DNA from: an uncultured Bacteroidota bacterium
Lineage (GTDB): Bacteria > Bacteroidota > Bacteroidia > Flavobacteriales > Flavobacteriaceae
Length of the DNA: 64,000 nt
Direction: 5' to 3'
NCBI GenBank assembly: GCA_902618245.1
Contig: CACMZR010000001.1
Coordinates: 62,001 to 126,000 of the forward strand
The notes below the pieces were generated by a model. That model saw nothing but the letters and a program-made list of their open reading frames with translations. It had not been told where the DNA came from and did not search any database. Of this stretch, positions 1 through 64,000 are shown in pieces (position 1 is the first letter of the stretch; every line of letters starts with the position of its first letter). Position numbers and translations under genes: made by a program.

Positions 1-1
1 A

Positions 2-2926
2 AAAACAAATAAAGTTAAAGATGCTATTGGGAATTATGCTTTGACCTCTCAGAGCTCTAATACTATAAACTTAAATAACACTCTACCTGTTATTTCTAGT
101 TTAGAAATCAATGAAGCCAATACCCAAGCAGTAATAACTTTTAGTGAGCCCGTTTATAATAACGTATCTGGATCAGGAGCTTTACAGGCAAGCGATTTTC
201 AATTAAGCTTGTCCTCTGGAAGTGCAACTCTTTCAAGTACAATACCCATATCTGTAACAAGCAGTGGAACTTTGAGTTATATCTTAGGCCTATCTTTCCA
301 AGGTTTAGCTTCAGGACAAGAAATTTTAACTATTAGCCCTGTTTCAAATTCGATTTTTGACAGTAAAGGAGGTCAGATCAATTTATCATCATCGCAAAGC
401 AATACAATAACTTTAAACGATAAAGCAAGCCCAGAGATCACGGGGGTTTCAATAGGTGGGTCAAATGAGTTTATAGATATTCAATTTAGTGAAGGCGTCT
501 ATGGAAATGCTTCTTCAAATGCTCCAATTTCAGCATCAAGTCTTGGCGTATCACAAATTGCAGGAGGTATTGTTCCTTTAAGAATTTCACAGATTACTAA
601 TACATCAGGTGGACAACTAACTGGTGGAGAAAATATTATAAGAGCTACGTTAACTCAATCACTAGATATTAGTAATACTTTAGTAGGAGTAATACAGGTA
701 AATAATCCAGTATCGATGGATGTTAGTGGTACTAACACATTTAACAGTTTATCTGGGCCGAATGGCGATCAAGTTTTCCAAGTTCTTATAAAAAACACAA
801 ATATTTATGATATATCAGCAAATCAAGTTTCACCAACACAAAGATTAAATTATATCAGCCCTAACACAACAAATCTAGTCATACCCACATCCCCTAATAT
901 ATTTAGATTAGGTGCGCTCGTAAAAGTAAACCCACCACCAATTTTAATTACAAGGGTAATAAGATTTAAAGAAAAGCCAGAAAATGGAAAACTTGTAGGT
1001 GAAGTTAATGCCTTTGATCCTCAAGGAGAAAGTTTTACATTTCTTAATCAGAGTGATCTTTTTGATGGTTCACTTCAGATAGACGAACAGGGTAAAATAT
1101 ATGTAGTTGACGGTACAAATCTTAAATATGATTCTGATTATAATGCAAAAGAATTTAAATTTATTTTAAAGGATAGTGAAAATGAAGTTGAGTATTCGGT
1201 ATTAATTATAATACAGAAAACTCATCCTGAGATAAAAATTGATTATCTTAAAGTAGATGAAAATGCACCAGTTGGAACTGTTGTAGCTAAAGTAAAATTT
1301 AAAGATCCACTTAATCCATCTGGAACAATTCCCTTTAAATTTGTTAGCACCGACGGCTATCTTGAATTTAATGGTGAAGAAATAGTAACAACAAGAGAAT
1401 TAGATTATGAAACCCTGACGGAGCATTGTTTTAATATTGAGGCTGTTGGCTCCCCAAAACAGTCAAATAATCCAGTATCGATGGATGTTAGTGGTACTAT
1501 AACATTAGAAAATTCATCTGATGAAAGATATATTACTACTCTAGATGAGTGCTTCCAAGTTATAGACTTACCTAATCAAAAATCTGAAAGAAAATTCTTT
1601 ATCTCGATTTTTGGTCTTCCAAATAATTCGAGTTCTTCAAAAGTTGATCATAGAAGATATTATAATCCGCATAACAAAAATGTTGGTAAATGGAAAGTAA
1701 AAAAGAGAATTAAGGGTGGTGCTGACGCTGATAAATTTACAATCAGAACTGCATCAAAAGGCGAACAAAAAAACAGTCAGTATAACGAAGAGGAGACAGA
1801 AGATTACTTAGAATTTATAAAAACACCTGTATTTAGCCCTCCTGGAGATGCAAACCAAGATAACATTTACGAAGTGGAGGTTGAATACATTAATACTGCA
1901 GACGGAGAACCTGAAGTACCGATCGGAGTAACCCAAACTAATATTCAGGTGCCTGAAGGTGGTAAAAAAGCAATAGAATTACAAGCAAGACCAGCCCTGC
2001 CAACTGATGATACAGATGGCGATGGTGTTTTTGATATTTATGATAATAGTCCTTTAGTATATAATGCTGATCAGACTGATGAAGATGGAGACGGAGTTGG
2101 AGATGTTTCTGATGATTTTGATCATGACGGAGTTTGGAACCCTTTTGATACATGTCCTGATACTCCATTAGGTGAAGTGGTAAATTTAAGTGGTTGTTTG
2201 ATTTATTATGTTCCCTCAAATAATTTCAGCCTATCTAAAATTGAAAAGTGTGCTGGTGAAAACTCAATTAGATTAGATGTTCTAGACTCTACAATTACCT
2301 ATAATATTTCAGTAAGTGGAGCTGTAAATAAAACAGAAAGTTTTACTGGCAGCACTTGGACTTTAGATAAACTCTCTGGAGGTAAATATTCAATATGTGT
2401 AAATATTGAAGGTGTTAGCCATTTAGAATTTGAAAGATGTTTTGAGCTAAATATTTCTGATCCAAAACCGCTTGTTGTTAGTGGAATTTTTGACAAATCA
2501 AATCAAACGGTTACTTATGATTTAAGCGGTGGTGATATATATAACATTTCTCATAATGGCAAAACAACTCAAACTCAAAGCAGTAAGTACACTATAACAT
2601 TGAATAAGGGTTTAAATAAAATTAAAATATCAACTGGAATTGAATGTCAAGGATTACATGAAGATAATTACCTTAATTCTTATGAAGTTAAGTATGCACC
2701 AAATCCTATAGATAATTATTTAGATCTTTATTTTGGGGGGAATGATAATTTTATTGAAATTGGGATTTATACAGTAAATGGTCAACTGATTGATATTAAA
2801 AATATTAATCTTCCCTTTTACAGCAGAAACTATAGATTAGAAACATCAAATTATAAACAAGGAGTTTACATAATTAAAATAAGTGGAGCTACGATAGACC
2901 AGTCTATACAAGTCATAAAAAAATAA
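2..2926 (+). CDS. Large Ig-like/cadherin-like/TSP3 surface protein with T9SS sorting domain, 5' end outside window
   Basis: The reading frame is open from base 2, so the N-terminus and signal peptide lie to the left of the window. The visible part (about 974 residues) starts with two or three Ig-like repeats marked by short patterns such as FSEPVY and FSEGVY. It continues with two cadherin-like segments (codons near nt 950-1450), then an Asp-rich calcium-binding thrombospondin type 3 stretch (nt about 2010-2195, DTDGDG, DEDGDG, DHDG). The C-terminus (nt about 2690-2926, starting APNPIDNYL and ending in SIQVIKK) is a type A T9SS sorting domain. The protein is therefore expected to be exported through the outer membrane by the type IX machinery and attached to or released from the surface. 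An adhesin role is inferred from domain content only. A 35-bp direct repeat lies inside the gene. Confidence 0.85.
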   Translation, partial: KTNKVKDAIGNYALTSQSSNTINLNNTLPVISSLEINEANTQAVITFSEPVYNNVSGSGALQASDFQLSLSSGSATLSSTIPISVTSSGTLSYILGLSFQGLASGQEILTISPVSNSIFDSKGGQINLSSSQSNTITLNDKASPEITGVSIGGSNEFIDIQFSEGVYGNASSNAPISASSLGVSQIAGGIVPLRISQITNTSGGQLTGGENIIRATLTQSLDISNTLVGVIQVNNPVSMDVSGTNTFNSLSGPNGDQVFQVLIKNTNIYDISANQVSPTQRLNYISPNTTNLVIPTSPNIFRLGALVKVNPPPILITRVIRFKEKPENGKLVGEVNAFDPQGESFTFLNQSDLFDGSLQIDEQGKIYVVDGTNLKYDSDYNAKEFKFILKDSENEVEYSVLIIIQKTHPEIKIDYLKVDENAPVGTVVAKVKFKDPLNPSGTIPFKFVSTDGYLEFNGEEIVTTRELDYETLTEHCFNIEAVGSPKQSNNPVSMDVSGTITLENSSDERYITTLDECFQVIDLPNQKSERKFFISIFGLPNNSSSSKVDHRRYYNPHNKNVGKWKVKKRIKGGADADKFTIRTASKGEQKNSQYNEEETEDYLEFIKTPVFSPPGDANQDNIYEVEVEYINTADGEPEVPIGVTQTNIQVPEGGKKAIELQARPALPTDDTDGDGVFDIYDNSPLVYNADQTDEDGDGVGDVSDDFDHDGVWNPFDTCPDTPLGEVVNLSGCLIYYVPSNNFSLSKIEKCAGENSIRLDVLDSTITYNISVSGAVNKTESFTGSTWTLDKLSGGKYSICVNIEGVSHLEFERCFELNISDPKPLVVSGIFDKSNQTVTYDLSGGDIYNISHNGKTTQTQSSKYTITLNKGLNKIKISTGIECQGLHEDNYLNSYEVKYAPNPIDNYLDLYFGGNDNFIEIGIYTVNGQLIDIKNINLPFYSRNYRLETSNYKQGVYIIKISGATIDQSIQVIKK
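700..734 (+). repeat. 35-bp perfect direct repeat, copy 1, inside adhesin gene
   Basis: The 35 bases here are identical to 1465-1499 and in the same reading frame, coding NNPVSMDVSGT in both places. The sequence on both sides diverges at once. This looks like an internal duplication or gene conversion within a modular surface protein rather than a mobile element. Confidence 0.9.
1465..1499 (+). repeat. 35-bp perfect direct repeat, copy 2, inside adhesin gene
   Basis: Second copy of the repeat at 700-734, in frame and encoding the same NNPVSMDVSGT peptide. Here it sits at the end of a cadherin-like segment, whereas copy 1 sits in an Ig-like segment, so the same peptide is embedded in two different domain contexts. 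Confidence 0.9.
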
Positions 2927-2927
2927 A

Positions 2928-3638
2928 ATGAAAAAGGAGAAAATATTTTTTGGGATTTTAATGTTAATATTTTTGAGCTGCTCAACAGATTCTGAATCTG
3001 AACCAGAACCTGAAATTTTAAATCCCCTGGCACCAAGTCTATTGTTCCCAGAAAATAATGAAGCCTGCCTCGACGGGACATCAATTAATGATACTCAAAG
3101 TAGTGTTGACTTTTCTTGGACAAATGCTCAAAATGCATTTTCCTATGAAATAATAATTACAAATTTATTAACTCAAACAAAAGAAACATTTACAAGTAAT
3201 GTGAACCAAACAAAAATAACACTTATCAAGGCAGAACCATATAGTTGGAAAGTAAAAAGTATCGGAGGTATAGGTTCAACTCCCTCTGAAAGCGAGCAAT
3301 GGAAGTTTTATTTAGCAGGAGATGCAATTGTAAATTATGCACCATTCCCGGCAGAACTAATATTCCCAAGATCTGGTAAAAACGTAACACCCGGAGTTAA
3401 CAATCTTATTAACCTTTCTTGGACAACATCAGATGTAGACGGAGATCTTTTAAAATTTGAAGTCTATCTAGATGATAATGATGCTTCAACTCTTATTGAA
3501 TCTATTGATTATGTTGAAGATAATACATCAATCGAAATAGAGGTCCAAAACAACACAAAATATTATTGGAAAATTATTTCTATAGATGCAAATGGGAATC
3601 AGTCTAATTCGGGTGTTTATGCATTTAGGACAAATTGA
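2928..3638 (+). CDS. Surface lipoprotein with fibronectin-III/Ig-like repeats
   Basis: The ATG lies one base after the stop of the adhesin gene, so the two are almost certainly co-transcribed. The N-terminus is a lipoprotein signal peptide ending in a lipobox (FLSCS), followed by an acidic linker rich in Ser, Glu and Pro. Two beta-sandwich-like repeats follow, each with a W-x-V or W-K core and the pattern YSWKVKSIGG or YYWKIISIDA, as in FN3-type repeats. The protein is probably anchored to the outer membrane and may assist or attach the neighbouring T9SS substrate. The partnership is inferred only from gene order. Confidence 0.7.
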   Translation: MKKEKIFFGILMLIFLSCSTDSESEPEPEILNPLAPSLLFPENNEACLDGTSINDTQSSVDFSWTNAQNAFSYEIIITNLLTQTKETFTSNVNQTKITLIKAEPYSWKVKSIGGIGSTPSESEQWKFYLAGDAIVNYAPFPAELIFPRSGKNVTPGVNNLINLSWTTSDVDGDLLKFEVYLDDNDASTLIESIDYVEDNTSIEIEVQNNTKYYWKIISIDANGNQSNSGVYAFRTN

Positions 3639-3647
3639 TTTTATTTA

Positions 3648-4157
3648 CTAAATAAATAGAATAATAATTGTCATAATTACTCCAGCTAAAGAGAATATAA
3701 TTCCTTTTTTAAAGACAGTAGTAGTTGGTAGGAACATCCAAAAAGATGAAATCACAAAAAACATCAAAGAAACTCCAAAAAAAATATTTAACCAATAAAC
3801 AGGACTCTGTGTTGTTGCTTTGTGGAGACTCTGCATTTTTTTCAGAACATATGGGACTTCCTTTTTTAAATAAGTAGTTTCTCCACTCAACTTGTTATAT
3901 TGACCATCTTTGAAATAAAAAATATTGCCTTGCGATTTTGTAAATCTAAGATTTCTTATTTTAAGATTTTTACCCAAGTCATTTTCATTTAAGTTTGGTT
4001 TGAGCTTTGTTTTCACCTCTGTTACTTTTTTAAAAGTATTGGTTCTTCTAAAAATAAGGGTGATTCCACTAACAGAATAAACTGCCATTATTCCTACAAG
4101 GTAAAATCCAAGGTAGCGATGAATTATTCTAAAATAAGCACCTGCTTTTTTTTCCAT
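3648..4157 (-). CDS. PepSY-associated transmembrane protein
   Basis: This 169-residue protein has an N-terminal membrane helix in the form RIIHRYLGFYLVGI, typical of PepSY_TM proteins. A short periplasmic part resembles a PepSY unit (residues about 45-115), and two hydrophobic segments lie at the C-terminus. It is much shorter than the roughly 400-residue PepSY_TM proteins that accompany siderophore receptors but matches the short flavobacterial form. The role is unknown; links to iron reduction or protease inhibition exist in the family but nothing here decides between them. It converges on the lipoprotein gene with a 9-base gap. Confidence 0.65.
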   Translation of the reverse strand: MEKKAGAYFRIIHRYLGFYLVGIMAVYSVSGITLIFRRTNTFKKVTEVKTKLKPNLNENDLGKNLKIRNLRFTKSQGNIFYFKDGQYNKLSGETTYLKKEVPYVLKKMQSLHKATTQSPVYWLNIFFGVSLMFFVISSFWMFLPTTTVFKKGIIFSLAGVIMTIIILFI

Positions 4158-4260
4158 TTTTAATGACTATTTTTCACTTATAGAAAGAGGCACAAAAGTA
4201 AAATCAATATAATTACTAAACAATTTAATTTAGAATTAATTTAAATAAGTCAAAGGGCTA

Positions 4261-5256
4261 TTAATTTGTGTTAGTTTTTAGGTATTCATCACGGATCATT
4301 TTAGCAGTCATATAATCCTTTTGATGACTCCATCCTGGAGGATAAAAAATGTAACGCAGCTTATTGAGAATACCCGGTGCGGTAGTGACATCTTTTACTA
4401 GATGGATTATTTCACCAAAATAGACTTGAATAAAACTACCCGAATTAATTTGACGAGTGATACCATAATCAATTTCCATATTAATATTTTCTTCTTGATA
4501 AGTACCAAAAATTCGATCCCATATGTTTAAAAGGTTGCAATAATTAGTATCAAGATACAATGGGTTTCTTGCATGGTGAACCCTGTGATGAGATGGAGTT
4601 AGAATAATTTTATTTAGAAAACCAAAACGAGCATCTTTTACAAGATTCTCACCCACGTGGATAAAAGCACCATAAGTTCCATCAATAAACATAATTGTAA
4701 AAAGCATCACGGGATTCACTCCCATTAAGATACATATTGAGGTTCTAATAAAATCTGCATAAGGTGCTTCTAAGAAAAAATGTGCATGCGAGACACTCAA
4801 ATTCATTTCTTCAGGACTATGGTGTGTAGCATGTAGACACCAAAATAGTCTTACTTTATGGGCTAAGAAGTGATATATAAAATGAGCAAATTCCCAAACG
4901 ATATAGCTATATATAAACCAATACCAAGTAATAGAGGTTTCTAAAATTGAATAAGGCTGAAGAAAACCAATGCAAAAGGCTACCATACCGATAGCAATGA
5001 ATCTTCCTATTATCCTATTAAATAGATAAATCAAAAAAATAACCTTATAAACTTTTGTTTGCGGTTTTTTATATGCAAAACCCAAAAAAAGTTCTAGAAA
5101 AATTAATAGTGGTACAATTGGTAATATAAGTGCAACTATTCCATCGTAAGTCAAAAACGTAGAATAATCTTGATCTTTTAAAATATCGAGGAATCGAGTT
5201 ATTCCGAAAAAACCAACAATTTCATTCCAAATTGATTTTATGATAGACATTGTCAT
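4261..5256 (-). CDS. Sterol desaturase / fatty acid hydroxylase superfamily membrane protein
   Basis: An integral membrane di-iron enzyme of 331 residues. It carries the histidine clusters of the superfamily: H125xxxH129, H142xxHH146, H200 and HHRVHH 223-228, followed by the conserved tail NLLNIWDRIFGTY. Four or five hydrophobic segments surround them. Such enzymes hydroxylate or desaturate lipids; the substrate cannot be told from sequence. The frame extends upstream to a TTG at 5271, but the ATG at 5256 (or at 5250) is the better start. A palindromic site lies 82 bp upstream, shared with the divergent RND efflux operon. Confidence 0.8.
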   Translation of the reverse strand: MTMSIIKSIWNEIVGFFGITRFLDILKDQDYSTFLTYDGIVALILPIVPLLIFLELFLGFAYKKPQTKVYKVIFLIYLFNRIIGRFIAIGMVAFCIGFLQPYSILETSITWYWFIYSYIVWEFAHFIYHFLAHKVRLFWCLHATHHSPEEMNLSVSHAHFFLEAPYADFIRTSICILMGVNPVMLFTIMFIDGTYGAFIHVGENLVKDARFGFLNKIILTPSHHRVHHARNPLYLDTNYCNLLNIWDRIFGTYQEENINMEIDYGITRQINSGSFIQVYFGEIIHLVKDVTTAPGILNKLRYIFYPPGWSHQKDYMTAKMIRDEYLKTNTN

Positions 5257-5337
5257 ATAATTTTTTACCAAAATAAAATTAATAAAACTCTGATTAAAAT
5301 TTCTTTTAAATAAAAGTTGAAATTTATTATCACTAAC

Positions 5338-5360
5338 ATAACCTAATTATGATAGGTTAT
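5338..5360. promoter_or_regulatory. Inverted repeat, candidate operator between hydroxylase gene and RND efflux operon
   Basis: ATAACCTA (5338-5345) and TAGGTTAT (5353-5360) form a perfect 8-bp inverted repeat with a 7-base spacer, a geometry usual for dimeric repressor sites. It lies in the 239-bp divergent intergenic region, 136 bp before the efflux adaptor gene. No regulator gene is adjacent; the nearest is the HxlR gene at 11982-12425 at the far end of the efflux operon. Binding is inferred. Confidence 0.45.
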
Positions 5361-5495
5361 TTCAAAATTTAATTATAGTTTCGCAAAAAATTTGTTAAAC
5401 AAATACTTCTAAAATTTATATATATAATAGTAGAAAGTTAAAATGTTTAATTTTTTTAACAATATTAGAAGATTTACAATACAATAATTAAACTT

Positions 5496-6638
5496 ATGTC
5501 TAACAGTACCTCTTTAAAAAATACTAGAAAATGGATACTATTTATCTTAGGATTTATTGTTATTGGATTATCTTTTCAACTCACAAAAAAAATTATCGAT
5601 AGTAATCCCCCCACCAGAAAAAAAGCTAGTAATGCAATCAAAGACGCTTACACAACAAAAGTTAAAAATGGATCTTATCAAGTTCAAATTCCATCAGATG
5701 GTGTTTTAAGAGCGTATAAAAGAATTCAAATCACCGCCCGTGTACAAGGTATTCTAAAGACAATTAAGCCCTTATTTAAATCAGGTCAAGATTACAAATC
5801 TGGGCAAAATTTAGCAGTAATAGAATCCTCAGAGTATAGGGCAAACGTAATTGCTCAACGTGCAGCTTTATATAATTTAATTACATCAGTACTTCCAGAT
5901 CTTGAACTAGATTTTCCTGAAGCCTATTTAAAATGGAACTCATATTTAAAAAGATTTAATCTTGAAAAACCAGTACCCCCATTACCTGTAATGGAAGATA
6001 AAGTAAGGCTATTTGTATCTGGAAGGGGAATAATTTCATCATATTATTCCTTACAGAACTTAGAGAAAACTCTTACTTTTTATAGAATAAAAGCACCATT
6101 TAATGGAGTTTTAGTTCAGGCTAATATTACAGAAGGTTCATTAATAAGACCAGGACAAGTATTAGGGGAATTCATTGCACCTGGTGATTACGAGTTAATG
6201 GTTGCCTTACCAAAATCGTATATATCTAATATTTCAAAAGGGGCTGAAGTCAAAGTAAAATCAATAGACACAAATCAAATATTTACTGGGAAAGTTTCTC
6301 GAATTAATGCAAAAGTAAATAGCCAAACCCAATCAATAGAGGTTTACATTCGAATAAAAGATAAAAATCTTAAGGAAGGAATGTATATGGAAGCACAAAT
6401 TAAAGCCATGGAATTTAATAATGTTTTTGCATTGGACAGAGGTCTTGTAAATGGGGAAAAAGAATTATTTGCGGTTAGAAATAATAAACTTATTTCACTT
6501 AAAATAAACCCTATTCATTATACAGAAACCTCAGCTATAGTAAAAGGGTTAGTTGATGGTGAAGAAATTATATCTCAACCTATAATTGGGGCGTACAATG
6601 GTATGGAAATTAACCCCGTTAATCAAGAACTGAATTAA
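5496..6638 (+). CDS. RND efflux periplasmic adaptor (membrane fusion protein)
   Basis: 380 residues with one N-terminal membrane anchor (residues about 13-30). It then shows the barrel-sandwich/lipoyl and hairpin arrangement of HlyD/AcrA-type adaptors: a first lipoyl half near RVQGILKTIKPLFKSGQ, a helical hairpin, and a second half near YRIKAPFNGVLVQANITEG, followed by beta-barrel strands (VKSIDTNQIFTGKV). It should bridge the inner membrane pump encoded next to the TolC-like channel encoded after that. It is the first gene of the operon, and the pump starts 9 bases after its stop. The exported substrate is unknown. Confidence 0.88.
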   Translation: MSNSTSLKNTRKWILFILGFIVIGLSFQLTKKIIDSNPPTRKKASNAIKDAYTTKVKNGSYQVQIPSDGVLRAYKRIQITARVQGILKTIKPLFKSGQDYKSGQNLAVIESSEYRANVIAQRAALYNLITSVLPDLELDFPEAYLKWNSYLKRFNLEKPVPPLPVMEDKVRLFVSGRGIISSYYSLQNLEKTLTFYRIKAPFNGVLVQANITEGSLIRPGQVLGEFIAPGDYELMVALPKSYISNISKGAEVKVKSIDTNQIFTGKVSRINAKVNSQTQSIEVYIRIKDKNLKEGMYMEAQIKAMEFNNVFALDRGLVNGEKELFAVRNNKLISLKINPIHYTETSAIVKGLVDGEEIISQPIIGAYNGMEINPVNQELN

Positions 6639-6647
6639 TTAGGGATA

Positions 6648-9600
6648 GTGAAAAAAATTATTAATTATTTTATTCGTTACCATGTAGCAGTAAATGTACT
6701 GATAATAGCTTTTTTATTGTTTGGGGTGTTAGGTTTAAGATCACTTAAGTCGTCATTTTTCCCGCTTACAGAATCACACATTATTCGAATAGCAGCAGTT
6801 TATCCTGGTGCTTCTCCTATGGAGATTGAAGAGGGAGTAATATTAAAAATTGAGGACAATCTGAAGGGATTAAACGGCGTTGAACGTATCACTTCTGTTT
6901 CAAGCGAAAACAGCGGCAATATTACTGTAGAAATAGAGGAGGAACTAGATATAAATTTCATGCTACTTGAAGTGAAAAATGCGGTAGACAGAGTACCAAA
7001 CTATCCTTCAGGCATGGAGCCCTTGGTAGTATATAAACAAGAACCAACAAGATCAACAATCAATTTTGCATTGACGGCAAAAAATAAAACTCTCCTTGAA
7101 CTTAAACAAATTGGGCGTCAAATTGAGAATGAGCTTAGAGCTATACCAGGAATTTCTCAAATCAGTGTCTCTGGATATCCAGATGAAGAAATTGAAATTG
7201 CAGTTGATAGAAATAAGCTTTTAGCTTATGACTTAAGTTTTAATGATGTCGCACAAGCTGTAGCAAAATCAAATATAATTGTTACCGGTGGAAGGGTAAA
7301 AACGAATGCAGAAGAATTTTTAATTAGGGCTAACAATAAATTTTACTATGGTAATGAACTCTCCAAAATAGAAGTTAAATCTCAACCTGACGGCACAAAA
7401 ATATATTTAGATGACCTCGCAGTTATTAAAGATAGATTTTCAGAAACACCAAATAGAAGTTTTTTAAGTAATGATATACTTGTTAAGATTTCGGTTAGTT
7501 CTACAAATTCAGAAGATGTAATTTCTTCAGCAGCAAATGTCAGAAACTACATAGAAAATTTTAACAATCAAAATGACAACTCTAGACTTGAGGTTCTTAA
7601 TGATGCCTCAGAAATACTCAATTTTAGAAATAAAATTTTGATTGAAAATATTTTTCAGGGTATGATTTTGGTTTTAATTTTCCTTTCACTTTTTTTGAAC
7701 TCTAGACTTGCTTTTTGGGTCGCATTCGGACTTCCAGTTTCATTTTTGGGGATGTTTATTTTTGCTCCATTAGTTGGTGTAACTATAAATTTACTATCCA
7801 CATTTGGTATGATAATCGTAATAGGAATTCTGGTCGATGATGGAATTGTTATTGCTGAAAATATTTACCAGCAATATGAAAAAGGGAAAACTCCCTACAG
7901 AGCAGCAATTGACGGAGTACTTGAAGTCATACCTCCTGTGGTATCTGCGATTATCACAACTATGATGGCTTTCTCCCTTTTTTTATTCTTAGATGGTCGT
8001 ATTGGTGAATTTTTTAGCGAGCTATCAGTTGTAGTCATGTTAACCCTTTTAATTTCCCTAATTGAAGCACTTGTAATTCTTCCAGCACATTTAGCCCACT
8101 CTAAGGCACTAATAAAAATTGAGGAAAAACCTAAAACTTTAATTTCCAAAGCATTCAAAAAACTTAGAGATTTTAATAAAATAGGGGATAGGCTTATGAA
8201 ATTTATGAGAGATAGATTCTATTTACCTTTTCTCAGATTTTCCTTAAACAACCGTTTTCTTGTTATATCAATGTTTATAGCATTTTTTTCATTGACAGCT
8301 GGATCATTTGGTGGAGGTATAATCAGAACTTCTTTTTTTCCACCCATAGCCTCAGACAGAATTTCAATTAATCTTGTCATGCCTAATGGTACAAATGAAA
8401 AAATAACAGACTCTATAATAACTATTATTGATGAAGCTTCCAAAACTGTAGATAAAGAATTCACAGAAAAATATCTTAAGAGAACTGGAAAGAATCTTTT
8501 TGTAAATTCTATAAAAACTCTAGGAAATGGATCTTCGCGTGCTAACCTTATCATCAATCTTTTACCAGGAGAGGAGAGACCTGATGAAATAAGAGCAAGT
8601 ATGGTTTCATCAAGAATCTCGGAAGTTGTTGGTCCTTTGATAGGGGTGGAAAGCGTAATTTATGGATCTGGTTCAAACTTTGGGGGTAAGCCAATTTCAG
8701 TTTCTTTACTATCAAATAATATTAATGAATTAAAAAGTGCTAAAGTTGAGTTAAAGAAAGCTCTGACCTCTAATGCTTTGCTTAAAGATGTTGAGGACAA
8801 TGATCCAGCTGGAATTAAAGAAATTAAACTTAAACTAAAAGAAAATGCATATTCTTTAGGATTGGATTTAAGCTATTTAATGAGTAGAGTTAGGGCTGGA
8901 TTTTTTGGAGTTCAAGCTCAAAGGTTTCAAAGAGGTCAAGACGAGATTAGAGTTTGGGTTCGATATAAAAAAGAAGATAGATCATCAATTACTCAATTAG
9001 AGGACATGAAAATTGATTTACCAAATCAGGATTTTATTGCACTTAAAGAAGTAGCAACTTATTCGATAGAAAGGGGTGATGTATCAATAAATCATCTTGA
9101 TGGAAGAAGAGAAATTCAAGTATCAGCTGATCTCAAAAATTCTGAAGAATCATCTCCTACTGACATAATGAATGATATAAGATTTAATATAATGCCAAAA
9201 ATCCAGGCTAAATATCCAACAGTTAGTGCATCTTATGAAGGGCAAAATAGAGAGGCGTTTAAGTTAATTAATTCTCTTTCATCTGCAGGAATTCCAATAC
9301 TAATTCTTATATATATAACAATAGCTTTTACTTTTAGAAGCTTTTCTCAACCAATACTATTATTCTTATTAATGCCTGTCAGTTTAATTGGAGTTGCCTG
9401 GGGACATTGGGCGCATGGCTTTCCAGTTAACATTCTTTCTTTACAAGGAGTTATTGCTCTAATTGGTATAATGGTGAATGATGGACTTGTTCTTATAGGT
9501 AAATTCAATAATAACTTGAAGCAAAACTTTAGTTTTAATGATGGACTTATTGATGCTGGAAAATCAAGATTTAGAGCTATTTTTTTAACTACTGCTACTA

Positions 9601-9872
9601 CTGTTGCAGGACTTACTCCATTACTTTTAGAGAAAAGTAGACAAGCTCAATGGCTTAAGCCAATGGCAATTTCAATATCATACGGAATAGCATTTGCTAC
9701 AATTTTGACATTGATTCTATTGCCAATATTTATATCTCTTAACAATGATTTAAAAGTGATTTTTAAGTGGCTTGTTTCAGGGAATTATCCTGACAAGGAG
9801 GTTGTTGAAAGAGCTATTATTGAAAAGAAAGAAGAGCAAAAAATGAATCAAATGAATAATCCTGAAAATTAA
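6648..9872 (+). CDS. RND family efflux pump, inner membrane permease
   Basis: 1074 residues with the full RND layout: one N-terminal helix, a large periplasmic loop, a six-helix block, a second loop and a second block. The proton-relay motif of TM4 is seen as GILVDDGIVIAENIY, and the paired GIMVNDGLVLIGKFN occurs in the second half. It resembles the HAE-1/multidrug branch (AcrB-like) more than the heavy-metal CzcA branch. The gene starts with GTG at 6648, preceded by AGGGAT, one of the few plausible ribosome sites in the window. It sits between its adaptor and outer membrane channel genes and should form a tripartite exporter with them. Confidence 0.9.
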   Translation: MKKIINYFIRYHVAVNVLIIAFLLFGVLGLRSLKSSFFPLTESHIIRIAAVYPGASPMEIEEGVILKIEDNLKGLNGVERITSVSSENSGNITVEIEEELDINFMLLEVKNAVDRVPNYPSGMEPLVVYKQEPTRSTINFALTAKNKTLLELKQIGRQIENELRAIPGISQISVSGYPDEEIEIAVDRNKLLAYDLSFNDVAQAVAKSNIIVTGGRVKTNAEEFLIRANNKFYYGNELSKIEVKSQPDGTKIYLDDLAVIKDRFSETPNRSFLSNDILVKISVSSTNSEDVISSAANVRNYIENFNNQNDNSRLEVLNDASEILNFRNKILIENIFQGMILVLIFLSLFLNSRLAFWVAFGLPVSFLGMFIFAPLVGVTINLLSTFGMIIVIGILVDDGIVIAENIYQQYEKGKTPYRAAIDGVLEVIPPVVSAIITTMMAFSLFLFLDGRIGEFFSELSVVVMLTLLISLIEALVILPAHLAHSKALIKIEEKPKTLISKAFKKLRDFNKIGDRLMKFMRDRFYLPFLRFSLNNRFLVISMFIAFFSLTAGSFGGGIIRTSFFPPIASDRISINLVMPNGTNEKITDSIITIIDEASKTVDKEFTEKYLKRTGKNLFVNSIKTLGNGSSRANLIINLLPGEERPDEIRASMVSSRISEVVGPLIGVESVIYGSGSNFGGKPISVSLLSNNINELKSAKVELKKALTSNALLKDVEDNDPAGIKEIKLKLKENAYSLGLDLSYLMSRVRAGFFGVQAQRFQRGQDEIRVWVRYKKEDRSSITQLEDMKIDLPNQDFIALKEVATYSIERGDVSINHLDGRREIQVSADLKNSEESSPTDIMNDIRFNIMPKIQAKYPTVSASYEGQNREAFKLINSLSSAGIPILILIYITIAFTFRSFSQPILLFLLMPVSLIGVAWGHWAHGFPVNILSLQGVIALIGIMVNDGLVLIGKFNNNLKQNFSFNDGLIDAGKSRFRAIFLTTATTVAGLTPLLLEKSRQAQWLKPMAISISYGIAFATILTLILLPIFISLNNDLKVIFKWLVSGNYPDKEVVERAIIEKKEEQKMNQMNNPEN

Positions 9873-9876
9873 AATT

Positions 9877-11223
9877 ATGAATAAGGGTTTCATTTCATTT
9901 ATTATTGTTATCGTATTAATTAATTCATCAAAGGCACAAGATAAACTAACAAAAGAACAGGCCCTGGATTTTGCATTAGAGAATAATTTTGGTATTCAGG
10001 TTTCAAGAAATAATACGGAGATTACAAAAAATAATAGTAATATCTTAAACTCAGGATATTTACCTACCATCTCTATTTCCGGAGGCGGTAACTATATAGG
10101 ATCAGATTCAGAAATTGCGTTTCCTGGACAATTTGATGATCAAGGAAACCCTATTCCTAATAGAATTTTTGAGGGCCAAGAATCTCAACGATATAATGCA
10201 AGTGTCAATTTAAATTATACCCTTTTTGATGGTTTGGGCAGAACCTATATTTATAAACAATTAAAAGAACAATACAACCTCAGTGAATTGCAACTCAGGG
10301 AGACAATTGAGTATTCAATACTCCAGATTTTTGAGGTTTATTTTAGTATTGCCCAATTCACAGAATCAAGTAGAATTTTCAAACAAAATTTAGAAGTTTC
10401 GAAAGAACGTCAAAAAAGAGCACAAAGCGCATTTATTCATGGGCAAGGGAACAAACTAGCAGTTTTAAATGCACAAGTAGATGTAACAAATGACAGTATT
10501 AGTCTAATTCAGGTTAATCAACAGCTAGATAATTCAAAACGTGATTTGAATTTACTTATGAATCAACCGATTGATAAGGATTATAGTGTAGAACTAGAAG
10601 TAAATTTTGTTCCCGAAATCCAAATTGAGTCTTGGATAGATACTGCACCAGAAAAAAATGTAGAACTCCTTAAACAAAAAAGTAATAGCCAAATTAACTC
10701 TTATGACATAAAGATAAATCAGTCCGGATATTTACCTACAGTTGGACTAGTTGGATCATATGGGTGGAATTTGAATAAAAGTCCAGCTACGGCTTTTTTC
10801 CCAGGTACAAACAACACAACTTATTCAGTTGGGGTTGGAGCTAGTTTAAGTTGGAACTTATTTGATGGAGGTAGAACTTCAACCCGCGTTAAAAACGCCA
10901 AACTAAATTTTGAAAATCAAGAATTATTTGCTCAAGAGGCTAGGCTAAGTTTTGATAGGGACTTGTTAAATGCTTTACAGAATTATAAAAACACAAAAGA
11001 AATTTTTGAAATCCAAAAAAAACAAGTTGAAACAGCAACCTACAATTTTGATCGATCACAATCTCAATATCAATTGGGCTCAATTACTGCTATAGAATTT
11101 AGGCAAGCACAAATAAATTTAGCAAACGCGAAAAATCAAAGGGCTATAGCTAAGTTTCAAGCTAAACTTTCAGAATTACAATTAATACGATTAACAGGGG
11201 AACTTTTAAATGTAAATATTTAA
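9877..11223 (+). CDS. TolC-family outer membrane efflux channel
   Basis: 448 residues with a cleavable signal peptide (hydrophobic run ending INSSKAQ) and two homologous halves of the outer membrane efflux protein type. Each half has long coiled-coil helices (ESSRIFKQNLEVSKERQKRA; ETATYNFDRSQSQYQLGSIT) and transmembrane strand segments ending in YNASVNLNYTLFDG or YSVGVGASLSWNLFDGG. It completes the three-gene RND efflux operon and starts 4 bases after the pump gene. The leftward M24 peptidase gene converges on it from 11256. Confidence 0.9.
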   Translation: MNKGFISFIIVIVLINSSKAQDKLTKEQALDFALENNFGIQVSRNNTEITKNNSNILNSGYLPTISISGGGNYIGSDSEIAFPGQFDDQGNPIPNRIFEGQESQRYNASVNLNYTLFDGLGRTYIYKQLKEQYNLSELQLRETIEYSILQIFEVYFSIAQFTESSRIFKQNLEVSKERQKRAQSAFIHGQGNKLAVLNAQVDVTNDSISLIQVNQQLDNSKRDLNLLMNQPIDKDYSVELEVNFVPEIQIESWIDTAPEKNVELLKQKSNSQINSYDIKINQSGYLPTVGLVGSYGWNLNKSPATAFFPGTNNTTYSVGVGASLSWNLFDGGRTSTRVKNAKLNFENQELFAQEARLSFDRDLLNALQNYKNTKEIFEIQKKQVETATYNFDRSQSQYQLGSITAIEFRQAQINLANAKNQRAIAKFQAKLSELQLIRLTGELLNVNI

Positions 11224-11255
11224 AAATCTATTAAAATATAATTGAGACAATATTT

Positions 11256-11939
11256 TCATGAGACTGGAACTAACAATTGCTCAAAGAATCCTCCAATTTG
11301 TCTAACTCTATCAACAAAATGAATTTCTAAAATCCAATGTCTAGTATTTCCTTTTTTATCTGGAGTATTCATATCAATTAAATTATCCTGATGGATATAA
11401 TTGGTTTTATTTTCTTTTTCTAGCTTTTCGTGAGGAAAGTGACCAATTAAATGACCTGCTATTTGACCACCAAATTCCCAACCCATAGATTTTGCTAGTT
11501 TACAGCAATAGTTATACAATTCACAGCCATTTATAACCTTTTTTGAATGATAAAAAATATTTGCTTTTTTCCATGCAATCTCAATATCATTAGCTAATTT
11601 CTTTTTAAATGAATCATTACCCAAAACATAAGTTCTTCCATAATCGGCTTCCCACTCTTCAAATATCGGTCCAAAATCTAAAAACACAATATCATCTTTT
11701 TCAACTATTAAGTTTTTAGGATTCTCGTCATAAGGGAAAAGAGTGTTAGGACCAGATCTAACAATTCGTTTATGCCAATATTTTTTAATTTTAAACATTT
11801 CAAAAGCTAAATCATATATATCTTTGTTAATATCATTTTCGGTTTTTCCAGCATGAATTATACCTCTAGTTTCAATTTCTTTAAATAACTCGGATGCTTT
11901 TTTCTCAGCCACTATTAACTGAGCTAATTCATGTGACAT
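11256..11939 (-). CDS. M24 family metallopeptidase (Xaa-Pro dipeptidase/aminopeptidase-like)
   Basis: A compact 227-residue pita-bread fold protein with all five metal ligands of the M24 family: D88 (FLDFG), D99 (ADYGRTY), H163 (AGHLIGH), E205 (LEIHF) and E220 (FEQLL). It lacks the extra N-terminal domain of aminopeptidase P. The ligands suggest a dinuclear metal hydrolase, probably a cytosolic di- or aminopeptidase. It lies 42 bases behind an HxlR regulator gene on the same strand and may be its target or operon partner. Confidence 0.8.
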   Translation of the reverse strand: MSHELAQLIVAEKKASELFKEIETRGIIHAGKTENDINKDIYDLAFEMFKIKKYWHKRIVRSGPNTLFPYDENPKNLIVEKDDIVFLDFGPIFEEWEADYGRTYVLGNDSFKKKLANDIEIAWKKANIFYHSKKVINGCELYNYCCKLAKSMGWEFGGQIAGHLIGHFPHEKLEKENKTNYIHQDNLIDMNTPDKKGNTRHWILEIHFVDRVRQIGGFFEQLLVPVS

Positions 11940-11981
11940 ATTTAAAAATAAAAGTGATACAAAGTTTTTGGAATAAAAGAA

Positions 11982-12425
11982 TTATTGGTTGGCTAGAAAA
12001 GAATTTTTGAATTCCTTGTATGAACTTATTGAATTCTTTATAGTATCCTCTCTTTTTTTATTTTTATTTCTCTCGTAAAAATCACTCCCAATAGGTCCAA
12101 TATCCATATCTAAATTATTCTTACCCCAAATAAGAAGATCATAAATAAGTGGATAAAGATTTATTCCCGCTTCAGTGAGGTAATATTGTTTAATTTTTTT
12201 ATTTCTTGGATGCAACCGGTATTCAATAAGTTTGTATTTCATTAATTTTTTAAGCCGATCAGAAAGAATATTTGTAGCGATATTTTCAGGTGCTTTTATG
12301 AAATCAGCAAAAGTTGTACTGCCTAGGAAGAAATTTCTTATTAAAACCAAAGTCCAACGGTCTCCAATAATTTCAAGAGAAGTGCTGACGGGACAGGAAG
12401 ATCTTTTATTTTCTACTTTTATCAT
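11982..12425 (-). CDS. HxlR-type winged-helix transcriptional regulator
   Basis: 147 residues matching the HxlR family. It has the N-terminal Cys in SCPVSTSLEIIGDRW, the recognition region IATNILSDRLKKLMKYKLIEY, and the wing followed by YYLTEAGINLYPLI. HxlR proteins often sense aldehydes, quinones or redox stress through that Cys and control adjacent genes. Candidates for control here are the downstream M24 peptidase and the RND efflux operon. Neither is proven by sequence. Confidence 0.85.
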   Translation of the reverse strand: MIKVENKRSSCPVSTSLEIIGDRWTLVLIRNFFLGSTTFADFIKAPENIATNILSDRLKKLMKYKLIEYRLHPRNKKIKQYYLTEAGINLYPLIYDLLIWGKNNLDMDIGPIGSDFYERNKNKKREDTIKNSISSYKEFKNSFLANQ

Positions 12426-12666
12426 TTGTTAGTACTTAAGACTGTCTGAAATTTTTTGGTCTAAATCAAAAAATATTTATCAAACAACTTTATCAAACCA
12501 CATCAAATATTTTTTTATGAATTTTTAATTAGATTTTATTCAAATAAAAGAATTGTCTATGGCTTCATAAATATAGGTAATTTTCTTTTTATATTAATTT
12601 TAACTAGTTAAAAATTAGTTAATTATAGATCGTCACACAAGTATTTAAAAAAACAATCATAATCAC

Positions 12667-12674
12667 TATATTTG
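12667..12674 (+). promoter_or_regulatory. Bacteroidota-type -7 box TATATTTG before the secreted duplicated-domain gene
   Basis: TATATTTG fits TAnnTTTG, with the expected transcript start near 12680 and the ATG at 12699. No clear TTTG lies at the -33 position, so this is a half-match. It overlaps an in-frame upstream TTG (12672), which argues that the TTG is not the start codon. Confidence 0.4.
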
Positions 12675-12698
12675 ATATTTATTGTAAAAATCATTTCT

Positions 12699-13565
12699 AT
12701 GGGATTTCGAATTTCAATATTCATTTTACTTGTAACCCTTATGCTTAAACCTGCTTTAGGGCAAATTGTTACTGTTAAAATTGAAGACTTTGTTACTCAA
12801 CATAATGGTTTTGAAGAAAATGAAGAGGGAGAAATTAATCCAATAAATTTGAAGGAAATAAATAAGAGAATTCGTTTTTTTATTGAAGAGAAGTATCCAA
12901 AAATAGTCGATTTCACAAGAAATATTATATGGGACTCATATGGAACATTTTTAAGCCCTTCTGACAGATATCATTCGCATACGTTTATCGTGCAAGTAAA
13001 AGTCAAAGATGTTGATCGTTTGAAATATTTAGAGGTTCAATATGACCCTTATGAGAAAAAAGTTACTGGGAATTTTCAATGGATCCCTGAAGATGAGGAG
13101 TTTTACTTAGTCGATGAACAAGTAGAAGAACAAAAACTACTTCCAAATCTTAAAGAGTTGGAAATTTCAAATCATGATAAAAAGCCAAGCCTGAATGACT
13201 TCCTTAACGAGCATCAAGGTTTTATTGACGAGAGGGATAGACTAAATTTGAGTGAAAATGAAATTGTACCGATCAATGTTGCTAAAATAAATAAACTTAT
13301 TCGTTCGTTTAATGATACAAACTATTCTAATGTTGAATATACAAGAAATATAATTTGGGATTCCTACACTACTTTCTTAAGTCCATTTGATAAATATAAT
13401 TTTCATGTTTTCATTGCTCAAGTAAAGGTAGAGGGAAAAAATCGATTGAAATATCTTGAAGTTTTTTATAATCCAGCTACAGAAAAAATTACAACTGATT
13501 TTGAATGGATTGAATCTGATGAAGAGTTTTTCAGAGTAGTAAAAGCGCAAGAATCAGATTCCTAG
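12699..13565 (+). CDS. Secreted protein of unknown function with two copies of a ~115-residue domain (paralogue of 18042-18929)
   Basis: I do not recognise this family. With the ATG at 12699 it has 288 residues and a good signal peptide (residues 1-21, ending ALGQ). Two homologous units follow: residues about 28-139 and 165-281. Each contains helices near INKRIRF or INKLIRS, the signature R-NIIWDSY-x-TFLSP (75-86 and 217-228), then FIVQVKV or FIAQVKV, LKYLEV and FxW. The unit looks like an alpha+beta domain. A frame extension to TTG 12672 is possible but spoils the signal peptide. A second protein with the same architecture is encoded at 18042-18929 on the other strand. Confidence 0.7.
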   Translation: MGFRISIFILLVTLMLKPALGQIVTVKIEDFVTQHNGFEENEEGEINPINLKEINKRIRFFIEEKYPKIVDFTRNIIWDSYGTFLSPSDRYHSHTFIVQVKVKDVDRLKYLEVQYDPYEKKVTGNFQWIPEDEEFYLVDEQVEEQKLLPNLKELEISNHDKKPSLNDFLNEHQGFIDERDRLNLSENEIVPINVAKINKLIRSFNDTNYSNVEYTRNIIWDSYTTFLSPFDKYNFHVFIAQVKVEGKNRLKYLEVFYNPATEKITTDFEWIESDEEFFRVVKAQESDS

Positions 13566-13613
13566 TTTTAAAAAACCTTTGCTTTAAATTTTTTCAAAAT
13601 ATCTCAGTATAAA

Positions 13614-14261
13614 ATGAAAATAAATCGATATCTAATATTTTTTTTTCTGATTTGTAACTCTATTTTCTGTCAGACAATAGATGGGAATAAAATTTCTCAA
13701 ATTTATGAGGTGCGTAATTCTAATGCTGAGGAAATATTTTCTAAAATCCATTTCGCTTTATGTTTAATTTATCAAAATCCTGATGAAGTTATTAAATACA
13801 AAGATGACAAGACAATGAGAATTGTTGTAAAAGCAATGGCATTAGTTCCGGTTCTAGATGCATACAAATTGATGAATCCAAGTAATACTGAACTGACAGA
13901 TTATGTTGACTATAATCATAATTATACTGCAGTTATAGAGGTAAAAGATGAGAAATATAGAATTAAACTCACTTATCAAAATGGAAAATATTCAGATTCT
14001 CAATTAACTGAATATAAGTTACCATTTCCTGCTAAAATGGATTTTGAAACTTCTGATTTAGAGGAAATCATTCAAAAAGCGAGATTAGAGATGAATCAAG
14101 ACTATTACTCAATTACTAGTAGAAGAAAAAAAGAAATTTATATTCAATCTCAACCAAGAGTGTTGAAGGAGTATCAACAAACACTAATTGATTATGCAAC
14201 AATTTATTTTCAATCGATTTACAAAGAGGTATTGAAAGATAACGATCAAGACAATTGGTAA
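13614..14261 (+). CDS. Secreted protein, DUF4468-like
   Basis: 215 residues with a signal peptide (hydrophobic core LIFFFLICNSIF, cleavage near FCQT). The body resembles the DUF4468 (TBP-like fold) proteins of Bacteroidota: a helix after YEVRNSNAEEIFSKI, a lysine-rich strand KTMRIVVKA, then a strand pair ending YTAVIEVKDEKYRIKLT. The biochemical role of that family is unknown. It is followed 13 bases later by the amidohydrolase gene, so the two may share a transcript. Confidence 0.55.
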   Translation: MKINRYLIFFFLICNSIFCQTIDGNKISQIYEVRNSNAEEIFSKIHFALCLIYQNPDEVIKYKDDKTMRIVVKAMALVPVLDAYKLMNPSNTELTDYVDYNHNYTAVIEVKDEKYRIKLTYQNGKYSDSQLTEYKLPFPAKMDFETSDLEEIIQKARLEMNQDYYSITSRRKKEIYIQSQPRVLKEYQQTLIDYATIYFQSIYKEVLKDNDQDNW

Positions 14262-14274
14262 AAAATAGTAGATT

Positions 14275-15900
14275 TTGTTATTTATTAATCAATATTTAGT
14301 AAAACTTTTTTGGAAAATTTCATACAGCAAAAAATTTATTTTTATTCTTCTCTTACATTTTGTTATTACTAGCTGTGAGAATAGTTCCACTTTCGACATT
14401 ATAATTTTAAACGGAACAGTTTATGATGGTACTCTAGACGAACCTGCTCTAATAGATATTGGGATCAAAGGAGATAAAATAACAACCCTTGGCAGTTTGG
14501 CAGATGTAAATGCAAATAAAATAATCAATGCTGAGGGGTTATCAGTTTCCCCTGGATTCATTGATTTACATGTACATTTAGAGCCGATTTTTTCTCTTTC
14601 TAATTGTGAGAGTCATCTTCGTCAAGGTGTAACCACAAGTTTAGGAGGACCAGACGGAAATAGTCCATTACCATTTGGTGCTTATTTGGATAGTCTTCAA
14701 AAACTAGGAGTTGGAATGAATGTAGGTTTTCTTGTTGGGCACAATACAGTAAGAAAAAAAGTAATGAATTTGGATAATAGGCCTCCCACATCAAAAGAGT
14801 TAAATCAAATGAAAACAATTGTTTCCCAAGCAATGAATGAGGGAGCTTTTGGTATTTCCACAGGTCTAAAATATCTACCTGGAAGTTTTTCTAAGGTTGA
14901 TGAAATAATAGAAATCTCAAAAGAGGTCTCAAAAAAAGGAGGTATCTACACATCACACCTACGTGATGAGGGTTTAGAAGTTCTAGCTTCAGTAGATGAA
15001 GCCATTATAATCTCTGAAAAAGCAAATATACCTGTAATTCTTACTCATCATAAAGTTATCGGTAAGCCAATGTGGGGTAAAAGTGTTCAAACTCTTGCTA
15101 GAGTTGATAATGCCAGAGAAAAAGGTTTAGATATAAGGATTGATCAATATCCTTATAATGCTAGTCATACCGGTATATCAGTCTTAATTCCAAGCTGGGC
15201 TAGGGCTGGTGGACAAGAAATGTTTAAGTTGCGATTAGATAATGAGATATTTCGAGATAGTATATTAAATGGAATTGTTTTTAATATACTAAATGATCGT
15301 GGAGGGGAAGATCTAGACAGGATTCAATTTGCCAAAGTTGAATGGATGCCAGAATTAGAGGGAAAAACATTAAAGTACTGGTGTAATCTAAGAGGAATTG
15401 AGCCCACGACAAAAAATGGAGCAGAACTTGTGATTGAAGCTCAACTTAAAGGAGGTGCAAATTGTATTTTTCACGCAATGGATGAAGCTGACGTTGTAAA
15501 TATTATGAAACACCCGCAAACAATGATTGCTTCAGATGGAAGGTTAGCTAAGTATGGAGAGGGTCATCCACATCCAAGATGGTATGGAACATTTCCAAGG
15601 GTTTTAGGGAGATATGTTAGAGAAAATAAAATTTTGACTTTAAAAGAAGCAATTCATAAAATGACATTTTTACCTGCAGATGCAATAGGACTAAAGGATA
15701 GAGGACTTATTCAAAAGGGATATAAGGCTGATTTGACAATCTTTGACTCAAATGAAATAATCGATAATGGGACTTATGAATCACCTCATCAATTCCCAAG
15801 CGGTATATCTTATGTTATAGTAAACGGCAAAATAGTAATTGAAGAGTCAAAATTTAAGACCATCAAACCTGGGGTTGTTTTAAAAAAAAATAATCTATGA
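14275..15900 (+). CDS. Lipoprotein amidohydrolase, N-acyl-D-amino-acid deacylase-like
   Basis: 541 residues. The N-terminus is a lipoprotein signal ending VITSC (C34). The rest is an amidohydrolase: H99xH101 in DLHVH, a D-aminoacylase-type segment AFGISTGLKYLPG and GGIYTSHLRDEG (H228), LTHHK (H258/H259), and the catalytic-type Asp in MIASDG (D421). The family removes acyl groups from D-amino acids or related amides, and membrane anchoring suggests action in the periplasm or at the surface. There is no ATG before the signal peptide: an in-frame TAG lies at 14269-14271 and TTG 14275 is the only sensible start. The next gene overlaps its stop by four bases. Confidence 0.78.
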   Translation: MLFINQYLVKLFWKISYSKKFIFILLLHFVITSCENSSTFDIIILNGTVYDGTLDEPALIDIGIKGDKITTLGSLADVNANKIINAEGLSVSPGFIDLHVHLEPIFSLSNCESHLRQGVTTSLGGPDGNSPLPFGAYLDSLQKLGVGMNVGFLVGHNTVRKKVMNLDNRPPTSKELNQMKTIVSQAMNEGAFGISTGLKYLPGSFSKVDEIIEISKEVSKKGGIYTSHLRDEGLEVLASVDEAIIISEKANIPVILTHHKVIGKPMWGKSVQTLARVDNAREKGLDIRIDQYPYNASHTGISVLIPSWARAGGQEMFKLRLDNEIFRDSILNGIVFNILNDRGGEDLDRIQFAKVEWMPELEGKTLKYWCNLRGIEPTTKNGAELVIEAQLKGGANCIFHAMDEADVVNIMKHPQTMIASDGRLAKYGEGHPHPRWYGTFPRVLGRYVRENKILTLKEAIHKMTFLPADAIGLKDRGLIQKGYKADLTIFDSNEIIDNGTYESPHQFPSGISYVIVNGKIVIEESKFKTIKPGVVLKKNNL

Positions 15901-16847
15901 AAAGTTTATATAATAAATTTATTTTTCTCATGGTGATAAATTTTTTTGCTAATTGCTCAAAGATTGAAAACATAGAACAATCTAACATTAGCATTATAGA
16001 AACATCCTTAGGAGTTAATACTTCAGATTCTCCTTTGGGAAATGATTTTTTATTTTTTAAAGATGTCCGTTATGGAAATAAAGACAGAAATTTTTTAGAT
16101 ATTATTTTACCTAAAACTAATAAATTAAATGGAGCAGTGATTTTTTTTCATGGTGGTTCTTTTTTATTTGGATCTAAAGAGGAACTCTATCAGGATGACC
16201 AGAAAGAAATTATTAATTCTATTTTGAATGAAAATCTTGCTGTTATTAATTCAGAATATACATTTATTACAGATAATGAGGCAGAAGGTGTAATAACTTC
16301 TCTTAAAGACGGTAAAAAGGTTATTGAATTTATAAATCAAAGATCTAATGTGATAGGATTTCCCGAAAATAAATTGATTCTTGCAGGGATTTCAGCAGGT
16401 GCAGGAATTGCTATTTGGAATGGATTAAGAGATGATACTAATAAAAATGTAATTGGCATATTTACTACTTTAGCTCAGAGTACATATAATATGTATAAAT
16501 GGGAAAAAATTTTCCCTGATTTTCAAGTTGATTTATTGAGAGATGAATACATTTTGCTAGACGAATTATTTTTGAAGTTTTACAACAATTCAATAACTAG
16601 TGAAAGTTTAAAAGTATTGGATTACTTAAATGAAATGGACAAAAATGATCCACCTATTTTTATTTATAATCCCGTTTATGAGGATGAAGTGATAACAAAA
16701 GATAATATCATTGACTTTAATGTTTTATTCCATAGTTATAAACATGGGAATGCTATAAGAAAAGCAGCTAGTAATGTTGGCCTACAGTTTTCTGGAACTT
16801 ATCAAGAAACACCAATAAACTTTATTAGAAGGATGGTTCAAAAATAA
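15897..16847 (+). CDS. Lipoprotein alpha/beta hydrolase (esterase-like)
   Basis: 316 residues with a lipoprotein signal ending FFANC (C20). It shows the oxyanion HGG motif (HGGSF, 85-89) and a nucleophile elbow GISAG (S166), as in carboxylesterases of the BD-FAE/hormone-sensitive-lipase group; a C-terminal histidine is present in the LFHSYKHGNA region. The ATGA overlap with the amidohydrolase gene shows translational coupling. The pair could together process acylated, possibly D-amino acid containing, material in the periplasm. Substrate is unknown. Confidence 0.75.
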   Translation: MKSLYNKFIFLMVINFFANCSKIENIEQSNISIIETSLGVNTSDSPLGNDFLFFKDVRYGNKDRNFLDIILPKTNKLNGAVIFFHGGSFLFGSKEELYQDDQKEIINSILNENLAVINSEYTFITDNEAEGVITSLKDGKKVIEFINQRSNVIGFPENKLILAGISAGAGIAIWNGLRDDTNKNVIGIFTTLAQSTYNMYKWEKIFPDFQVDLLRDEYILLDELFLKFYNNSITSESLKVLDYLNEMDKNDPPIFIYNPVYEDEVITKDNIIDFNVLFHSYKHGNAIRKAASNVGLQFSGTYQETPINFIRRMVQK

Positions 16848-16895
16848 ACAACTGAGTTTCAATTTTTGGACAATTTTATCTAAACAAAAAATATA

Positions 16896-17318
16896 TTAGC
16901 TTTTAGTTATTTCAATTTTATTATTCAATATCAAGTAGATTGCAATTACAGGTAAAATTGCAAGTATCGCATGGAAATAAGAGACAAAATCTGGAACATC
17001 TGAGGCACGGACTATAAATATGCCGTAAAGATTGATTATCGATAGACAAATATAAATTTTTATACCTGCTGATTTTGCTATTTTACTGCCGTCGTATGGT
17101 AACTTATTTGGCAAGGCTAAGGAAGATTGAATTAGCCATAATGATGCGGTTGCAATATGAATTATTTCTTGACTCTGTAAATAAAAATTTATTTCTGAAA
17201 AAACTACTATTAATCCATACACGAAATAGCCAAGGTTAAAGAAAACACGGTTTTTTCTGAAAACCCCATAAAGAGTAATTAGAATACAAGTTGAGGCAAC
17301 TATAATTTGAGGTAACAT
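16896..17318 (-). CDS. Integral membrane protein of unknown function
   Basis: 140 residues, almost entirely hydrophobic, with about four predicted membrane helices and short polar loops (DGSKIAKSAG, RASDVPDF). No family is recognised. It stands alone on the minus strand between the esterase gene and the ArsC-like gene. Confidence 0.55.
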   Translation of the reverse strand: MLPQIIVASTCILITLYGVFRKNRVFFNLGYFVYGLIVVFSEINFYLQSQEIIHIATASLWLIQSSLALPNKLPYDGSKIAKSAGIKIYICLSIINLYGIFIVRASDVPDFVSYFHAILAILPVIAIYLILNNKIEITKS

Positions 17319-17399
17319 TTCAATTTGATTTAATCATTATTTATCTAAAATATGATAAAAAAATATTTTTATCAAATAAATGATTTCTTTGGAAAAGGT

Positions 17400-18020
17400 T
17401 TATTCTATATTTCGAAATATATAAAATAATTCTGAGGCAATTTGGAGAGAACATTCATTATATTTTTCTGCTTTAAAAGGCGAATTATCAAATGATTTTG
17501 GGTCATTGTATTGTAAAAAAAATCGTTTTTCAGCATTTAAAATAAATGGGCAATTTTCCTCTGCATCTGAACAAGTCATAACTGCAGCAAATGAATTTGC
17601 TTTATTGACAGGGTCATTGTATAGTTTAGAGAAAACAGATATTGACCTCACTCTATTATCAGAGTAGTACAAATCATAAGTAGGATTTTTACTTCCTGAT
17701 TTAATTACATCAAAACCAGATTTTTTGATGGTATTGACAGCATTAATATTAAACTCAGTTATTTCCAATCCTCCAGAAAAGCAGTATACTTTTTTATTAT
17801 AATAAGCACTAGCAGTTTCAGCCCAGATTTGACAAAATTGACTCCTTCTAGAATTATGAGTGCATATAAAGTTTAAGTAGACTTCACTTTTTGAAGCTCT
17901 CTTTGAGTTGATATATTTAACTAATTCATTTAAAATGGGTTTTCTTGAGGCAGCAATTTCATGGCTGATTACGGTTTTGATTGTAATTAATAAGCGTGGG
18001 TTAAATTTGCCCTTTTTCAT
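17400..18020 (-). CDS. ArsC-like protein (thioredoxin-coupled arsenate reductase / LMW phosphatase fold)
   Basis: 206 residues. The phosphate-binding loop is C53-THNSRR-S (CX5R), and the two further cysteines of thioredoxin-coupled arsenate reductases are present as C150-SDAEEN-C157, exactly the CX6C spacing of the plasmid pI258 enzyme. Family knowledge predicts arsenate reduction by three successive thiols. About 45 extra residues precede the core, as in other flavobacterial members. No arsenite pump or ArsR gene is nearby, so a housekeeping or phosphatase role remains possible. Confidence 0.75.
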   Translation of the reverse strand: MKKGKFNPRLLITIKTVISHEIAASRKPILNELVKYINSKRASKSEVYLNFICTHNSRRSQFCQIWAETASAYYNKKVYCFSGGLEITEFNINAVNTIKKSGFDVIKSGSKNPTYDLYYSDNRVRSISVFSKLYNDPVNKANSFAAVMTCSDAEENCPFILNAEKRFFLQYNDPKSFDNSPFKAEKYNECSLQIASELFYIFRNIE

Positions 18021-18041
18021 GATTAACTCTTCTTAAGATAA

Positions 18042-18929
18042 TCAATCATTTTGTGAAGGCCTATAAAATGTATCTCTTTGACTGCTCCAAACAAAATCTG
18101 AATTTACGATTTCTGTCGAGGGATTATAGAAAACTTCAATGAAGTTTGGTGTGCTACTTCCTTGAAGTTTTACCTGTACAATGAAGGTATAGTAATGGTA
18201 AATATCATATGCACTGATAAATGTGTGATAGGAGTCAAAGACTATATTCATAACAAAATCAACATTCGAATAATTTTGTTTCACATAGCTGGAGATATTT
18301 TCATTAATTTTATCAAGATCACTTTCTTTTGCTTGATTGAAGTAAACGAAATTATCATTTATTCCTCCAATTAGGGCCCGATATTCTTGCAAAATATCAT
18401 TAATACCAGCTTTGTTAGGTTGATTTTCTATTTTTAAATCAGTAAGTTGAGGTAGATAAGATCTTCTTTCTAACTCGCTATCATTTATTCTAAAGTTTCT
18501 TTTTTCAGAATCCCAAATGTAATAAGTTGAAAGCTCATCTGTCTTTGGGAAATAGTCAATCTCGATATATCTGTAGATTTTATTCTCATTTGTATTTTTT
18601 ATACTAACTCTTACCATAAAAGACATGGAATGAGCTTTTAAAATAGGGTTTGTAGTTGTTTTATAAGATTGCCAAATTATATTTTTGCTGTCATCAATAA
18701 TATTTGGAAAAGTTTCTTGAATAAAAAATTCAATCCGATCGTTAAGATTACGATCTAGTTGAGGAATAATAATACCCTTTTGATTTTTTTTTAGTTGCTC
18801 AGTATTAAAAATGAAGTTCTCTATTTTGATATATTCCCCTTCTTGACTAAAAACGTAAAAGTTGCATAAATAAATGCAGATAAATAAGAGCTTAGTACGA
18901 GTTTTTATTTTTTTGGAAATTAAGTTCAC
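18042..18929 (-). CDS. Secreted protein with two copies of the same unknown domain as 12699-13565
   Basis: 295 residues with a signal peptide (LFICIYLCNFYVFSQ). It shares with the protein at 12699-13565 the two-unit architecture and the signature lines: KNIIWQSYKT (82-91) and MNIVFDSYHTF (227-237), then FMVRVSI or FIVQVKL, YIEIDY or FIEVFY, and a W near the end of each unit. The first unit has drifted more than the second, which still reads VFYNPSTEIV like its paralogue. Function unknown. The intervening genes lie on both strands, so these are dispersed paralogues rather than an operon. Confidence 0.65.
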   Translation of the reverse strand: MNLISKKIKTRTKLLFICIYLCNFYVFSQEGEYIKIENFIFNTEQLKKNQKGIIIPQLDRNLNDRIEFFIQETFPNIIDDSKNIIWQSYKTTTNPILKAHSMSFMVRVSIKNTNENKIYRYIEIDYFPKTDELSTYYIWDSEKRNFRINDSELERRSYLPQLTDLKIENQPNKAGINDILQEYRALIGGINDNFVYFNQAKESDLDKINENISSYVKQNYSNVDFVMNIVFDSYHTFISAYDIYHYYTFIVQVKLQGSSTPNFIEVFYNPSTEIVNSDFVWSSQRDTFYRPSQND

Positions 18930-18980
18930 AATTTGTTTTTCAAATAGTTTTATAAATTAATGTAATAGATTTTACAAAGT

Positions 18981-20009
18981 TTAAGTATTGGGGATACGTT
19001 TATTCATTAATTTGAACCATAGAGGTGGAAAAAGGGCAATTAGCATAGAAGTTGTGTATCCATAGGGAAGTTGGGGACTTTTTTCTATGCTTTCTAAAAT
19101 CTGATATTTTTTTGATGCTCTGTGATGGTGATCACTGTGACGTGTTAATTCATAAAGAACTAGGCGACCTATAGCATGATTAGAATTCCAAGAGTGCATT
19201 GGGCTTACACGTTCATACCTTGATCCCTTTGACTGTCTCGAGAGCCCGTAATGTTCAATATAATTAATTGTCTCTAGCAAAAGTATTCCAACAAGCGCAA
19301 TAGTTAAAGAAAAAAATACACCTTGAAAACTAAAAAAAATATAAATTGAAATTAGAAATGCAAATTGAAAGACTTGGTAATAAAAAAAGTCATTATAAAT
19401 ACTAAAAAAACTGACTTTTTTGTTTTTGAGTAAATTTTTTTGAATTTGAATTGCATTTTTTATTTGACCTGTTATGGAAGTGAACCAAAAAGAAAAAACG
19501 GATTGATTTTTTTTAGATGTAGCAGGGTCACTAGGGGTTCCAACATTAAGATGGTGCCCAAAATTGTGTTCAATATAGAAATGCATATAGAAAGCGGGCA
19601 TTAATAAAACTTTTGCTAAAAAACGTTCCCATTTTGTTTTTCTATGTCCTAACTCGTGGGCAACGTTTATACCATTTGTTCCCAAAACAATTCCAAAAGA
19701 CAATACAAGGCCTACTTTTTCATATATAGCAAGTGTTTGGGTAGTCAGATGCTTTATTCCAAAAATTAGAATTGCAAATACAATTATCAAATTGAAATAC
19801 AACATCAAATCAAAAAAACGATTAGATAACCTGTTTTTTATTTTTTCTTCGCTTAATTTACTTTGGTCAGGCTCAAGAAAGGCTTCCCAAAGTGGGATTA
19901 ACCCAAAAGCGTATAAAACAGTTGTAAAACTCCAAACTCCCCCAACTTGAAGGCCTATGATTGACGATAAAGGAATCGTGTAGGCCAACAAATACTTCGT
20001 ATCATTCAC
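18981..20009 (-). CDS. alkB: AlkB-type alkane 1-monooxygenase (membrane di-iron hydroxylase)
   Basis: 342 residues with six hydrophobic segments and the full set of AlkB histidine motifs: HELGHRK (118-124), EHNFGHH followed by VGTPSDPA (147-163), NYIEHYGL (249-256) and LTRHSDHHHRASKKYQ (288-302). AlkB oxidises the terminal carbon of medium- to long-chain alkanes using electrons from rubredoxin. No rubredoxin or rubredoxin reductase gene is present in the window. Members of this group in marine flavobacteria may use hydrocarbons or other aliphatic substrates. Start ATG at 20009. Confidence 0.85.
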   Translation of the reverse strand: MNDTKYLLAYTIPLSSIIGLQVGGVWSFTTVLYAFGLIPLWEAFLEPDQSKLSEEKIKNRLSNRFFDLMLYFNLIIVFAILIFGIKHLTTQTLAIYEKVGLVLSFGIVLGTNGINVAHELGHRKTKWERFLAKVLLMPAFYMHFYIEHNFGHHLNVGTPSDPATSKKNQSVFSFWFTSITGQIKNAIQIQKNLLKNKKVSFFSIYNDFFYYQVFQFAFLISIYIFFSFQGVFFSLTIALVGILLLETINYIEHYGLSRQSKGSRYERVSPMHSWNSNHAIGRLVLYELTRHSDHHHRASKKYQILESIEKSPQLPYGYTTSMLIALFPPLWFKLMNKRIPNT

Positions 20010-20244
20010 ATTTACAAATTTAATTGACCCCCAATATTACAAAAAAATTGCAAATTCGATTTAAATAAATTTTACTAATGATTTTGATGAAGCTTAAAAA
20101 TACCTTGTAAGTGTTTTGAAATTGGAAGTAGATATGGGTAAAATAAACTTTAGATTCAATCAAATCAAAAAATTGGCATATCCAAATAAAACTTACATCG
20201 TATCGAAATATTAAAGTGGACAAAAATTACTAAACCTTTAAAAT

Positions 20245-20484
20245 TTAAATAGGATTATTTTTTTTTCTACTCAGGATGAAAATTATTTTAAAAATCTGAA
20301 TCGAAACAATTACAACATTTAGAAAAATTATTGAATAAGAAAGATCAACTATACCATAGGCTAGCCACAACGAAGCACCAATTAGATTTACAACTCTAAG
20401 CCATAAGATATTATCTATTAGAAAAGAAACAATCACAAAAAAAGTTGCAATCCAACCAATTGTATCTATTAATTCAATACCCAT
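20245..20484 (-). CDS. Small three-helix membrane protein
   Basis: 79 residues with three hydrophobic helices and the pattern IDTIGWIATFFVIVSF, then LRVVNLIGASLWLAYGI. It resembles the CBU_0592/YgjV-type small membrane proteins, short relatives of PnuC/SemiSWEET-like folds. Transported substrate, if any, is unknown. It is the last of three small membrane protein genes on this strand. Confidence 0.6.
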   Translation of the reverse strand: MGIELIDTIGWIATFFVIVSFLIDNILWLRVVNLIGASLWLAYGIVDLSYSIIFLNVVIVSIQIFKIIFILSRKKNNPI

Positions 20485-20529
20485 AATATATTTATTTCAT
20501 TCAAGGATAATACAAATCAAGTTGGTTGA

Positions 20530-20757
20530 TTATTGAATTTTGTTAAAATCTGGATCTTTCTGAATTTTAGATGGGTTTAAATTTTTATGGATTTCGGTAA
20601 GATTGTTTCCTTGTATGTCATAAATATTTCCTGTCCAGGAATCGATTATGAAAGATTCGTTTACTGGGGATGGTTTATATCTGTTAGAAAATGATATTAT
20701 TAATGAAGCAAAAATTATTGAAAATGATAAAAGTAAAACCTTGTAATTTTTTTTCAT
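20530..20757 (-). CDS. Small single-helix membrane-anchored protein
   Basis: 75 residues: an N-terminal membrane anchor (YKVLLLSFSIIFASLIISF), then a polar tail containing SFIIDSWTGNIYDIQG. Its ATG overlaps the stop of the upstream 97-residue gene by four bases (20754-20757), so the pair is translationally coupled. No family recognised. Confidence 0.5.
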   Translation of the reverse strand: MKKNYKVLLLSFSIIFASLIISFSNRYKPSPVNESFIIDSWTGNIYDIQGNNLTEIHKNLNPSKIQKDPDFNKIQ

Positions 20758-21047
20758 TTGAGAACCTTTTTTCTCTTATCAATTTTAATCTCTTTATGAA
20801 TTAAAGTAAGCATAACTATCGAAACCATTGCATGTAAAAATCCAAATGAAAACGCATCAAGGCCTGACATTTGCCCTGAGACAGATGAAAGAGTATACAT
20901 AATAATAGCAAACAAATTAAAGCCTGCAACAACGTATCCGTAAGCGAGTCTAACAGGAGGTTTGTGCCATACTATTCTTAAAATTAGAAAGGTAATTAGC
21001 CAAAATATGAACTCATATAGATATTGAATGTCGTGTAGTCCAAACAT
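20754..21047 (-). CDS. Small three-helix membrane protein of unknown function
   Basis: 97 residues with three hydrophobic helices and a basic tail (KEIKIDKRKKVLK). It is the first of a coupled pair with the 75-residue protein downstream. A TAnnTTTG-type -7 box lies 27-34 bases before the start codon. Not recognised. Confidence 0.5.
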   Translation of the reverse strand: MFGLHDIQYLYEFIFWLITFLILRIVWHKPPVRLAYGYVVAGFNLFAIIMYTLSSVSGQMSGLDAFSFGFLHAMVSIVMLTLIHKEIKIDKRKKVLK

Positions 21048-21073
21048 AAATCATCATCATTTTCAACACTACA

Positions 21074-21081
21074 CAAACATA
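21074..21081 (-). promoter_or_regulatory. -7 box TATGTTTG before the small membrane protein pair
   Basis: On the minus strand these bases read TATGTTTG (TAnnTTTG). The predicted transcript start near 21068 would leave a leader of about 20 bases before the ATG at 21047. A -33 TTTG at 19-21 bases is not evident, so this is a half-match only. Confidence 0.35.
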
Positions 21082-21161
21082 CAAAAAACAATATCATTTT
21101 TAATAATAATAATTCAGATTAATGATATTTAATTAAATTTAATTTATTCTGTTTTTATTAA

Positions 21162-22823
21162 GTGAAAAAAAAAAATCTTGTTGAAATAAGAAATCTTACT
21201 TTAGAAATAAAGGGAAAACTTATTTTGAATAACATATCCTTCAGCTTTGGATATAACGAAATAATTGGTGTTGTTGGCGAGTCAGGAAGTGGAAAATCTT
21301 TAATTGCACTTACTTTAATTGGACTTCAGCCTGAGCAGTCAAAAATCAAGGCAGAAAAATTAAATTTTTTAGACTCTGACTTGAGAAGCTTTACCCAGAA
21401 AAAATGGCAAAGATATAGAGGAAGTTTCCAAGGTATGATTTTTCAAGAGCCTCAATCTAGTTTAAATCCAACTTTAAAATGTGGGAAACAGTTAATTGAG
21501 GTATTGAATTTTAATCGAAAAATGAGTTTAAATGAAAAAAAAGAATTAATAGTCGATACTCTTAAAGAAGTACAATTATTAGATGCAAACAGAATAATGA
21601 ATTCATATCCTCACCAGCTCAGTGGGGGCCAAAAACAGCGCATTATGATAGCTATGGCACTTCTTTGTAATCCAAAACTTTTGATTGCAGATGAACCAAC
21701 AACTGCACTAGATACAACAATCCAAAGAGAAATTCTTCTTCTATTAAGAGCGCTACAAAAAAAATATAAAATGAGTATTTTTTTTATATCTCATGATTTA
21801 GCGTTAATTAAACAATTAGCTGACAAAGTATTGGTTATGCGTAAAGGAGTTGTTGTAGAGTCAAATAATACAAAGGATTTATTTATAAATCCACAACATG
21901 AGTATACAAAAGGGTTAATTTCTTCAAGGCCAAGGATTGATTTACGTATAGAAAAGCTTCCTACTCTCAATGATTACAAGAAAGGAAATTTTAAAATTAA
22001 AAAAGTATTAATAAAAACTCGGCGAGCTCACCAAAAGCTAATATATTCTCAAAGGCCCATATTAGAAATCAAAAATATTAGAAAATCCTATTCAGATAAA
22101 AGTTTTTTTGGGAAAAGAAAAAAATACCAAGTTTTAAATAATATCACTTTTTCTCTTTATCCAGGTGAAATTTTAGGTTTGGTTGGTGAATCTGGCTGTG
22201 GTAAGTCAACACTTGCTAAAACTATTGTTTGTTTAGATATTCCCGACTCTGGTGAAATTATTTTGAAGGGCTCAAAAGTCAATCCTAAACACAAGAAACA
22301 AGTTAGAAATTTGAGAAAAGATGTTCAATTTATTTTTCAAGATCCTTATGCTGCTTTGCATCCTTCCAAAACAGTTGGTAATTGTATATTTGAAGTTCTT
22401 AATGTTCATTATTCAAATAATAAGATTAAAAATCATCAACGGATAATTGATTTATTAAGTAAAGTTGGACTAAAAGAGGAATATGTTAACCGTTACCCTC
22501 ACGAACTTTCCGGTGGACAAAGACAGCGAGTTATAATAGCAAGAGCTCTTGCAGTTGATCCTAAAGTTTTGATTTGTGACGAATCAGTTGCTGCTCTTGA
22601 TATATCTGTACAAGCTCAGGTTCTAAATCTTCTAAATGATCTTAAAAAGAATTTAGGGCTTAGTTATTTATTTATTTCTCATGATTTGTCAATAGTTAAA
22701 CATATGTCGGATAGGATTATGATAATGCGAGAAGGTGACATAATTGAAATCCAAGAGGCAGATGATCTCTACAGAAATCCTAAAAGTAATTACACAAAAA
22801 AATTGATCAATGCAGTTTTATAA
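21162..22823 (+). CDS. ABC transporter ATP-binding protein with two fused nucleotide-binding domains (oligopeptide/dipeptide type)
   Basis: 553 residues containing two complete ABC ATPases. Walker A: GESGSGKS (39-46) and GESGCGKS; signatures HQLSGGQKQR and HELSGGQRQR; Walker B: LLIADEPT and VLICDES. This is the fused DppD-DppF (YejF-like) arrangement that energises peptide-type importers or exporters. No permease or binding-protein gene accompanies it here, so its membrane partners must be elsewhere. GTG start at 21162. The gene converges on the aldo/keto reductase gene, with a hairpin between them. Confidence 0.88.
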   Translation: MKKKNLVEIRNLTLEIKGKLILNNISFSFGYNEIIGVVGESGSGKSLIALTLIGLQPEQSKIKAEKLNFLDSDLRSFTQKKWQRYRGSFQGMIFQEPQSSLNPTLKCGKQLIEVLNFNRKMSLNEKKELIVDTLKEVQLLDANRIMNSYPHQLSGGQKQRIMIAMALLCNPKLLIADEPTTALDTTIQREILLLLRALQKKYKMSIFFISHDLALIKQLADKVLVMRKGVVVESNNTKDLFINPQHEYTKGLISSRPRIDLRIEKLPTLNDYKKGNFKIKKVLIKTRRAHQKLIYSQRPILEIKNIRKSYSDKSFFGKRKKYQVLNNITFSLYPGEILGLVGESGCGKSTLAKTIVCLDIPDSGEIILKGSKVNPKHKKQVRNLRKDVQFIFQDPYAALHPSKTVGNCIFEVLNVHYSNNKIKNHQRIIDLLSKVGLKEEYVNRYPHELSGGQRQRVIIARALAVDPKVLICDESVAALDISVQAQVLNLLNDLKKNLGLSYLFISHDLSIVKHMSDRIMIMREGDIIEIQEADDLYRNPKSNYTKKLINAVL

Positions 22824-22838
22824 TCCATTTTAAATGAA

Positions 22839-22860
22839 TGATTTCAATTAGTTGAAATCA
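22839..22860. terminator. AT-rich perfect hairpin between convergent genes
   Basis: TGATTTCAA (22839-22847) and TTGAAATCA (22852-22860) form a perfect 9-bp stem with a TTAG loop, 15 bases after the ABC gene stop and 16 bases before the end of the opposing reductase gene. There is no clear T tract on either side, so termination is likely but weakly supported. Confidence 0.4.
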
Positions 22861-22876
22861 AAAGTTTGAGATTCAG

Positions 22877-23914
22877 TTAGGTCGAGGGATTCGGAATAGT
22901 CTCATGTATACCGTTAATCTCATTCAAAATCGTGTCATTTAATTTTATAAAAACACTTCCTATATTTTCCTTTAATTGAGAAATGTTTGTAGCTCCAATA
23001 ATGTTGCTTGTTACGAATGGGCGATCGTTTACAAATGCCAATGCAAGTTGAGTGAGAGAAAGACCATTTCTTTCTGCCACACTATTGTAGGCTTCAACTG
23101 ATTTTTTACATGACTCTGAATTGTAACGGTCGTAATGTGGGAATAGAGTCAGTCTTGAGTTTTCTGGCTTTTTACCATTGCGATATTTTCCTGTTAAGAC
23201 ACCAAATGCTAAGGGTGAATATGCAAGCAAGCCTACATTTTCTCTATGACAAACTTCAGCATTTCCGACTTCAAATGTTCTGTTTAATAGAGAATATGGG
23301 TTTTGTATTGTTCTTATTCTTGGATATTTATCAGAGGAAAAACTTAAATAACGCATTGTGCCCCATGGGGTTTCATTGGAAAGTCCTATATATCTTATAT
23401 TTCCCTTAATAACATGACTTTGAAATGCATCTAGAATTTCTTCAAAATTTTCATCCCATTTATCTTCATGTTTAAAATTGTATCCCCTTTTTCCAAAAAA
23501 ATTTGTTGGTCTTTCAGGCCAATGTATTTGATAAAGATCAATGTAATCTGTTTGAAGACGCTTTAAGCTATTTTCGATTGCAAAATCAATTGTTTTTTTT
23601 GAGTAACTTTTATCTTTTCTTATATGTTTTGTAAATGTTGCTGGCCCAGCTATTTTAGAAGCTAAAATAACTTCTTTTCGAGTGCCATTTCTTTTAAACC
23701 ATGATCCAATAAATCTTTCGGTGTCACCTTGTTCTTCTAATCTTGGAGGAATTGGATATAATTCAGCAGTATCAAAGAAATTTACACCTTTGTCTAATGC
23801 ATAATCCATTTGCTGGTGACCCTCAATCTCACTATTTTGTCTTCCCCATGTCATTGTACCTAAACAAATTTTACTAACCTTAATATCAGTTCCAGGTAAT
23901 AAATTGTATTCCAT
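22877..23914 (-). CDS. Aldo/keto reductase (Tas-like)
   Basis: 345 residues with an AKR (beta/alpha)8 barrel. The catalytic tetrad is visible: D48 and Y53 (FFDTAELY), K87 (LASK) and H131 (YQIHWP). The insert with PERPTNFFGKRGYNF and the length match the Tas-like branch of NADP(H)-dependent reductases. It probably reduces aldehydes or ketones in the cytosol; the physiological substrate is unknown. It starts 3 bases upstream of nothing obvious and reads away from the OmpA gene, whose ATG-proximal side is at 24814; the OmpA gene ends 3 bases before this ATG, so the two form one transcript. Confidence 0.85.
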   Translation of the reverse strand: MEYNLLPGTDIKVSKICLGTMTWGRQNSEIEGHQQMDYALDKGVNFFDTAELYPIPPRLEEQGDTERFIGSWFKRNGTRKEVILASKIAGPATFTKHIRKDKSYSKKTIDFAIENSLKRLQTDYIDLYQIHWPERPTNFFGKRGYNFKHEDKWDENFEEILDAFQSHVIKGNIRYIGLSNETPWGTMRYLSFSSDKYPRIRTIQNPYSLLNRTFEVGNAEVCHRENVGLLAYSPLAFGVLTGKYRNGKKPENSRLTLFPHYDRYNSESCKKSVEAYNSVAERNGLSLTQLALAFVNDRPFVTSNIIGATNISQLKENIGSVFIKLNDTILNEINGIHETIPNPST

Positions 23915-23917
23915 AAA

Positions 23918-24814
23918 CTATTGAATTTCTGAATTAATTAATCCCATTATTTTATCTAGAGAGGGGCTTAATATTATTTCTATTCGTCTGTTTGCTGCCC
24001 TTCCGTCAACTGAAGTATTTGGAGCAATAGGAACAAACTCACTTTTACCTGCAGCAGTAAGATTTTGGGGTAAAATTTTGTTATTCTCTAGGAGTATTTT
24101 TACTACCGCAGTGGCTCTTTTGGTTGATAAGTCCCAATTAGACTCAATAGCTCCTCTACTAGTGAATGGGATGTTGTCAGTATGTCCTTCAATAAGAATT
24201 GATATATCCGGATTTTCTTCTAACACCTTAGACAAGCTTACAAGAGCTTGTTTTCCTTGAAGTTCAATATTCCATCTACCTGATTTAAATAACAGTTTGT
24301 TTTCCATCGAAACATAAACTTTTCCATTTCTTTGTCTAATACTTAATCCTTTCCCTTTAAAATTTAATAATGCATCAGAGATCCTATTTTTCAAATCATT
24401 TAACACTTTTTTTTGACTTGATATAATTTTCTCAAGATTATCGATACGTTCTGTACGTGACAAAAGTTCGGTCTCTTTTATTGCTATTTCTTTAATGAGA
24501 GCATTATTTTTTGAAATACTCTCCTGAATTTTTAAGCTGCTATTCTTTTTTACTAAATCTAATTCTTCACTCAATAATCTATTCTTTTTAAGACCTAACT
24601 TTATGCTATCTCTTGAATTTTCTAAATAACTTTTTGTCTCTTTCCATTTCATATCTAATTTATCCAAAGATTGCTGTAGAGAGTCTTCAGAGTTTTCCAA
24701 TATATTTTTTTCAATTTTGATTTTGGCATAGCGAGACTCTAAGTCATTAAATACTTTAGTTGAAATACAATTTGTAAAGCATGTAATTAAAATAAAAAAA
24801 AGACAATATCTCAT
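23918..24814 (-). CDS. OmpA-family lipoprotein, peptidoglycan-binding
   Basis: 298 residues. Lipoprotein signal with C16 in CFTNC, a long coiled coil (residues about 25-140), then an OmpA/MotB domain (about 165-285) with the peptidoglycan-contacting pattern IEGHTDN and GRAANRRIEI. It is expected to tether the outer membrane to the cell wall. The upstream neighbour is xth, with a one-base gap (24815), and the downstream neighbour is the aldo/keto reductase, with a three-base gap, so the three genes probably form an operon. Confidence 0.85.
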   Translation of the reverse strand: MRYCLFFILITCFTNCISTKVFNDLESRYAKIKIEKNILENSEDSLQQSLDKLDMKWKETKSYLENSRDSIKLGLKKNRLLSEELDLVKKNSSLKIQESISKNNALIKEIAIKETELLSRTERIDNLEKIISSQKKVLNDLKNRISDALLNFKGKGLSIRQRNGKVYVSMENKLLFKSGRWNIELQGKQALVSLSKVLEENPDISILIEGHTDNIPFTSRGAIESNWDLSTKRATAVVKILLENNKILPQNLTAAGKSEFVPIAPNTSVDGRAANRRIEIILSPSLDKIMGLINSEIQ

Positions 24815-24815
24815 T

Positions 24816-25577
24816 TCAAAATGTTAATTCTAATCCAACTGGGCAATGATCAGAGTGATAAGCCTCTGAAAGGATAAAAGATTTGGAAATATTTTTTTTT
24901 AATGATTCGCTAACCAAAGCATAGTCTATGCGCCAGCCTTTATTGTTTTTTCTCGCATTTGCACGGTAACTCCACCAGGTATATTGATTGGGTTCTGGAT
25001 TAAGAAATCTGAATGAATCAACAAAACCAGAATTTATAAAACGGTTGAGCCAATCTCTTTCCTCAGGTAAAAAACCAGAAACAGTTTTATTTCTTATGGG
25101 ATCATGTATGTCAATAGCTTGATGACAAATATTATAATCCCCACATATAATAAGATTTGGAAACTCTAACTTTAGATTATCAATGTAAACTCGAAACTCA
25201 TCCATAAATTTGAATTTATAGTCTAGGCGGTTTATGTTAGTTCCCGACGGTAAATAAAGGCTCATTACAGAAAGCTTTTCAAAATCTAATCGGAGTATTC
25301 TACCCTCGAAATCCATATGGCTAATACCGCTTCCAAAAGAAACATTTACAGGATTTTTTTTTGAAAATATTGCAACACCGCTATATCCTTTTTTTTCAGC
25401 TGAAAACCAATAATGATGATAGCCTTGTTTTTCGATTAATGCAACGTCGACTTGCTCTTTCATGGCTTTTGTTTCTTGCAGGCACAAAATATCTGGCTTT
25501 GTAATGTTGAGCCAATCAATAAAACCCTTTTTCATTGCTGCTCTTATTCCATTAACGTTGTATGAAAGTATTTTCAA
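24816..25577 (-). CDS. xth: Exodeoxyribonuclease III (AP endonuclease)
   Basis: 253 residues of the ExoIII/APE1 family: N7 in SYNVNGIR, E35 in LCLQETKA, the CGDYNICH core with the catalytic Asp/Asn pair, and the terminal SDHCPV with the catalytic His. It cleaves DNA 5' of abasic sites and removes 3' blocks during base excision repair. First gene of a probable three-gene transcript with the OmpA lipoprotein and the reductase. Confidence 0.92.
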   Translation of the reverse strand: MKILSYNVNGIRAAMKKGFIDWLNITKPDILCLQETKAMKEQVDVALIEKQGYHHYWFSAEKKGYSGVAIFSKKNPVNVSFGSGISHMDFEGRILRLDFEKLSVMSLYLPSGTNINRLDYKFKFMDEFRVYIDNLKLEFPNLIICGDYNICHQAIDIHDPIRNKTVSGFLPEERDWLNRFINSGFVDSFRFLNPEPNQYTWWSYRANARKNNKGWRIDYALVSESLKKNISKSFILSEAYHSDHCPVGLELTF

Positions 25578-25658
25578 AACTCTTTTTTACTAAGATAAAA
25601 ATTCAAATTTTTTTTCTCAAAAATTACTTTACATGTGTTTAGAATTTTAATTTAAGAT

Positions 25659-27200
25659 TTAAAGTTTCTTAAGCACAGAACCTAAAGAAATTTCTTCTTT
25701 AATTAAACTCTTAATATGTTCAATTTTAATTCTTTCTTGTTGCATGGAATCTCGCTTTCTTAAAGTAACAGTTTTGTCATCTAAAGTTTGGTGATCAATA
25801 GTTACACAAAAGGGAGTTCCTATGGCATCTTGCCTTCTGTAGCGTCTTCCAACAGCATCCTTTTCATCATATACGGTTGTAATATCAAATTTAAGTTCAT
25901 TAACAATTTTCTTTGCAATCTCTGGTAAACCATCTTTTTTGACCAAGGGTAATATTGCCGCTTTTACAGGAGATAATATAGAAGGCAGCTTTAAAACTGT
26001 TCTAATGCTGCCGTCATTAAGATTTTCTTCTGTTAAACTATTTGACAGAACAGCAAGGAACATTCGGTCTAAACCTATAGATGTTTCTATAACATAAGGC
26101 ACATAACTTTCATTAATTTCTGGATCAAAATATTGAAGTTTTTTTCCTGAAAATTGTTCATGATTTTTTAAATCAAAATTAGTACGAGAATGAATTCCCT
26201 CTAATTCTTTAAATCCAAAAGGGAAACGAAATTCAATATCCAATGCTGCGTCAGCGTAATGAGCTAGTTTTTCGTGATCATGTAATCTGTATTTTTCCTC
26301 TCCCATTCCAAGTGATAAGTGCCATTGAAGTCTTTTATTTTTCCAAAACTCATACCATTTTTTTTGAGTTCCTGGAGGAATGAAAAATTGCATCTCCATC
26401 TGTTCAAATTCTCTCATCCTAAAAATGAATTGTCTTGCTACTATTTCATTTCGAAATGCTTTACCTGTTTGTGCAATTCCAAAAGGAACTTTCAGCCTGC
26501 TGGTTTTTTGAATATTTAGAAAGTTTACAAAAATTCCTTGTGCCGTTTCTGGGCGAAGATATAAATCCATTGCAGAATCCTTTGATGCACCCAATTTAGT
26601 ATCGAACATTAAGTTGAATTGTTTTACATCTGTCCATTCCTTTGAACCCGACTCAGGACATGAAATTTCTAATTCTTCAATCAATTCTTTTACATCCTTT
26701 AAATCTTCTTTCTCCAAAGATTTATTTAGCCTTTTTAAAATGTTTTGTGACTTTTTGGTATATGAAACAACTCTAGGGTTGGTTTTTACAAATTCCATTT
26801 TATTAAATGAATCTCCAAAACGTTTTGCTGCCTTAGCTATTTCTTTTTCTATTTTTATTTCAATTTTAGCAACGTATTCCTCTACTAGAACATCTGCTCT
26901 ATATCTCTTTTTGGAAACCTTATTATCTATCAATGGATCATTAAAGGCATCAACATGTCCAGAGGCTCTCCAAGTTGTTGGGTGCATGAAAATCGCAGCA
27001 TCAATACCAACAATATTATCATGTAATTGAGTCATTGATTTCCACCAGTAATCACGAATATTATTTTTTAGTGTGACACCATTTTGGCCATAATCATAAA
27101 CTGCGCTAAGCCCATCATAAATTTCACTTGAAGGAAAAACAAATCCATATTCTTTGGCATGTGAAATTATTTTTTTAAAATATTCGTTTTCTTTTGCCAT
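25659..27200 (-). CDS. glyS: Glycine--tRNA ligase, dimeric type
   Basis: 513 residues of the class II alpha-2 glycyl-tRNA synthetase. It shows the N-terminal SHAKEYGFVFPSSEIYDG, motif 2 (FRNEIVARQFIFRMREFEQME), a motif 3 region (YVIETSIGLDR) and the C-terminal anticodon-binding domain (AAILPLVKKDGLPEIA). It charges tRNA-Gly. This is the eukaryote/archaeal-like single-chain enzyme usual in Bacteroidota, not the alpha2beta2 form. ATG at 27200. Confidence 0.93.
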   Translation of the reverse strand: MAKENEYFKKIISHAKEYGFVFPSSEIYDGLSAVYDYGQNGVTLKNNIRDYWWKSMTQLHDNIVGIDAAIFMHPTTWRASGHVDAFNDPLIDNKVSKKRYRADVLVEEYVAKIEIKIEKEIAKAAKRFGDSFNKMEFVKTNPRVVSYTKKSQNILKRLNKSLEKEDLKDVKELIEELEISCPESGSKEWTDVKQFNLMFDTKLGASKDSAMDLYLRPETAQGIFVNFLNIQKTSRLKVPFGIAQTGKAFRNEIVARQFIFRMREFEQMEMQFFIPPGTQKKWYEFWKNKRLQWHLSLGMGEEKYRLHDHEKLAHYADAALDIEFRFPFGFKELEGIHSRTNFDLKNHEQFSGKKLQYFDPEINESYVPYVIETSIGLDRMFLAVLSNSLTEENLNDGSIRTVLKLPSILSPVKAAILPLVKKDGLPEIAKKIVNELKFDITTVYDEKDAVGRRYRRQDAIGTPFCVTIDHQTLDDKTVTLRKRDSMQQERIKIEHIKSLIKEEISLGSVLKKL

Positions 27201-27333
27201 GGCCCAAAAATAGCTTTTTTTAAAGACTTGAATTAAGGAATTAACAAAAGAATTAAAATGGCATCAAACTTGTTTGATAGCCTTTGGTGGTATTTAGGAA
27301 TATTGCTTTACTTTGCTAATAACTTTAAAAAGT

Positions 27334-28983
27334 ATGAAGATTGTGATTCGACTTTTTATGTGTATCATCCTTATAATATCGATCTTTGGTTGCGCTAAAC
27401 GTGCATCTCCAACAGGTGGTCCAAAGGACTCGATACCTCCTGTTCTTATAAATGCTTCCCCAAAACTCAATACAACTTATTTCAATAAAACTGGTTTTAC
27501 TTTAACTTTTGATGAATATATCAGTTTAAATGAAATAAGTAAGCAACTTATAATATCACCGCCTTTAAATCCAAATCAATACAAAGTATTACCAGCCTCA
27601 GGTGCATCAAAAAAAATATCATTAGAATTGAAAGATAGTCTACTTGACAATACAACGTATACCTTTAATTTTGGTAACAGTATTGTCGATTTTAATGAAT
27701 CTAACACTTTACCATTTTTAACCTACACAATTTCTACTGGCCCAATAATAGATACTCTGTACATTAGGGGAAGAGTAGTTGATGCTTTTGAAAAAGATAC
27801 TAAAACTTTCATCTCACTCCAACTCTATCCTGTCGATTCAGTTTATAATGATTCGGTTATTTACAATAAAAAACCGCTATATGTTACAAGTACATTGGAT
27901 TCGACGACTTATAAGTTTCAAAATCTGCGAGAGGGGAAATATAATTTAATCGCGCTTCAGGATGTTTCTGGAAATTATTTTTTTGATCAGAGCAGTGATA
28001 AAATAGGATATTCAAATAGACTTATTGAGCTTCCTAAAGACTCAATCATCAACCTTCGTCTTTTCCGTGAAAGAGAAAACTTTTCATGGGTTTCGCCATA
28101 TTTTATAAACGACCACCATGTTGCATTAGCTTATTTTGGTGACTATGAAAATGAGACTTTTTCCATGATAAGTGAAGTCCCCAAAGAATTTGAATTTCTT
28201 GTTACTAAAAATCGTGAAACAGATTCACTCAATTATTGGTTTAAGGGCGCAAAACTAGACTCAATAAAATTTGAGTTTGAGATTCAAGATACCCTAAGAA
28301 CTAAAACAGCTTACCTGCGAAAACCTATAGAAGATTCTTTAGTTATAAAAAGTGTAACAACTGGACCCCTAAAGCTAAAAAGTAAGTTTGAAATATCAAG
28401 TAATCTTCCTATTGTCAGTGTAGATTCAACATTCGTTAAAGTAATTAATGTTGACAGTGTAAATGTCCCAGTGTCTTTGAAAGTTCTTGAAAATTATGAT
28501 AGGATTTTAATTGATTTTGAAGTTTTACCAAATGATAAATATAATATTACATTACTTCCAAAAGCACTTGAAGATTTTTGGGGTAGAACAAATGATACCT
28601 TAACTTTTAATACTCCAACTAAAAAAGTTGAAGATTATGGTAATATTTACCTTCGAGTAATTCACAATTTGCCTCATCCCTATATTATAGAATTAATTCA
28701 AAACAAAAAAGTTATTAGACGTTATGATTCCCCAATAGAAGGGGGTCTCTATTCTTTTGAATTACTTGATCCAGGAAAATATTTTGTAAGATTAATCGAG
28801 GATCCTAATAATAATAAAAAATGGGATACAGGGAGCTATCTGGGTAAAGTTCAGCCTGAAAAAGTAATCTATTATAGGAAAGAAATTGATTTAAGAGCAA
28901 ATTGGGATATGAATGAAACTTTTAATGTAAATCAAAATTATCCTTATCCTCAAGAAAAGGTAATTGATTACGCAGATCCATAA
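27334..28983 (+). CDS. Ig-like (SbsA/Big_5 type) domain lipoprotein
   Basis: 549 residues from the ATG at 27334. An in-frame TTG at 27313 would add seven residues ahead of an already complete lipoprotein signal, IISIFGC with C20. After GGPKDSIPP comes a Big_5-type Ig-like domain (about 35-135, LTFDEYISL, YTFNFG), followed by further beta-rich repeats. Orthologues with this opening are widespread in Flavobacteriaceae; function is unknown, presumably envelope-associated. The last 62 bases overlap the end of the opposing nitrilase gene. Confidence 0.75.
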   Translation: MKIVIRLFMCIILIISIFGCAKRASPTGGPKDSIPPVLINASPKLNTTYFNKTGFTLTFDEYISLNEISKQLIISPPLNPNQYKVLPASGASKKISLELKDSLLDNTTYTFNFGNSIVDFNESNTLPFLTYTISTGPIIDTLYIRGRVVDAFEKDTKTFISLQLYPVDSVYNDSVIYNKKPLYVTSTLDSTTYKFQNLREGKYNLIALQDVSGNYFFDQSSDKIGYSNRLIELPKDSIINLRLFRERENFSWVSPYFINDHHVALAYFGDYENETFSMISEVPKEFEFLVTKNRETDSLNYWFKGAKLDSIKFEFEIQDTLRTKTAYLRKPIEDSLVIKSVTTGPLKLKSKFEISSNLPIVSVDSTFVKVINVDSVNVPVSLKVLENYDRILIDFEVLPNDKYNITLLPKALEDFWGRTNDTLTFNTPTKKVEDYGNIYLRVIHNLPHPYIIELIQNKKVIRRYDSPIEGGLYSFELLDPGKYFVRLIEDPNNNKKWDTGSYLGKVQPEKVIYYRKEIDLRANWDMNETFNVNQNYPYPQEKVIDYADP

Positions 28984-29701
28984 GCTCCAAATAATTCAAT
29001 TCTGCAGTAACAATTTTTTCCATGGATGATAATTTACCGCTTACCAAATTTCCCAATGGATTATAAACTGCACTATGGCCTGGATATTCTAATTCATTAT
29101 AATCGTATCCTATTCTATTAACTCCAGAAACATAACACATATTTTCAATAGCACGTGCTTGAAGTAAGGTATCCCATGCTTTAATCCTTTGTGAAGGCCA
29201 ATTTGCAACAAAAATCAAAATATCATAATGATCTCTATTGCGTGACCATACTGGAAAACGTAAGTCATAACAAATTCTTAGACAGATTTTCCATCCGCGG
29301 TATTCAAACAAACCAGAATTATTTCCTGAAGTGTAAATCTCATTTTCACCTGCTAGAGAAAATGTGTGGCGTTTGTCATAAAAAAATATAATCCCTTTTT
29401 CACTGACAATGAGAAAACGATTAAAAAACTTATTTTTTTCTTTAATTACAATACTTCCTCCAATTATTCCATCTAATTTTTCCGCCCAAGATTGCATCCA
29501 CAAAACCGTTGGACCACTCATAGTTTCAAAAACGTTTTTAGCATTCATAGTGAAACCGGTTGTAAACATTTCAGGTAGAAGAACAATATCAATCTCTTTA
29601 TTTAATGAATTTAAAAGTTTGTCAAAGTAAGCTCTATTTTTAAGGGCACTCTCCCAAAAAAGCGATGTTTGAATATTGACAATTTTTAATTTGGATTTCA
29701 T
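28922..29701 (-). CDS. Nitrilase-superfamily amidase, omega-amidase (YafV/Nit2)-like
   Basis: 259 residues with the catalytic E44 (LLPEMFTTGF), K110 (YDKRHTF) and C144 (RICYDLRFP) triad. The conserved C-terminal phrase LPFLEDKDNF fits the omega-amidase branch, which hydrolyses alpha-ketoglutaramate and similar amides formed by transaminases. It is a cytosolic enzyme. Its 3' end overlaps the Ig-like lipoprotein gene by 62 bases on the opposite strand, and the overlapping codons include conserved residues of this family. Confidence 0.85.
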   Translation of the reverse strand: MKSKLKIVNIQTSLFWESALKNRAYFDKLLNSLNKEIDIVLLPEMFTTGFTMNAKNVFETMSGPTVLWMQSWAEKLDGIIGGSIVIKEKNKFFNRFLIVSEKGIIFFYDKRHTFSLAGENEIYTSGNNSGLFEYRGWKICLRICYDLRFPVWSRNRDHYDILIFVANWPSQRIKAWDTLLQARAIENMCYVSGVNRIGYDYNELEYPGHSAVYNPLGNLVSGKLSSMEKIVTAELNYLELMDLRNQLPFLEDKDNFDLH

Positions 29702-29774
29702 TTTAATTGTAAGGGCAAATCTATTTTAGTTGGATTTTATTATATTTAAAATATTTCATTTCACATAAATCTAA

Positions 29775-30929
29775 GTGAAGAAAATCTTAACATTTGCATT
29801 TTTAGCTTCTATTTTTGAATTTCATTTAATAGGGCAAAATTATTTTCCTCCTCCCCATGGTTTTGAATGGGAAAAAAAATCCCTTGAATATTTTAAAATT
29901 AATATTAAAAAACTTAACTCCGCTATTTCTTTTGCGAAAGAAAACGAGTACAGTGGGTCTAAAGATTTAAGAATAGCTATAATCAAGGGTTTTGAAAATG
30001 AGCCATACCATAAAATTTTGGGGCCAACAAAAAAAAGAGGAGGCCCTGCTGGCATTATTTTAAAGGAAGGCTACAAGATTGCCTCTTGGGGAGATACAAA
30101 GAGAGTAGATATGACATTTAGTGTGACTAAGAGCTATCTATCTACAATTGCAGGTTTAGCAGTTGATCAAAAACTTTTCAAAACAGATGATTTTGTATCT
30201 AATTACATATGGGATAATTCATTTAAAGGTAAACACAATAGTAAAATCAAATGGAAATATCTTTTGAATCAATCATCTGATTGGAGTGGTACTTTGTGGG
30301 GAATACATGACTGGGCTGATAGACCTCCAAAGGGGGGTGGAATAGATGACTGGAAAAATAGAAAACTGAATACACCTGGCACTTTTTACAAATACAATGA
30401 TGTACGAGTCAACCTTCTAGCATATTGTCTTTTAAATGTTTGGCGTCAACCCTTACCTCAGGTTTTGAAAAAGTTTATAATGGATCCAATAGGAGCAAGC
30501 ACAACGTGGCGGTGGTATGGTTATAACAACTCTTGGGTAGAGCTTGACGGAAACCGAATGCAATCAGTATCAGGGGGTGGCCATTCTGGAGGCGGTCTAT
30601 TTATAAATACTGAAGATCATGCTCGTTTTGGATTACTTTTTTTAAGACAAGGTAAATGGAATGAAAGACAGCTTATTAGTCAACAATGGATAAATAAAGC
30701 TACTCAATCTTCACCATCTCAAAAAAGTTATGGTTATATGTGGTGGTTGAATAAAAAGGGAACAGAGCGATACTGGAAAGGAGTACCCGAGGATACCTAT
30801 TATGCTTCTGGTTTTGGAGGAAATTATATAATAATTGTACCTGAAAAGGATCTGGTAGTTGTTTTACGTTGGCTTGAACCAACTCAAGTTGGTGTTTTTA
30901 TGGAAAAGTTGATAGGTGCTCTTCCTTAA
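29775..30929 (+). CDS. Serine hydrolase of the class C beta-lactamase/D-alanyl-carboxypeptidase fold
   Basis: 384 residues with a signal peptide (ending HLIGQN). It has the SxxK catalytic motif SVTK (116-119), the YxN motif in KYNDVRVN, and a GGHSGGG motif taking the place of KTG/HxG. Proteins of this kind act as esterases, peptidases or beta-lactamases in the periplasm; substrate not predictable. GTG start at 29775; no ATG is in frame before the signal peptide. Confidence 0.8.
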   Translation: MKKILTFAFLASIFEFHLIGQNYFPPPHGFEWEKKSLEYFKINIKKLNSAISFAKENEYSGSKDLRIAIIKGFENEPYHKILGPTKKRGGPAGIILKEGYKIASWGDTKRVDMTFSVTKSYLSTIAGLAVDQKLFKTDDFVSNYIWDNSFKGKHNSKIKWKYLLNQSSDWSGTLWGIHDWADRPPKGGGIDDWKNRKLNTPGTFYKYNDVRVNLLAYCLLNVWRQPLPQVLKKFIMDPIGASTTWRWYGYNNSWVELDGNRMQSVSGGGHSGGGLFINTEDHARFGLLFLRQGKWNERQLISQQWINKATQSSPSQKSYGYMWWLNKKGTERYWKGVPEDTYYASGFGGNYIIIVPEKDLVVVLRWLEPTQVGVFMEKLIGALP

Positions 30930-30979
30930 TATTTTAAAATATCATTAGTTATTATTCTTTGACTAAACTAAATTGATTA

Positions 30980-31957
30980 ATGGAGATTAAATTTTTTATT
31001 GGACCAATGTCTAAAAATATCGTTGACACTATAATAGAGTTTCAGAGTGAATCAAAAAATAAGATTGGATTAATTCCAAGCAGAAGACAGGTTGACTTCA
31101 ATGGAGGCTACTCAAATAAATGGACCACTAAGGGACTTTCAAATTATGCAAAAGATTTATTAATAATGAGGGACCACAGTGGTCCAGGTCAAGGCCAAAC
31201 TCAAGACGATGGATATGAGTCTTTAAAACATGATTGCAATCACTTCGATTATATTCATATCGACCCTTGGAAAAAATTTCCTTCATTTTCTGAGGGATGT
31301 AGATGGACACTGGATATGATCCAATTTTGCTTTTCCATTAGTCCTAATGTTAAATTTGAAATAGGAACAGAAGAAGCTATAAGGAGATTTGAGCCAGAAG
31401 AACTCCAATCTCTTTTAAACTATTTAAAGGCTAATCTTCCTCAAGAAGCTTTTTCACAAATTGAGTATTTAGTTATACAATCAGGTACTTCTCTTTCATC
31501 AAATCAAAATACAGGAAATTTTGATTTCAAAAGGCTTAAAAAAATGGTAGCTGTAGCTAAGCAAAACAATTTAAAATCAAAAGAACATAACGGTGATTAT
31601 ATTTCTGAAGAATTAATAAAACTGAAAATGGATTCTGGTTTAGATTCCATAAATATTGCTCCAGAATTTGGATTAATCGAAACAGATACATATTTAAATA
31701 AAATGAAAAAAAGGAGGGATCTATTTGATAAATTTTGGCAAATCTCATATAATTCTAAAAAATGGGTAAAGTGGGTTAGTAAGGATTTTGATCCAATTCG
31801 TCAAAAAGAAAGCCTCATAAGAGTGTGTGGACACTACGTATTTTCTGACTCAGAGTTTTTAAAAGATATTAAAAGTGAACTTTCGGGAATAGATCAGTTA
31901 ATTAAAATAAATATTAAGAAGAAGCTTTCTTCTCTACATAGGATAATTAACCCTTAA
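30980..31957 (+). CDS. GatZ/KbaZ-like TIM-barrel protein
   Basis: 325 residues. Several lines resemble the non-catalytic GatZ/KbaZ subunit of class II tagatose-bisphosphate aldolases: [41 protein letters not shown] and [15 protein letters not shown]. No class II aldolase catalytic subunit or sugar kinase is nearby, so it is either a free-standing sugar-phosphate barrel enzyme or a subunit working with a distant partner. The last 11 bases overlap the end of the opposing sdhB gene. The family assignment is by motif memory only. Confidence 0.5.
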
Positions 31958-32693
31958 GGCTTGCAAATAAATATTCTCGATTCATTCTTGCAATATTTTC
32001 AAGCGAAATACCTTTAGGACATTCCACTTCACAAGCACCTGTGTTAGTACAATTTCCAAACCCTTCCTCGTCCATTTGATTAACCATATTAAGTACCCGA
32101 TCTGTAGCCTCCACCTTACCTTGAGGGAGTAAGGCATATTGAGAAACTTTTGCTGAAACAAATAACATTGCAGATGCATTTTTACATGTAGCAACACAGG
32201 CACCACAACCAATGCATGTAGCTGAATCAAAAGCTTTGTCAGCATCATGCTTGTCAATAGGAATAGCGTTTGCATCTTGAGTATTTCCAGAAGTGTTTAT
32301 TGATACAAAGCCTCCTGCCTGTTGAATTCGATCAAATGCTGAACGGTCAACCGCTAAGTCTTTTATTACTGGGAATGCCTTTGCTCGAAAAGGTTCAATT
32401 GTTATGGTGTCACCATCTTTAAACTTACGCATATGCAGTTGACAAGTAGTAACTAAGCGATCCGGACCGTGCGCTTCGCCGTTAATGAACATAGAACACA
32501 TTCCACAAATGCCTTCACGACAATCATGATCAAATGCAATTGGATCTATTTCTTCGGACATTAGTTGCTCATTTAAAACATCCATCATTTCTAAAAAGGA
32601 CATGTCTGGAGAAACATCTTTAATTTTATATGTTTCTATCTTTCCTTTCGTTTCTGAATTAGGTTGCCGCCAAACTTTTAAAGTTAAATTCAT
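31947..32693 (-). CDS. sdhB: Succinate dehydrogenase/fumarate reductase iron-sulfur subunit
   Basis: 248 residues with the 2Fe-2S ligands CREGICGMC and the two ferredoxin-type cluster motifs [11 protein letters not shown] and [11 protein letters not shown]. It passes electrons from the flavoprotein to the membrane quinone site. Third gene of sdhC-sdhA-sdhB. Its 3' end overlaps the convergent GatZ-like gene by 11 bases. Confidence 0.95.
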
Positions 32694-32709
32694 ATCTAGT
32701 TTTTTGTCT

Positions 32710-34713
32710 TTATTTGTAAGATCTAGTCTTTACTTCAATTTCCTCATATTTTAAATCTTCCTTGTGAAGCTTTGCCTTAGATGGATTTCCTTTCGATTCC
32801 CATGCAGAGACAAATGTAAAATTTTTGTCATCCCTCAATGCTTCACCTTCAGGTGTTTGCGATTCTTCTCTAAAGTGACCTCCACAAGATTCTGTTCTTT
32901 CAAGCGCATCCTTGGCAAAAAGCTCACCGAGTTCTAAAAAGTCTGCAACACGCCCTGCTTTTGCCAATTGCTCGTTAAATTCGTTAGATTTGCCTGGGAC
33001 ATTTACATTTTTATAAAAATCTTCACGCAATTCGTTTATCTCTTTAATTGCATCCTTTAACCCTTTTTCATTTCGTGACATTCCACATTTATCCCACATT
33101 ATTTTTCCTAGTTTACGATGATAAAAATCAACTGAATTTTTTCCGTGATTACTTATAAAACCTTCGATTTGAGCATTAACTGCAGCCTCGGCTTTTTCGA
33201 ATTCAGGGTGATTAGTATCAATGGGACCAGTACGAATGTCATCTGCAAGATAATCACCTATAGTATAAGGAAGAACAAAATATCCGTCAGCTAGCCCTTG
33301 CATTAAAGCTGACGCACCAAGGCGGTTAGCTCCATGGTCCGAAAAATTAGCTTCACCAATCGCATAACAGCCAGGAATAGTCGTCATTAAATTATAGTCA
33401 ACCCAAACACCACCCATGGTATAATGAACAGCTGGGTAAATCATCATAGGTGTTTCATAAGGATTTTGGTCAACAATTTTTTCATACATCTGAAATAGAT
33501 TACCATATTTTGCGCGAACTACTTGTTGTCCTAATTTCTTTACTAAAATTGGGTCATCTTCATTTAAACCTTTTACATGAGCTTGTTCTTTTCCATAACG
33601 TGTTATTGCAGAAGCAAAATCTAGATAAACTGCTTCACCTGTTTTATTTACGCCAAATCCAGCATCACAGCGCTCTTTTGCTGCTCTGGAAGCAACATCC
33701 CTAGGTACTAAATTTCCAAATGCAGGATAACGCCTCTCTAGATAATAATCTCTGTCTTCTTCTTTAATCTCAGTAGGTTTAAGGCTTCCTTCACGGATAG
33801 CTTTTACGTCTTCTAGCTTTTTGGGCACCCATATTCTACCATCATTTCTTAAGGATTCCGACATTAGTGTTAGTTTTGATTGGTGATCGCCAGATACTGG
33901 GATACAGGTGGGATGAATTTGAGTAAAACAAGGATTTGCAAAATATGCCCCTTTTTTGTGAATTTTCCATGTTGCAGACACATTACTTCCCATAGCATTT
34001 GTAGACAAGAAAAATACGTTTCCATAGCCTCCAGAAGCAATAACTACAGCGTGTGCTCCGTGGCGCTCTACCTTACCATTAACTAAGTTTCTTGTTATAA
34101 TTCCACGTGCTTTACCGTCAATAATAACTATGTCCATCATTTCATGTCGGTTGAACATTTGAATTTTTCCACGACCAATTTGCCTGTTCATAGCAGAATA
34201 AGCTCCCAAAAGAAGCTGTTGGCCAGTTTGGCCTTTTGCGTAAAATGTTCTTGAAACCAGAACACCGCCAAAAGACCGGTTGTCTAATAATCCACCATAA
34301 TCCCTAGCGAAAGGAACACCTTGAGCGACACACTGATCAATTATATTAGTTGATACCTCTGCTAAACGATGAACATTTGCCTCTCGAGATCTATAGTCGC
34401 CACCTTTAATGGTGTCGTAAAACAAACGATATGTTGAGTCTCCATCCCCCTGATAATTTTTTGCAGCATTTATTCCACCTTGTGCAGCAATAGAGTGTGC
34501 TCTTCTAGGCGAATCTTGAAAACAAAAGGTTTTTACGTTATATCCCAATTCAGCAAGAGTTGCTGATGCAGACGCACCGGCTAAACCAGTTCCAACAACG
34601 ATAATATCAATTAAGCGTTTATTCGCTGGGCTAACCAAATTTATCTTACCCTTATGTTTTGTCCATTTTTCAGCAACAGGACCATTTGGAATTTTTGATT
34701 CGAGTTTAGCCAT
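32710..34713 (-). CDS. sdhA: Succinate dehydrogenase/fumarate reductase flavoprotein subunit
   Basis: 667 residues with the FAD-binding fingerprint [19 protein letters not shown], the covalent-FAD histidine context [14 protein letters not shown], and the substrate-site HPTCIP and HYTMGG motifs. Length and sequence match the B-type complex II of Bacteroidota. It oxidises succinate to fumarate in the TCA cycle. It is separated from sdhC by one base and from sdhB by 16 bases. Confidence 0.95.
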
Positions 34714-34714
34714 A

Positions 34715-35374
34715 TTAAAATTTATTTATATGATGAAATACGGCAATAAAAACAAAACCTACAGGAACAATTATTGAAAATGCAGTGGCAAAAGATTTTA
34801 TTGATTTAGTGTACTTATTGTTTAGACCCACAGACTGGAAAGATGAAGCAAATCCATGAAGTAAGTGCAAGCTTAAAAAAATGAAAGAAAAAGCGTAAAT
34901 CATTACTCTAACTGGGCTTTCAAATTTATGGACGAGTTCTTCAAAATATCTATTTTGGTCAAGTGGTAAAACCTGAACATACTTGTAATTCATTTCTGGA
35001 ACCCAAAAATCATAAAAATGTAATCCAAGGAAGGATAAAATTACAATTCCCGAGAGAATCATATTGCGTGACATCCAAGAAGCGTTAGTTTTTCCTTTGT
35101 AAACAGAATAACTCGTTGAGCGTGATTTCGAATTTTGGAGTTCTAAAACAAAACCCATAACAAAATGAAACAAAACACCAAAAATTAAAATAGGTTGAAG
35201 AATAAATTGGACAATAGGGTTGTTTCCCATAAAATGTGAGACTTGATTAAACAATGATTCACTAAAAACAGAAAGTAGATTAATACTAAAGTGCTGAGTT
35301 AAAAAAAGCACTAAAAATATTCCTGAGAGTGCCATCGCAACTTTTCTTCCTATTGAGGAGGCAGTTAAGCTCAT
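34715..35374 (-). CDS. sdhC: Succinate dehydrogenase cytochrome b subunit
   Basis: 219 residues with five membrane helices and the scattered histidines of the di-heme B-type cytochrome b558 ([37 protein letters not shown]). It anchors SdhAB and binds menaquinone and heme. First gene of the operon, preceded by a well-formed promoter at 35395-35425. Confidence 0.9.
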
Positions 35375-35394
35375 AAGTTTTTCAATTTGTTATT

Positions 35395-35425
35395 CAAAAT
35401 TAAGGCATAAACGTTTAGCAGCAAA
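35395..35425 (-). promoter_or_regulatory. sdhCAB promoter, Bacteroidota consensus
   Basis: On the minus strand TTTG (35425-35422) is followed by exactly 19 bases and TAATTTTG (35402-35395). This matches the TTTG-N19-TAnnTTTG consensus of the Bacteroidota housekeeping sigma factor. The predicted start near 35389 leaves about 15 bases before the sdhC ATG. Confidence 0.65.
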
Positions 35426-35573
35426 CCTGTTTTCATAATTTTTACCTTTTATGAACAAATAAATAACTATAAAAAAAAAATTGTTGAATTTTATTTTTGA
35501 AATAATGTTTTTTTTGACAAAATAGTTAAACAAATTAGGGTTTAAAAACTATTATCTTCGTAAAAAATATCAG

Positions 35574-36866
35574 ATGAAATATAAACCCATTTCAAACTCT
35601 TTTTACAAAAAGACCAGAAAAGCTTTTACAAGTCAAATGAAATCAAAAAGTTTAGCGGTATTTAATTCAAATGATATTTATCCTATTAGCGCTGACAGCA
35701 CTATACCTTTCCATCAACACCGAGATATATTTTATTTATCTGGTATTGATCAAGAACAGACAATTCTTCTCCTATTTCCTGACTCTTTGAATCCTAAGTA
35801 TAGAGAAATCTTATTTGTAAGAAAAACAAACTCAAAGATTATTATTTGGGAAGGTGCTAAATTAAATAAAGAACAAGCTCGAGAGTTAAGTGGTATTGAA
35901 ACAGTTTTATGGTTAGAGGATTTTAAGAGTATTTTTCAACAATTAAGTACTCAATGTGAAACTTTTTATTTTAACACCAACGAACATTATCGTCAAAATG
36001 TTGAAACAGAGACTAGGGAGGATCGGTTTATTAAATGGTGTAAGGATAATTACCCTGCACATAAAACTGCTAAAAGCAATCCATTATTACAGGAACTAAG
36101 GGCTGTTAAGGCACAAGAAGAAATTCAACAAATACAAATAGCCTGTGATATAACTGAAAAAGGTATCCGCCGAATATTATCATTTGTAAAACCTGGAGTA
36201 TGGGAGTATGAAATTGAAGCAGAGTTGATACATGAGTTCATCAGAAACAGATCTAGGGGATTTGCGTATGAACCTATAATTGCTTCAGGTAAAAATGCCA
36301 ATATTTTACATTATATAGAAAATAATAAGCAATGTAAATCGGGAGAATTAATACTTATGGATGTTGCTGCAGAATATGGAAATTATTCTGCTGATCTAAC
36401 AAGGACGTTACCTGTTTCAGGGAGGTTTACTAAACGTCAAAAAGAGATTTATAATGCGGTTTTATTTGTAAAAAATGAAGCTACAAAACTCTTAAGGACT
36501 GGTGTTATTTGGAAAGATTTTCATGTAGAAGTTGGAAAAATCATGACTTCAGAGCTACTTAGATTGGGCCTTTTAGACAAATCGGATGTTCAAAACGAAA
36601 CCAATAAAAACCCAGCATATAAAAAATATTTCATGCATGGAACTTCACACCATTTAGGTTTAAATACACATGATTACGGCCTTTTACATTTGCCTATGGA
36701 GACTAATATGGTCTTTACAGTTGAACCTGGAATATATATACCAGAAGAAGGTTTAGGAATCCGTTTGGAAGACGATGTTGTAATTCAAAAATCTGGGGCT
36801 CCACTAAATTTAATGTCGAACATACCAATTGAAGCCGAAGAAATCGAAGACTTAATGAATAACTAA
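35574..36866 (+). CDS. pepP: Xaa-Pro aminopeptidase (M24B)
   Basis: 430 residues with an N-terminal AMP_N domain (residues about 1-160) and a C-terminal M24 domain carrying the metal ligands: MDVAAEYGNYSADLTR (two Asp), HGTSHHLGLNTHD (His), VEPGIY and IRLEDDV (two Glu). It removes N-terminal residues ahead of proline in the cytosol. The stop codon overlaps the first base pairs of a strong terminator hairpin. Confidence 0.88.
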   Translation: MKYKPISNSFYKKTRKAFTSQMKSKSLAVFNSNDIYPISADSTIPFHQHRDIFYLSGIDQEQTILLLFPDSLNPKYREILFVRKTNSKIIIWEGAKLNKEQARELSGIETVLWLEDFKSIFQQLSTQCETFYFNTNEHYRQNVETETREDRFIKWCKDNYPAHKTAKSNPLLQELRAVKAQEEIQQIQIACDITEKGIRRILSFVKPGVWEYEIEAELIHEFIRNRSRGFAYEPIIASGKNANILHYIENNKQCKSGELILMDVAAEYGNYSADLTRTLPVSGRFTKRQKEIYNAVLFVKNEATKLLRTGVIWKDFHVEVGKIMTSELLRLGLLDKSDVQNETNKNPAYKKYFMHGTSHHLGLNTHDYGLLHLPMETNMVFTVEPGIYIPEEGLGIRLEDDVVIQKSGAPLNLMSNIPIEAEEIEDLMNN

Positions 36867-36889
36867 AAACCACCTAAAAGGTGGTTTTT
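36865..36889. terminator. Bidirectional intrinsic terminator between pepP and the MFS gene
   Basis: AAAAACCACC (36865-36874) and GGTGGTTTTT (36880-36889) form a perfect 10-bp stem with a 5-base loop. The stem supplies a T tract for both strands, so it can stop transcription of pepP and of the convergent MFS gene. It begins inside the pepP stop codon. Confidence 0.85.
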
Positions 36890-36895
36890 AATATT

Positions 36896-38107
36896 CTATG
36901 CTGTTGGTACTTTAGAGGCTCCCTTTTGCCAAAAATAAAGTATTGTAAATAGAATTATAAGGATTCCTGGAAAAGAGATCATATATGTTAGAGTTTCTTG
37001 TCCCACGGCTAGGTCTAGATCTGGACCTGAAAGCCCAGAAGATTTTTGTATTTCTGTAGATTGATCAATCCATGAACCAATGATAGGTTGGAAAATAGAA
37101 GTTGAAAACATTCCCATACCTCCAACAATTGACATTCCTAATGCACCACTAGCAGGAATTTTTTCAGCTACAAAACCAATCATATTTGGCCAGAAATAAC
37201 AAATACCCATAGCAAAAAATATAGCTGCTACATAAACCATAGTACCTGTTTGAGTACTGAAAAGAAAAATTCCTATTGAGGCTAAAACAGCTGAACCAAG
37301 GAGAACACCAGTTTGATCTAATCTGTGCACAATGTCCCCGCCAAAATAACGACCTACGGCCATTAAACCAGTTATTAAAGCAAGAATAACCATAGGATGT
37401 GCACCACTATTAGACATTATAAGGCTTGTCCATTGTTGTGGTCCGAATTCAGAAATAGCAGTCAATGCCATACAAGCCAAGATAAATATGTAGACAGGAG
37501 ATGCCATTGCTTTTAAATTTTCACTAACAGATGCTGCAGCTTCTACTTTAGGCTTAGGAAATTCTTGATCCATAAAAAGATAAGCATAAATTAATGTAGG
37601 GATCATAATTATCCAAATCTGTGCTTGCCATCCTAAACCCGCATTTGTCATAAGTAAGGAGACAACACTTCCTATAACTATTCCTCCAGGAAACCACATA
37701 TGAAATCTATTGAGCAAAGTATTCATTTTTTTTCCTTCATATGCATCAGCAATCATTGGATTACAGGCTGCTTCTGTGCAACCATTTCCTATTCCAATTA
37801 AAAGTGTTGAAAGAAGTAATCCGGAATAACCTCCAGAATAAATAGTCAAAATAATACCAATGGTGTGAGTCAAAAATGCAAATTGCATAATACGTTTTGG
37901 ACCTATTGTGTGATAAAAAAGACCCCCTAAAATCATTGATATAGGGAAACCAAGAAACCACATTGAATTTATAAAACCTAGTTGTTGTGCATCGAGAAGA
38001 AATTCTTCACCAAGTTGAGGTAAAATTCCAGCACGAATGCTAAATGAGAGAGCTGTAGTTATTAAAGCGAAACAACTCCCGTAAAATAATCTATTAGAAT
38101 TAGTCAT
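36896..38107 (-). CDS. MFS transporter, sugar/nucleoside-type
   Basis: 403 residues with about twelve membrane helices and the MFS loop pattern GLFYHTIGPKR between helices 2 and 3. It resembles the short MFS proteins annotated as sugar or nucleoside symporters in Bacteroidota. Substrate unknown. It stands alone between a terminator and the feo genes. Confidence 0.78.
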   Translation of the reverse strand: MTNSNRLFYGSCFALITTALSFSIRAGILPQLGEEFLLDAQQLGFINSMWFLGFPISMILGGLFYHTIGPKRIMQFAFLTHTIGIILTIYSGGYSGLLLSTLLIGIGNGCTEAACNPMIADAYEGKKMNTLLNRFHMWFPGGIVIGSVVSLLMTNAGLGWQAQIWIIMIPTLIYAYLFMDQEFPKPKVEAAASVSENLKAMASPVYIFILACMALTAISEFGPQQWTSLIMSNSGAHPMVILALITGLMAVGRYFGGDIVHRLDQTGVLLGSAVLASIGIFLFSTQTGTMVYVAAIFFAMGICYFWPNMIGFVAEKIPASGALGMSIVGGMGMFSTSIFQPIIGSWIDQSTEIQKSSGLSGPDLDLAVGQETLTYMISFPGILIILFTILYFWQKGASKVPTA

Positions 38108-38204
38108 AGTTAAGTTTATTTCAATTTGTATATCTAAAGATATTAAGATTTTATTTTATGCAGATTAGCAAAAAGAAATTTATAACAATTTTAGGTACTT
38201 TATA

Positions 38205-38336
38205 TTAATGACAATTACAATTATCATCACAACCTTTTTTACTTGCTAGCTTGCTTTTAAAAAAAAACTTTCTGAATAAAAATAGCAATGCACATATTCC
38301 TGACATAAAAACTAAAAAGCCTTGTATCCAATCCAC
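38205..38336 (-). CDS. FeoB-associated Cys-rich membrane protein
   Basis: A 43-residue protein starting with GTG at 38336, which overlaps the feoB stop codon by one base (TAGTG). One membrane helix is followed by a basic stretch and the terminal KKGCDDNCNCH. This is the form of the small Cys-rich proteins that follow FeoB in many bacteria, with the same GC-x-x-x-C-x-C ending. It probably assists ferrous iron uptake or the membrane Feo complex. A longer in-frame extension inside feoB is possible but would overlap feoB by 84 bases and lacks support. Confidence 0.7.
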   Translation of the reverse strand: MDWIQGFLVFMSGICALLFLFRKFFFKSKLASKKGCDDNCNCH

Positions 38337-40426
38337 TATGATAAAATTTGATAAGTTAGAAATGAAATGAAATAAGCTAATATTGTCATGAAGAATAGCT
38401 GGCCCAGTGGCCATTTCCATGAATTAGTTTCCTTTTTTACAACAGCAAGTGTGCTCATACATTGCATGGCAAAAGCATAAAAAATCATTAACGAAGTTCC
38501 ACTTGCTAAATTAAATAATAACTTCCCATCTTTCCTTATTTCTGAAGCCATTTTATTTTTAATAGTATCGTTATCATCATTCTGAACACTATATATAGTT
38601 GCGAGAGTTCCCACAAAAACCTCTCTTGCAGCAAAGGAGGTGATTATCGCTATTCCAATTTTCCAATCATAACCCAATGGGGTTATTATAGGTTCTATTG
38701 ATCTTCCCAAAACTCCTACATATGAATTCTGTAATTTGAATGAGTTGGTTTTTAATTCTATTTCTTTTTCTGCAAGCTCAGGATATTTCTTTTGAATAAT
38801 ATTTTCAGCTTGATTAAAATTTTCACCAGGACCATATGAAGCTAAAATCCAAAGTAAAATGGAAATCGCTAATATTATTTTTCCAGCTCCTTCCACAAAG
38901 CTTTTTGTTTTTTCCCATACAGTTAGAGCAACATTTTTAATTAATGGAATCTTATAATTGGGTAATTCAATAACAAAATAGCTCTTTGAATGAATAGATA
39001 GGGTTTTAGTTAAGATCCAAGCAATTCCTAGTGCCATAAGAAAACCTATCAAATATAAAAACATTAACATCAACCCTTTATAACTAAAGCCGAGAAAGTA
39101 ACCATCAGGAATTACTACAGCAATTAGTATTGCATAAACTGGTAAACGTGCAGAGCATGTAGTAAATGGAGTAACCAAAATAGTAATTAAGCGCTCTTTC
39201 CAAGACTCAATATTTCTTGTTGACATTATTGCTGGTATAGCACAGGCTGTTCCAGAAATTAAAGGGATGATACTTTTTCCGCTAAGACCAAAACGACGTA
39301 ATCCTCTGTCCATTAAAAATACAACCCTACTCATATAACCTGTTTCTTCGAGTATAGACAAAAAAAGAAATAAAAATGCAATCTGAGGAATGAAAATTAC
39401 TATTCCACCAAGGCCGGGAATAATCCCTTCTGATAAAAGGTCTGTAAACACACCACTTGGTAAATTATTTGAAGCTACACTACTCAAATAATTAAAACAA
39501 TTATCAATAAAATCCATTGGTACTTCACTCCAACTAAAAATGGATTGAAATATTATCATAAGTATTGAAAAGAAAATTAGATAACCCCAAAACTTGTGAA
39601 TAAGAACACGATCTAATTTGCTTCTAAAATCAGTTGCAGATGCTTTATCAATTTGAAAACACTTTTTTAAAACACCATTAATAAATTGGTAGCGTTTTAT
39701 TGTTTCCTTTTGTTGAAGACGTTTGATTTCAGATTTAGATTTTGTTTGAAATTTTGAAATATCTGATATAAGGGTTCTCTGAATTGCTCCAAAATTTGCA
39801 TCCTGTGTTATAATTAACCAAAGTTTGTAAATTGATTGTCTAGGAAAAGCGTTTTCAAGATTTTCAAAGTATTTTTTATCAATAGAGTTAATTTGAATAA
39901 GCGGTTTATTAGATATAATCCCGTAGTCCAAAATTAATTTTTTTAATTCGTCTAAGCCAGTATTTTCACGTGTACTCACGAGGGCAATTTTGGTTTCAAG
40001 TGTTTGCTCCAAAATTGGTATATCTAATGAAATACCTTTACGTTTCATTTGATCTGCCATATTAATGACAAGTATTGTAGGTATTCCCAAGTCTTTAACT
40101 TGAGTAAATAACAACAAGTTTCTTTTTAAATTTTCAACATCGGCTATTACCAAAGCCAAATCTGGATAATCTTTGTTATTTTTATTTAGAAGAAGTTCAA
40201 CAACTATACTTTCATCTATCGATGAAGAATTTATGCTGTATGTTCCTGGTAAGTCAATAAAATATCCTTCTGTTGTCCTATCAAGCTTGCATACTCCCTC
40301 TTTTTTTTCAACTGTAACACCTGGATAATTTCCCACCTTTTGAGATAGACCGGTTAGACTGTTAAACAGAGACGTTTTTCCAGTATTTGGGTTTCCCAAC
40401 AATGCAATATTAAGAGACTTGCTCAT
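38336..40426 (-). CDS. feoB: Ferrous iron transporter FeoB
   Basis: 696 residues with an N-terminal G domain (GNPNTGKTS 11-19, DLPGTYS, NMAD) and a helical spacer (about 170-270). Two Gate/core membrane domains follow, with SGTACAIPAIMSTR and TSFAAREVFVGTLATIY, the usual iron-path motifs. It imports Fe(II) across the inner membrane. Two bases separate it from feoA upstream, and it overlaps the small Cys-rich gene downstream. Confidence 0.95.
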   Translation of the reverse strand: MSKSLNIALLGNPNTGKTSLFNSLTGLSQKVGNYPGVTVEKKEGVCKLDRTTEGYFIDLPGTYSINSSSIDESIVVELLLNKNNKDYPDLALVIADVENLKRNLLLFTQVKDLGIPTILVINMADQMKRKGISLDIPILEQTLETKIALVSTRENTGLDELKKLILDYGIISNKPLIQINSIDKKYFENLENAFPRQSIYKLWLIITQDANFGAIQRTLISDISKFQTKSKSEIKRLQQKETIKRYQFINGVLKKCFQIDKASATDFRSKLDRVLIHKFWGYLIFFSILMIIFQSIFSWSEVPMDFIDNCFNYLSSVASNNLPSGVFTDLLSEGIIPGLGGIVIFIPQIAFLFLFLSILEETGYMSRVVFLMDRGLRRFGLSGKSIIPLISGTACAIPAIMSTRNIESWKERLITILVTPFTTCSARLPVYAILIAVVIPDGYFLGFSYKGLMLMFLYLIGFLMALGIAWILTKTLSIHSKSYFVIELPNYKIPLIKNVALTVWEKTKSFVEGAGKIILAISILLWILASYGPGENFNQAENIIQKKYPELAEKEIELKTNSFKLQNSYVGVLGRSIEPIITPLGYDWKIGIAIITSFAAREVFVGTLATIYSVQNDDNDTIKNKMASEIRKDGKLLFNLASGTSLMIFYAFAMQCMSTLAVVKKETNSWKWPLGQLFFMTILAYFISFLTYQILS

Positions 40427-40429
40427 ATT

Positions 40430-40657
40430 TTATTTGATTAGCTTAACAAAAATGAATTTGGCCGTTTCTTTTCTTATTGCAAGATGGGTCTCATCAACTT
40501 TGAGGTATAGTGGGTCGTCAAATGGAGCTTTTTGAATTATTGTAACAAAGTTGCCGGGTAAACAGCCCATTTCAATTAGTTTTAATGGGATTTTATCAAT
40601 TTCAGTTGATTCTATACATGCATTTTCACCAAATTTTAGCTGACTTAATGGGATCAC
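40430..40657 (-). CDS. feoA: FeoA, SH3-like regulator of FeoB
   Basis: 75 residues with the FeoA domain: a start MIPLSQLKFGENACI, the core LIEMGCLPGNFVTII, and LAIRKETAKFIFV. It binds FeoB at the cytoplasmic face and supports iron transport. Here it is a separate gene, unlike the FeoA-FeoB fusions of some Bacteroidota. Confidence 0.88.
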   Translation of the reverse strand: MIPLSQLKFGENACIESTEIDKIPLKLIEMGCLPGNFVTIIQKAPFDDPLYLKVDETHLAIRKETAKFIFVKLIK

Positions 40658-40725
40658 TATCTAGAATGATTTTAAAGAGTAAAAGTAGGGAAATTACCTT
40701 CCAAAATTTATCAACTTATATAAAA

Positions 40726-41409
40726 TTAAGAGCTAGGGTACTCTTTTTTTAGAACTCGGATGTCATAAAGTAGGGATTTCATTTCAGATGTGTCCGTACC
40801 GTCATAAAATCCTCTAATACGTTTATCAGGATCAACTAAAATGAAATTCTCAGTATGTATCATATCATTTTTTCCACCATCACCATCATTTTTCGCTGCA
40901 AAAAATGACTTTCGTGCTAAGTCATAGATATGTTTTTTATCACCAGTCAAAAGATTCCATTTAGAGTCTATGACCCCTTTTTCAATTGCATATTTTTTAA
41001 GCTGAGGGACAGAGTCTATTTCTGGTGTTACACTAAAAGAAACTAATTTGACTTGATTATCCTCTTTTAAAGCTTCTTGTATCAATCCCATATTTGCAGT
41101 CATCTTTGGACATATTCCTGGACAGGTAGTAAAGAAAAAATCTGCAACATAAATTTTATCTTTAAAATCCTGTTCTGTCACATTTAGACCATTTTGATTG
41201 GTTAAAGAAAAAGAACCTATTCTATGAAACTTTTTAATATGTTGCAAGCTTTGGTCCACCAATTCATAATTTACCGATGCTGGTTGGTACACAGGTAATT
41301 TTTCTTCTGGTTTAAGAGCCTTGTAAAACAGCAGAAGAATAACAGATGAAATAATGGTCATTATTACAAAAAAAGTTTTGTAGCGATTAAAGAAGTTAAT
41401 CATAAGCAT
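40726..41409 (-). CDS. SCO family copper chaperone/thiol protein
   Basis: 227 residues: one N-terminal membrane anchor and a thioredoxin-like SCO domain with the copper-binding C-x3-C (CPGICPKM) and the distal His in MIHTENFILVD. Sco proteins deliver copper to the CuA centre of cytochrome oxidase or reduce its cysteines on the outer side of the inner membrane. A -7 box TAAATTTG lies on the minus strand at 41420-41427. Confidence 0.85.
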   Translation of the reverse strand: MLMINFFNRYKTFFVIMTIISSVILLLFYKALKPEEKLPVYQPASVNYELVDQSLQHIKKFHRIGSFSLTNQNGLNVTEQDFKDKIYVADFFFTTCPGICPKMTANMGLIQEALKEDNQVKLVSFSVTPEIDSVPQLKKYAIEKGVIDSKWNLLTGDKKHIYDLARKSFFAAKNDGDGGKNDMIHTENFILVDPDKRIRGFYDGTDTSEMKSLLYDIRVLKKEYPSS

Positions 41410-41419
41410 CTTTTTTTCG

Positions 41420-41427
41420 CAAATTTA
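41420..41427 (-). promoter_or_regulatory. -7 box TAAATTTG before the SCO gene
   Basis: On the minus strand the bases read TAAATTTG (TAnnTTTG), about 11 bases before the ATG at 41409. No TTTG is found at the -33 distance, so support is partial. Confidence 0.35.
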
Positions 41428-41514
41428 GAGTATTTATAATCTATATTTAGCCTAATATTTAAAAACAAAGTTAAATCCAATTGAATTTCATTTTTATTAT
41501 GGTATTGATTGTAC

Positions 41515-41522
41515 TAATTTTG
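41515..41522 (+). promoter_or_regulatory. -7 box TAATTTTG before rseP
   Basis: TAATTTTG matches TAnnTTTG and lies 18 bases before the rseP ATG. The -33 element is not clear (the nearest TTG has the wrong spacing). Confidence 0.35.
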
Positions 41523-41539
41523 CTCCTTAAAATTTTAAT

Positions 41540-42856
41540 ATGAGCCCTTTTATTGTTAAAGCTGTTCAATTGCTTTTGAGCTTATCCTTACTAATTATAC
41601 TTCATGAGTTAGGGCATTTTATCCCAGCTCGTATTTTCAAGACAAGAGTTGAAAAATTCTTTCTTTTTTTTGATGTCAAATTTGCCATACTAAAAAAGAA
41701 AATAGGTGAAACTACTTACGGTATAGGATGGTTACCACTAGGAGGTTATGTTAAAATATCAGGTATGATAGATGAAAGTATGGATAAGGAACAAATGTTA
41801 CAACCTCCAAAGCCATGGGAATTTAGATCCAAACCAGCATGGCAACGTTTAATTATAATGCTAGGAGGAGTAACTGTTAATCTTATTCTCGGATTTCTGA
41901 TTTATATGATGATACTCTTTGTATGGGGAAAATACACCCTAGCATCAGAAGACTTGCCATTGGGCTTAGAGCCTACACCTATTGTTTCCCAGCTAGGTTT
42001 TGAAACAGGAGATCAAATTCTTAGTGTAGATGGGGAAAGCTTAGAAAATGTGTTAGACATTAATAAATATTTTTTACTTCGGGAGGTTAATGAAGTGAGA
42101 GTAAGAAGAAAAAATGGGGGTCTAGCTACAATTTATATACCAGACGATATTGGTACTCAAATTTTTGAATCTGGTCAGATGATCCCATTTGTTCCTGTTT
42201 TCCCTGCTATGATTGACAGCGTTATTCCAAATTCTCCAGCAAGTAAAATTGGACTTTTGTCAAATGATAAAATACTAAGCTTGAATGGCAATAAAATTTC
42301 CAGTTGGAGTGACTTTAAAAATAATATGACAAAAGATTCTAAAGAAATTGATTTAGTTATTGAAAGAAATCAAAGTGCCATTTCATTTAGTACACTAACA
42401 AGGGGGGACGGTACTTTAGGGGTTTATCCAAAAACAGACTTTTTCTCATTTGAATTAGAGAAATTAAGTTTAGGCGAAAGTATAGTTGAGGGTTTTGAAT
42501 ATGGGTATTGGACCTTAAGAGATTACATCGCACAGTTTAAGTATATATTTACAACCAAAGGAGCTTCTCAACTAGGTGGGTTTGGGGCAATTGGTAATAT
42601 GTTCCCTAGTCAATGGGACTGGAAAGGCTTTTGGTCAAGTACAGCATTAATATCTATTATTTTAGCTTTCATGAATATTTTACCTATTCCTGCACTTGAT
42701 GGCGGCCACGTGATGTTTCTTTTTTATGAGATTGTTACTGGAAGAAAACCGAACGACAAGTTTATGGAATATGCACAAATGTTTGGATTCTTTTTGCTTT
42801 TATCATTAGTTTTATATGCTAATGGGAATGATATTTATAGGGCAATTTTCACTTAG
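41540..42856 (+). CDS. rseP: RIP site-2 metalloprotease RseP
   Basis: 438 residues with the zinc motif HELGH (22-26) in the first helix, two central PDZ-like segments (FETGDQILSVDGE; PASKIGLLSNDKILSLNG), and the third zinc ligand motif NILPIPALDGGH near the C-terminus. It cleaves membrane-anchored anti-sigma factors or remnant signal peptides within the inner membrane. Its last 8 bases overlap the opposing SOUL gene. Confidence 0.92.
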   Translation: MSPFIVKAVQLLLSLSLLIILHELGHFIPARIFKTRVEKFFLFFDVKFAILKKKIGETTYGIGWLPLGGYVKISGMIDESMDKEQMLQPPKPWEFRSKPAWQRLIIMLGGVTVNLILGFLIYMMILFVWGKYTLASEDLPLGLEPTPIVSQLGFETGDQILSVDGESLENVLDINKYFLLREVNEVRVRRKNGGLATIYIPDDIGTQIFESGQMIPFVPVFPAMIDSVIPNSPASKIGLLSNDKILSLNGNKISSWSDFKNNMTKDSKEIDLVIERNQSAISFSTLTRGDGTLGVYPKTDFFSFELEKLSLGESIVEGFEYGYWTLRDYIAQFKYIFTTKGASQLGGFGAIGNMFPSQWDWKGFWSSTALISIILAFMNILPIPALDGGHVMFLFYEIVTGRKPNDKFMEYAQMFGFFLLLSLVLYANGNDIYRAIFT

Positions 42857-43418
42857 AATCTTTTTTATCTATTGATTCAAAATCAACCTCGAACAGGACT
42901 TCATTTTTACGATTAATTATTTTATAGGGGGAATCATAGACCAATACAAATGGGTCACCAATTAACTTAATTTTATTTCTAAATGCTATTTCTTCTAAAT
43001 TTTTTCTAACTCTAGTTACTGCCCAGTCAAAAGCATATCCTCCAAAAGAATGAGCGATGTAATAACCAGACCTAGACTCATAAACTTCAACTTTTTCCGA
43101 CAGAGGTTCGGGTGCATTACTTTTGTCAATTGATCTAGGAAGAACAAATTCCATCATTTCATTATCTTCATTTTTTCCCAAATATACCGGGGTTGTCATA
43201 GCAATTTTTTGATCCCTTGAATTTCTACCTGATATGTAACCAAACAAGGCTCCAAAGCCATTTTTTCTAGATGATCTTATTTTGATAGCGGGTGGATAGA
43301 AACGGATTTCAGCTTCATCAACTTTCTTAATCAGGTCAAAACTTTGTGTTTCATATTGCTGAGCCATAGAAATAGATTGATAGAGTATAAATAAAAGAGT
43401 AAATGTTTTGGTTTTCAA
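42849..43418 (-). CDS. SOUL family heme-binding protein
   Basis: 189 residues with a signal peptide (ending SMAQQ) and the SOUL/HBP domain: the start YETQSFDLIKKVDEAEIRFY, the central IAMTTPVYL, and MEFVLPRSI. SOUL proteins bind heme or hydrophobic tetrapyrroles; in bacteria the exact role is unclear. It overlaps the 3' end of rseP by 8 bases. Confidence 0.82.
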   Translation of the reverse strand: MKTKTFTLLFILYQSISMAQQYETQSFDLIKKVDEAEIRFYPPAIKIRSSRKNGFGALFGYISGRNSRDQKIAMTTPVYLGKNEDNEMMEFVLPRSIDKSNAPEPLSEKVEVYESRSGYYIAHSFGGYAFDWAVTRVRKNLEEIAFRNKIKLIGDPFVLVYDSPYKIINRKNEVLFEVDFESIDKKDSK

Positions 43419-43660
43419 TTTAAATAATCAAATGTTGAATTTATATGATTGAATAATTTAATTCTTTTAAATTAAAAATATACTTTCAAATCAAAGAACA
43501 AAAAATATTATATTCGCTGACCTATTTATAGAATAAAATATGTTTTGATTAATCAAGTTTTTTCAAGTCAAACAAACCCACTTAATTAAATCTTAGCCAA
43601 TATATAATCAGTTATTAAGGGTGATAGCTACTAAATTTAAATAATCTTTTAAATGATTAA

Positions 43661-43689
43661 AATAAAAAAGTGGGCTATTAAACCCACTT
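43661..43689 (-). terminator. Orphan intrinsic terminator in a gene-free region
   Basis: On the minus strand AAGTGGG (43689-43683) pairs with CCCACTT (43674-43668) and is followed by a T-rich tract. It is correctly formed for leftward transcription, yet the nearest upstream leftward gene (the TonB receptor) already has its own terminator at 44088-44117. It may end a small RNA. Confidence 0.6.
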
Positions 43690-44087
43690 CCGTTCATAAT
43701 TCAAAACTAATTAAACTAAGAATAAAACAAATTGATCTTATGTATAATTTTATAGTTTGTAAAGAACTATAAAAACCAAATGATAACTTAATTATCAATT
43801 TAAAAATATGAATGAAAAGGGAGTTGAATATTATTAGAACTTTAATTAATAATTAAGCTTTGAATTTGACTTTTGGATTATCAATCTCAAAGTATTAAAA
43901 ATGAACTTTTATTTTGTTAGTGGTTTGCATCAAAACTAAAACTTATTGTATTTAAAAGTAAATTACAATTGGTCCAGAGTAAATCAAATCTTGACCAAAT
44001 ATTTAAGAGTATAGAAATTAAAGCATTGCTCATAAACGTGATTTTTTGTCATAATTAAATTAATAGAATAAAGTCTTAAATACATGC
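43690..44087. other. Gene-free AT-rich stretch between two leftward terminators
   Basis: About 400 bases without a credible reading frame. A minus-strand TAGTTTTG (43938-43931) could serve as a -7 box, without a clear -33 partner. An RNA started there and ended at 43661 would be roughly 260 nt. Nothing else is recognised. Confidence 0.3.
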
Positions 44088-44117
44088 AAAAAAAATCCCC
44101 ACCAAAGGTGAGGATTT
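44088..44117 (-). terminator. Intrinsic terminator of the TonB receptor gene
   Basis: On the minus strand AAATCCTCACC pairs with GGTGGGGATTT (11-bp stem with one G-T pair, loop TTT) followed by a run of T. It lies 23 bases after the receptor stop codon. Confidence 0.82.
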
Positions 44118-44139
44118 ACATTAAATAATTTGCCTTTAT

Positions 44140-47100
44140 TTATTTGAAAGTATATCTAATTCCAATTTGAGCTCTCCACCGAGATCCTGACAATCCAAAA
44201 TCTCTAACCCTTGGCTCATCTGATCCATCTTGCCATCTGAAAACTGGGTCGGGTCCAGCAGTAACTGTTCTTAGCGGTTGAGCGAAACCAAAACGTCCTA
44301 CATTGTAAATTCTTCCCCAGTCTGAGTTGACTAAGTTTGTAAAATTAAATATGTCAAATGTAAACTGAAGTTTATTTCTTGATACGATCAAGTCCTGAAC
44401 AAATCGAAGATCTACTACATCAGTCCAAGGACCCCTTGTCATATTTTTTTCAACATAATCCCCTCTTCTGCTTTGAAGGTAATCATTATTTTCAATGAAA
44501 GAATTTAGTGCAGACCAATTTGTAGGATCTTCTAAAGTTATTTCGTTTTCATTTGCAGGCACATAAATCAATGCGTTATCTCTTGAATCATCATTTAGAA
44601 GATCTGCACCATCTCTATAGGTATAACTAAATGGGGCACCTTCACTACCAGTGTAGAATAGACCAAGTTGAGTTCTAAGATTGTTATTCCATTTAATCTC
44701 ATAAGAAAGATTTCCAATTACTCTATGTCCTTGACTAAAAAATGATCTACCCACAGGTTTTGGTGCATTTTTACCATTAACTGTTGGCTGACCTCTCCAA
44801 TTTGATGAGTTTTGAGAAGAAGTTTGATCGTAAAGAATAAATGAATCTCCAAATGAATAAGTGGCAGAAAAATCAAGACCATTATTAAAATCTTTTGCTA
44901 TTTGAAGACCTAAATTATATGAGTATCCTTCAGAAGTATTAAATACAAGAGGGATGCGATCATAAGTTGGATCTAGTGTTGCTCTCCGATTATAATATGG
45001 CCTGTTGTCAGCTCCGTTTAATCTACCAATAGCATTACCAATATTCAAGTTTTCATAAGCAAACCCTTGAAGATTGTCGGTAAATAATCCGTCAAAAGTG
45101 AATTTCCAACCACTATCTAAAACTTTGTCAAAACCTATGGCATACTTTAAACGTTGCGGCATTTTGAAATCTGGAACAAACAAGTCAATTTGACCACTAG
45201 TACCTCCAGTTCCAGCAGGGACATTCTGAGGTTGATTTTCAATATTTGGTTCAAATGGAATTCCAAATTGCACGTCTCCACCTACTGTAACTCCAGTATT
45301 ATTATAACTACCAGCATTCCAAACTATAGGCATTCTTGAAAGGAAAACACCAATACCTCCTCTTAGTATAGTTTTTTTATCACCATTGATGTCCCAGTTA
45401 AAACCTATTCTTGGAGAGAGATATAATCTAGTATCTATTGAACCTTCTACTGAAGCACCTCTAAGATTTTTACCAGCAGCCTCTAAAAGTGGAATTGTTC
45501 TTGTATTAAAATCACTATTTGGATTTCTATCACTCCAAAAAGGTATATCAAGTCTCAATCCAGCAGAAAATTTAAAATCAGAACTTAGTTGGTAATCATC
45601 CTGAACATAAAATCCTATTTGAGCATAGTCTGTAACTGCTGCACTTTCCAAAGCATCGTCTCCAAGTTGCTCCGTAAGAAGAGAATACGATCTAAAATAA
45701 ATGTCTAGTGCATTTGGATCATTATTAAGAAAACCTTGCGGGTTTAAATATTCATACTGTCCATAATTTTGACGTATAAATAAATTTGTCGAAGAATAAA
45801 ATTCGTTGTGTGTTCCAATAGTAAAGGTGTGTTTTCCACTATATAACTCTAAGTTATTAGTAATTGTAATAACATCTTGATTGAGAAGGTTAGCGGTAGA
45901 GAAAGCTTCAGCACCAAGGCTTATACTCGCTTGTCCGTCGTCAATATTTACTGTGGGAAAACGAATATCACCCGAAGGGTCTCTATCGTCTCTTATTGTA
46001 TTAACAGAGACATTCATTGTATTATTTAGCTTACTGGTTTGATGAACCCAGTTAAATGTAACATTTGTCGTTTTAGAATTAAATTCTTCTGACCCATTGT
46101 AAAACGCTGCTCCAAAATCACTTGAAGTTCTAGCTTCAATATTATAAGCATCCAAATATCTAAACCCTAGAGAAAGTTTATCATTCTCTCCAGCATTCCA
46201 GTCAAGCTTGATATTTATTTTATCACTCTCTAGGATAGTTGGATTTGGAAATAATGTTCCAGGATCAAAACCATAAGCAGCTTGTACTTGTTGACCAAAG
46301 CTTTGAATACCCGAGGGACCTAGATCACCTGTGTAACCTGTAGCGTCCCATGGGTTTGGTGTTTCGTCATCCTGTCTTTCATAGTTAACAAAATAAAAAA
46401 GTTTGTTAGGGACTATTGCACCACCTAGTCGAACGCCTAAAAGTTGATTTGAAAAATTAGCTAATTTTTCATTATTTGCCCAAGAGTCCTTTCCTGAAAG
46501 ATTTTCATTTTTTGAGTAATAATATACTGAAGCTTCTAGTTCATTAGAACCGGATCTTGTTACAGCATTTACTGCACCTCCAGCAAATCCTCCAATTTTT
46601 ACATCAAAAGGTGATACTTGAACTTGAAATGATTCAATTGCATCTATCGAAATAGGGTTAACACCTGTTTGACCTCCATTAGTCCCTGAACCTGCAAGTC
46701 CAAAAATATCATTATTGACAGCTCCATCAATATATATTGTATTATATCTATTGTTTTGACCTGCAATTGATATTGCATAACCATCATTCCCTTCACCTAT
46801 TTGTGCAAATGGGGTTGTTCTTACAAAGTCAGCCAGAGATCGTGAAACTTGAGGGAGTGCATCAATTTTTTCCCTATCGACATATACCTCGTTTCCGGTT
46901 TTATTAAAATTATAACCACCAGTAATAATAACTTCTTCTAGTTCTGTTAATGAAGAACTTAGGGTGGGATTGAATCGTTCAGTTTGACCTAACTGAAGAA
47001 AAAAACCCTCTTTCTTGAATGTTTCAAAACCAGTGTAAGTAATTTCAATTGAATAAGGACCCCCGGGACGAAGTCCTGAAGCTCTAAAATATCCTTCTTC

Positions 47101-47280
47101 GTCAGTAATTACTCCATAAACAGATCCAGTAGGGATGTGTTTAACAACAACGTTTGACCCTATTAAAGGCAAACCTTGATCATCTAAGACTTGACCCCCA
47201 ATTGATGAGAAAGTTGATCCCTGGGCTATTGCAAAATAGACATTAAACAATAGTGTCGTAATTAATATTAGTTTTTTCAT
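44140..47280 (-). CDS. TonB-dependent receptor, Oar-like, with carboxypeptidase-regulatory N-terminal domain
   Basis: 1046 residues. Signal peptide (ending YFAIAQG), then a CarboxypepD_reg-like beta-sandwich (about 25-115, GGQVLDDQGLPLIGSNVVV, YTGFETFKKEGF). A plug domain follows (about 130-240, YNTIYIDGAVNNDIFG, GFAGGAVNAVTRSGSNE), then a 22-stranded barrel ending RWRAQIGIRYTF. The pattern is that of Oar-type receptors rather than SusC, and no SusD gene is adjacent. The ligand is unknown; Oar proteins have been tied to protease secretion and peptide or protein uptake. Confidence 0.88.
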   Translation of the reverse strand: MKKLILITTLLFNVYFAIAQGSTFSSIGGQVLDDQGLPLIGSNVVVKHIPTGSVYGVITDEEGYFRASGLRPGGPYSIEITYTGFETFKKEGFFLQLGQTERFNPTLSSSLTELEEVIITGGYNFNKTGNEVYVDREKIDALPQVSRSLADFVRTTPFAQIGEGNDGYAISIAGQNNRYNTIYIDGAVNNDIFGLAGSGTNGGQTGVNPISIDAIESFQVQVSPFDVKIGGFAGGAVNAVTRSGSNELEASVYYYSKNENLSGKDSWANNEKLANFSNQLLGVRLGGAIVPNKLFYFVNYERQDDETPNPWDATGYTGDLGPSGIQSFGQQVQAAYGFDPGTLFPNPTILESDKINIKLDWNAGENDKLSLGFRYLDAYNIEARTSSDFGAAFYNGSEEFNSKTTNVTFNWVHQTSKLNNTMNVSVNTIRDDRDPSGDIRFPTVNIDDGQASISLGAEAFSTANLLNQDVITITNNLELYSGKHTFTIGTHNEFYSSTNLFIRQNYGQYEYLNPQGFLNNDPNALDIYFRSYSLLTEQLGDDALESAAVTDYAQIGFYVQDDYQLSSDFKFSAGLRLDIPFWSDRNPNSDFNTRTIPLLEAAGKNLRGASVEGSIDTRLYLSPRIGFNWDINGDKKTILRGGIGVFLSRMPIVWNAGSYNNTGVTVGGDVQFGIPFEPNIENQPQNVPAGTGGTSGQIDLFVPDFKMPQRLKYAIGFDKVLDSGWKFTFDGLFTDNLQGFAYENLNIGNAIGRLNGADNRPYYNRRATLDPTYDRIPLVFNTSEGYSYNLGLQIAKDFNNGLDFSATYSFGDSFILYDQTSSQNSSNWRGQPTVNGKNAPKPVGRSFFSQGHRVIGNLSYEIKWNNNLRTQLGLFYTGSEGAPFSYTYRDGADLLNDDSRDNALIYVPANENEITLEDPTNWSALNSFIENNDYLQSRRGDYVEKNMTRGPWTDVVDLRFVQDLIVSRNKLQFTFDIFNFTNLVNSDWGRIYNVGRFGFAQPLRTVTAGPDPVFRWQDGSDEPRVRDFGLSGSRWRAQIGIRYTFK

Positions 47281-47500
47281 TTTTTATGTTTAAATATTTT
47301 GATCGAAATTAAATTTCTAGTCTTAAACCAAGATTAACTTGATATTAAAAAAATCTAAACTTAACTTGAAAAGTAATCAGTTAATTTTAAGATATTGTTA
47401 AAGCACCTAGCTAATAAAGATAAAGAAGCAATTAGAAAAACAGATCGAGCAGGATTATCAAGATATAGTCACTTGATTAAACCTATTTAAATTGTTTTAG
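47281..47500. other. Intergenic region with no clear gene
   Basis: 220 bases between the receptor start and the glycosyltransferase stop. It carries a 31-codon rightward open frame at 47395-47490 with coding-like composition (KHLANKDKEAIRKTDRAGL), which may be a remnant of a lost gene; no other support. The receptor promoter must lie here but no consensus is visible. Confidence 0.3.
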
Positions 47501-48535
47501 TTAAATAGAAGTCTTGTAAAAGTTATATTTAAATTCAGCTTTAGATTTTATATAATCAATCAAAATTCGATCTACAACTTCATGGTTTTTCTGGTTTAGC
47601 TTTATAGGTATAACTTTTGGGTTATCAATCCAATTTTGAATTTGATTTCTATACTTAATACTTAACCGTTTAATAACTATTCCTCCCATTTCTCGGAGCA
47701 TTTCAGCATTATAAATTTGCTCGATATGAGAGGCAATAGGTATCGTTAAAATAGGTTTTTTCAAATACAATGCCTCTGATAAAGTCGAAAATCCAGCAGC
47801 AGTTATTACCCCTTTACAACTTGCAAGACATTTCGAAAAAGTATTCTCGTTTAGAGTCTCCCAATAAATGTTTTTTTCCAATTTAGGTGTTTCAAATTCT
47901 TGAGAAAAAACAAACCATTTAATTGAAGGAAAAGTAATTAACACCTTTTTGATTTCATCTCTATTATAACTTGGAAGATAAACTAAATAATGCCCTTGAT
48001 CGTTGACTTTCAATTCTCTTATTTCTTTTCTAATAATTGGTAAAAAAATATTGGCATCAAACTTCTTAAAATGAAAACCATATCCAGATTGAGCTGGTGC
48101 AAAATAGCGTAATATTCTCAACGATGTTTTAAATCGCTTATTTAATTTAGATCCCTTATCTGATAGTAGTGAAAATTGATTGCTTAAAGCTATACATTTT
48201 TTATTTTTTAAATAACTAGACCAGGCAGTAATCGGTTCAAAATCGTTTAAAATCAGATCATAAGAATGGACATCACATTTGAGAATATCAATAAAAAGTC
48301 TAAAAAAATTATTTTTTAGCAGCGTCTTAACCCAATGAATCTTTCCTTTTTTTGTGTAAAAAAAAGTTAGGCCACGATAGTGTTTTTTTATAGGATGTTT
48401 AAAAGAGATTTTGTTGGCTTTAGGACCACTAAAAATAACATCTACTTCAGCTCTTTTTTTGAGAATAGAAATGATTTCTTTAGCTCGGGATATATGTCCG
48501 TTTCCAGTAGTTTGAACTCCAAACAAGATTTTCAT
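47501..48535 (-). CDS. Glycosyltransferase-like protein (MJ1255/UDP-glycosyltransferase fold)
   Basis: 344 residues of the GT-B type. The N-terminal GVQTTGNGHISRAKEI loop and the C-terminal GVITAAGFSTLSEALYLKKPILTIPIASHIEQIYNA region (nucleotide-sugar site) resemble the MJ1255/VC2487 family. The first base of its ATG is the last base of the upstream metallophosphoesterase stop (TAATG at 48535), so the two are translationally coupled. A cell-envelope glycan or lipid role is inferred from that partner. Confidence 0.75.
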   Translation of the reverse strand: MKILFGVQTTGNGHISRAKEIISILKKRAEVDVIFSGPKANKISFKHPIKKHYRGLTFFYTKKGKIHWVKTLLKNNFFRLFIDILKCDVHSYDLILNDFEPITAWSSYLKNKKCIALSNQFSLLSDKGSKLNKRFKTSLRILRYFAPAQSGYGFHFKKFDANIFLPIIRKEIRELKVNDQGHYLVYLPSYNRDEIKKVLITFPSIKWFVFSQEFETPKLEKNIYWETLNENTFSKCLASCKGVITAAGFSTLSEALYLKKPILTIPIASHIEQIYNAEMLREMGGIVIKRLSIKYRNQIQNWIDNPKVIPIKLNQKNHEVVDRILIDYIKSKAEFKYNFYKTSI

Positions 48536-49368
48536 TATTCTTGGTCAATTTTAAACTCTTTTAACATTCCTTGAAACAATTCCTTAGCTGATAAATCTGA
48601 TTCATCATTGACTAATTCTTCTTCATAAAGATTATTGTCATGTTGATAGATCGTCCATTTTTTATTGTGATATTCTAACGATGTCAGATTTTCAACCCAA
48701 TCTCCAGAGTTGAGGTAAATGATATTTTTATTTTTGATGGAGTGTTTTTTTATAGCAGGCTGATGAATATGACCACAAATCACAAATTTATATTTTCTCT
48801 CAAAAGCTATTCCTACTACGGTTTCTTCAAACTTATTGATAAATTTTACAGCTCCTTTTACACTATTTTTTACCTTTTTTGATAGGGAATACCGTGGCCG
48901 TCCCAATTTTGACAAAATAAAGTTTAATGCGCTATTAATTAAAATTAAAGCATCATAACCTATAGCACCTAATCGGGTTAACCATTTCGAATATTGCATT
49001 GTTAGATCAAAAACGTCACCGTGAAAAAACCAAGCTTGATGACCGTTAAGATTAATGACCTTTTTATTTAGAATTTTAAAATTCTTTAGTTCAAAGCCAT
49101 TAAATTTTCTTAGCATTTCATCGTGATTACCTGTTAGATAATAGATTGTTTTTCCATCCTGAATTAGATTAAGAAAATATTTTATAATTTTCATATGGGA
49201 TTTTGGAAAATATCTTTTATTGAATTGCCAAATATCGATTATATCTCCATTGAGAATAATAATTTTAGGGTCTACTGATTTTAGATAATTTAAAAGTGCT
49301 TTTGATTGGCAACCATAAGTTCCAAGGTGTATATCTGAAATTACCAAAATTTCAATTAATCTTTTCAT
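48535..49368 (-). CDS. Metallophosphoesterase, UDP-2,3-diacylglucosamine diphosphatase (LpxH)-like
   Basis: 277 residues with the calcineurin-type metal motifs: SDIHLG (D12, H14), LNGDIIDIW, TGNHDEM, FHGDVFD and CGHIHQPA. The form with FFHGDVFDLT and a helical insert is that of LpxH-like enzymes of Bacteroidota, which cleave UDP-diacylglucosamine in lipid A synthesis. It is coupled to the downstream glycosyltransferase gene. The lipid A assignment is by family resemblance. Confidence 0.75.
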   Translation of the reverse strand: MKRLIEILVISDIHLGTYGCQSKALLNYLKSVDPKIIILNGDIIDIWQFNKRYFPKSHMKIIKYFLNLIQDGKTIYYLTGNHDEMLRKFNGFELKNFKILNKKVINLNGHQAWFFHGDVFDLTMQYSKWLTRLGAIGYDALILINSALNFILSKLGRPRYSLSKKVKNSVKGAVKFINKFEETVVGIAFERKYKFVICGHIHQPAIKKHSIKNKNIIYLNSGDWVENLTSLEYHNKKWTIYQHDNNLYEEELVNDESDLSAKELFQGMLKEFKIDQE

Positions 49369-49478
49369 GTAACTTCAAAATTAATTGACCGTTGTTAATT
49401 GAACTTTATTCAAAAAATATTATTACGTTAATTAATTGAGCTTTATATTATTATTTGAATAAAAAAACAAAATATCAA

Positions 49479-49601
49479 TTAGTTCTTACTTGATGAACCA
49501 AAGTAGGAATGTATAATAATAAAACAAAGAGGAATTAAGAACAATAGTGTAATTACCCAAAACTCTAAAGACTTAATTAATTGCTTAAAATGGGTTTTCA
49601 T
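49479..49601 (-). CDS. Possible 40-residue single-helix membrane protein
   Basis: A short ATG frame encodes a basic N-terminus (MKTHFKQLIKSL), one strongly hydrophobic helix (FWVITLLFLIPLCFIII) and a polar tail (HSYFGSSSKN). The topology is that of a genuine small membrane protein, and the position upstream of the LpxH-like gene on the same strand is plausible. There is no other evidence for expression. Confidence 0.4.
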   Translation of the reverse strand: MKTHFKQLIKSLEFWVITLLFLIPLCFIIIHSYFGSSSKN

Positions 49602-49626
49602 CTCACACTAATATTCTTATAAAATG

Positions 49627-49734
49627 GTTTATGGTTGTAGCCTTTATTTCACTCGAAAATAAATATGAATTTTAAGAATAATGTTCTATAAAAATTTAAA
49701 TTAATGTTATTATATTGTTTTCAAAACCATAAAC
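49627..49734. repeat. 10-bp inverted repeat spanning a divergent intergenic region
   Basis: GTTTATGGTT (49627-49636) and AACCATAAAC (49725-49734) are perfect inverted copies 88 bases apart. They flank the region between the small membrane protein gene and the rightward 81-residue gene. A paired operator is possible; chance is not excluded in AT-rich DNA. Confidence 0.3.
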
Positions 49735-49744
49735 AAGCAATTCA

Positions 49745-49990
49745 TTGAAAATCAAAGACGAATACCATACATTAAAATCAAACACTAGAAAAGCAAAACT
49801 GAAATATGCCATTTCTCTTGCAGATAGATTAATAAGTTATCCAGATAAAAGTTCCATAAAAACGGATTTATCTCAAATATGGAAACTTTCTGGCTTATCA
49901 GAAAATGAATTTAATGTACTATTTATAAAAACTAAAGGTGTTGATATTTATCAATATTGCAGAGATAAAGACACTGATTGTAAATGCTAG
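49745..49990 (+). CDS. Small hypothetical cytosolic protein
   Basis: 81 residues, mostly helical and basic at first (HTLKSNTRKAKLKYAISLADRL), ending in a Cys pair (DTDCKC). TTG is the apparent start codon; no ATG is in frame nearby. It has the length and look of conserved short flavobacterial proteins, but I cannot name a family. Confidence 0.5.
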   Translation: MKIKDEYHTLKSNTRKAKLKYAISLADRLISYPDKSSIKTDLSQIWKLSGLSENEFNVLFIKTKGVDIYQYCRDKDTDCKC

Positions 49991-50296
49991 TAAATTTTAG
50001 AAAAATCAATTCACACCACCATCTGGATAGTATTAAAATGTTGGTACACTAAAAAACTTCCAAACGACCTATTATTAGTCAGATTATATATTCTTACTGG
50101 GAGAAAAATCCTCGTACATATAAAAGGGTATAAGAGGGGGTTATTGATTATCTCTTTTTATTTATATTTGCTTGCCTATTTTAAAGGTTGATAGAGTAAC
50201 ATACTTTTGGCAATATTGTGATTTTGGTTGTGATTTTTAGTCAAGAGTATAAGTTAAGATGAGTAAAACCTCTGTAAACCCCATAAATAGTGACAT
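49991..50296. other. Gene-free stretch upstream of tRNA-Asn
   Basis: About 300 bases with no credible reading frame. TACTTTTG at 50202-50209 fits the -7 consensus and could drive the tRNA, but no TTTG stands at the right distance upstream. Confidence 0.3.
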
Positions 50297-50370
50297 TCCT
50301 CCTTAGCTCAGTTGGTTAGAGCATCTGACTGTTAATCAGAGGGTCCTTGGTTCGAGCCCAAGAGGGGGAG
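50297..50370 (+). tRNA. tRNA-Asn (anticodon GTT)
   Basis: 74 bases fold as a complete cloverleaf: acceptor TCCTCCT with AGGGGGA, a D-arm TAGCTCAGTTGGTTAGAGCA, anticodon stem-loop CTGACTGTTAATCAG with GTT, and a T-arm CTTGG-TTCGAGC-CCAAG. CCA is not encoded, as is common in Bacteroidota. Accessory DNA begins directly downstream, so the 3' end of this gene is a probable attachment site. Confidence 0.95.
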
Positions 50371-50412
50371 CAAGCTTAGCCGCTACACTACACACGACAT
50401 AACAAGCAATCA

Positions 50413-50441
50413 AAGCCCTTCACTACGGTGAGGGGTTTTTT
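50413..50441 (+). terminator. Intrinsic terminator of tRNA-Asn
   Basis: CCCTTCAC (50416-50423) pairs with GTGAGGGG (50428-50435) with a TACG loop and one T-G pair, followed by six T. It lies about 45 bases after the tRNA. Confidence 0.82.
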
Positions 50442-50668
50442 CTTACCTAGTATCTAGACACTCAAATATACCCAAAATCATGTCAACTGACTCATTTCTG
50501 CCAGTAAATAGACAGTTAAATCTCCAAAAAATTCAGAATAAAAATTCTAAAATGACACCCCCCTCCCTTAAAATAATATGGTTTTCTAAATAGGGAAGTT
50601 AGTGTGAAATGATAGTATAATCTAAAGATTCTTTATATTAGAACATTATTAACCATAAATTAATTTGA

Positions 50669-51469
50669 ATGAAAAAAATAGTATTATCAATTTTAGGCTT
50701 ATTTATTTTCAATATTTCTTTTTCTCAAGCAGTATGGATGGAAGAGATTACATTGAATGAAGGCATGGAAAAAGATTACATAAAATTTGAAAACATGTAT
50801 TCAAGTGCCCATGAAAAAGTACAGAAAGCAGGAGAAAAAGCAGGGTGGTTCTTATTTAAAGTAGTACCAACTGAAGAGGGTACTCAATGGCCACCAAACA
50901 GTTCAAAGCCTTGGTGTGATTTTGTTTTATTTAATATTTTCAGTGATGACTCTCAGCTCGATGGTGATTGGGGAATGGGAAGCAATCAAAAAGAGACACA
51001 GGCATTTGTTCGTAAAGCAAATTATGGAAAGATGAAAAACTCTGAAATGACAAGACTTTTTAAAATGGCAAATAAATTCAGAAAGAAAAGTACAAGTTAT
51101 ACTCTTAGAGGAGTAGATTCTACTATTGATATTGGTCCTATTAAAGTTGGAGATAGAGCAACATTATTGGGAGTCGAACAGCTTAATGAAGATTATGAAA
51201 GGTATGAATCTGAATTTTTCAAAACTTATCATAATCGACAAATAACTAATGGTATTAGATTAGCTTGGTATCTTAATAAAATTTCTGAAAGAAGTGATAA
51301 TGCTTATCAGCCAATTACTCATGTAATTTTTGAAAGATTTAATCCAAATACACAGCCAAGTAATAATTCAGAGCCAACTTTTACTGAAGAAATGATGTCT
51401 AAAAACGGTCAAGCTTCAAGAAAGATTCATGGCGGATTGATTCTTGAATTGGTAAATTTTAAACAGTAA
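50669..51469 (+). CDS. Secreted protein of unknown function
   Basis: 266 residues with a signal peptide (ending ISFSQA). The body consists of alpha/beta segments with repeated aromatic motifs (AGWFLFKVV, WCDFVLFNIF, RLAWYLNKIS, THVIFERFNP), suggesting a duplicated ferredoxin-like (dimeric alpha-beta barrel) fold. No family is recognised with confidence. Followed by a strong terminator. Confidence 0.6.
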   Translation: MKKIVLSILGLFIFNISFSQAVWMEEITLNEGMEKDYIKFENMYSSAHEKVQKAGEKAGWFLFKVVPTEEGTQWPPNSSKPWCDFVLFNIFSDDSQLDGDWGMGSNQKETQAFVRKANYGKMKNSEMTRLFKMANKFRKKSTSYTLRGVDSTIDIGPIKVGDRATLLGVEQLNEDYERYESEFFKTYHNRQITNGIRLAWYLNKISERSDNAYQPITHVIFERFNPNTQPSNNSEPTFTEEMMSKNGQASRKIHGGLILELVNFKQ

Positions 51470-51494
51470 AGTCAAAAATAAGATTAGACTTAAT

Positions 51495-51517
51495 CCCTCC
51501 CAAGTGGAGGGTTTTTC
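51495..51517 (+). terminator. Intrinsic terminator after the secreted protein gene
   Basis: CCCTCC (51495-51500) and GGAGGG (51506-51511) form a perfect 6-bp GC stem with a CAAGT loop, followed by TTTTTCTTTT. Confidence 0.82.
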
Positions 51518-51658
51518 TTTTACACCAATGGATAGAACTGTATCCCTACTTCAATACCCTTAAATCCTTTGGTTGACAAGGGTTTAGCTGTTGTTACTTT
51601 ACCTACTTTTGTTAAGGGTTAAATTTAATGGGGCAGCTATAGCTCTCTACCTCTAAGT

Positions 51659-52096
51659 TTAATCAACTAAACTTGTATTCCATATATCTTTCTTACAAAG
51701 CCAATCCCCATTTTTTTGTTTTTCCCATATGACAATATACTTCCCATTGTCATTAACTTCTTCACCTTCAATAGTCATTTTAATATCATAAAGGCCTGTC
51801 TCATATGCATAAAGGCCTTCTTGGATGACTTCTGTTGTTTGTAAACCTAATGTACCATTTCCCATTTCTATTTCTGACTTATACATTTGCTCGATATTAT
51901 CTCTGCCAACTACAAAGTCATATTTTGGTGGTATTACAACTGCATCAAGAGTATGTAATGATGCTATCCCTTTAGCATCCCCTTTATTATAATACTCTAC
52001 CCATTTAGAGTTATTATCAATTATTATTGATTCTACATCTTCAACCTCACCACAGCTTAAAAAAACAAGAGTGAATAGTAAGAGAAGTTTTTTCAT
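51659..52096 (-). CDS. SnoaL/DUF4440-like lipoprotein (NTF2 fold)
   Basis: 145 residues: a lipoprotein signal (VFLSCG), then an NTF2-like cone fold with the usual pattern of an N-terminal helix (SKWVEYYNKGDAKGIASLHT), DAVVIPP, and the strand set GLYDIKMTIEG, NGKYIVIWEKQKNGDWLCKKDIWN. DUF4440 proteins often bind or isomerise small ligands, but the actual function is unknown here. Confidence 0.72.
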   Translation of the reverse strand: MKKLLLLFTLVFLSCGEVEDVESIIIDNNSKWVEYYNKGDAKGIASLHTLDAVVIPPKYDFVVGRDNIEQMYKSEIEMGNGTLGLQTTEVIQEGLYAYETGLYDIKMTIEGEEVNDNGKYIVIWEKQKNGDWLCKKDIWNTSLVD

Positions 52097-52173
52097 TTGT
52101 TTGATTGTTTGTTACAAGATAGAAATTTTACAGATTAGCTAAATCCAAATCTGACGTTTTAAGAAATCTCTCA

Positions 52174-53070
52174 CTAAATAACATTGTGTCTTTTCATTAA
52201 ATGAACTAGAGTTCCAGTAGTACAATCAGAATAACCTCTTTTAGAAACTTCATTAAACTGTTCGTCACAGTCTCTTGAATTATAACTTGGGTCTAGGGAA
52301 CAAACCCTGTGGAATAAATCTCTCCCAACTTCGCCTTGCTCATTAGCGAAGACTATAGCTAACTTTAGATACTCATCATAACTTGGAGCTATACTTATTC
52401 CAGAAGCTTCAATTTTTTCTACCAATTCAATTATATTAATATCTGAAGCCAACCCCCTTCTGGAGATAATCGGAACTGTAATTTTATTCAAAACAGCCTC
52501 TTTTAGAATTGATGCATTTTGATTTATATATTGATTATCATCTACACTATAGTATCTCAAACGACTCAAATTCTTTCCGCTTTCATCAATATTAATATCT
52601 TCTGAATATCGAAACCAACTTGACAGGTAGTTAAAATACTCTTTATGTCTATAAGGGTTTTCAATCCTTATAATTAAGTAGTATCCTATACCTCCTACAC
52701 TATGGCCAGCATAACATATCTCATTTATATTTCTAAATACTTTTTCTTTTAATTGAAAAAAGTCTTCTTCTTTTAGATGTAAGTTGTCTTTGTAATCAAT
52801 ATCTACTAATATACAACCATTGTGATGTTTGAGGTTATTATCAGCTCTACTTCCAATAATAATACCGGAGCCAGTAATACATGGGAGCGAGTGTTTTAAT
52901 TCACTATTCTGCTCCGCCCTTACTCTATTAACTTTATCCCTAAGCCCCTCATTTTCTTTAAATAACCAATCTCTATATGTGATAGTTTTAATTGGTATTT
53001 GCGAATAGATATTCTCAAACAAGGAAACCTCAGCGTCTAAAAAGGTGGAAGGGTGGTAGGTAAATTCCAT
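52174..53070 (-). CDS. Primase-like protein with VirE/BT4734-type N-terminal domain
   Basis: 298 residues. The N-terminal part has the catalytic-type D90-I-D92 (ILVDIDYKD) and H123 in YAGHSVGGIGYY. These match the BT4734/VirE_N domain found in mobile elements of Bacteroidota, related to archaeo-eukaryotic primases. The C-terminus (about 225-298, YDEYLKLAIVFANE, GRDLFHRVCSLDP) resembles a PriCT domain. It would synthesise primers for the SF3 helicase encoded six bases upstream. Confidence 0.7.
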   Translation of the reverse strand: MEFTYHPSTFLDAEVSLFENIYSQIPIKTITYRDWLFKENEGLRDKVNRVRAEQNSELKHSLPCITGSGIIIGSRADNNLKHHNGCILVDIDYKDNLHLKEEDFFQLKEKVFRNINEICYAGHSVGGIGYYLIIRIENPYRHKEYFNYLSSWFRYSEDINIDESGKNLSRLRYYSVDDNQYINQNASILKEAVLNKITVPIISRRGLASDINIIELVEKIEASGISIAPSYDEYLKLAIVFANEQGEVGRDLFHRVCSLDPSYNSRDCDEQFNEVSKRGYSDCTTGTLVHLMKRHNVI

Positions 53071-53076
53071 AACTTT

Positions 53077-54471
53077 TTAAAATTCTAATTTTTCAGAAGT
53101 TTTATCAAAACTGCTACCACCTACCACCACCTGGAGATTATAGTATGAACCATCTTTTTTTACAATCTTTTCATATCCCTTCTTGATTAGCTCTTTAGCA
53201 AAAGAGGAAAGAGACAATCTTTGCTCTTGATGCCTATTACAGAATGCTACATAACAAGTGTGAATTTCTGAAACCTTTGTAGCTCCATTAGGAAATCCTG
53301 TTTCATGTACTTCATCAATAAATTGCTGAACTACATCATTCTCATATTTATACTGGTTAAGAGTTTCATCTAACTCTTTATAGTAAACGAATCTTTTATC
53401 TTTAAGCAATACCGTCAGAGCAGTTAAAACTCTATTGAAAATCCCATCTAACTCATTACCAATAATTTTAAAATGAAGCTCAGGGTCAATTTTTTTTGGC
53501 TTTTTATCGAACTTTAATATTAGTAGTCGTCTTACAAAGCTTTGGCTTTCATCCTTAATATCCGGAAGAGAATTCATATTAAACATTAGCTTGGCATAAT
53601 TAGTAACAATTCTTACATCTGAGTATAGTTTTTTTCCTAAAACTGGCTCTCCTGATACTAGGGTTTTGAACATTGTTGGGTCTAGAGTCTTTTCATTTTC
53701 AGAACAGTAATTCAAAAGCTTCCCTTCGATAAGTATTATCGTATTGAGGTCTTTGGTTAGTTTACCAATTGATACACTAGAGGTGTTTTCTTTACCCAAT
53801 AGTTCAGTTATTACTTCCTGGACTACGCTCTTACCATTTCCACCATCACCATATAAAAAAAGAGCCTTCTCTAACTTTAGATGATTTGTAAAAGCGTATC
53901 CAATATATTGATGTAGAAGGAGCTGATGTGTCTCATCAGGGAGCATTTCATCCAAGAAACTATTCCATCTCGGGCATGATGCATTTTCATCATAGTCATA
54001 GTTTAGCTTATAGGTAAGATAATCCTCGATATTATGCTCGCGCTGGGTAAAACCCTTTTTGTCAAATTCAAGAGTACCGCTCATGCAATTCAAAAGAATT
54101 CTATCATCATCTGCCTCAGGAATAATTCTTAATTCATCTCTAAATGTATCTTTGAGTGCTTTGTAAAAACTGCTAGTATGAAAATTAATCTTATTGGCAT
54201 AAATCTTTTTACAGCAATCCCTTAAAAATATTTCAATTGATTCATCCTTAATTTCATTCCAATAATCATTTGAGTATTTATAAAAACGATTGTAGAAAAA
54301 AGCCATTTCAATATTATACTCTTTAAATGACTTTCTAATTTCATTTACTGCATATGCTAGTGCTTTATCCTTTGTGTTTAATTGAACCAATCCATCTGAA
54401 TTGAACTGCTCAATTTTTTCAATAACCTCATGCCATTTTTTAAAGGTTATACCATCATTAATGTTTCTCAT
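53077..54471 (-). CDS. Phage/plasmid-type SF3 (D5/P4) helicase-primase protein
   Basis: 464 residues. A D5_N-like region precedes an SF3 helicase core with Walker A GDGGNGKS (208-215), the acidic B motif near IEGKLLNYCSENE, motif C/sensor FNMNSLP (300) and an arginine-finger region FVRRLL. A C-terminal winged-helix segment follows. Such proteins unwind DNA at the origin of phages, plasmids and integrated elements. It forms a unit with the primase gene downstream (6-base gap). Confidence 0.85.
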   Translation of the reverse strand: MRNINDGITFKKWHEVIEKIEQFNSDGLVQLNTKDKALAYAVNEIRKSFKEYNIEMAFFYNRFYKYSNDYWNEIKDESIEIFLRDCCKKIYANKINFHTSSFYKALKDTFRDELRIIPEADDDRILLNCMSGTLEFDKKGFTQREHNIEDYLTYKLNYDYDENASCPRWNSFLDEMLPDETHQLLLHQYIGYAFTNHLKLEKALFLYGDGGNGKSVVQEVITELLGKENTSSVSIGKLTKDLNTIILIEGKLLNYCSENEKTLDPTMFKTLVSGEPVLGKKLYSDVRIVTNYAKLMFNMNSLPDIKDESQSFVRRLLILKFDKKPKKIDPELHFKIIGNELDGIFNRVLTALTVLLKDKRFVYYKELDETLNQYKYENDVVQQFIDEVHETGFPNGATKVSEIHTCYVAFCNRHQEQRLSLSSFAKELIKKGYEKIVKKDGSYYNLQVVVGGSSFDKTSEKLEF

Positions 54472-54554
54472 GAATTAAAATTTAATTATGAGACAACATT
54501 AGAAATATTGTTTAAAGAATGAAAGGGGGTATAGGGGTATAGATAGGGGTATAC

Positions 54555-55400
54555 CTAATCTCTAAAACCTTTTAGAATTTTGTTTATAATCTTATAATTT
54601 GAAGGTAGTCTAGCTCCTTTTGAATTACCAAATATTTTTTGATTTTCTTGTGCTCCTCTATCCATAGGTTCCCCCTCTTTATCTATGAAAAGGTTTTCTA
54701 GCTTACTCCACATATTTTTTTCTTCTATAAGCTTAGGCTCTTGAAGTAACTGATTAATGAAATACACACATAATTTTTTTGAGCCATTCCATTTGATTTT
54801 ATTTTCAATTTTACTTATTTCAACACCATTAAAAGCAGATAAAAATGATACAGTGTCAGTATCATCGGCAATGAGATTATTATTTTTTAATTCAATGAAA
54901 AGTTTGTTCAAATCATCATTTACATTATTTCCTAACCATACGTATGAGCATAAATATGAATTCCCTAAGGTGTCCGACTCAATATGGTCAATAGGCTTTC
55001 CGTTTTCATCAATTTCCCATGCTTGCAATGGGTGATTTTCATTCGGCAAAACATATAATTTTTCTAGCTTTTTATATACCACATTAAAAATATCCTCAGA
55101 TTGTTTTGACTCAACAGTTAGCCTATTTCTAAAATACCTTAATGTGGCAATTTCCATTGCCTTTCTACATACTTCATTATTTACATAAGTACTGCAGACT
55201 ATACTTAATTGAACTTCAAGAGTCTCCTCCTTTGGATTTTTAATGAGTATATTATATGCCCTTAAGCAGCTCTCTCTGTACTTTAATTTAAACTGCATGA
55301 TAGTCTGCTCAGAATAATTATCCTTGTAAAATGCCTCAATAACCGGTGCTGTTTCACGTTGAGTAGTTATCCAAAGTTGAGTATAATTAACAGGCGTCAT
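54555..55400 (-). CDS. Hypothetical protein of mobile-element type
   Basis: 281 residues, not recognised. The line IKWNGSKKLCVYFINQL recalls the short IKWxGSKxxLxxL motif found in several RteC-like or plasmid-borne Bacteroidota proteins. It starts 3 bases after the TPR gene and is followed 83 bases later by the SF3 helicase gene, so it likely belongs to the same replication or control transcript. Confidence 0.5.
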   Translation of the reverse strand: MTPVNYTQLWITTQRETAPVIEAFYKDNYSEQTIMQFKLKYRESCLRAYNILIKNPKEETLEVQLSIVCSTYVNNEVCRKAMEIATLRYFRNRLTVESKQSEDIFNVVYKKLEKLYVLPNENHPLQAWEIDENGKPIDHIESDTLGNSYLCSYVWLGNNVNDDLNKLFIELKNNNLIADDTDTVSFLSAFNGVEISKIENKIKWNGSKKLCVYFINQLLQEPKLIEEKNMWSKLENLFIDKEGEPMDRGAQENQKIFGNSKGARLPSNYKIINKILKGFRD

Positions 55401-55403
55401 TAT

Positions 55404-56660
55404 TTATTTTTCAAACATTCTTAAATGTTTCCTGTTATGTTTTAATTGAACATTAATAATTTTATAGGGTTTTGTTTCGAATAATTCTGAAGCAAGAAAT
55501 ATATCATTTTCAAGCTCATCAAGAGCATTCATTATTAATTTTTCTTCAACTTCTCTTGATTTTCTCCTCTTTTTTAGTAATTCCCAATAATTTGGTTTTT
55601 TCCATTCATATGGTTCATATTTAATTCTTGAACTTAATTCAAAATCTGGGTTTGTTTCAATAAACTCATCTAACTTCTTTTTTAGTTTTTTTAATCTAAA
55701 TCGTTTCGATTTCACCCACTTAGAATATTGAATCTCAGTTTTAGATTTCTTAATTAAATAAAACTCATTTAGCAGAGAGAAAATATTAGGAAGCTCATAA
55801 TCAGTAATTTCTTTTTGAATTAATTCTTTGCAAAGATTTAATGATTTTTTTTCTTTCCCAATTTCAAATAATTTTAGAATATATGATTTAAGAGTAATAC
55901 TTAACATTTTGGGGTGATTCTTTTTTCTTATTCTAAGTTCAAAGAAATCATCAGTATCAATCCATAAATCTAGATATTTTTGATAATTATCATAATCATT
56001 TTTTTCAAGATAAAACTCACCTATTACAGACATCCAATAAGCGTGCGCAGGGTTTAATTCAAATGCTTTTTTATAATCTTTTATGAACCCTTTGTTTTTT
56101 ATTCGCCGTTTAATGTGTCCTCTTCTTTTGTACTCATCAGAAAGCTTTAAAGTATAATCATTGAGAATTTTAATATTTTTTTTATTTTCTTGTAAACTAA
56201 TTAAATACTCATATGTATTTATTGTAGTATCAAAGCACTCAATAGCTCCTTTAAAATCATTTAGTTTTTCTTTTAATGAACTAATCTTAAAAAAAGCAAG
56301 TGTTAAATTATCATTGGTAATATCTTCTGAAAGAATATCTCTTGCTTTTTCAAAGTATTTAAGTGATTTTTCATAATCCTTGAGACCCCCACACATGTAC
56401 CCTAGGGTCATATATGTATCCCAATCATGGGGATTTGTATCAATTAGTTTTAAGTAATCTTGTTCTAGTTCCACTAATATTGAATTCCCTATCTCAATTT
56501 CTTCAAACTCTCTCTTTATCTGCTCCGCATAACTTCTTTTATACTCTAATTTAGTTGGATTTTTTTTAATGATTTCATCAAATATTTTTCTTGATTTCTT
56601 ATAATCTATTTTTTTATCACGTATTAGTTTTTGTAATTGAGCCATTGATTTTTTTTCCAT
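55404..56660 (-). CDS. TPR-repeat protein
   Basis: 418 residues, rich in Lys and Glu, with at least four tetratricopeptide-like units (for example THPHDW-type NPHDWDTYMTLGYMCGG, DYEKSLKYFEKARDIL, DFKGAIECFDTTINTYEYL, NPAHAYWMSVIGEFYLEKND). It has no signal peptide or membrane segment, so it is probably a cytosolic scaffold. It is the first gene of the leftward module and lies back to back with the methyltransferase operon, with 123 bases between them. Confidence 0.65.
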   Translation of the reverse strand: MEKKSMAQLQKLIRDKKIDYKKSRKIFDEIIKKNPTKLEYKRSYAEQIKREFEEIEIGNSILVELEQDYLKLIDTNPHDWDTYMTLGYMCGGLKDYEKSLKYFEKARDILSEDITNDNLTLAFFKISSLKEKLNDFKGAIECFDTTINTYEYLISLQENKKNIKILNDYTLKLSDEYKRRGHIKRRIKNKGFIKDYKKAFELNPAHAYWMSVIGEFYLEKNDYDNYQKYLDLWIDTDDFFELRIRKKNHPKMLSITLKSYILKLFEIGKEKKSLNLCKELIQKEITDYELPNIFSLLNEFYLIKKSKTEIQYSKWVKSKRFRLKKLKKKLDEFIETNPDFELSSRIKYEPYEWKKPNYWELLKKRRKSREVEEKLIMNALDELENDIFLASELFETKPYKIINVQLKHNRKHLRMFEK

Positions 56661-56783
56661 ACCAATAGATTGATAATTAAATATATAAAATTGAATTCTA
56701 TTGTTTATTATTTAATAAAATACATACAAAAAAGCTCTTCTTAAATAAATTATAATTAGCTATCTTGAAAAAAATATTTTTAG

Positions 56784-57791
56784 GTGAGTCAAGTTGTTTT
56801 TAGTAAAGAAAATGGAGAATCATATCATGCAGATTCACTCGATTTAATCCAATCTGAAGAGTTTAAAAAAAAGTATAAAGGAAAAATAAATCTCATTTTT
56901 ACATCTCCACCATTTGATTTAATCCATCACAAAAAATATGGAAATAAAAAAGGTGATGACTATATAAAATGGCTAACTCAGTTTTCAGAGCCATTATCTG
57001 ACTTACTTTCTGAGGATGGGAGTATTGTAATTGAACTTGGAAATTCATGGGAAAAAGGGACTCCTACGGTTTCAACTGTTCCCATGGAAGCTTTACTTGA
57101 GTTTAAAAACAAATCTAACTTATATCTATGTCAAGAATTTATTTGTCATAACCCAGCAAGACTTCCAAATCCTGCTCAATGGGTGACAGTAAATAGAATA
57201 AGAGTTAAAGACACGTTCACAAGGGTCTGGTGGTTATCAAAAACACCTTATCCCAAATCAGACAATTCACAAGTACTTGTTAAATACAGCAATAGTATGA
57301 GGAATAAAATGAAGAGGGGTGATATTAATGCTGGAAGAAGACCATCTGGGCATTATATAACAGATAATTTTCTAAAAAACAATGAAGGGAGTATCTCTCC
57401 AAATTTCTTAAATCTTTTTAATGGAGAATTTATGTTTGAGGATATGGAGAATTCTTTAGCAATTTCAAATTCTTCTATTCAACCTATTTATAATAAATTT
57501 TGTCAGGATAATGAATTGCAAAGGCATCCTGCAAGAATGCAAATTGGACTAACAGAATACTTTATTAGGTTTTTAACCCACGAGAATGATATTGTATTTG
57601 ACCCATTTAGTGGGAGTAATACAACGGGCATGGTTGCAGAGGTTTTAAAAAGAAGATGGGTTAGTTGCGAGAAAAACCTAGACTATATAAAAGGCTCATT
57701 AATTAGATTTTTTGATGAAGATAAATCAGTCAATATCATTAAGAGAATGGCAGAAAACAGCCTTCCAGAATTGGAAAGAAAATCAGTATAA
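56784..57791 (+). CDS. DNA (N4-cytosine) methyltransferase, PvuII-like
   Basis: 335 residues with the beta-class order: catalytic motif TSPPF (40-44) first, AdoMet motif DPFSGSNTTG (273-282) later. Several stretches closely resemble M.PvuII: KKYGN, ARLPNPAQWV, RIRVKDTFTRVWWLSKT, RRPSGH, EGSISPN and HPARMQIGLTEYFIRFLT. TSPPF favours N4-methylation of cytosine. The target site cannot be inferred. GTG start at 56784. It is the first gene of a four-gene operon, and its 3' end overlaps the helicase gene by 77 bases. No PvuII-type small endonuclease gene is adjacent. Confidence 0.88.
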   Translation: MSQVVFSKENGESYHADSLDLIQSEEFKKKYKGKINLIFTSPPFDLIHHKKYGNKKGDDYIKWLTQFSEPLSDLLSEDGSIVIELGNSWEKGTPTVSTVPMEALLEFKNKSNLYLCQEFICHNPARLPNPAQWVTVNRIRVKDTFTRVWWLSKTPYPKSDNSQVLVKYSNSMRNKMKRGDINAGRRPSGHYITDNFLKNNEGSISPNFLNLFNGEFMFEDMENSLAISNSSIQPIYNKFCQDNELQRHPARMQIGLTEYFIRFLTHENDIVFDPFSGSNTTGMVAEVLKRRWVSCEKNLDYIKGSLIRFFDEDKSVNIIKRMAENSLPELERKSV

Positions 57792-58905
57792 CGGAATATT
57801 TTCTGTTGTCACTGGAGGAGGTAAAACAATTTTTGGAATTTACTGTTTAGCATACTTATTTGAAAATGATTTAATTGATTCATCAATTATTATTGTTCCA
57901 ACAAAAACTCTTCAAGACCAATGGGCTTCAAATTTATCCATTCACACAAACTCTTCAATCAAGGAGATAAGTTTCAATTACAAGAAGCTTAATAAGATAA
58001 ACATAATTATTAACCTTTCTGCTCAAAAAATCCCATTTGAAAAATTAAATAACAGATACTCAATTATATTAGATGAGTGCCATAGATATGGAACTGAAAA
58101 GAATTTGAGTTTTTTAAAAAATAAGTTTGAAAGCAAAATAGGGCTAACAGCTACTTTAGAAAGAAAATATGATGATGGTGTAGAGCAAATATTAATTCCC
58201 AATATTGGAAAAAAAATTTATGATTATGATATAAAAAAGGCACTGAAAGATGGTGTAGTCGAAAATTACAAAATGGTTTATTTAAAAACCTTTTTTAATG
58301 ATAAGGAGGAAGAAGAATATGAAAATCTATCAAAAAAGATTGCTAAATTATCTGGAATGCATTACAGTGGTGTTAAAAACAAAAACAATATTGATTCAGA
58401 TAAATATTTGAAATTGCTTTTGTTCAAAAGAAGTAGGTTAGTAAATAATTCTAATCAGAGAAAGTATATTGCAACAAAACTTATATTAAATAATCTTAGA
58501 AGAAAAAAAATTATATTTTGTGAAAGCATAAAACAGGCTGAAGAAATCAAAGAAGAATGCAAAAAAAATAATTTAGACACTGTTGTTTATCATTCTAAAA
58601 TGAGTCAGAGTGATAGAGTGTCCGTCTTAAATAGTTTTCAGTCTAATTACTATCATACTCTTATTGGTTGTAAAGCATTAGATGAAGGTTTTGACGTTCC
58701 AGATATTGATTTTGCAATTATTGTATCTCAAACAAATACTAGTAGGCAAAGAATTCAACGATTAGGGAGAACAATTAGAAAATCTAAAGGGAAAGAAAAA
58801 CCTATTATTTATACTTTATATACAACAGAAGATGAATTTTCTGATTTATATGAAGAACAATTCAGTAACTCACACATAGAAGTAAAATGGGCCGAGGTGA
58901 AATAG
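57715..58905 (+). CDS. SF2 DExH-type DNA helicase/translocase
   Basis: 396 residues with the ATG at 57715 (a TTG three bases earlier is also in frame). Motifs: LREWQKTAFQNW (Q-motif-like), TGGGKT Walker A (33-38), DECH (120-123), TATLE (145-149), and QRIQRLGRTIR motif VI (345-355). It resembles the helicase subunits of type III/XPB-like restriction systems but lacks their long extensions. The start region overlaps the methyltransferase gene by 77 bases in another frame, yet contains conserved helicase residues, so the overlap is real. It probably translocates on DNA to power the adjacent nuclease-like protein. Confidence 0.85.
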   Translation: MKINQSISLREWQKTAFQNWKENQYNGIFSVVTGGGKTIFGIYCLAYLFENDLIDSSIIIVPTKTLQDQWASNLSIHTNSSIKEISFNYKKLNKINIIINLSAQKIPFEKLNNRYSIILDECHRYGTEKNLSFLKNKFESKIGLTATLERKYDDGVEQILIPNIGKKIYDYDIKKALKDGVVENYKMVYLKTFFNDKEEEEYENLSKKIAKLSGMHYSGVKNKNNIDSDKYLKLLLFKRSRLVNNSNQRKYIATKLILNNLRRKKIIFCESIKQAEEIKEECKKNNLDTVVYHSKMSQSDRVSVLNSFQSNYYHTLIGCKALDEGFDVPDIDFAIIVSQTNTSRQRIQRLGRTIRKSKGKEKPIIYTLYTTEDEFSDLYEEQFSNSHIEVKWAEVK

Positions 58906-59648
58906 CAGGGTTATCATTCGATTTTTCAAATGAAACCGAATTTGAAGACATCATAGTTAAAAAACAAATTCTTAAAGAATACTTTGTTTATGACGCAAAA
59001 AAGACATTGAATATATTCCGAAAATATAATAGATATGCTGATGTCCTTCTTATTGAAAAAAACTACAGATATTGGAGTATTGGTGAAGTTGAAATTTCAA
59101 AACACTCATTTAAAAATCATGTTTTTCCTCAACTAATCGAAATATATTCTCTTATGGAGAAAAATATAGAATTAATAAGAAAAAATTATATGAACATAGA
59201 GGGTCTAGAAAAGACAAAACAAATTCAAGACTTAATTATGTACAACAAACCTTTTCTGAATCTAATTATTGACAAGCTTCCAAATAATTATAATAATATT
59301 CTGCCACTACTAAAATCATTTTGTAATGTTAATTTTGTCCAAAGACTTAGAGATACAGATGAAAATTACATGTATTTAACTGATAATGAATTTACAAAGT
59401 CTATTTCTGAATCATTTTCATATAGTTATGTTAACGAAGTAGTTTTAATTATTGACAACCCTAACTTACTCCAGCTTAATAAATTAGTTGAAGAATTTTT
59501 AATTTATAAAGAAGAAAAAATTTATATTAAGAAACGATTTGAAAAAATAAAAGGTACTGATAGACTATTTTGGATTATGGAAAAACAAATTCCAAATGGA
59601 AAATATAAACTAGTAAAAGAGAATAAAATTTTAAAATTACATAGATAA
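58887..59648 (+). CDS. Protein with possible PD-(D/E)XK nuclease core
   Basis: 253 residues, family not recognised. Residues 52-72 read D52-VLLIEKNYRYWSIGEVEISK, in which D52 and E67-V-E69 have the spacing of a PD-(D/E)XK active site (D...ExE/K), followed by a helix containing HVFPQLIEIY. The remainder is helical and Asn/Lys-rich. The first 19 bases overlap the helicase gene, and its TAA shares a base with the next ATG. The nuclease call is an inference from this one motif and the operon context. Confidence 0.5.
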   Translation: MGRGEIAGLSFDFSNETEFEDIIVKKQILKEYFVYDAKKTLNIFRKYNRYADVLLIEKNYRYWSIGEVEISKHSFKNHVFPQLIEIYSLMEKNIELIRKNYMNIEGLEKTKQIQDLIMYNKPFLNLIIDKLPNNYNNILPLLKSFCNVNFVQRLRDTDENYMYLTDNEFTKSISESFSYSYVNEVVLIIDNPNLLQLNKLVEEFLIYKEEKIYIKKRFEKIKGTDRLFWIMEKQIPNGKYKLVKENKILKLHR

Positions 59649-61171
59649 TGATACCATCAATTAATAAAATAGAGATAGGAAGTTCAACTCTAAAAAGATA
59701 CGCAGACATTGATTATGACGAATGGTACGCTATGGCAGAATATGTAGATAACTCTCTCCATAGTTATATGAATAATAAATCTGCTTTAAATAGAATAGGT
59801 ATTAAACATTGTGATGTAAAACTTTCAATCCTAGACAATGGAGATGGTGAGGAGATAAATATTTTAGATAATGCAGGAGGAATTCATACTGATGAATTTG
59901 AAAGGTTACTTTCAATGGGTCTATCAAAAGAAAAAAGCGATACCCAACTGAGTGAATTTGGAATGGGAATGAAGACGGCCACCATATGGTTTGGTAATTA
60001 TATTGAAATTGAAACCAAACATTATTTAGAAGATAAATGCTATAAAATCACCATTGACGTAAATAAAGTAGATACTGAAGATTATGTAAAAATTACTGAG
60101 GTAAATCCAAGTTCTAATTTAAAATCATTTACGAAGATTAAAATATCAAAACTTAATAGGAGGCTCAAAAGAAAGAAAAATAAAATAAAAGAATCACTTG
60201 CAAGCATTTATAGAAAATATATTGAGTCTGGTGATATAATTATAACCTTTGAAGATGATATCTTAAAACCAATAAACATTGAATTAGGAAAAGATGCAGA
60301 GGGCAAACTATTTAAAAAAGAATTTGAAATTAAATTAAAAAATGGTAAAAAATGTAAAGGCTGGATAGGCATTATGCTAAAAGGTAAAACAATAATGTCA
60401 GGATTTTCAGTATACAGAAACTCAAGATTAGTCCAAGGTTATCCAGAAAACTCATGGAGACCAAAAGAAGTTTTTGGTCAAGAGGGTGGAAGTAATACAA
60501 TTAAAAACCAGAAATTAATTGGCGAACTCGATATGTCTGATTTCGATGTTGCTCACACCAAAAACAAAATTAATTTCAAAGACGATGATGAAGGTGAATT
60601 CAGAAACAAACTGGGAGAAGTGTGTTCTGACATTGCAGCCGAAGCAAACAGAGTGAGTAAGCCTAAAACACCAAAAGAACATGAGGAGAGTATCAATGTA
60701 ATTATAGGAAAACAAAAAATAGAAGAATATTTTAAGGAACCAGAAAATATTGATGTTTCAACAATTGAATATGTTTCAACTACAGTTAAATTAAATACAT
60801 CAAAAAAAGTAAAAGAAATTTATGAAAATGAAGAACCCCATCTTGATTTTTCAGACATGAAAAACGTAGAGGGAATTAATAAAGCAGTACTTGTATATCA
60901 TTTCATGGATAGGAGTCTTCCATACATGATTTTAAACGAAATTGATGATAAATTGATTGTATGTATTAATGTAAAACATCCTTATTATGAGAATATTGCC
61001 GAAAATGGTAAAGCCGATAATGAGGTCATTTTTAAAATGAATTGCATTTTTGATGCATTAGCAGAGCAACATAACAAAAATATGTACGGGGACGACCTCT
61101 CACCAGAAGATATGAGACTTACAAAAGATGTATTTCTTAAGAAGTGGATAACTCATTTGGTAGAATCTTAA
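59648..61171 (+). CDS. MORC/HSP90-like GHKL ATPase
   Basis: 507 residues. The N-terminal GHKL ATPase has the N-box EYVDNS (E31, D34, N35), motif G1 DNAGGI (74-79) and G2 GMGMKTA (105-111). It is followed by an S5-type transducer region with FSVYRNSRLVQGYPENSW, as in MORC and HSP90-like bacterial ATPases. The C-terminal 150 residues are unassigned. GHKL/MORC-type ATPases are known from restriction-modification neighbourhoods, where they are thought to act as ATP-dependent clamps on DNA. It completes the four-gene operon. Confidence 0.82.
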   Translation: MIPSINKIEIGSSTLKRYADIDYDEWYAMAEYVDNSLHSYMNNKSALNRIGIKHCDVKLSILDNGDGEEINILDNAGGIHTDEFERLLSMGLSKEKSDTQLSEFGMGMKTATIWFGNYIEIETKHYLEDKCYKITIDVNKVDTEDYVKITEVNPSSNLKSFTKIKISKLNRRLKRKKNKIKESLASIYRKYIESGDIIITFEDDILKPINIELGKDAEGKLFKKEFEIKLKNGKKCKGWIGIMLKGKTIMSGFSVYRNSRLVQGYPENSWRPKEVFGQEGGSNTIKNQKLIGELDMSDFDVAHTKNKINFKDDDEGEFRNKLGEVCSDIAAEANRVSKPKTPKEHEESINVIIGKQKIEEYFKEPENIDVSTIEYVSTTVKLNTSKKVKEIYENEEPHLDFSDMKNVEGINKAVLVYHFMDRSLPYMILNEIDDKLIVCINVKHPYYENIAENGKADNEVIFKMNCIFDALAEQHNKNMYGDDLSPEDMRLTKDVFLKKWITHLVES

Positions 61172-62106
61172 TATATTCTATTTATATGCTGCCTTACATT
61201 TAATTTGAGGGCCAAAAAATTTGATAAATTCATATCTTTTGAACACACGCTATAACAAACTGCATCTGAAATTATGTCAATTAGTCTAGTTCTATCAGCA
61301 TTTATGAAAGTCTCATTTGAAATCATAACCTTTAAACTTTTTTCTGTTCCAGGACTAAATCCAATATCAAATTCATATCCGTTTGAAATTTGTCCATTTA
61401 TAACAATTAGATAAATTGCAAAATTAGTTTCATAATGTATTGTTTTTATCAGCTTACTTTTTTCGCTATCGAGCCAATCAATTTCTGAAATAATATCAGT
61501 ATCTAATTCTACTAAAACATTTTTTATTCTCTCAACCTCGACATGCTTTTTGTACTCTTTCTTAAGAATTTTTTGAATTTCTTCTTCACTTTGATTTTCT
61601 TTTACATAATAATCTTTGATTACCTTGTCTAAATCAATTCCATCAGTATATTTTCTGGAGATTTCTTGTTCAATTATGTATTGTTGGGTTTTATCAATTT
61701 TATTCTCTCGACAAAAATCATCAAGTTCTTTTCTTTCTTTATTTGTAATTATTAAATCTTCCCACGCTTTAACACATAAGTCTTTAAATTCAGAAATTAT
61801 TTCATCTCTATGGTTTTCATTGTACTCTAGTCCGACAGTTATTTTTTGGTTAATTACAAATCTATTAATTGCAGTATTTCCTTTTAAAAAATGATGAAGC
61901 TCGTGTTTGATTAATTCATTATATATTTTATTGTAATCGAAAACTAAACTTAATATTCCATTTATAATTCTAGATTCAATCTTGTCAATTTCAGTTTTAA
62001 GTTTTATGATTTCTTTTGAATGCTTGACACGTTCCATTGGTGAATATTTTTTAAAATATTCTGAATGCTTGCGTTTTGTAGATTTATATTCTTCTACTAA
62101 TTTCAT
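61168..62106 (-). CDS. Hypothetical protein, helical, Glu/Lys-rich
   Basis: 312 residues, no family recognised. The N-terminal half is coiled-coil-like (KRKHSEYFKKYSPMERVKHSKEI is one such stretch, seen in part). The middle has a segment ITNKERKELDDFCRENKID with the look of a helical calcium-less EF/TerB-like motif, and the C-terminus is alpha/beta. It converges on the GHKL ATPase gene with a 4-base overlap. It may be an accessory or unrelated passenger. Confidence 0.5.
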   Translation of the reverse strand: MKLVEEYKSTKRKHSEYFKKYSPMERVKHSKEIIKLKTEIDKIESRIINGILSLVFDYNKIYNELIKHELHHFLKGNTAINRFVINQKITVGLEYNENHRDEIISEFKDLCVKAWEDLIITNKERKELDDFCRENKIDKTQQYIIEQEISRKYTDGIDLDKVIKDYYVKENQSEEEIQKILKKEYKKHVEVERIKNVLVELDTDIISEIDWLDSEKSKLIKTIHYETNFAIYLIVINGQISNGYEFDIGFSPGTEKSLKVMISNETFINADRTRLIDIISDAVCYSVCSKDMNLSNFLALKLNVRQHINRIY

Positions 62107-62207
62107 AAATGGGTTATATTAGATTAAATATAACTAAATATGAGAATTGTATAATTTACTCCATATAAATTGTTAGTCAGATAAACAAAAAAAACTATGT
62201 TTTAGCA

Positions 62208-62645
62208 ATGTGTGATTTAGATGGTCCTTTTAAATTTTGTAGTTGTTCAGGGAAAATTAACAAGAAAAAACCCTATTGGGTGCTAAATAAATCTGTGAGG
62301 AAGGAAGAATTATTGATTATAGACGATAACGATATAGATGAAATTCCGAGAATGGAGGTCATAGGAACTTTTAGGTTTGACGAAAATGATGATAAAAAAT
62401 GGTCAATTAGAGAACAGCTTTTAATGAAGCTTAATACAAAAGATGTTTTTGACTTTAATTATAAACCTTGTGAAAACGATATAATCAAGATATTTGATGG
62501 AAAATTCAAACATCACTTTATTTATTCTATTAATGATGGTTTAAGTAATTGGGAAATTCTTGATGATGGTCCTTTTAGTAATGAAAAAGGTGATTTTAAA
62601 TTAACCCCAAAAAAGAAAGGTTTTATCAAGACTATTGGATTATAG
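62208..62645 (+). CDS. Hypothetical cysteine-containing protein
   Basis: 145 residues starting MCDLDGPFKFCSCSG, with three Cys within the first 13 residues, then KPYWVLNKSV and an acidic middle. This opening recalls a group of short Bacteroidota proteins of unknown function. No catalytic motif visible. Followed 14 bases later by another small gene on the same strand. Confidence 0.5.
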   Translation: MCDLDGPFKFCSCSGKINKKKPYWVLNKSVRKEELLIIDDNDIDEIPRMEVIGTFRFDENDDKKWSIREQLLMKLNTKDVFDFNYKPCENDIIKIFDGKFKHHFIYSINDGLSNWEILDDGPFSNEKGDFKLTPKKKGFIKTIGL

Positions 62646-62659
62646 TCTCAATTCAGAAA

Positions 62660-62866
62660 ATGAAATCTATAGAATTATTTGACGAATACTGTAAGCTAAA
62701 CCCAGGTTTTTGTAATGATTACGGAACGTTGATGTTTACAGTTGGTGAGGAGGAAATGTGTAAGGTGCTTGAGAAATGCATCAATGATAAATTAAGGTTC
62801 CAAATTTGTTATCCGCCAGATAGTGATGATGATGGATTTGTTAAGTACATCAAGAATAAGGAATAG
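62660..62866 (+). CDS. Small hypothetical acidic protein
   Basis: 68 residues with four Cys spread over the length and an acidic stretch DSDDDGF near the end. Not recognised. It follows the 145-residue gene closely and overlaps the opposing nuclease gene by 17 bases. Confidence 0.45.
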   Translation: MKSIELFDEYCKLNPGFCNDYGTLMFTVGEEEMCKVLEKCINDKLRFQICYPPDSDDDGFVKYIKNKE

Positions 62867-63581
62867 TTTTTAATTGATATTTACAATAATCACAATTTTC
62901 AGTGTGTTTAGGAACACTTTCTTGTTTTAATAAATCAATCAAATCCGATAAGGTTTTTTCTATCCAAGAATCATCGCCTGTATAATCCAGCAAGCTAATT
63001 TCAAAGTCTAGTTTTTCATCAAATCTTTCTTTATTTTTCATTCCATTACAGTAAACGAAATATCCAATATTTGATACTTTAAAACCATTATTTCTCAATA
63101 AATATTGATAAAATTCCATCTGCCTTTTATATCCTATTTGCCAATCTGCATCAAGATTAATTTCACTATTTTTTGATGTCGATTTATAATCAACAACAAT
63201 AAGTTCATTGGAATCAAGATTAATCCAAATATCATCAACAGCTCCAAAAAGATGAAGTTTTAATTTTTCATGTTGGTAAACTACACCGCTAAAATTATTT
63301 CTCCATTTGTCTAAATTTTCGTGTTGAAATGGTATTGCATTTAAACCTAGTCTTTTAATGTATGGATGAGGCTCTTTAATATTTCTGTAATAATCAAATT
63401 CATTTTTTAAAAGATTATCTACAGCTGAATTAAGATTAAAAGGAAAGCCAGGTGGTTGTCCAACTCCAAGTCTCCTGTCAAGGTAAAAGCATCTTGGACA
63501 ATTGAGAAAATAATCAACTTTTGAACGACTTAATTGATAAAAGTCACTTTTATCTGGTATGTATTTTCCTCTATATGACAT
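62850..63581 (-). CDS. Cas4/RecB-like PD-(D/E)XK nuclease with four cysteines
   Basis: 243 residues with the RecB-type nuclease core: FGAVDDIW (D116/D117), VVDYKST (D131, K133) and the QMEFYQYLL motif (Q154-Y158). A CPRC pair (C28, C31) near the N-terminus and CDYC (C230, C233) at the C-terminus could hold a zinc ion or an iron-sulfur cluster, a variation on the one-plus-three Cys arrangement of Cas4 and AddB. It may be a DNA exonuclease in repair or defence. No CRISPR array is present. Confidence 0.75.
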   Translation of the reverse strand: MSYRGKYIPDKSDFYQLSRSKVDYFLNCPRCFYLDRRLGVGQPPGFPFNLNSAVDNLLKNEFDYYRNIKEPHPYIKRLGLNAIPFQHENLDKWRNNFSGVVYQHEKLKLHLFGAVDDIWINLDSNELIVVDYKSTSKNSEINLDADWQIGYKRQMEFYQYLLRNNGFKVSNIGYFVYCNGMKNKERFDEKLDFEISLLDYTGDDSWIEKTLSDLIDLLKQESVPKHTENCDYCKYQLKTIPYS

Positions 63582-63709
63582 TAATCATAAATATAGTAAG
63601 AAGCATCAAATTCCTATTTAAATGTCTAGGTAAATCCTCGGCATATCCTCTTCATTAAGTTCAGGGAGTAATTTGTATATTGGCTATTATTAACCATTAA
63701 TCAATTAAA

Positions 63710-63922
63710 GTGAAACTATTCTTTTTGATTTTAGCCATAATATTTTATTGTATAGGTGTGTTTATAAAGTGGTACATAACCGTATCAAATATGCAACCAG
63801 AAAAGACTTCATATTTTGAGTCTAAAAATCCTTTTTTTTCTTCTTTGCTTCCTTGGAATATTCCATTTGGTATTTGGTTTTTAATTGCGGCTTGTTTAGG
63901 TCTTTCAAAATATTTTGACTGA
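63710..63922 (+). CDS. Small two-helix membrane protein
   Basis: 70 residues with two hydrophobic helices (LFFLILAIIFYCIGVFI; PFGIWFLIAACLGLS) joined by a polar loop. GTG start at 63710. It is followed after two bases by another gene, so the pair is probably co-transcribed. Not recognised. Confidence 0.5.
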   Translation: MKLFFLILAIIFYCIGVFIKWYITVSNMQPEKTSYFESKNPFFSSLLPWNIPFGIWFLIAACLGLSKYFD

Positions 63923-63924
63923 TT

Positions 63925-64000
63925 ATGCAAAAAGAGATGTTAGTTTATTCAAACAAAGAAGTAAGAGAAGAATTAAGCAAATCAAACTTGAAGGAAGTTA
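63925..64000 (+). CDS. Start of a gene cut by the window end
   Basis: An ATG two bases after the previous stop opens a frame that is not closed before 64000. It reads MQKEMLVYSNKEVREELSKS. The close spacing suggests the same transcript as the 70-residue membrane protein. Function cannot be judged from 25 residues. Confidence 0.45.
   Translation, partial: MQKEMLVYSNKEVREELSKSNLKEV

Follow-up and report, generated by a model that had tools for sequence, protein, structure and literature searches.

Operons that combine a MORC ATPase with a Rad25-type helicase were predicted in 2008 by Iyer, Abhiman and Aravind (PMC2292703), and an origin of MORC in bacterial restriction systems has stood as a proposal since that year. 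The parts of that paper drawn on here describe type 1 operons as laterally mobile sets of a MORC protein with a characteristic signature, a Rad25/XPB-like SF2 helicase, a methylase and a predicted nuclease; the helicase is commonly, but not obligatorily, fused to an RE-fold or HKD nuclease. As the CglI excerpts describe (PMC4267653), one ATP-dependent restriction system can be made up of a methylase, a nuclease and an SF2 ATPase that are separate proteins. Among the matches listed in the open-licence PMC literature, no study put a methylase-linked prokaryotic MORC system to experimental test, and none described experiments on a PvuII-like methylase together with MORC, an SF2 helicase and a nuclease.

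Here, we analysed a 64,000-nucleotide stretch of DNA (the window) from an uncultured Flavobacteriaceae bacterium. At positions 56784-61171 it carries four overlapping genes, all on the + strand, encoding a PvuII-like DNA methyltransferase (MT; 56784..57791, 335 aa, GTG start), an SF2 helicase (57712-58905 from a TTG codon, 397 aa, or 57715..58905 from an ATG), G3, a predicted PD-(D/E)XK-type nuclease of the ExE variant (58887..59648, 253 aa), and a MORC-family GHKL ATPase (59648..61171, 507 aa). Our ORF check recovered the four ORFs at the coordinates given in the initial annotation, with its overlaps of 77 bases between MT and helicase (from the ATG at 57715; 80 from the TTG at 57712), 19 between helicase and G3, and 1 between G3 and MORC. 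A script likewise found all of its methyltransferase, helicase, GHKL and D52/E67-x-E69 motifs. Bacteroidota promoters follow a -33/-7 pattern; a scan for it returned four matches versus 5.9 expected, none of them upstream of the operon. The operon is carried as cargo by a mobile DNA island, a tRNA-Asn integrative element of 15.3 kb. Of the two copies of an exact 69-bp direct repeat, the attL-like one lies at 50304..50372 (+ strand), in tRNA-Asn (50297-50371), and the other at 65591-65659 in window numbering, past the window end. The element's P4-family primase/helicase (53077..54471, - strand; TIGR01613, 1.5e-51) lies outside the four-gene machine.

The best reading of these sequences is that the operon is a variant form within the MORC/Rad25-helicase operons and not a kind of its own, because the general kind had already been predicted (PMC2292703, as excerpted). 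The initial annotation knew of no named system; this stands in that PADLOC names neither G3 nor the MORC protein, but not for the general kind. Like type 1 operons as outlined in PMC2292703, the locus combines a signature-bearing MORC, a Rad25/XPB-like SF2 helicase, a methylase and a predicted nuclease with lateral mobility; unlike them, it has a stand-alone helicase, a nuclease encoded by a separate gene and a PvuII-like methylase.

The MT carries TSPPF at residue 40 and DPFSGSNTTG at residue 273, and its motif IV precedes motif I. It matched N6_N4_Mtase in the family search (5.9e-32) and the PADLOC MTase_II model (4e-79), and the proposed resemblance to PvuII was confirmed in the PDB comparison by the M.PvuII structure 1boo (3.8e-63), with 41% identity (119 identical out of 291 aligned positions). 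Motif IV was present in 20 and motif I in 21 out of 23 methylases, some of the misses being shortened ORFs. The methylase has a central region that is conserved throughout the family and in M.PvuII; on this basis the target might be a PvuII-like site, although we offer this as a weak guess. A simple PvuII type II system was rejected in view of the four linked genes: the methylase is shared, but the window operon has four genes and two ATPases, and no match to the PvuII endonuclease family was found among the ten window proteins scanned.

In the helicase, numbered from the TTG, the motifs TGGGKT, DECH, LTAT and QRIQRLGR lie at residues 34, 121, 145 and 346. Matches to ResIII (8.5e-18) and Helicase_C (4.1e-19) bore out the earlier SF2 assignment, which can be refined to PbeA-like and XPB-like: PADLOC PbeA matched at 5.3e-76 over profile positions 248-635 of 672, and the best PDB matches, at about 2e-35, were two RAD25/XPB structures from archaea, 6p66 and 2fwr. 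All 16 helicases of the set have the four motifs, a length of 383-408 aa and matches to PbeA models. No fusion of any two of the four proteins occurred among 2074 ORFs of 83 loci, and the window helicase stands alone, with no fused nuclease. With PbeABCD and the CxC ABC-ATPase systems (PMC6459918, PMC10853773, as excerpted) the common feature is the helicase half of PbeA. The match begins at profile position 248, the N-terminal PLD/HKD domain of PbeA being absent, and the ten window proteins around the operon gave no match to the ABC/AAA ATPase PbeC, the DndE-like PbeD or dnd genes. PbeABCD is linked to phosphorothioation genes in those accounts, whereas the window operon is linked to a methylase; we rejected a Pbe reading since the match is confined to the helicase half. 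CglI and NgoAVII, in the portions of PMC4267653 and PMC5737866 consulted, also keep methylase, nuclease and SF2 ATPase as separate proteins, but they use a PLD-type nuclease with a B3 domain, a Z1-like ATPase domain and a 5mC methylase, and no MORC subunit, which the operon has, is seen in those portions. The family search found no PLD nuclease or Z1-domain ATPase in the operon.

The fourth protein belongs, by signature and predicted fold, to the prokaryotic MORC family. Its N, G1 and G2 ATP-binding motifs are all present (EYVDN at residue 31, DNAGGI at 74, GMGMK at 105), and GHKL and S5 domains are followed by roughly 160 residues that make up a C-terminal domain. HATPase_c_3 matched at 7.9e-17, and two HATPase families made up all of its matches at E 0.1. 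The absence of a C-terminal DUF4263 match led us to reject Shedu and paraMORC3 (type I-D). The prokaryotic MORC signature GhXhhpXXRhl occurs as GFSVYRNSRLV at residues 252-262, in the S5 domain; it was found in 78 out of 83 proteins and in 0.43% of shuffled proteins, in 12 out of 16 at helicase-linked loci and in 47 out of 47 in dcm-Z1 operons. The N-box was found in 37 out of 37 proteins, and G1 and G2 in 35 out of 37 each. The AlphaFold model resembled MORC3, MORC2 and SMCHD1, and likewise Hsp90/TRAP1; with the signature, its Foldseek match to MORC3 (5ix2_B, 2.7e-14) upheld the earlier call of a MORC-like GHKL ATPase. The dcm-MORC-Z1-PD-(D/E)XK operons, which fit type 3 in the sections used of PMC2292703, share this signature along with a methylase, a helicase-like ATPase and a nuclease, but have a Z1 protein in place of the PbeA-like helicase, a PD-(D/E)XK motif protein in place of G3, and a C5 methylase. 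Their MORC proteins form a branch of their own, apart from the window's: one branch of the tree separates G3-linked from Z1-linked proteins (SH-aLRT 100), and the window MORC has a very long branch (2.68). MzaB-type ATPases, considered alongside the dcm-Z1 operons, were weakly similar.

G3 fits a PD-(D/E)XK nuclease with ExE in place of ExK, as judged from its residues and its model. Across 36 aligned sequences D52, E67, E69, H78 and Q82 are invariant, the first three being the invariant acidic positions; a motif scan found HxxxQ in 35 out of 35 and D-ExE in 34 out of 35. The AlphaFold model (pLDDT 78.3) has the order helix-strand-strand-strand-helix (H16-26, E32-36, E53-57, E63-69, H75-88). 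This order fits the PD-(D/E)XK core (D...(E)xK), with the Lys replaced by Glu, and the initial suggestion of a nuclease-like protein gains from both residues and structure prediction. No Foldseek match reached E 0.001 in PDB or BFVD, and seven of the best ten PDB rows were restriction or repair nucleases, none significant. Pfam, NCBIfam, PHROGs and PADLOC offered no credible family for the window G3, its lone match in the family search being a sub-threshold Sulfotransfer_3 (E 0.047). Among the 36 sequences, single ones matched SduA_C (best E 0.0054), DUF5655 (4.9e-5) or SH3_10, two matched NAD_binding_6 and one matched PADLOC PDC-S18. A G3 profile matched 13 out of 395 genomes of the phylum. 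The three strongest matches (E < 1e-40, window included) adjoin a MORC gene; the ten weaker ones are longer (291-342 aa) and gave no MORC match in the annotated stretch, which in two of them stops on or close to the edge of its contig. Relatives of the nuclease domain therefore occur outside the MORC system as well.

Beyond the window, the complete set occurred in 13 out of 80 loci, a count conditional on MORC, by which the loci were fetched. The initial annotation had asked whether the genes co-occur, and they do so in conserved order in distant genomes: nine loci share the window order and four have a second order, and the 13 loci plus one dcm-bearing locus cover five phyla. Culturable carriers include Chitinophaga polysaccharea (L053) and Nitrospirillum amazonense (L033). 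With each gene counted from its earliest possible start codon, gaps between neighbours in the window and in the 13 loci ranged from -161 to +25 nt, with one exception of 1038 nt, occupied by an MTaX1-HNH gene (L032). In one group of 19 rows of the MORC tree, G3 and MORC are retained but the DNA examined showed no helicase, and G3 plus MORC are therefore likely the core of the system. A natural set of this helicase-less type occurs in Mucilaginibacter sp. E4BP6 (L056). Single-sequence searches with the window G3 or MORC found no relative in IMG/VR, and with G3 none in plasmids or phages; MORC gave three MORC-like plasmid matches, two in dcm-Z1 operons and one in an unclear setting. Such searches overlooked the family.

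From the gene content, linkage, motifs, predicted folds, co-divergence of the attack proteins and carriage on an integrative element that we observed, we consider the operon probably to be a mobile ATP-dependent restriction-modification system. The MT would methylate a short host motif, likely at N4-cytosine, and a complex of G3 and MORC would attack DNA that lacks the mark. MORC, as an ATP-driven dimer, may clamp or loop DNA and switch G3 on, as MutL does for MutH, and the SF2 motor may translocate along DNA, carrying or connecting complexes. Cutting by G3, the clamping of DNA, the need for unmethylated sites and the action against phages are presumed roles. The parts of PMC12216690 used here describe MORC2 as a DNA clamp that compacts DNA. 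The initial annotation had proposed restriction of this sort: restriction-modification holds up as the best reading, but the architecture can do without the helicase, and the methylase is the exchangeable, loosely attached part.

That loose attachment favours an alternative, which we regard as unlikely, in which defence would be the work of helicase, G3 and MORC as a unit of their own, one that repeatedly recruits a methylase as neighbour and senses another cue than an unmethylated site, such as DNA ends or replication intermediates. Pairwise distances among helicase, G3 and MORC correlated at r 0.92-0.93 over 14 loci (0/5000 permutations each) versus 0.49-0.59 for the methylase with these three; after removal of near relatives (nine loci), the methylase-G3 and methylase-MORC correlations were not significant (683/5000 and 528/5000 permutations). 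A G3 C-terminal half acting as target-recognition domain was probed by its partial correlation with the methylase, which was 0.03 in the 14 four-gene loci and 0.30 in 22 loci. At L015, helicase, G3 and MORC stand together without a directly adjacent methylase, although a different methylase is encoded on the opposite strand 1.7 kb further downstream; at L042, G3 and MORC occur and no methylase turned up. Yet a methylase shares the gene block in 33 out of 36 G3-type or truncated rows (23 PvuII-like, nine MT2, one dcm), the third exception, L030, being cut by a contig end; in four-gene loci it mostly overlaps or almost touches the next gene, and its replacement by other methylases (a dcm in two ORFs at L061, MT2 elsewhere) points to methylation as the shared need.

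That methylase, co-encoded nearly always, also weighs against a type IV-like complex attacking phage-modified DNA with the methylase in a side role. We find this very hard to credit: the helicases do resemble those of methyl-directed enzymes, with mREase_IV matching two out of 16, but the family search matched no known reader domain in the four window proteins. G3 could instead be a catalytically dead recognition subunit, with MORC restricting by DNA compaction or silencing and no cutting, and its ExE in place of ExK and lack of a significant fold match lean that way. We think this improbable, as the invariant D52, E67 and E69 would be needless in a pure binding protein; BamHI, moreover, has an ExE-type site and is active as a nuclease. 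A report that PbeABCD blocks virus while leaving its DNA uncut (PMC6459918) speaks for such a subunit, though cleavage is favoured in a later analysis (PMC10853773), both as excerpted.

Within the restriction-modification reading, we tentatively suggest a restriction class with MORC and a new ExE nuclease at its core, in which MORC would trap and compact or loop unmarked DNA and license cutting, with the helicase as an optional booster. One large lineage would have dispensed with the helicase in this arrangement.

G3 represents a predicted nuclease family hardly named in the catalogues searched (Pfam, NCBIfam, PHROGs, PADLOC), and the compact, naturally minimised set of G3, MORC and methylase, with or without helicase, makes the role of MORC testable. 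Published abstracts describe MORC proteins as silencers of transposons in both animals and plants, and the window MORC would be a bacterial cousin of their chromatin-compacting MORC proteins. If the MORC and ExE nuclease core holds true, the system would form a restriction class outside types I-IV and a direct bacterial precursor of eukaryotic MORC-based silencing of foreign DNA.

The four genes overlap head to tail on the + strand at 56784-61171. The operon starts 123 bp from an upstream divergent TPR gene, and a convergent 312-aa ORF of no assigned kind (61168-62106, - strand) overlaps the end of the MORC gene by 4 bases. When we checked the four classes predicted from motifs in the initial annotation, gene 1 matched the N6_N4_Mtase family, with M.PvuII as by far its closest solved structure (3.8e-63; 119 of 291 aligned positions identical), gene 2 was a two-domain SF2 helicase, and gene 4 was a GHKL ATPase matching HATPase_c_3. 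The top structure matches of gene 2 were archaeal RAD25/XPB, and its top defence-model match was PbeA, the helicase-bearing protein of the PbeABCD system (5.3e-76). Of the 672 positions in that profile, only 248-635 are covered, so gene 2 lacks PbeA's nuclease half; against TIGR04095 (dnd_restrict_1) it scored 188 bits, far under the 600-bit cut-off.

Scanning GTDB genomes with four MORC sequences yielded 137 stretches and 95 relatives, 80 of which we kept, annotating their neighbourhoods with phmmer against 20 reference proteins. The four genes had been expected to co-occur in other genomes and did so in 13 of these 80 MORC-retrieved loci, a count conditional, like those that follow, on the MORC query, on patterns picked from four sequences and on keeping 80. 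Nine loci had the window's order, methylase-helicase-G3-MORC (G3 being the product of gene 3), and four had methylase-MORC-helicase-G3; in one (L061), a C5 methylase, dcm, in two ORFs preceded helicase-G3-MORC. The remainder comprised methylase-G3-MORC (8/80), a GHKL-like protein of 750-756 aa followed by another methylase, G3 and MORC (9/80), G3-MORC (1/80), MORC at a contig end (1/80), and loci with a neighbour of the separate dcm-MORC-Z1-PD-(D/E)XK operons (Z1-type) or a MORC nearer the Z1-type reference (47/80). The 14 helicase-bearing loci came from Pseudomonadota, Chloroflexota, Bacteroidota, Acidobacteriota and Actinomycetota, and the rearranged order formed a single clade of four (SH-aLRT 100). 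Rearrangement with all four genes retained, together with replacement of the methylase by dcm in L061, points to a functional set and not a chance one. With the window, L015 and a phage-like contig, L022, included, the set came to 83 loci, among whose 2074 ORFs no two of the four proteins were fused. L022, from IMG/VR, carries methylase-G3-MORC without a helicase (6250-9530) and has terminase-like and portal-like genes, judged from reading ORFs alone. At L032, an MTaX1-HNH protein (4972-5964; MTaX1 2.7e-30) sits between methylase and helicase; at L042, an AAA ATPase (5335-7125; AAA_21 2.1e-24), perhaps OLD-like, lies upstream of G3-MORC in the usual place of the methylase and helicase.

Across 14 four-gene loci, protein distances were correlated at 0.93 for helicase-G3, 0.92 for helicase-MORC and 0.92 for G3-MORC, values matched by none of 5000 permutations in each case. 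Methylase distances gave 0.59, 0.53 and 0.49 with helicase, G3 and MORC (reached in 0, 0 and 3 of 5000). Once near relatives had been thinned, leaving 9 loci, the first three values were 0.87, 0.87 and 0.85 (1, 2 and 0 of 5000) and those of the methylase 0.51, 0.27 and 0.32 (65, 683 and 528 of 5000). Common descent of the whole operon feeds part of each correlation; what tells most is how the methylase differs: helicase, G3 and MORC are tightly correlated and the methylase loosely, so the trio behaves as one block, and methylases have been swapped more often.

A quick MORC tree of 48 rows (36 G3-linked or truncated proteins plus every fourth of the 47 Z1-type; SH-aLRT support only) split the G3-linked or truncated from the Z1-type proteins with support 100. 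The 19 helicase-free rows (10 plain, and 9 that also carry the 751-aa-class GHKL-like protein) formed one group (support 94), and a single change suffices between helicase-bearing and helicase-free sets; considering the Z1 outgroup, helicase loss is the shorter story. No such helicase was found on either strand in the 5.1 to 17.5 kb examined at each of these 19 loci; for the shortest stretches (L048, L037 and L049), it could be further out. The placement of the window MORC, whose end branch measures 2.68, is unsure. At L016 (6332-8587) and eight like loci, a 751-aa protein that had no Pfam match at 0.001 lies 5' of the other methylase, G3 and MORC. It may be the paraMORC1 partner described by Iyer et al. 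2008 (PMC2292703; cited throughout from the part of its text available to us).

Pfam, PADLOC, NCBIfam and PHROGs offered no credible family match for the window's G3. In an alignment of 36 sequences (the window's, 34 belonging to MORC loci, and a longer relative), D52, E67, E69, H78 and Q82 were invariant and E16, E20, W63 and G167 nearly so. The AlphaFold2 model from this alignment (pLDDT 78.3) comprised helix 16-26, strands 32-36, 53-57 and 63-69, and helix 75-88, placing D52 just before the second strand, E67-x-E69 at the third strand's end and Q82 within the next helix. We take this arrangement to be the PD-(D/E)XK nuclease layout; the ExE form is the one seen in BamHI. Foldseek returned nothing below 0.001 from PDB or BFVD; of the best 10 PDB rows, none significant, seven were chains of MunI, a Pyrococcus repair endonuclease, FokI, BsoBI and BamHI. 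Sequence and model together make G3 a predicted rather than demonstrated nuclease. Longer relatives at L021 (8682-9686) and L123-L131 had no MORC match nearby, and restriction-like genes stand beside some; judged by sequence, the putative nuclease family is wider than its MORC-linked set.

Iyer et al. 2008 (PMC2292703) defined prokaryotic MORCs by the S5-domain signature GhXhhpXXRhl, which the window protein carries as GFSVYRNSRLV at 252-262. The signature occurred in 78 of the 83 proteins (background, 0.43% of shuffles): 12/16 helicase-linked, 10/11 other, a further 9/9, and 47/47 Z1-type. The gene 4 model (pLDDT 79.7) matched MORC3 (5ix2_B; 2.7e-14, TM 0.58 over target, rmsd 5.0), MORC2 and SMCHD1; the Hsp90-type TRAP1 gave similar or better E-values, yet an rmsd of 17. 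Within the C-terminal 160 residues, H444 and E473 are invariant and N441 and P445 nearly so.

The operon lies inside a 15.3-kb integrative element at tRNA-Asn, bounded by 69-bp exact direct repeats of tRNA-Asn sequence (50304-50372 and 65591-65659). The element spans 50297 to 65659 in window numbering, its last 1.7 kb lying beyond the window end at 64000. A tyrosine integrase (Phage_integrase 9.6e-12) sits immediately within its far end, P4-type primase genes lie close to the first repeat, and a Cas4/RecB-like PDDEXK nuclease (62850-63581, - strand; PDDEXK_1 6.1e-15) shares the element. No MORC match at 1e-5 was found in 36 other genomes of the genus. In one compared genome (G028), DNA like the far flank, from flank position 752 on, begins ~0.1 kb after the tRNA; in another (G010), far-flank-like DNA begins ~1.4 kb after it. 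Both look like element-free sites, with matches to the tRNA and far side only and ~0.7 kb of far flank without counterpart.

MORC operons with a Rad25-like helicase were predicted in Iyer et al. 2008 (PMC2292703), which also mentions MORC operons that lack a helicase and pair a methylase with another GHKL protein, a type to which the nine loci carrying the 751-aa-class protein may belong. For the methylase class and PbeA, models exist in PADLOC 2.0 (2023). The initial annotation's view that this gene set is not a named system stands insofar as no PADLOC 2.0 model matches the window's genes 3 and 4, and gives way insofar as its kind was predicted in 2008. Four features did not turn up in the available part of that paper: a separately encoded ExE nuclease family, the pairing with a PvuII-like methylase, the second gene order, and the pattern of co-divergence among the proteins. 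We therefore regard the operon as a variant, not a new kind.

Most likely, the system combines self-marking methylation, MORC-controlled cutting by G3 and helicase-driven movement. Gene 1 would methylate a short motif as the self mark, and G3 would cut DNA lacking it under the control of MORC, which as an ATP-gated dimer would clamp or loop DNA, while the helicase would provide directional movement. Iyer et al. 2008 (PMC2292703) had already proposed that MORC loops the DNA separating the recognition site from the cleavage site, and MORC2 has been reported as a DNA clamp that also compacts DNA (available part of PMC12216690). In CglI, a separately encoded nuclease and an SF2 ATPase act jointly, with translocation proposed (available parts of PMC4267653 and PMC5737866). 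What our analysis adds is that the helicase appears dispensable in evolution, G3 and MORC form the constant pair, and the methylase is exchangeable.
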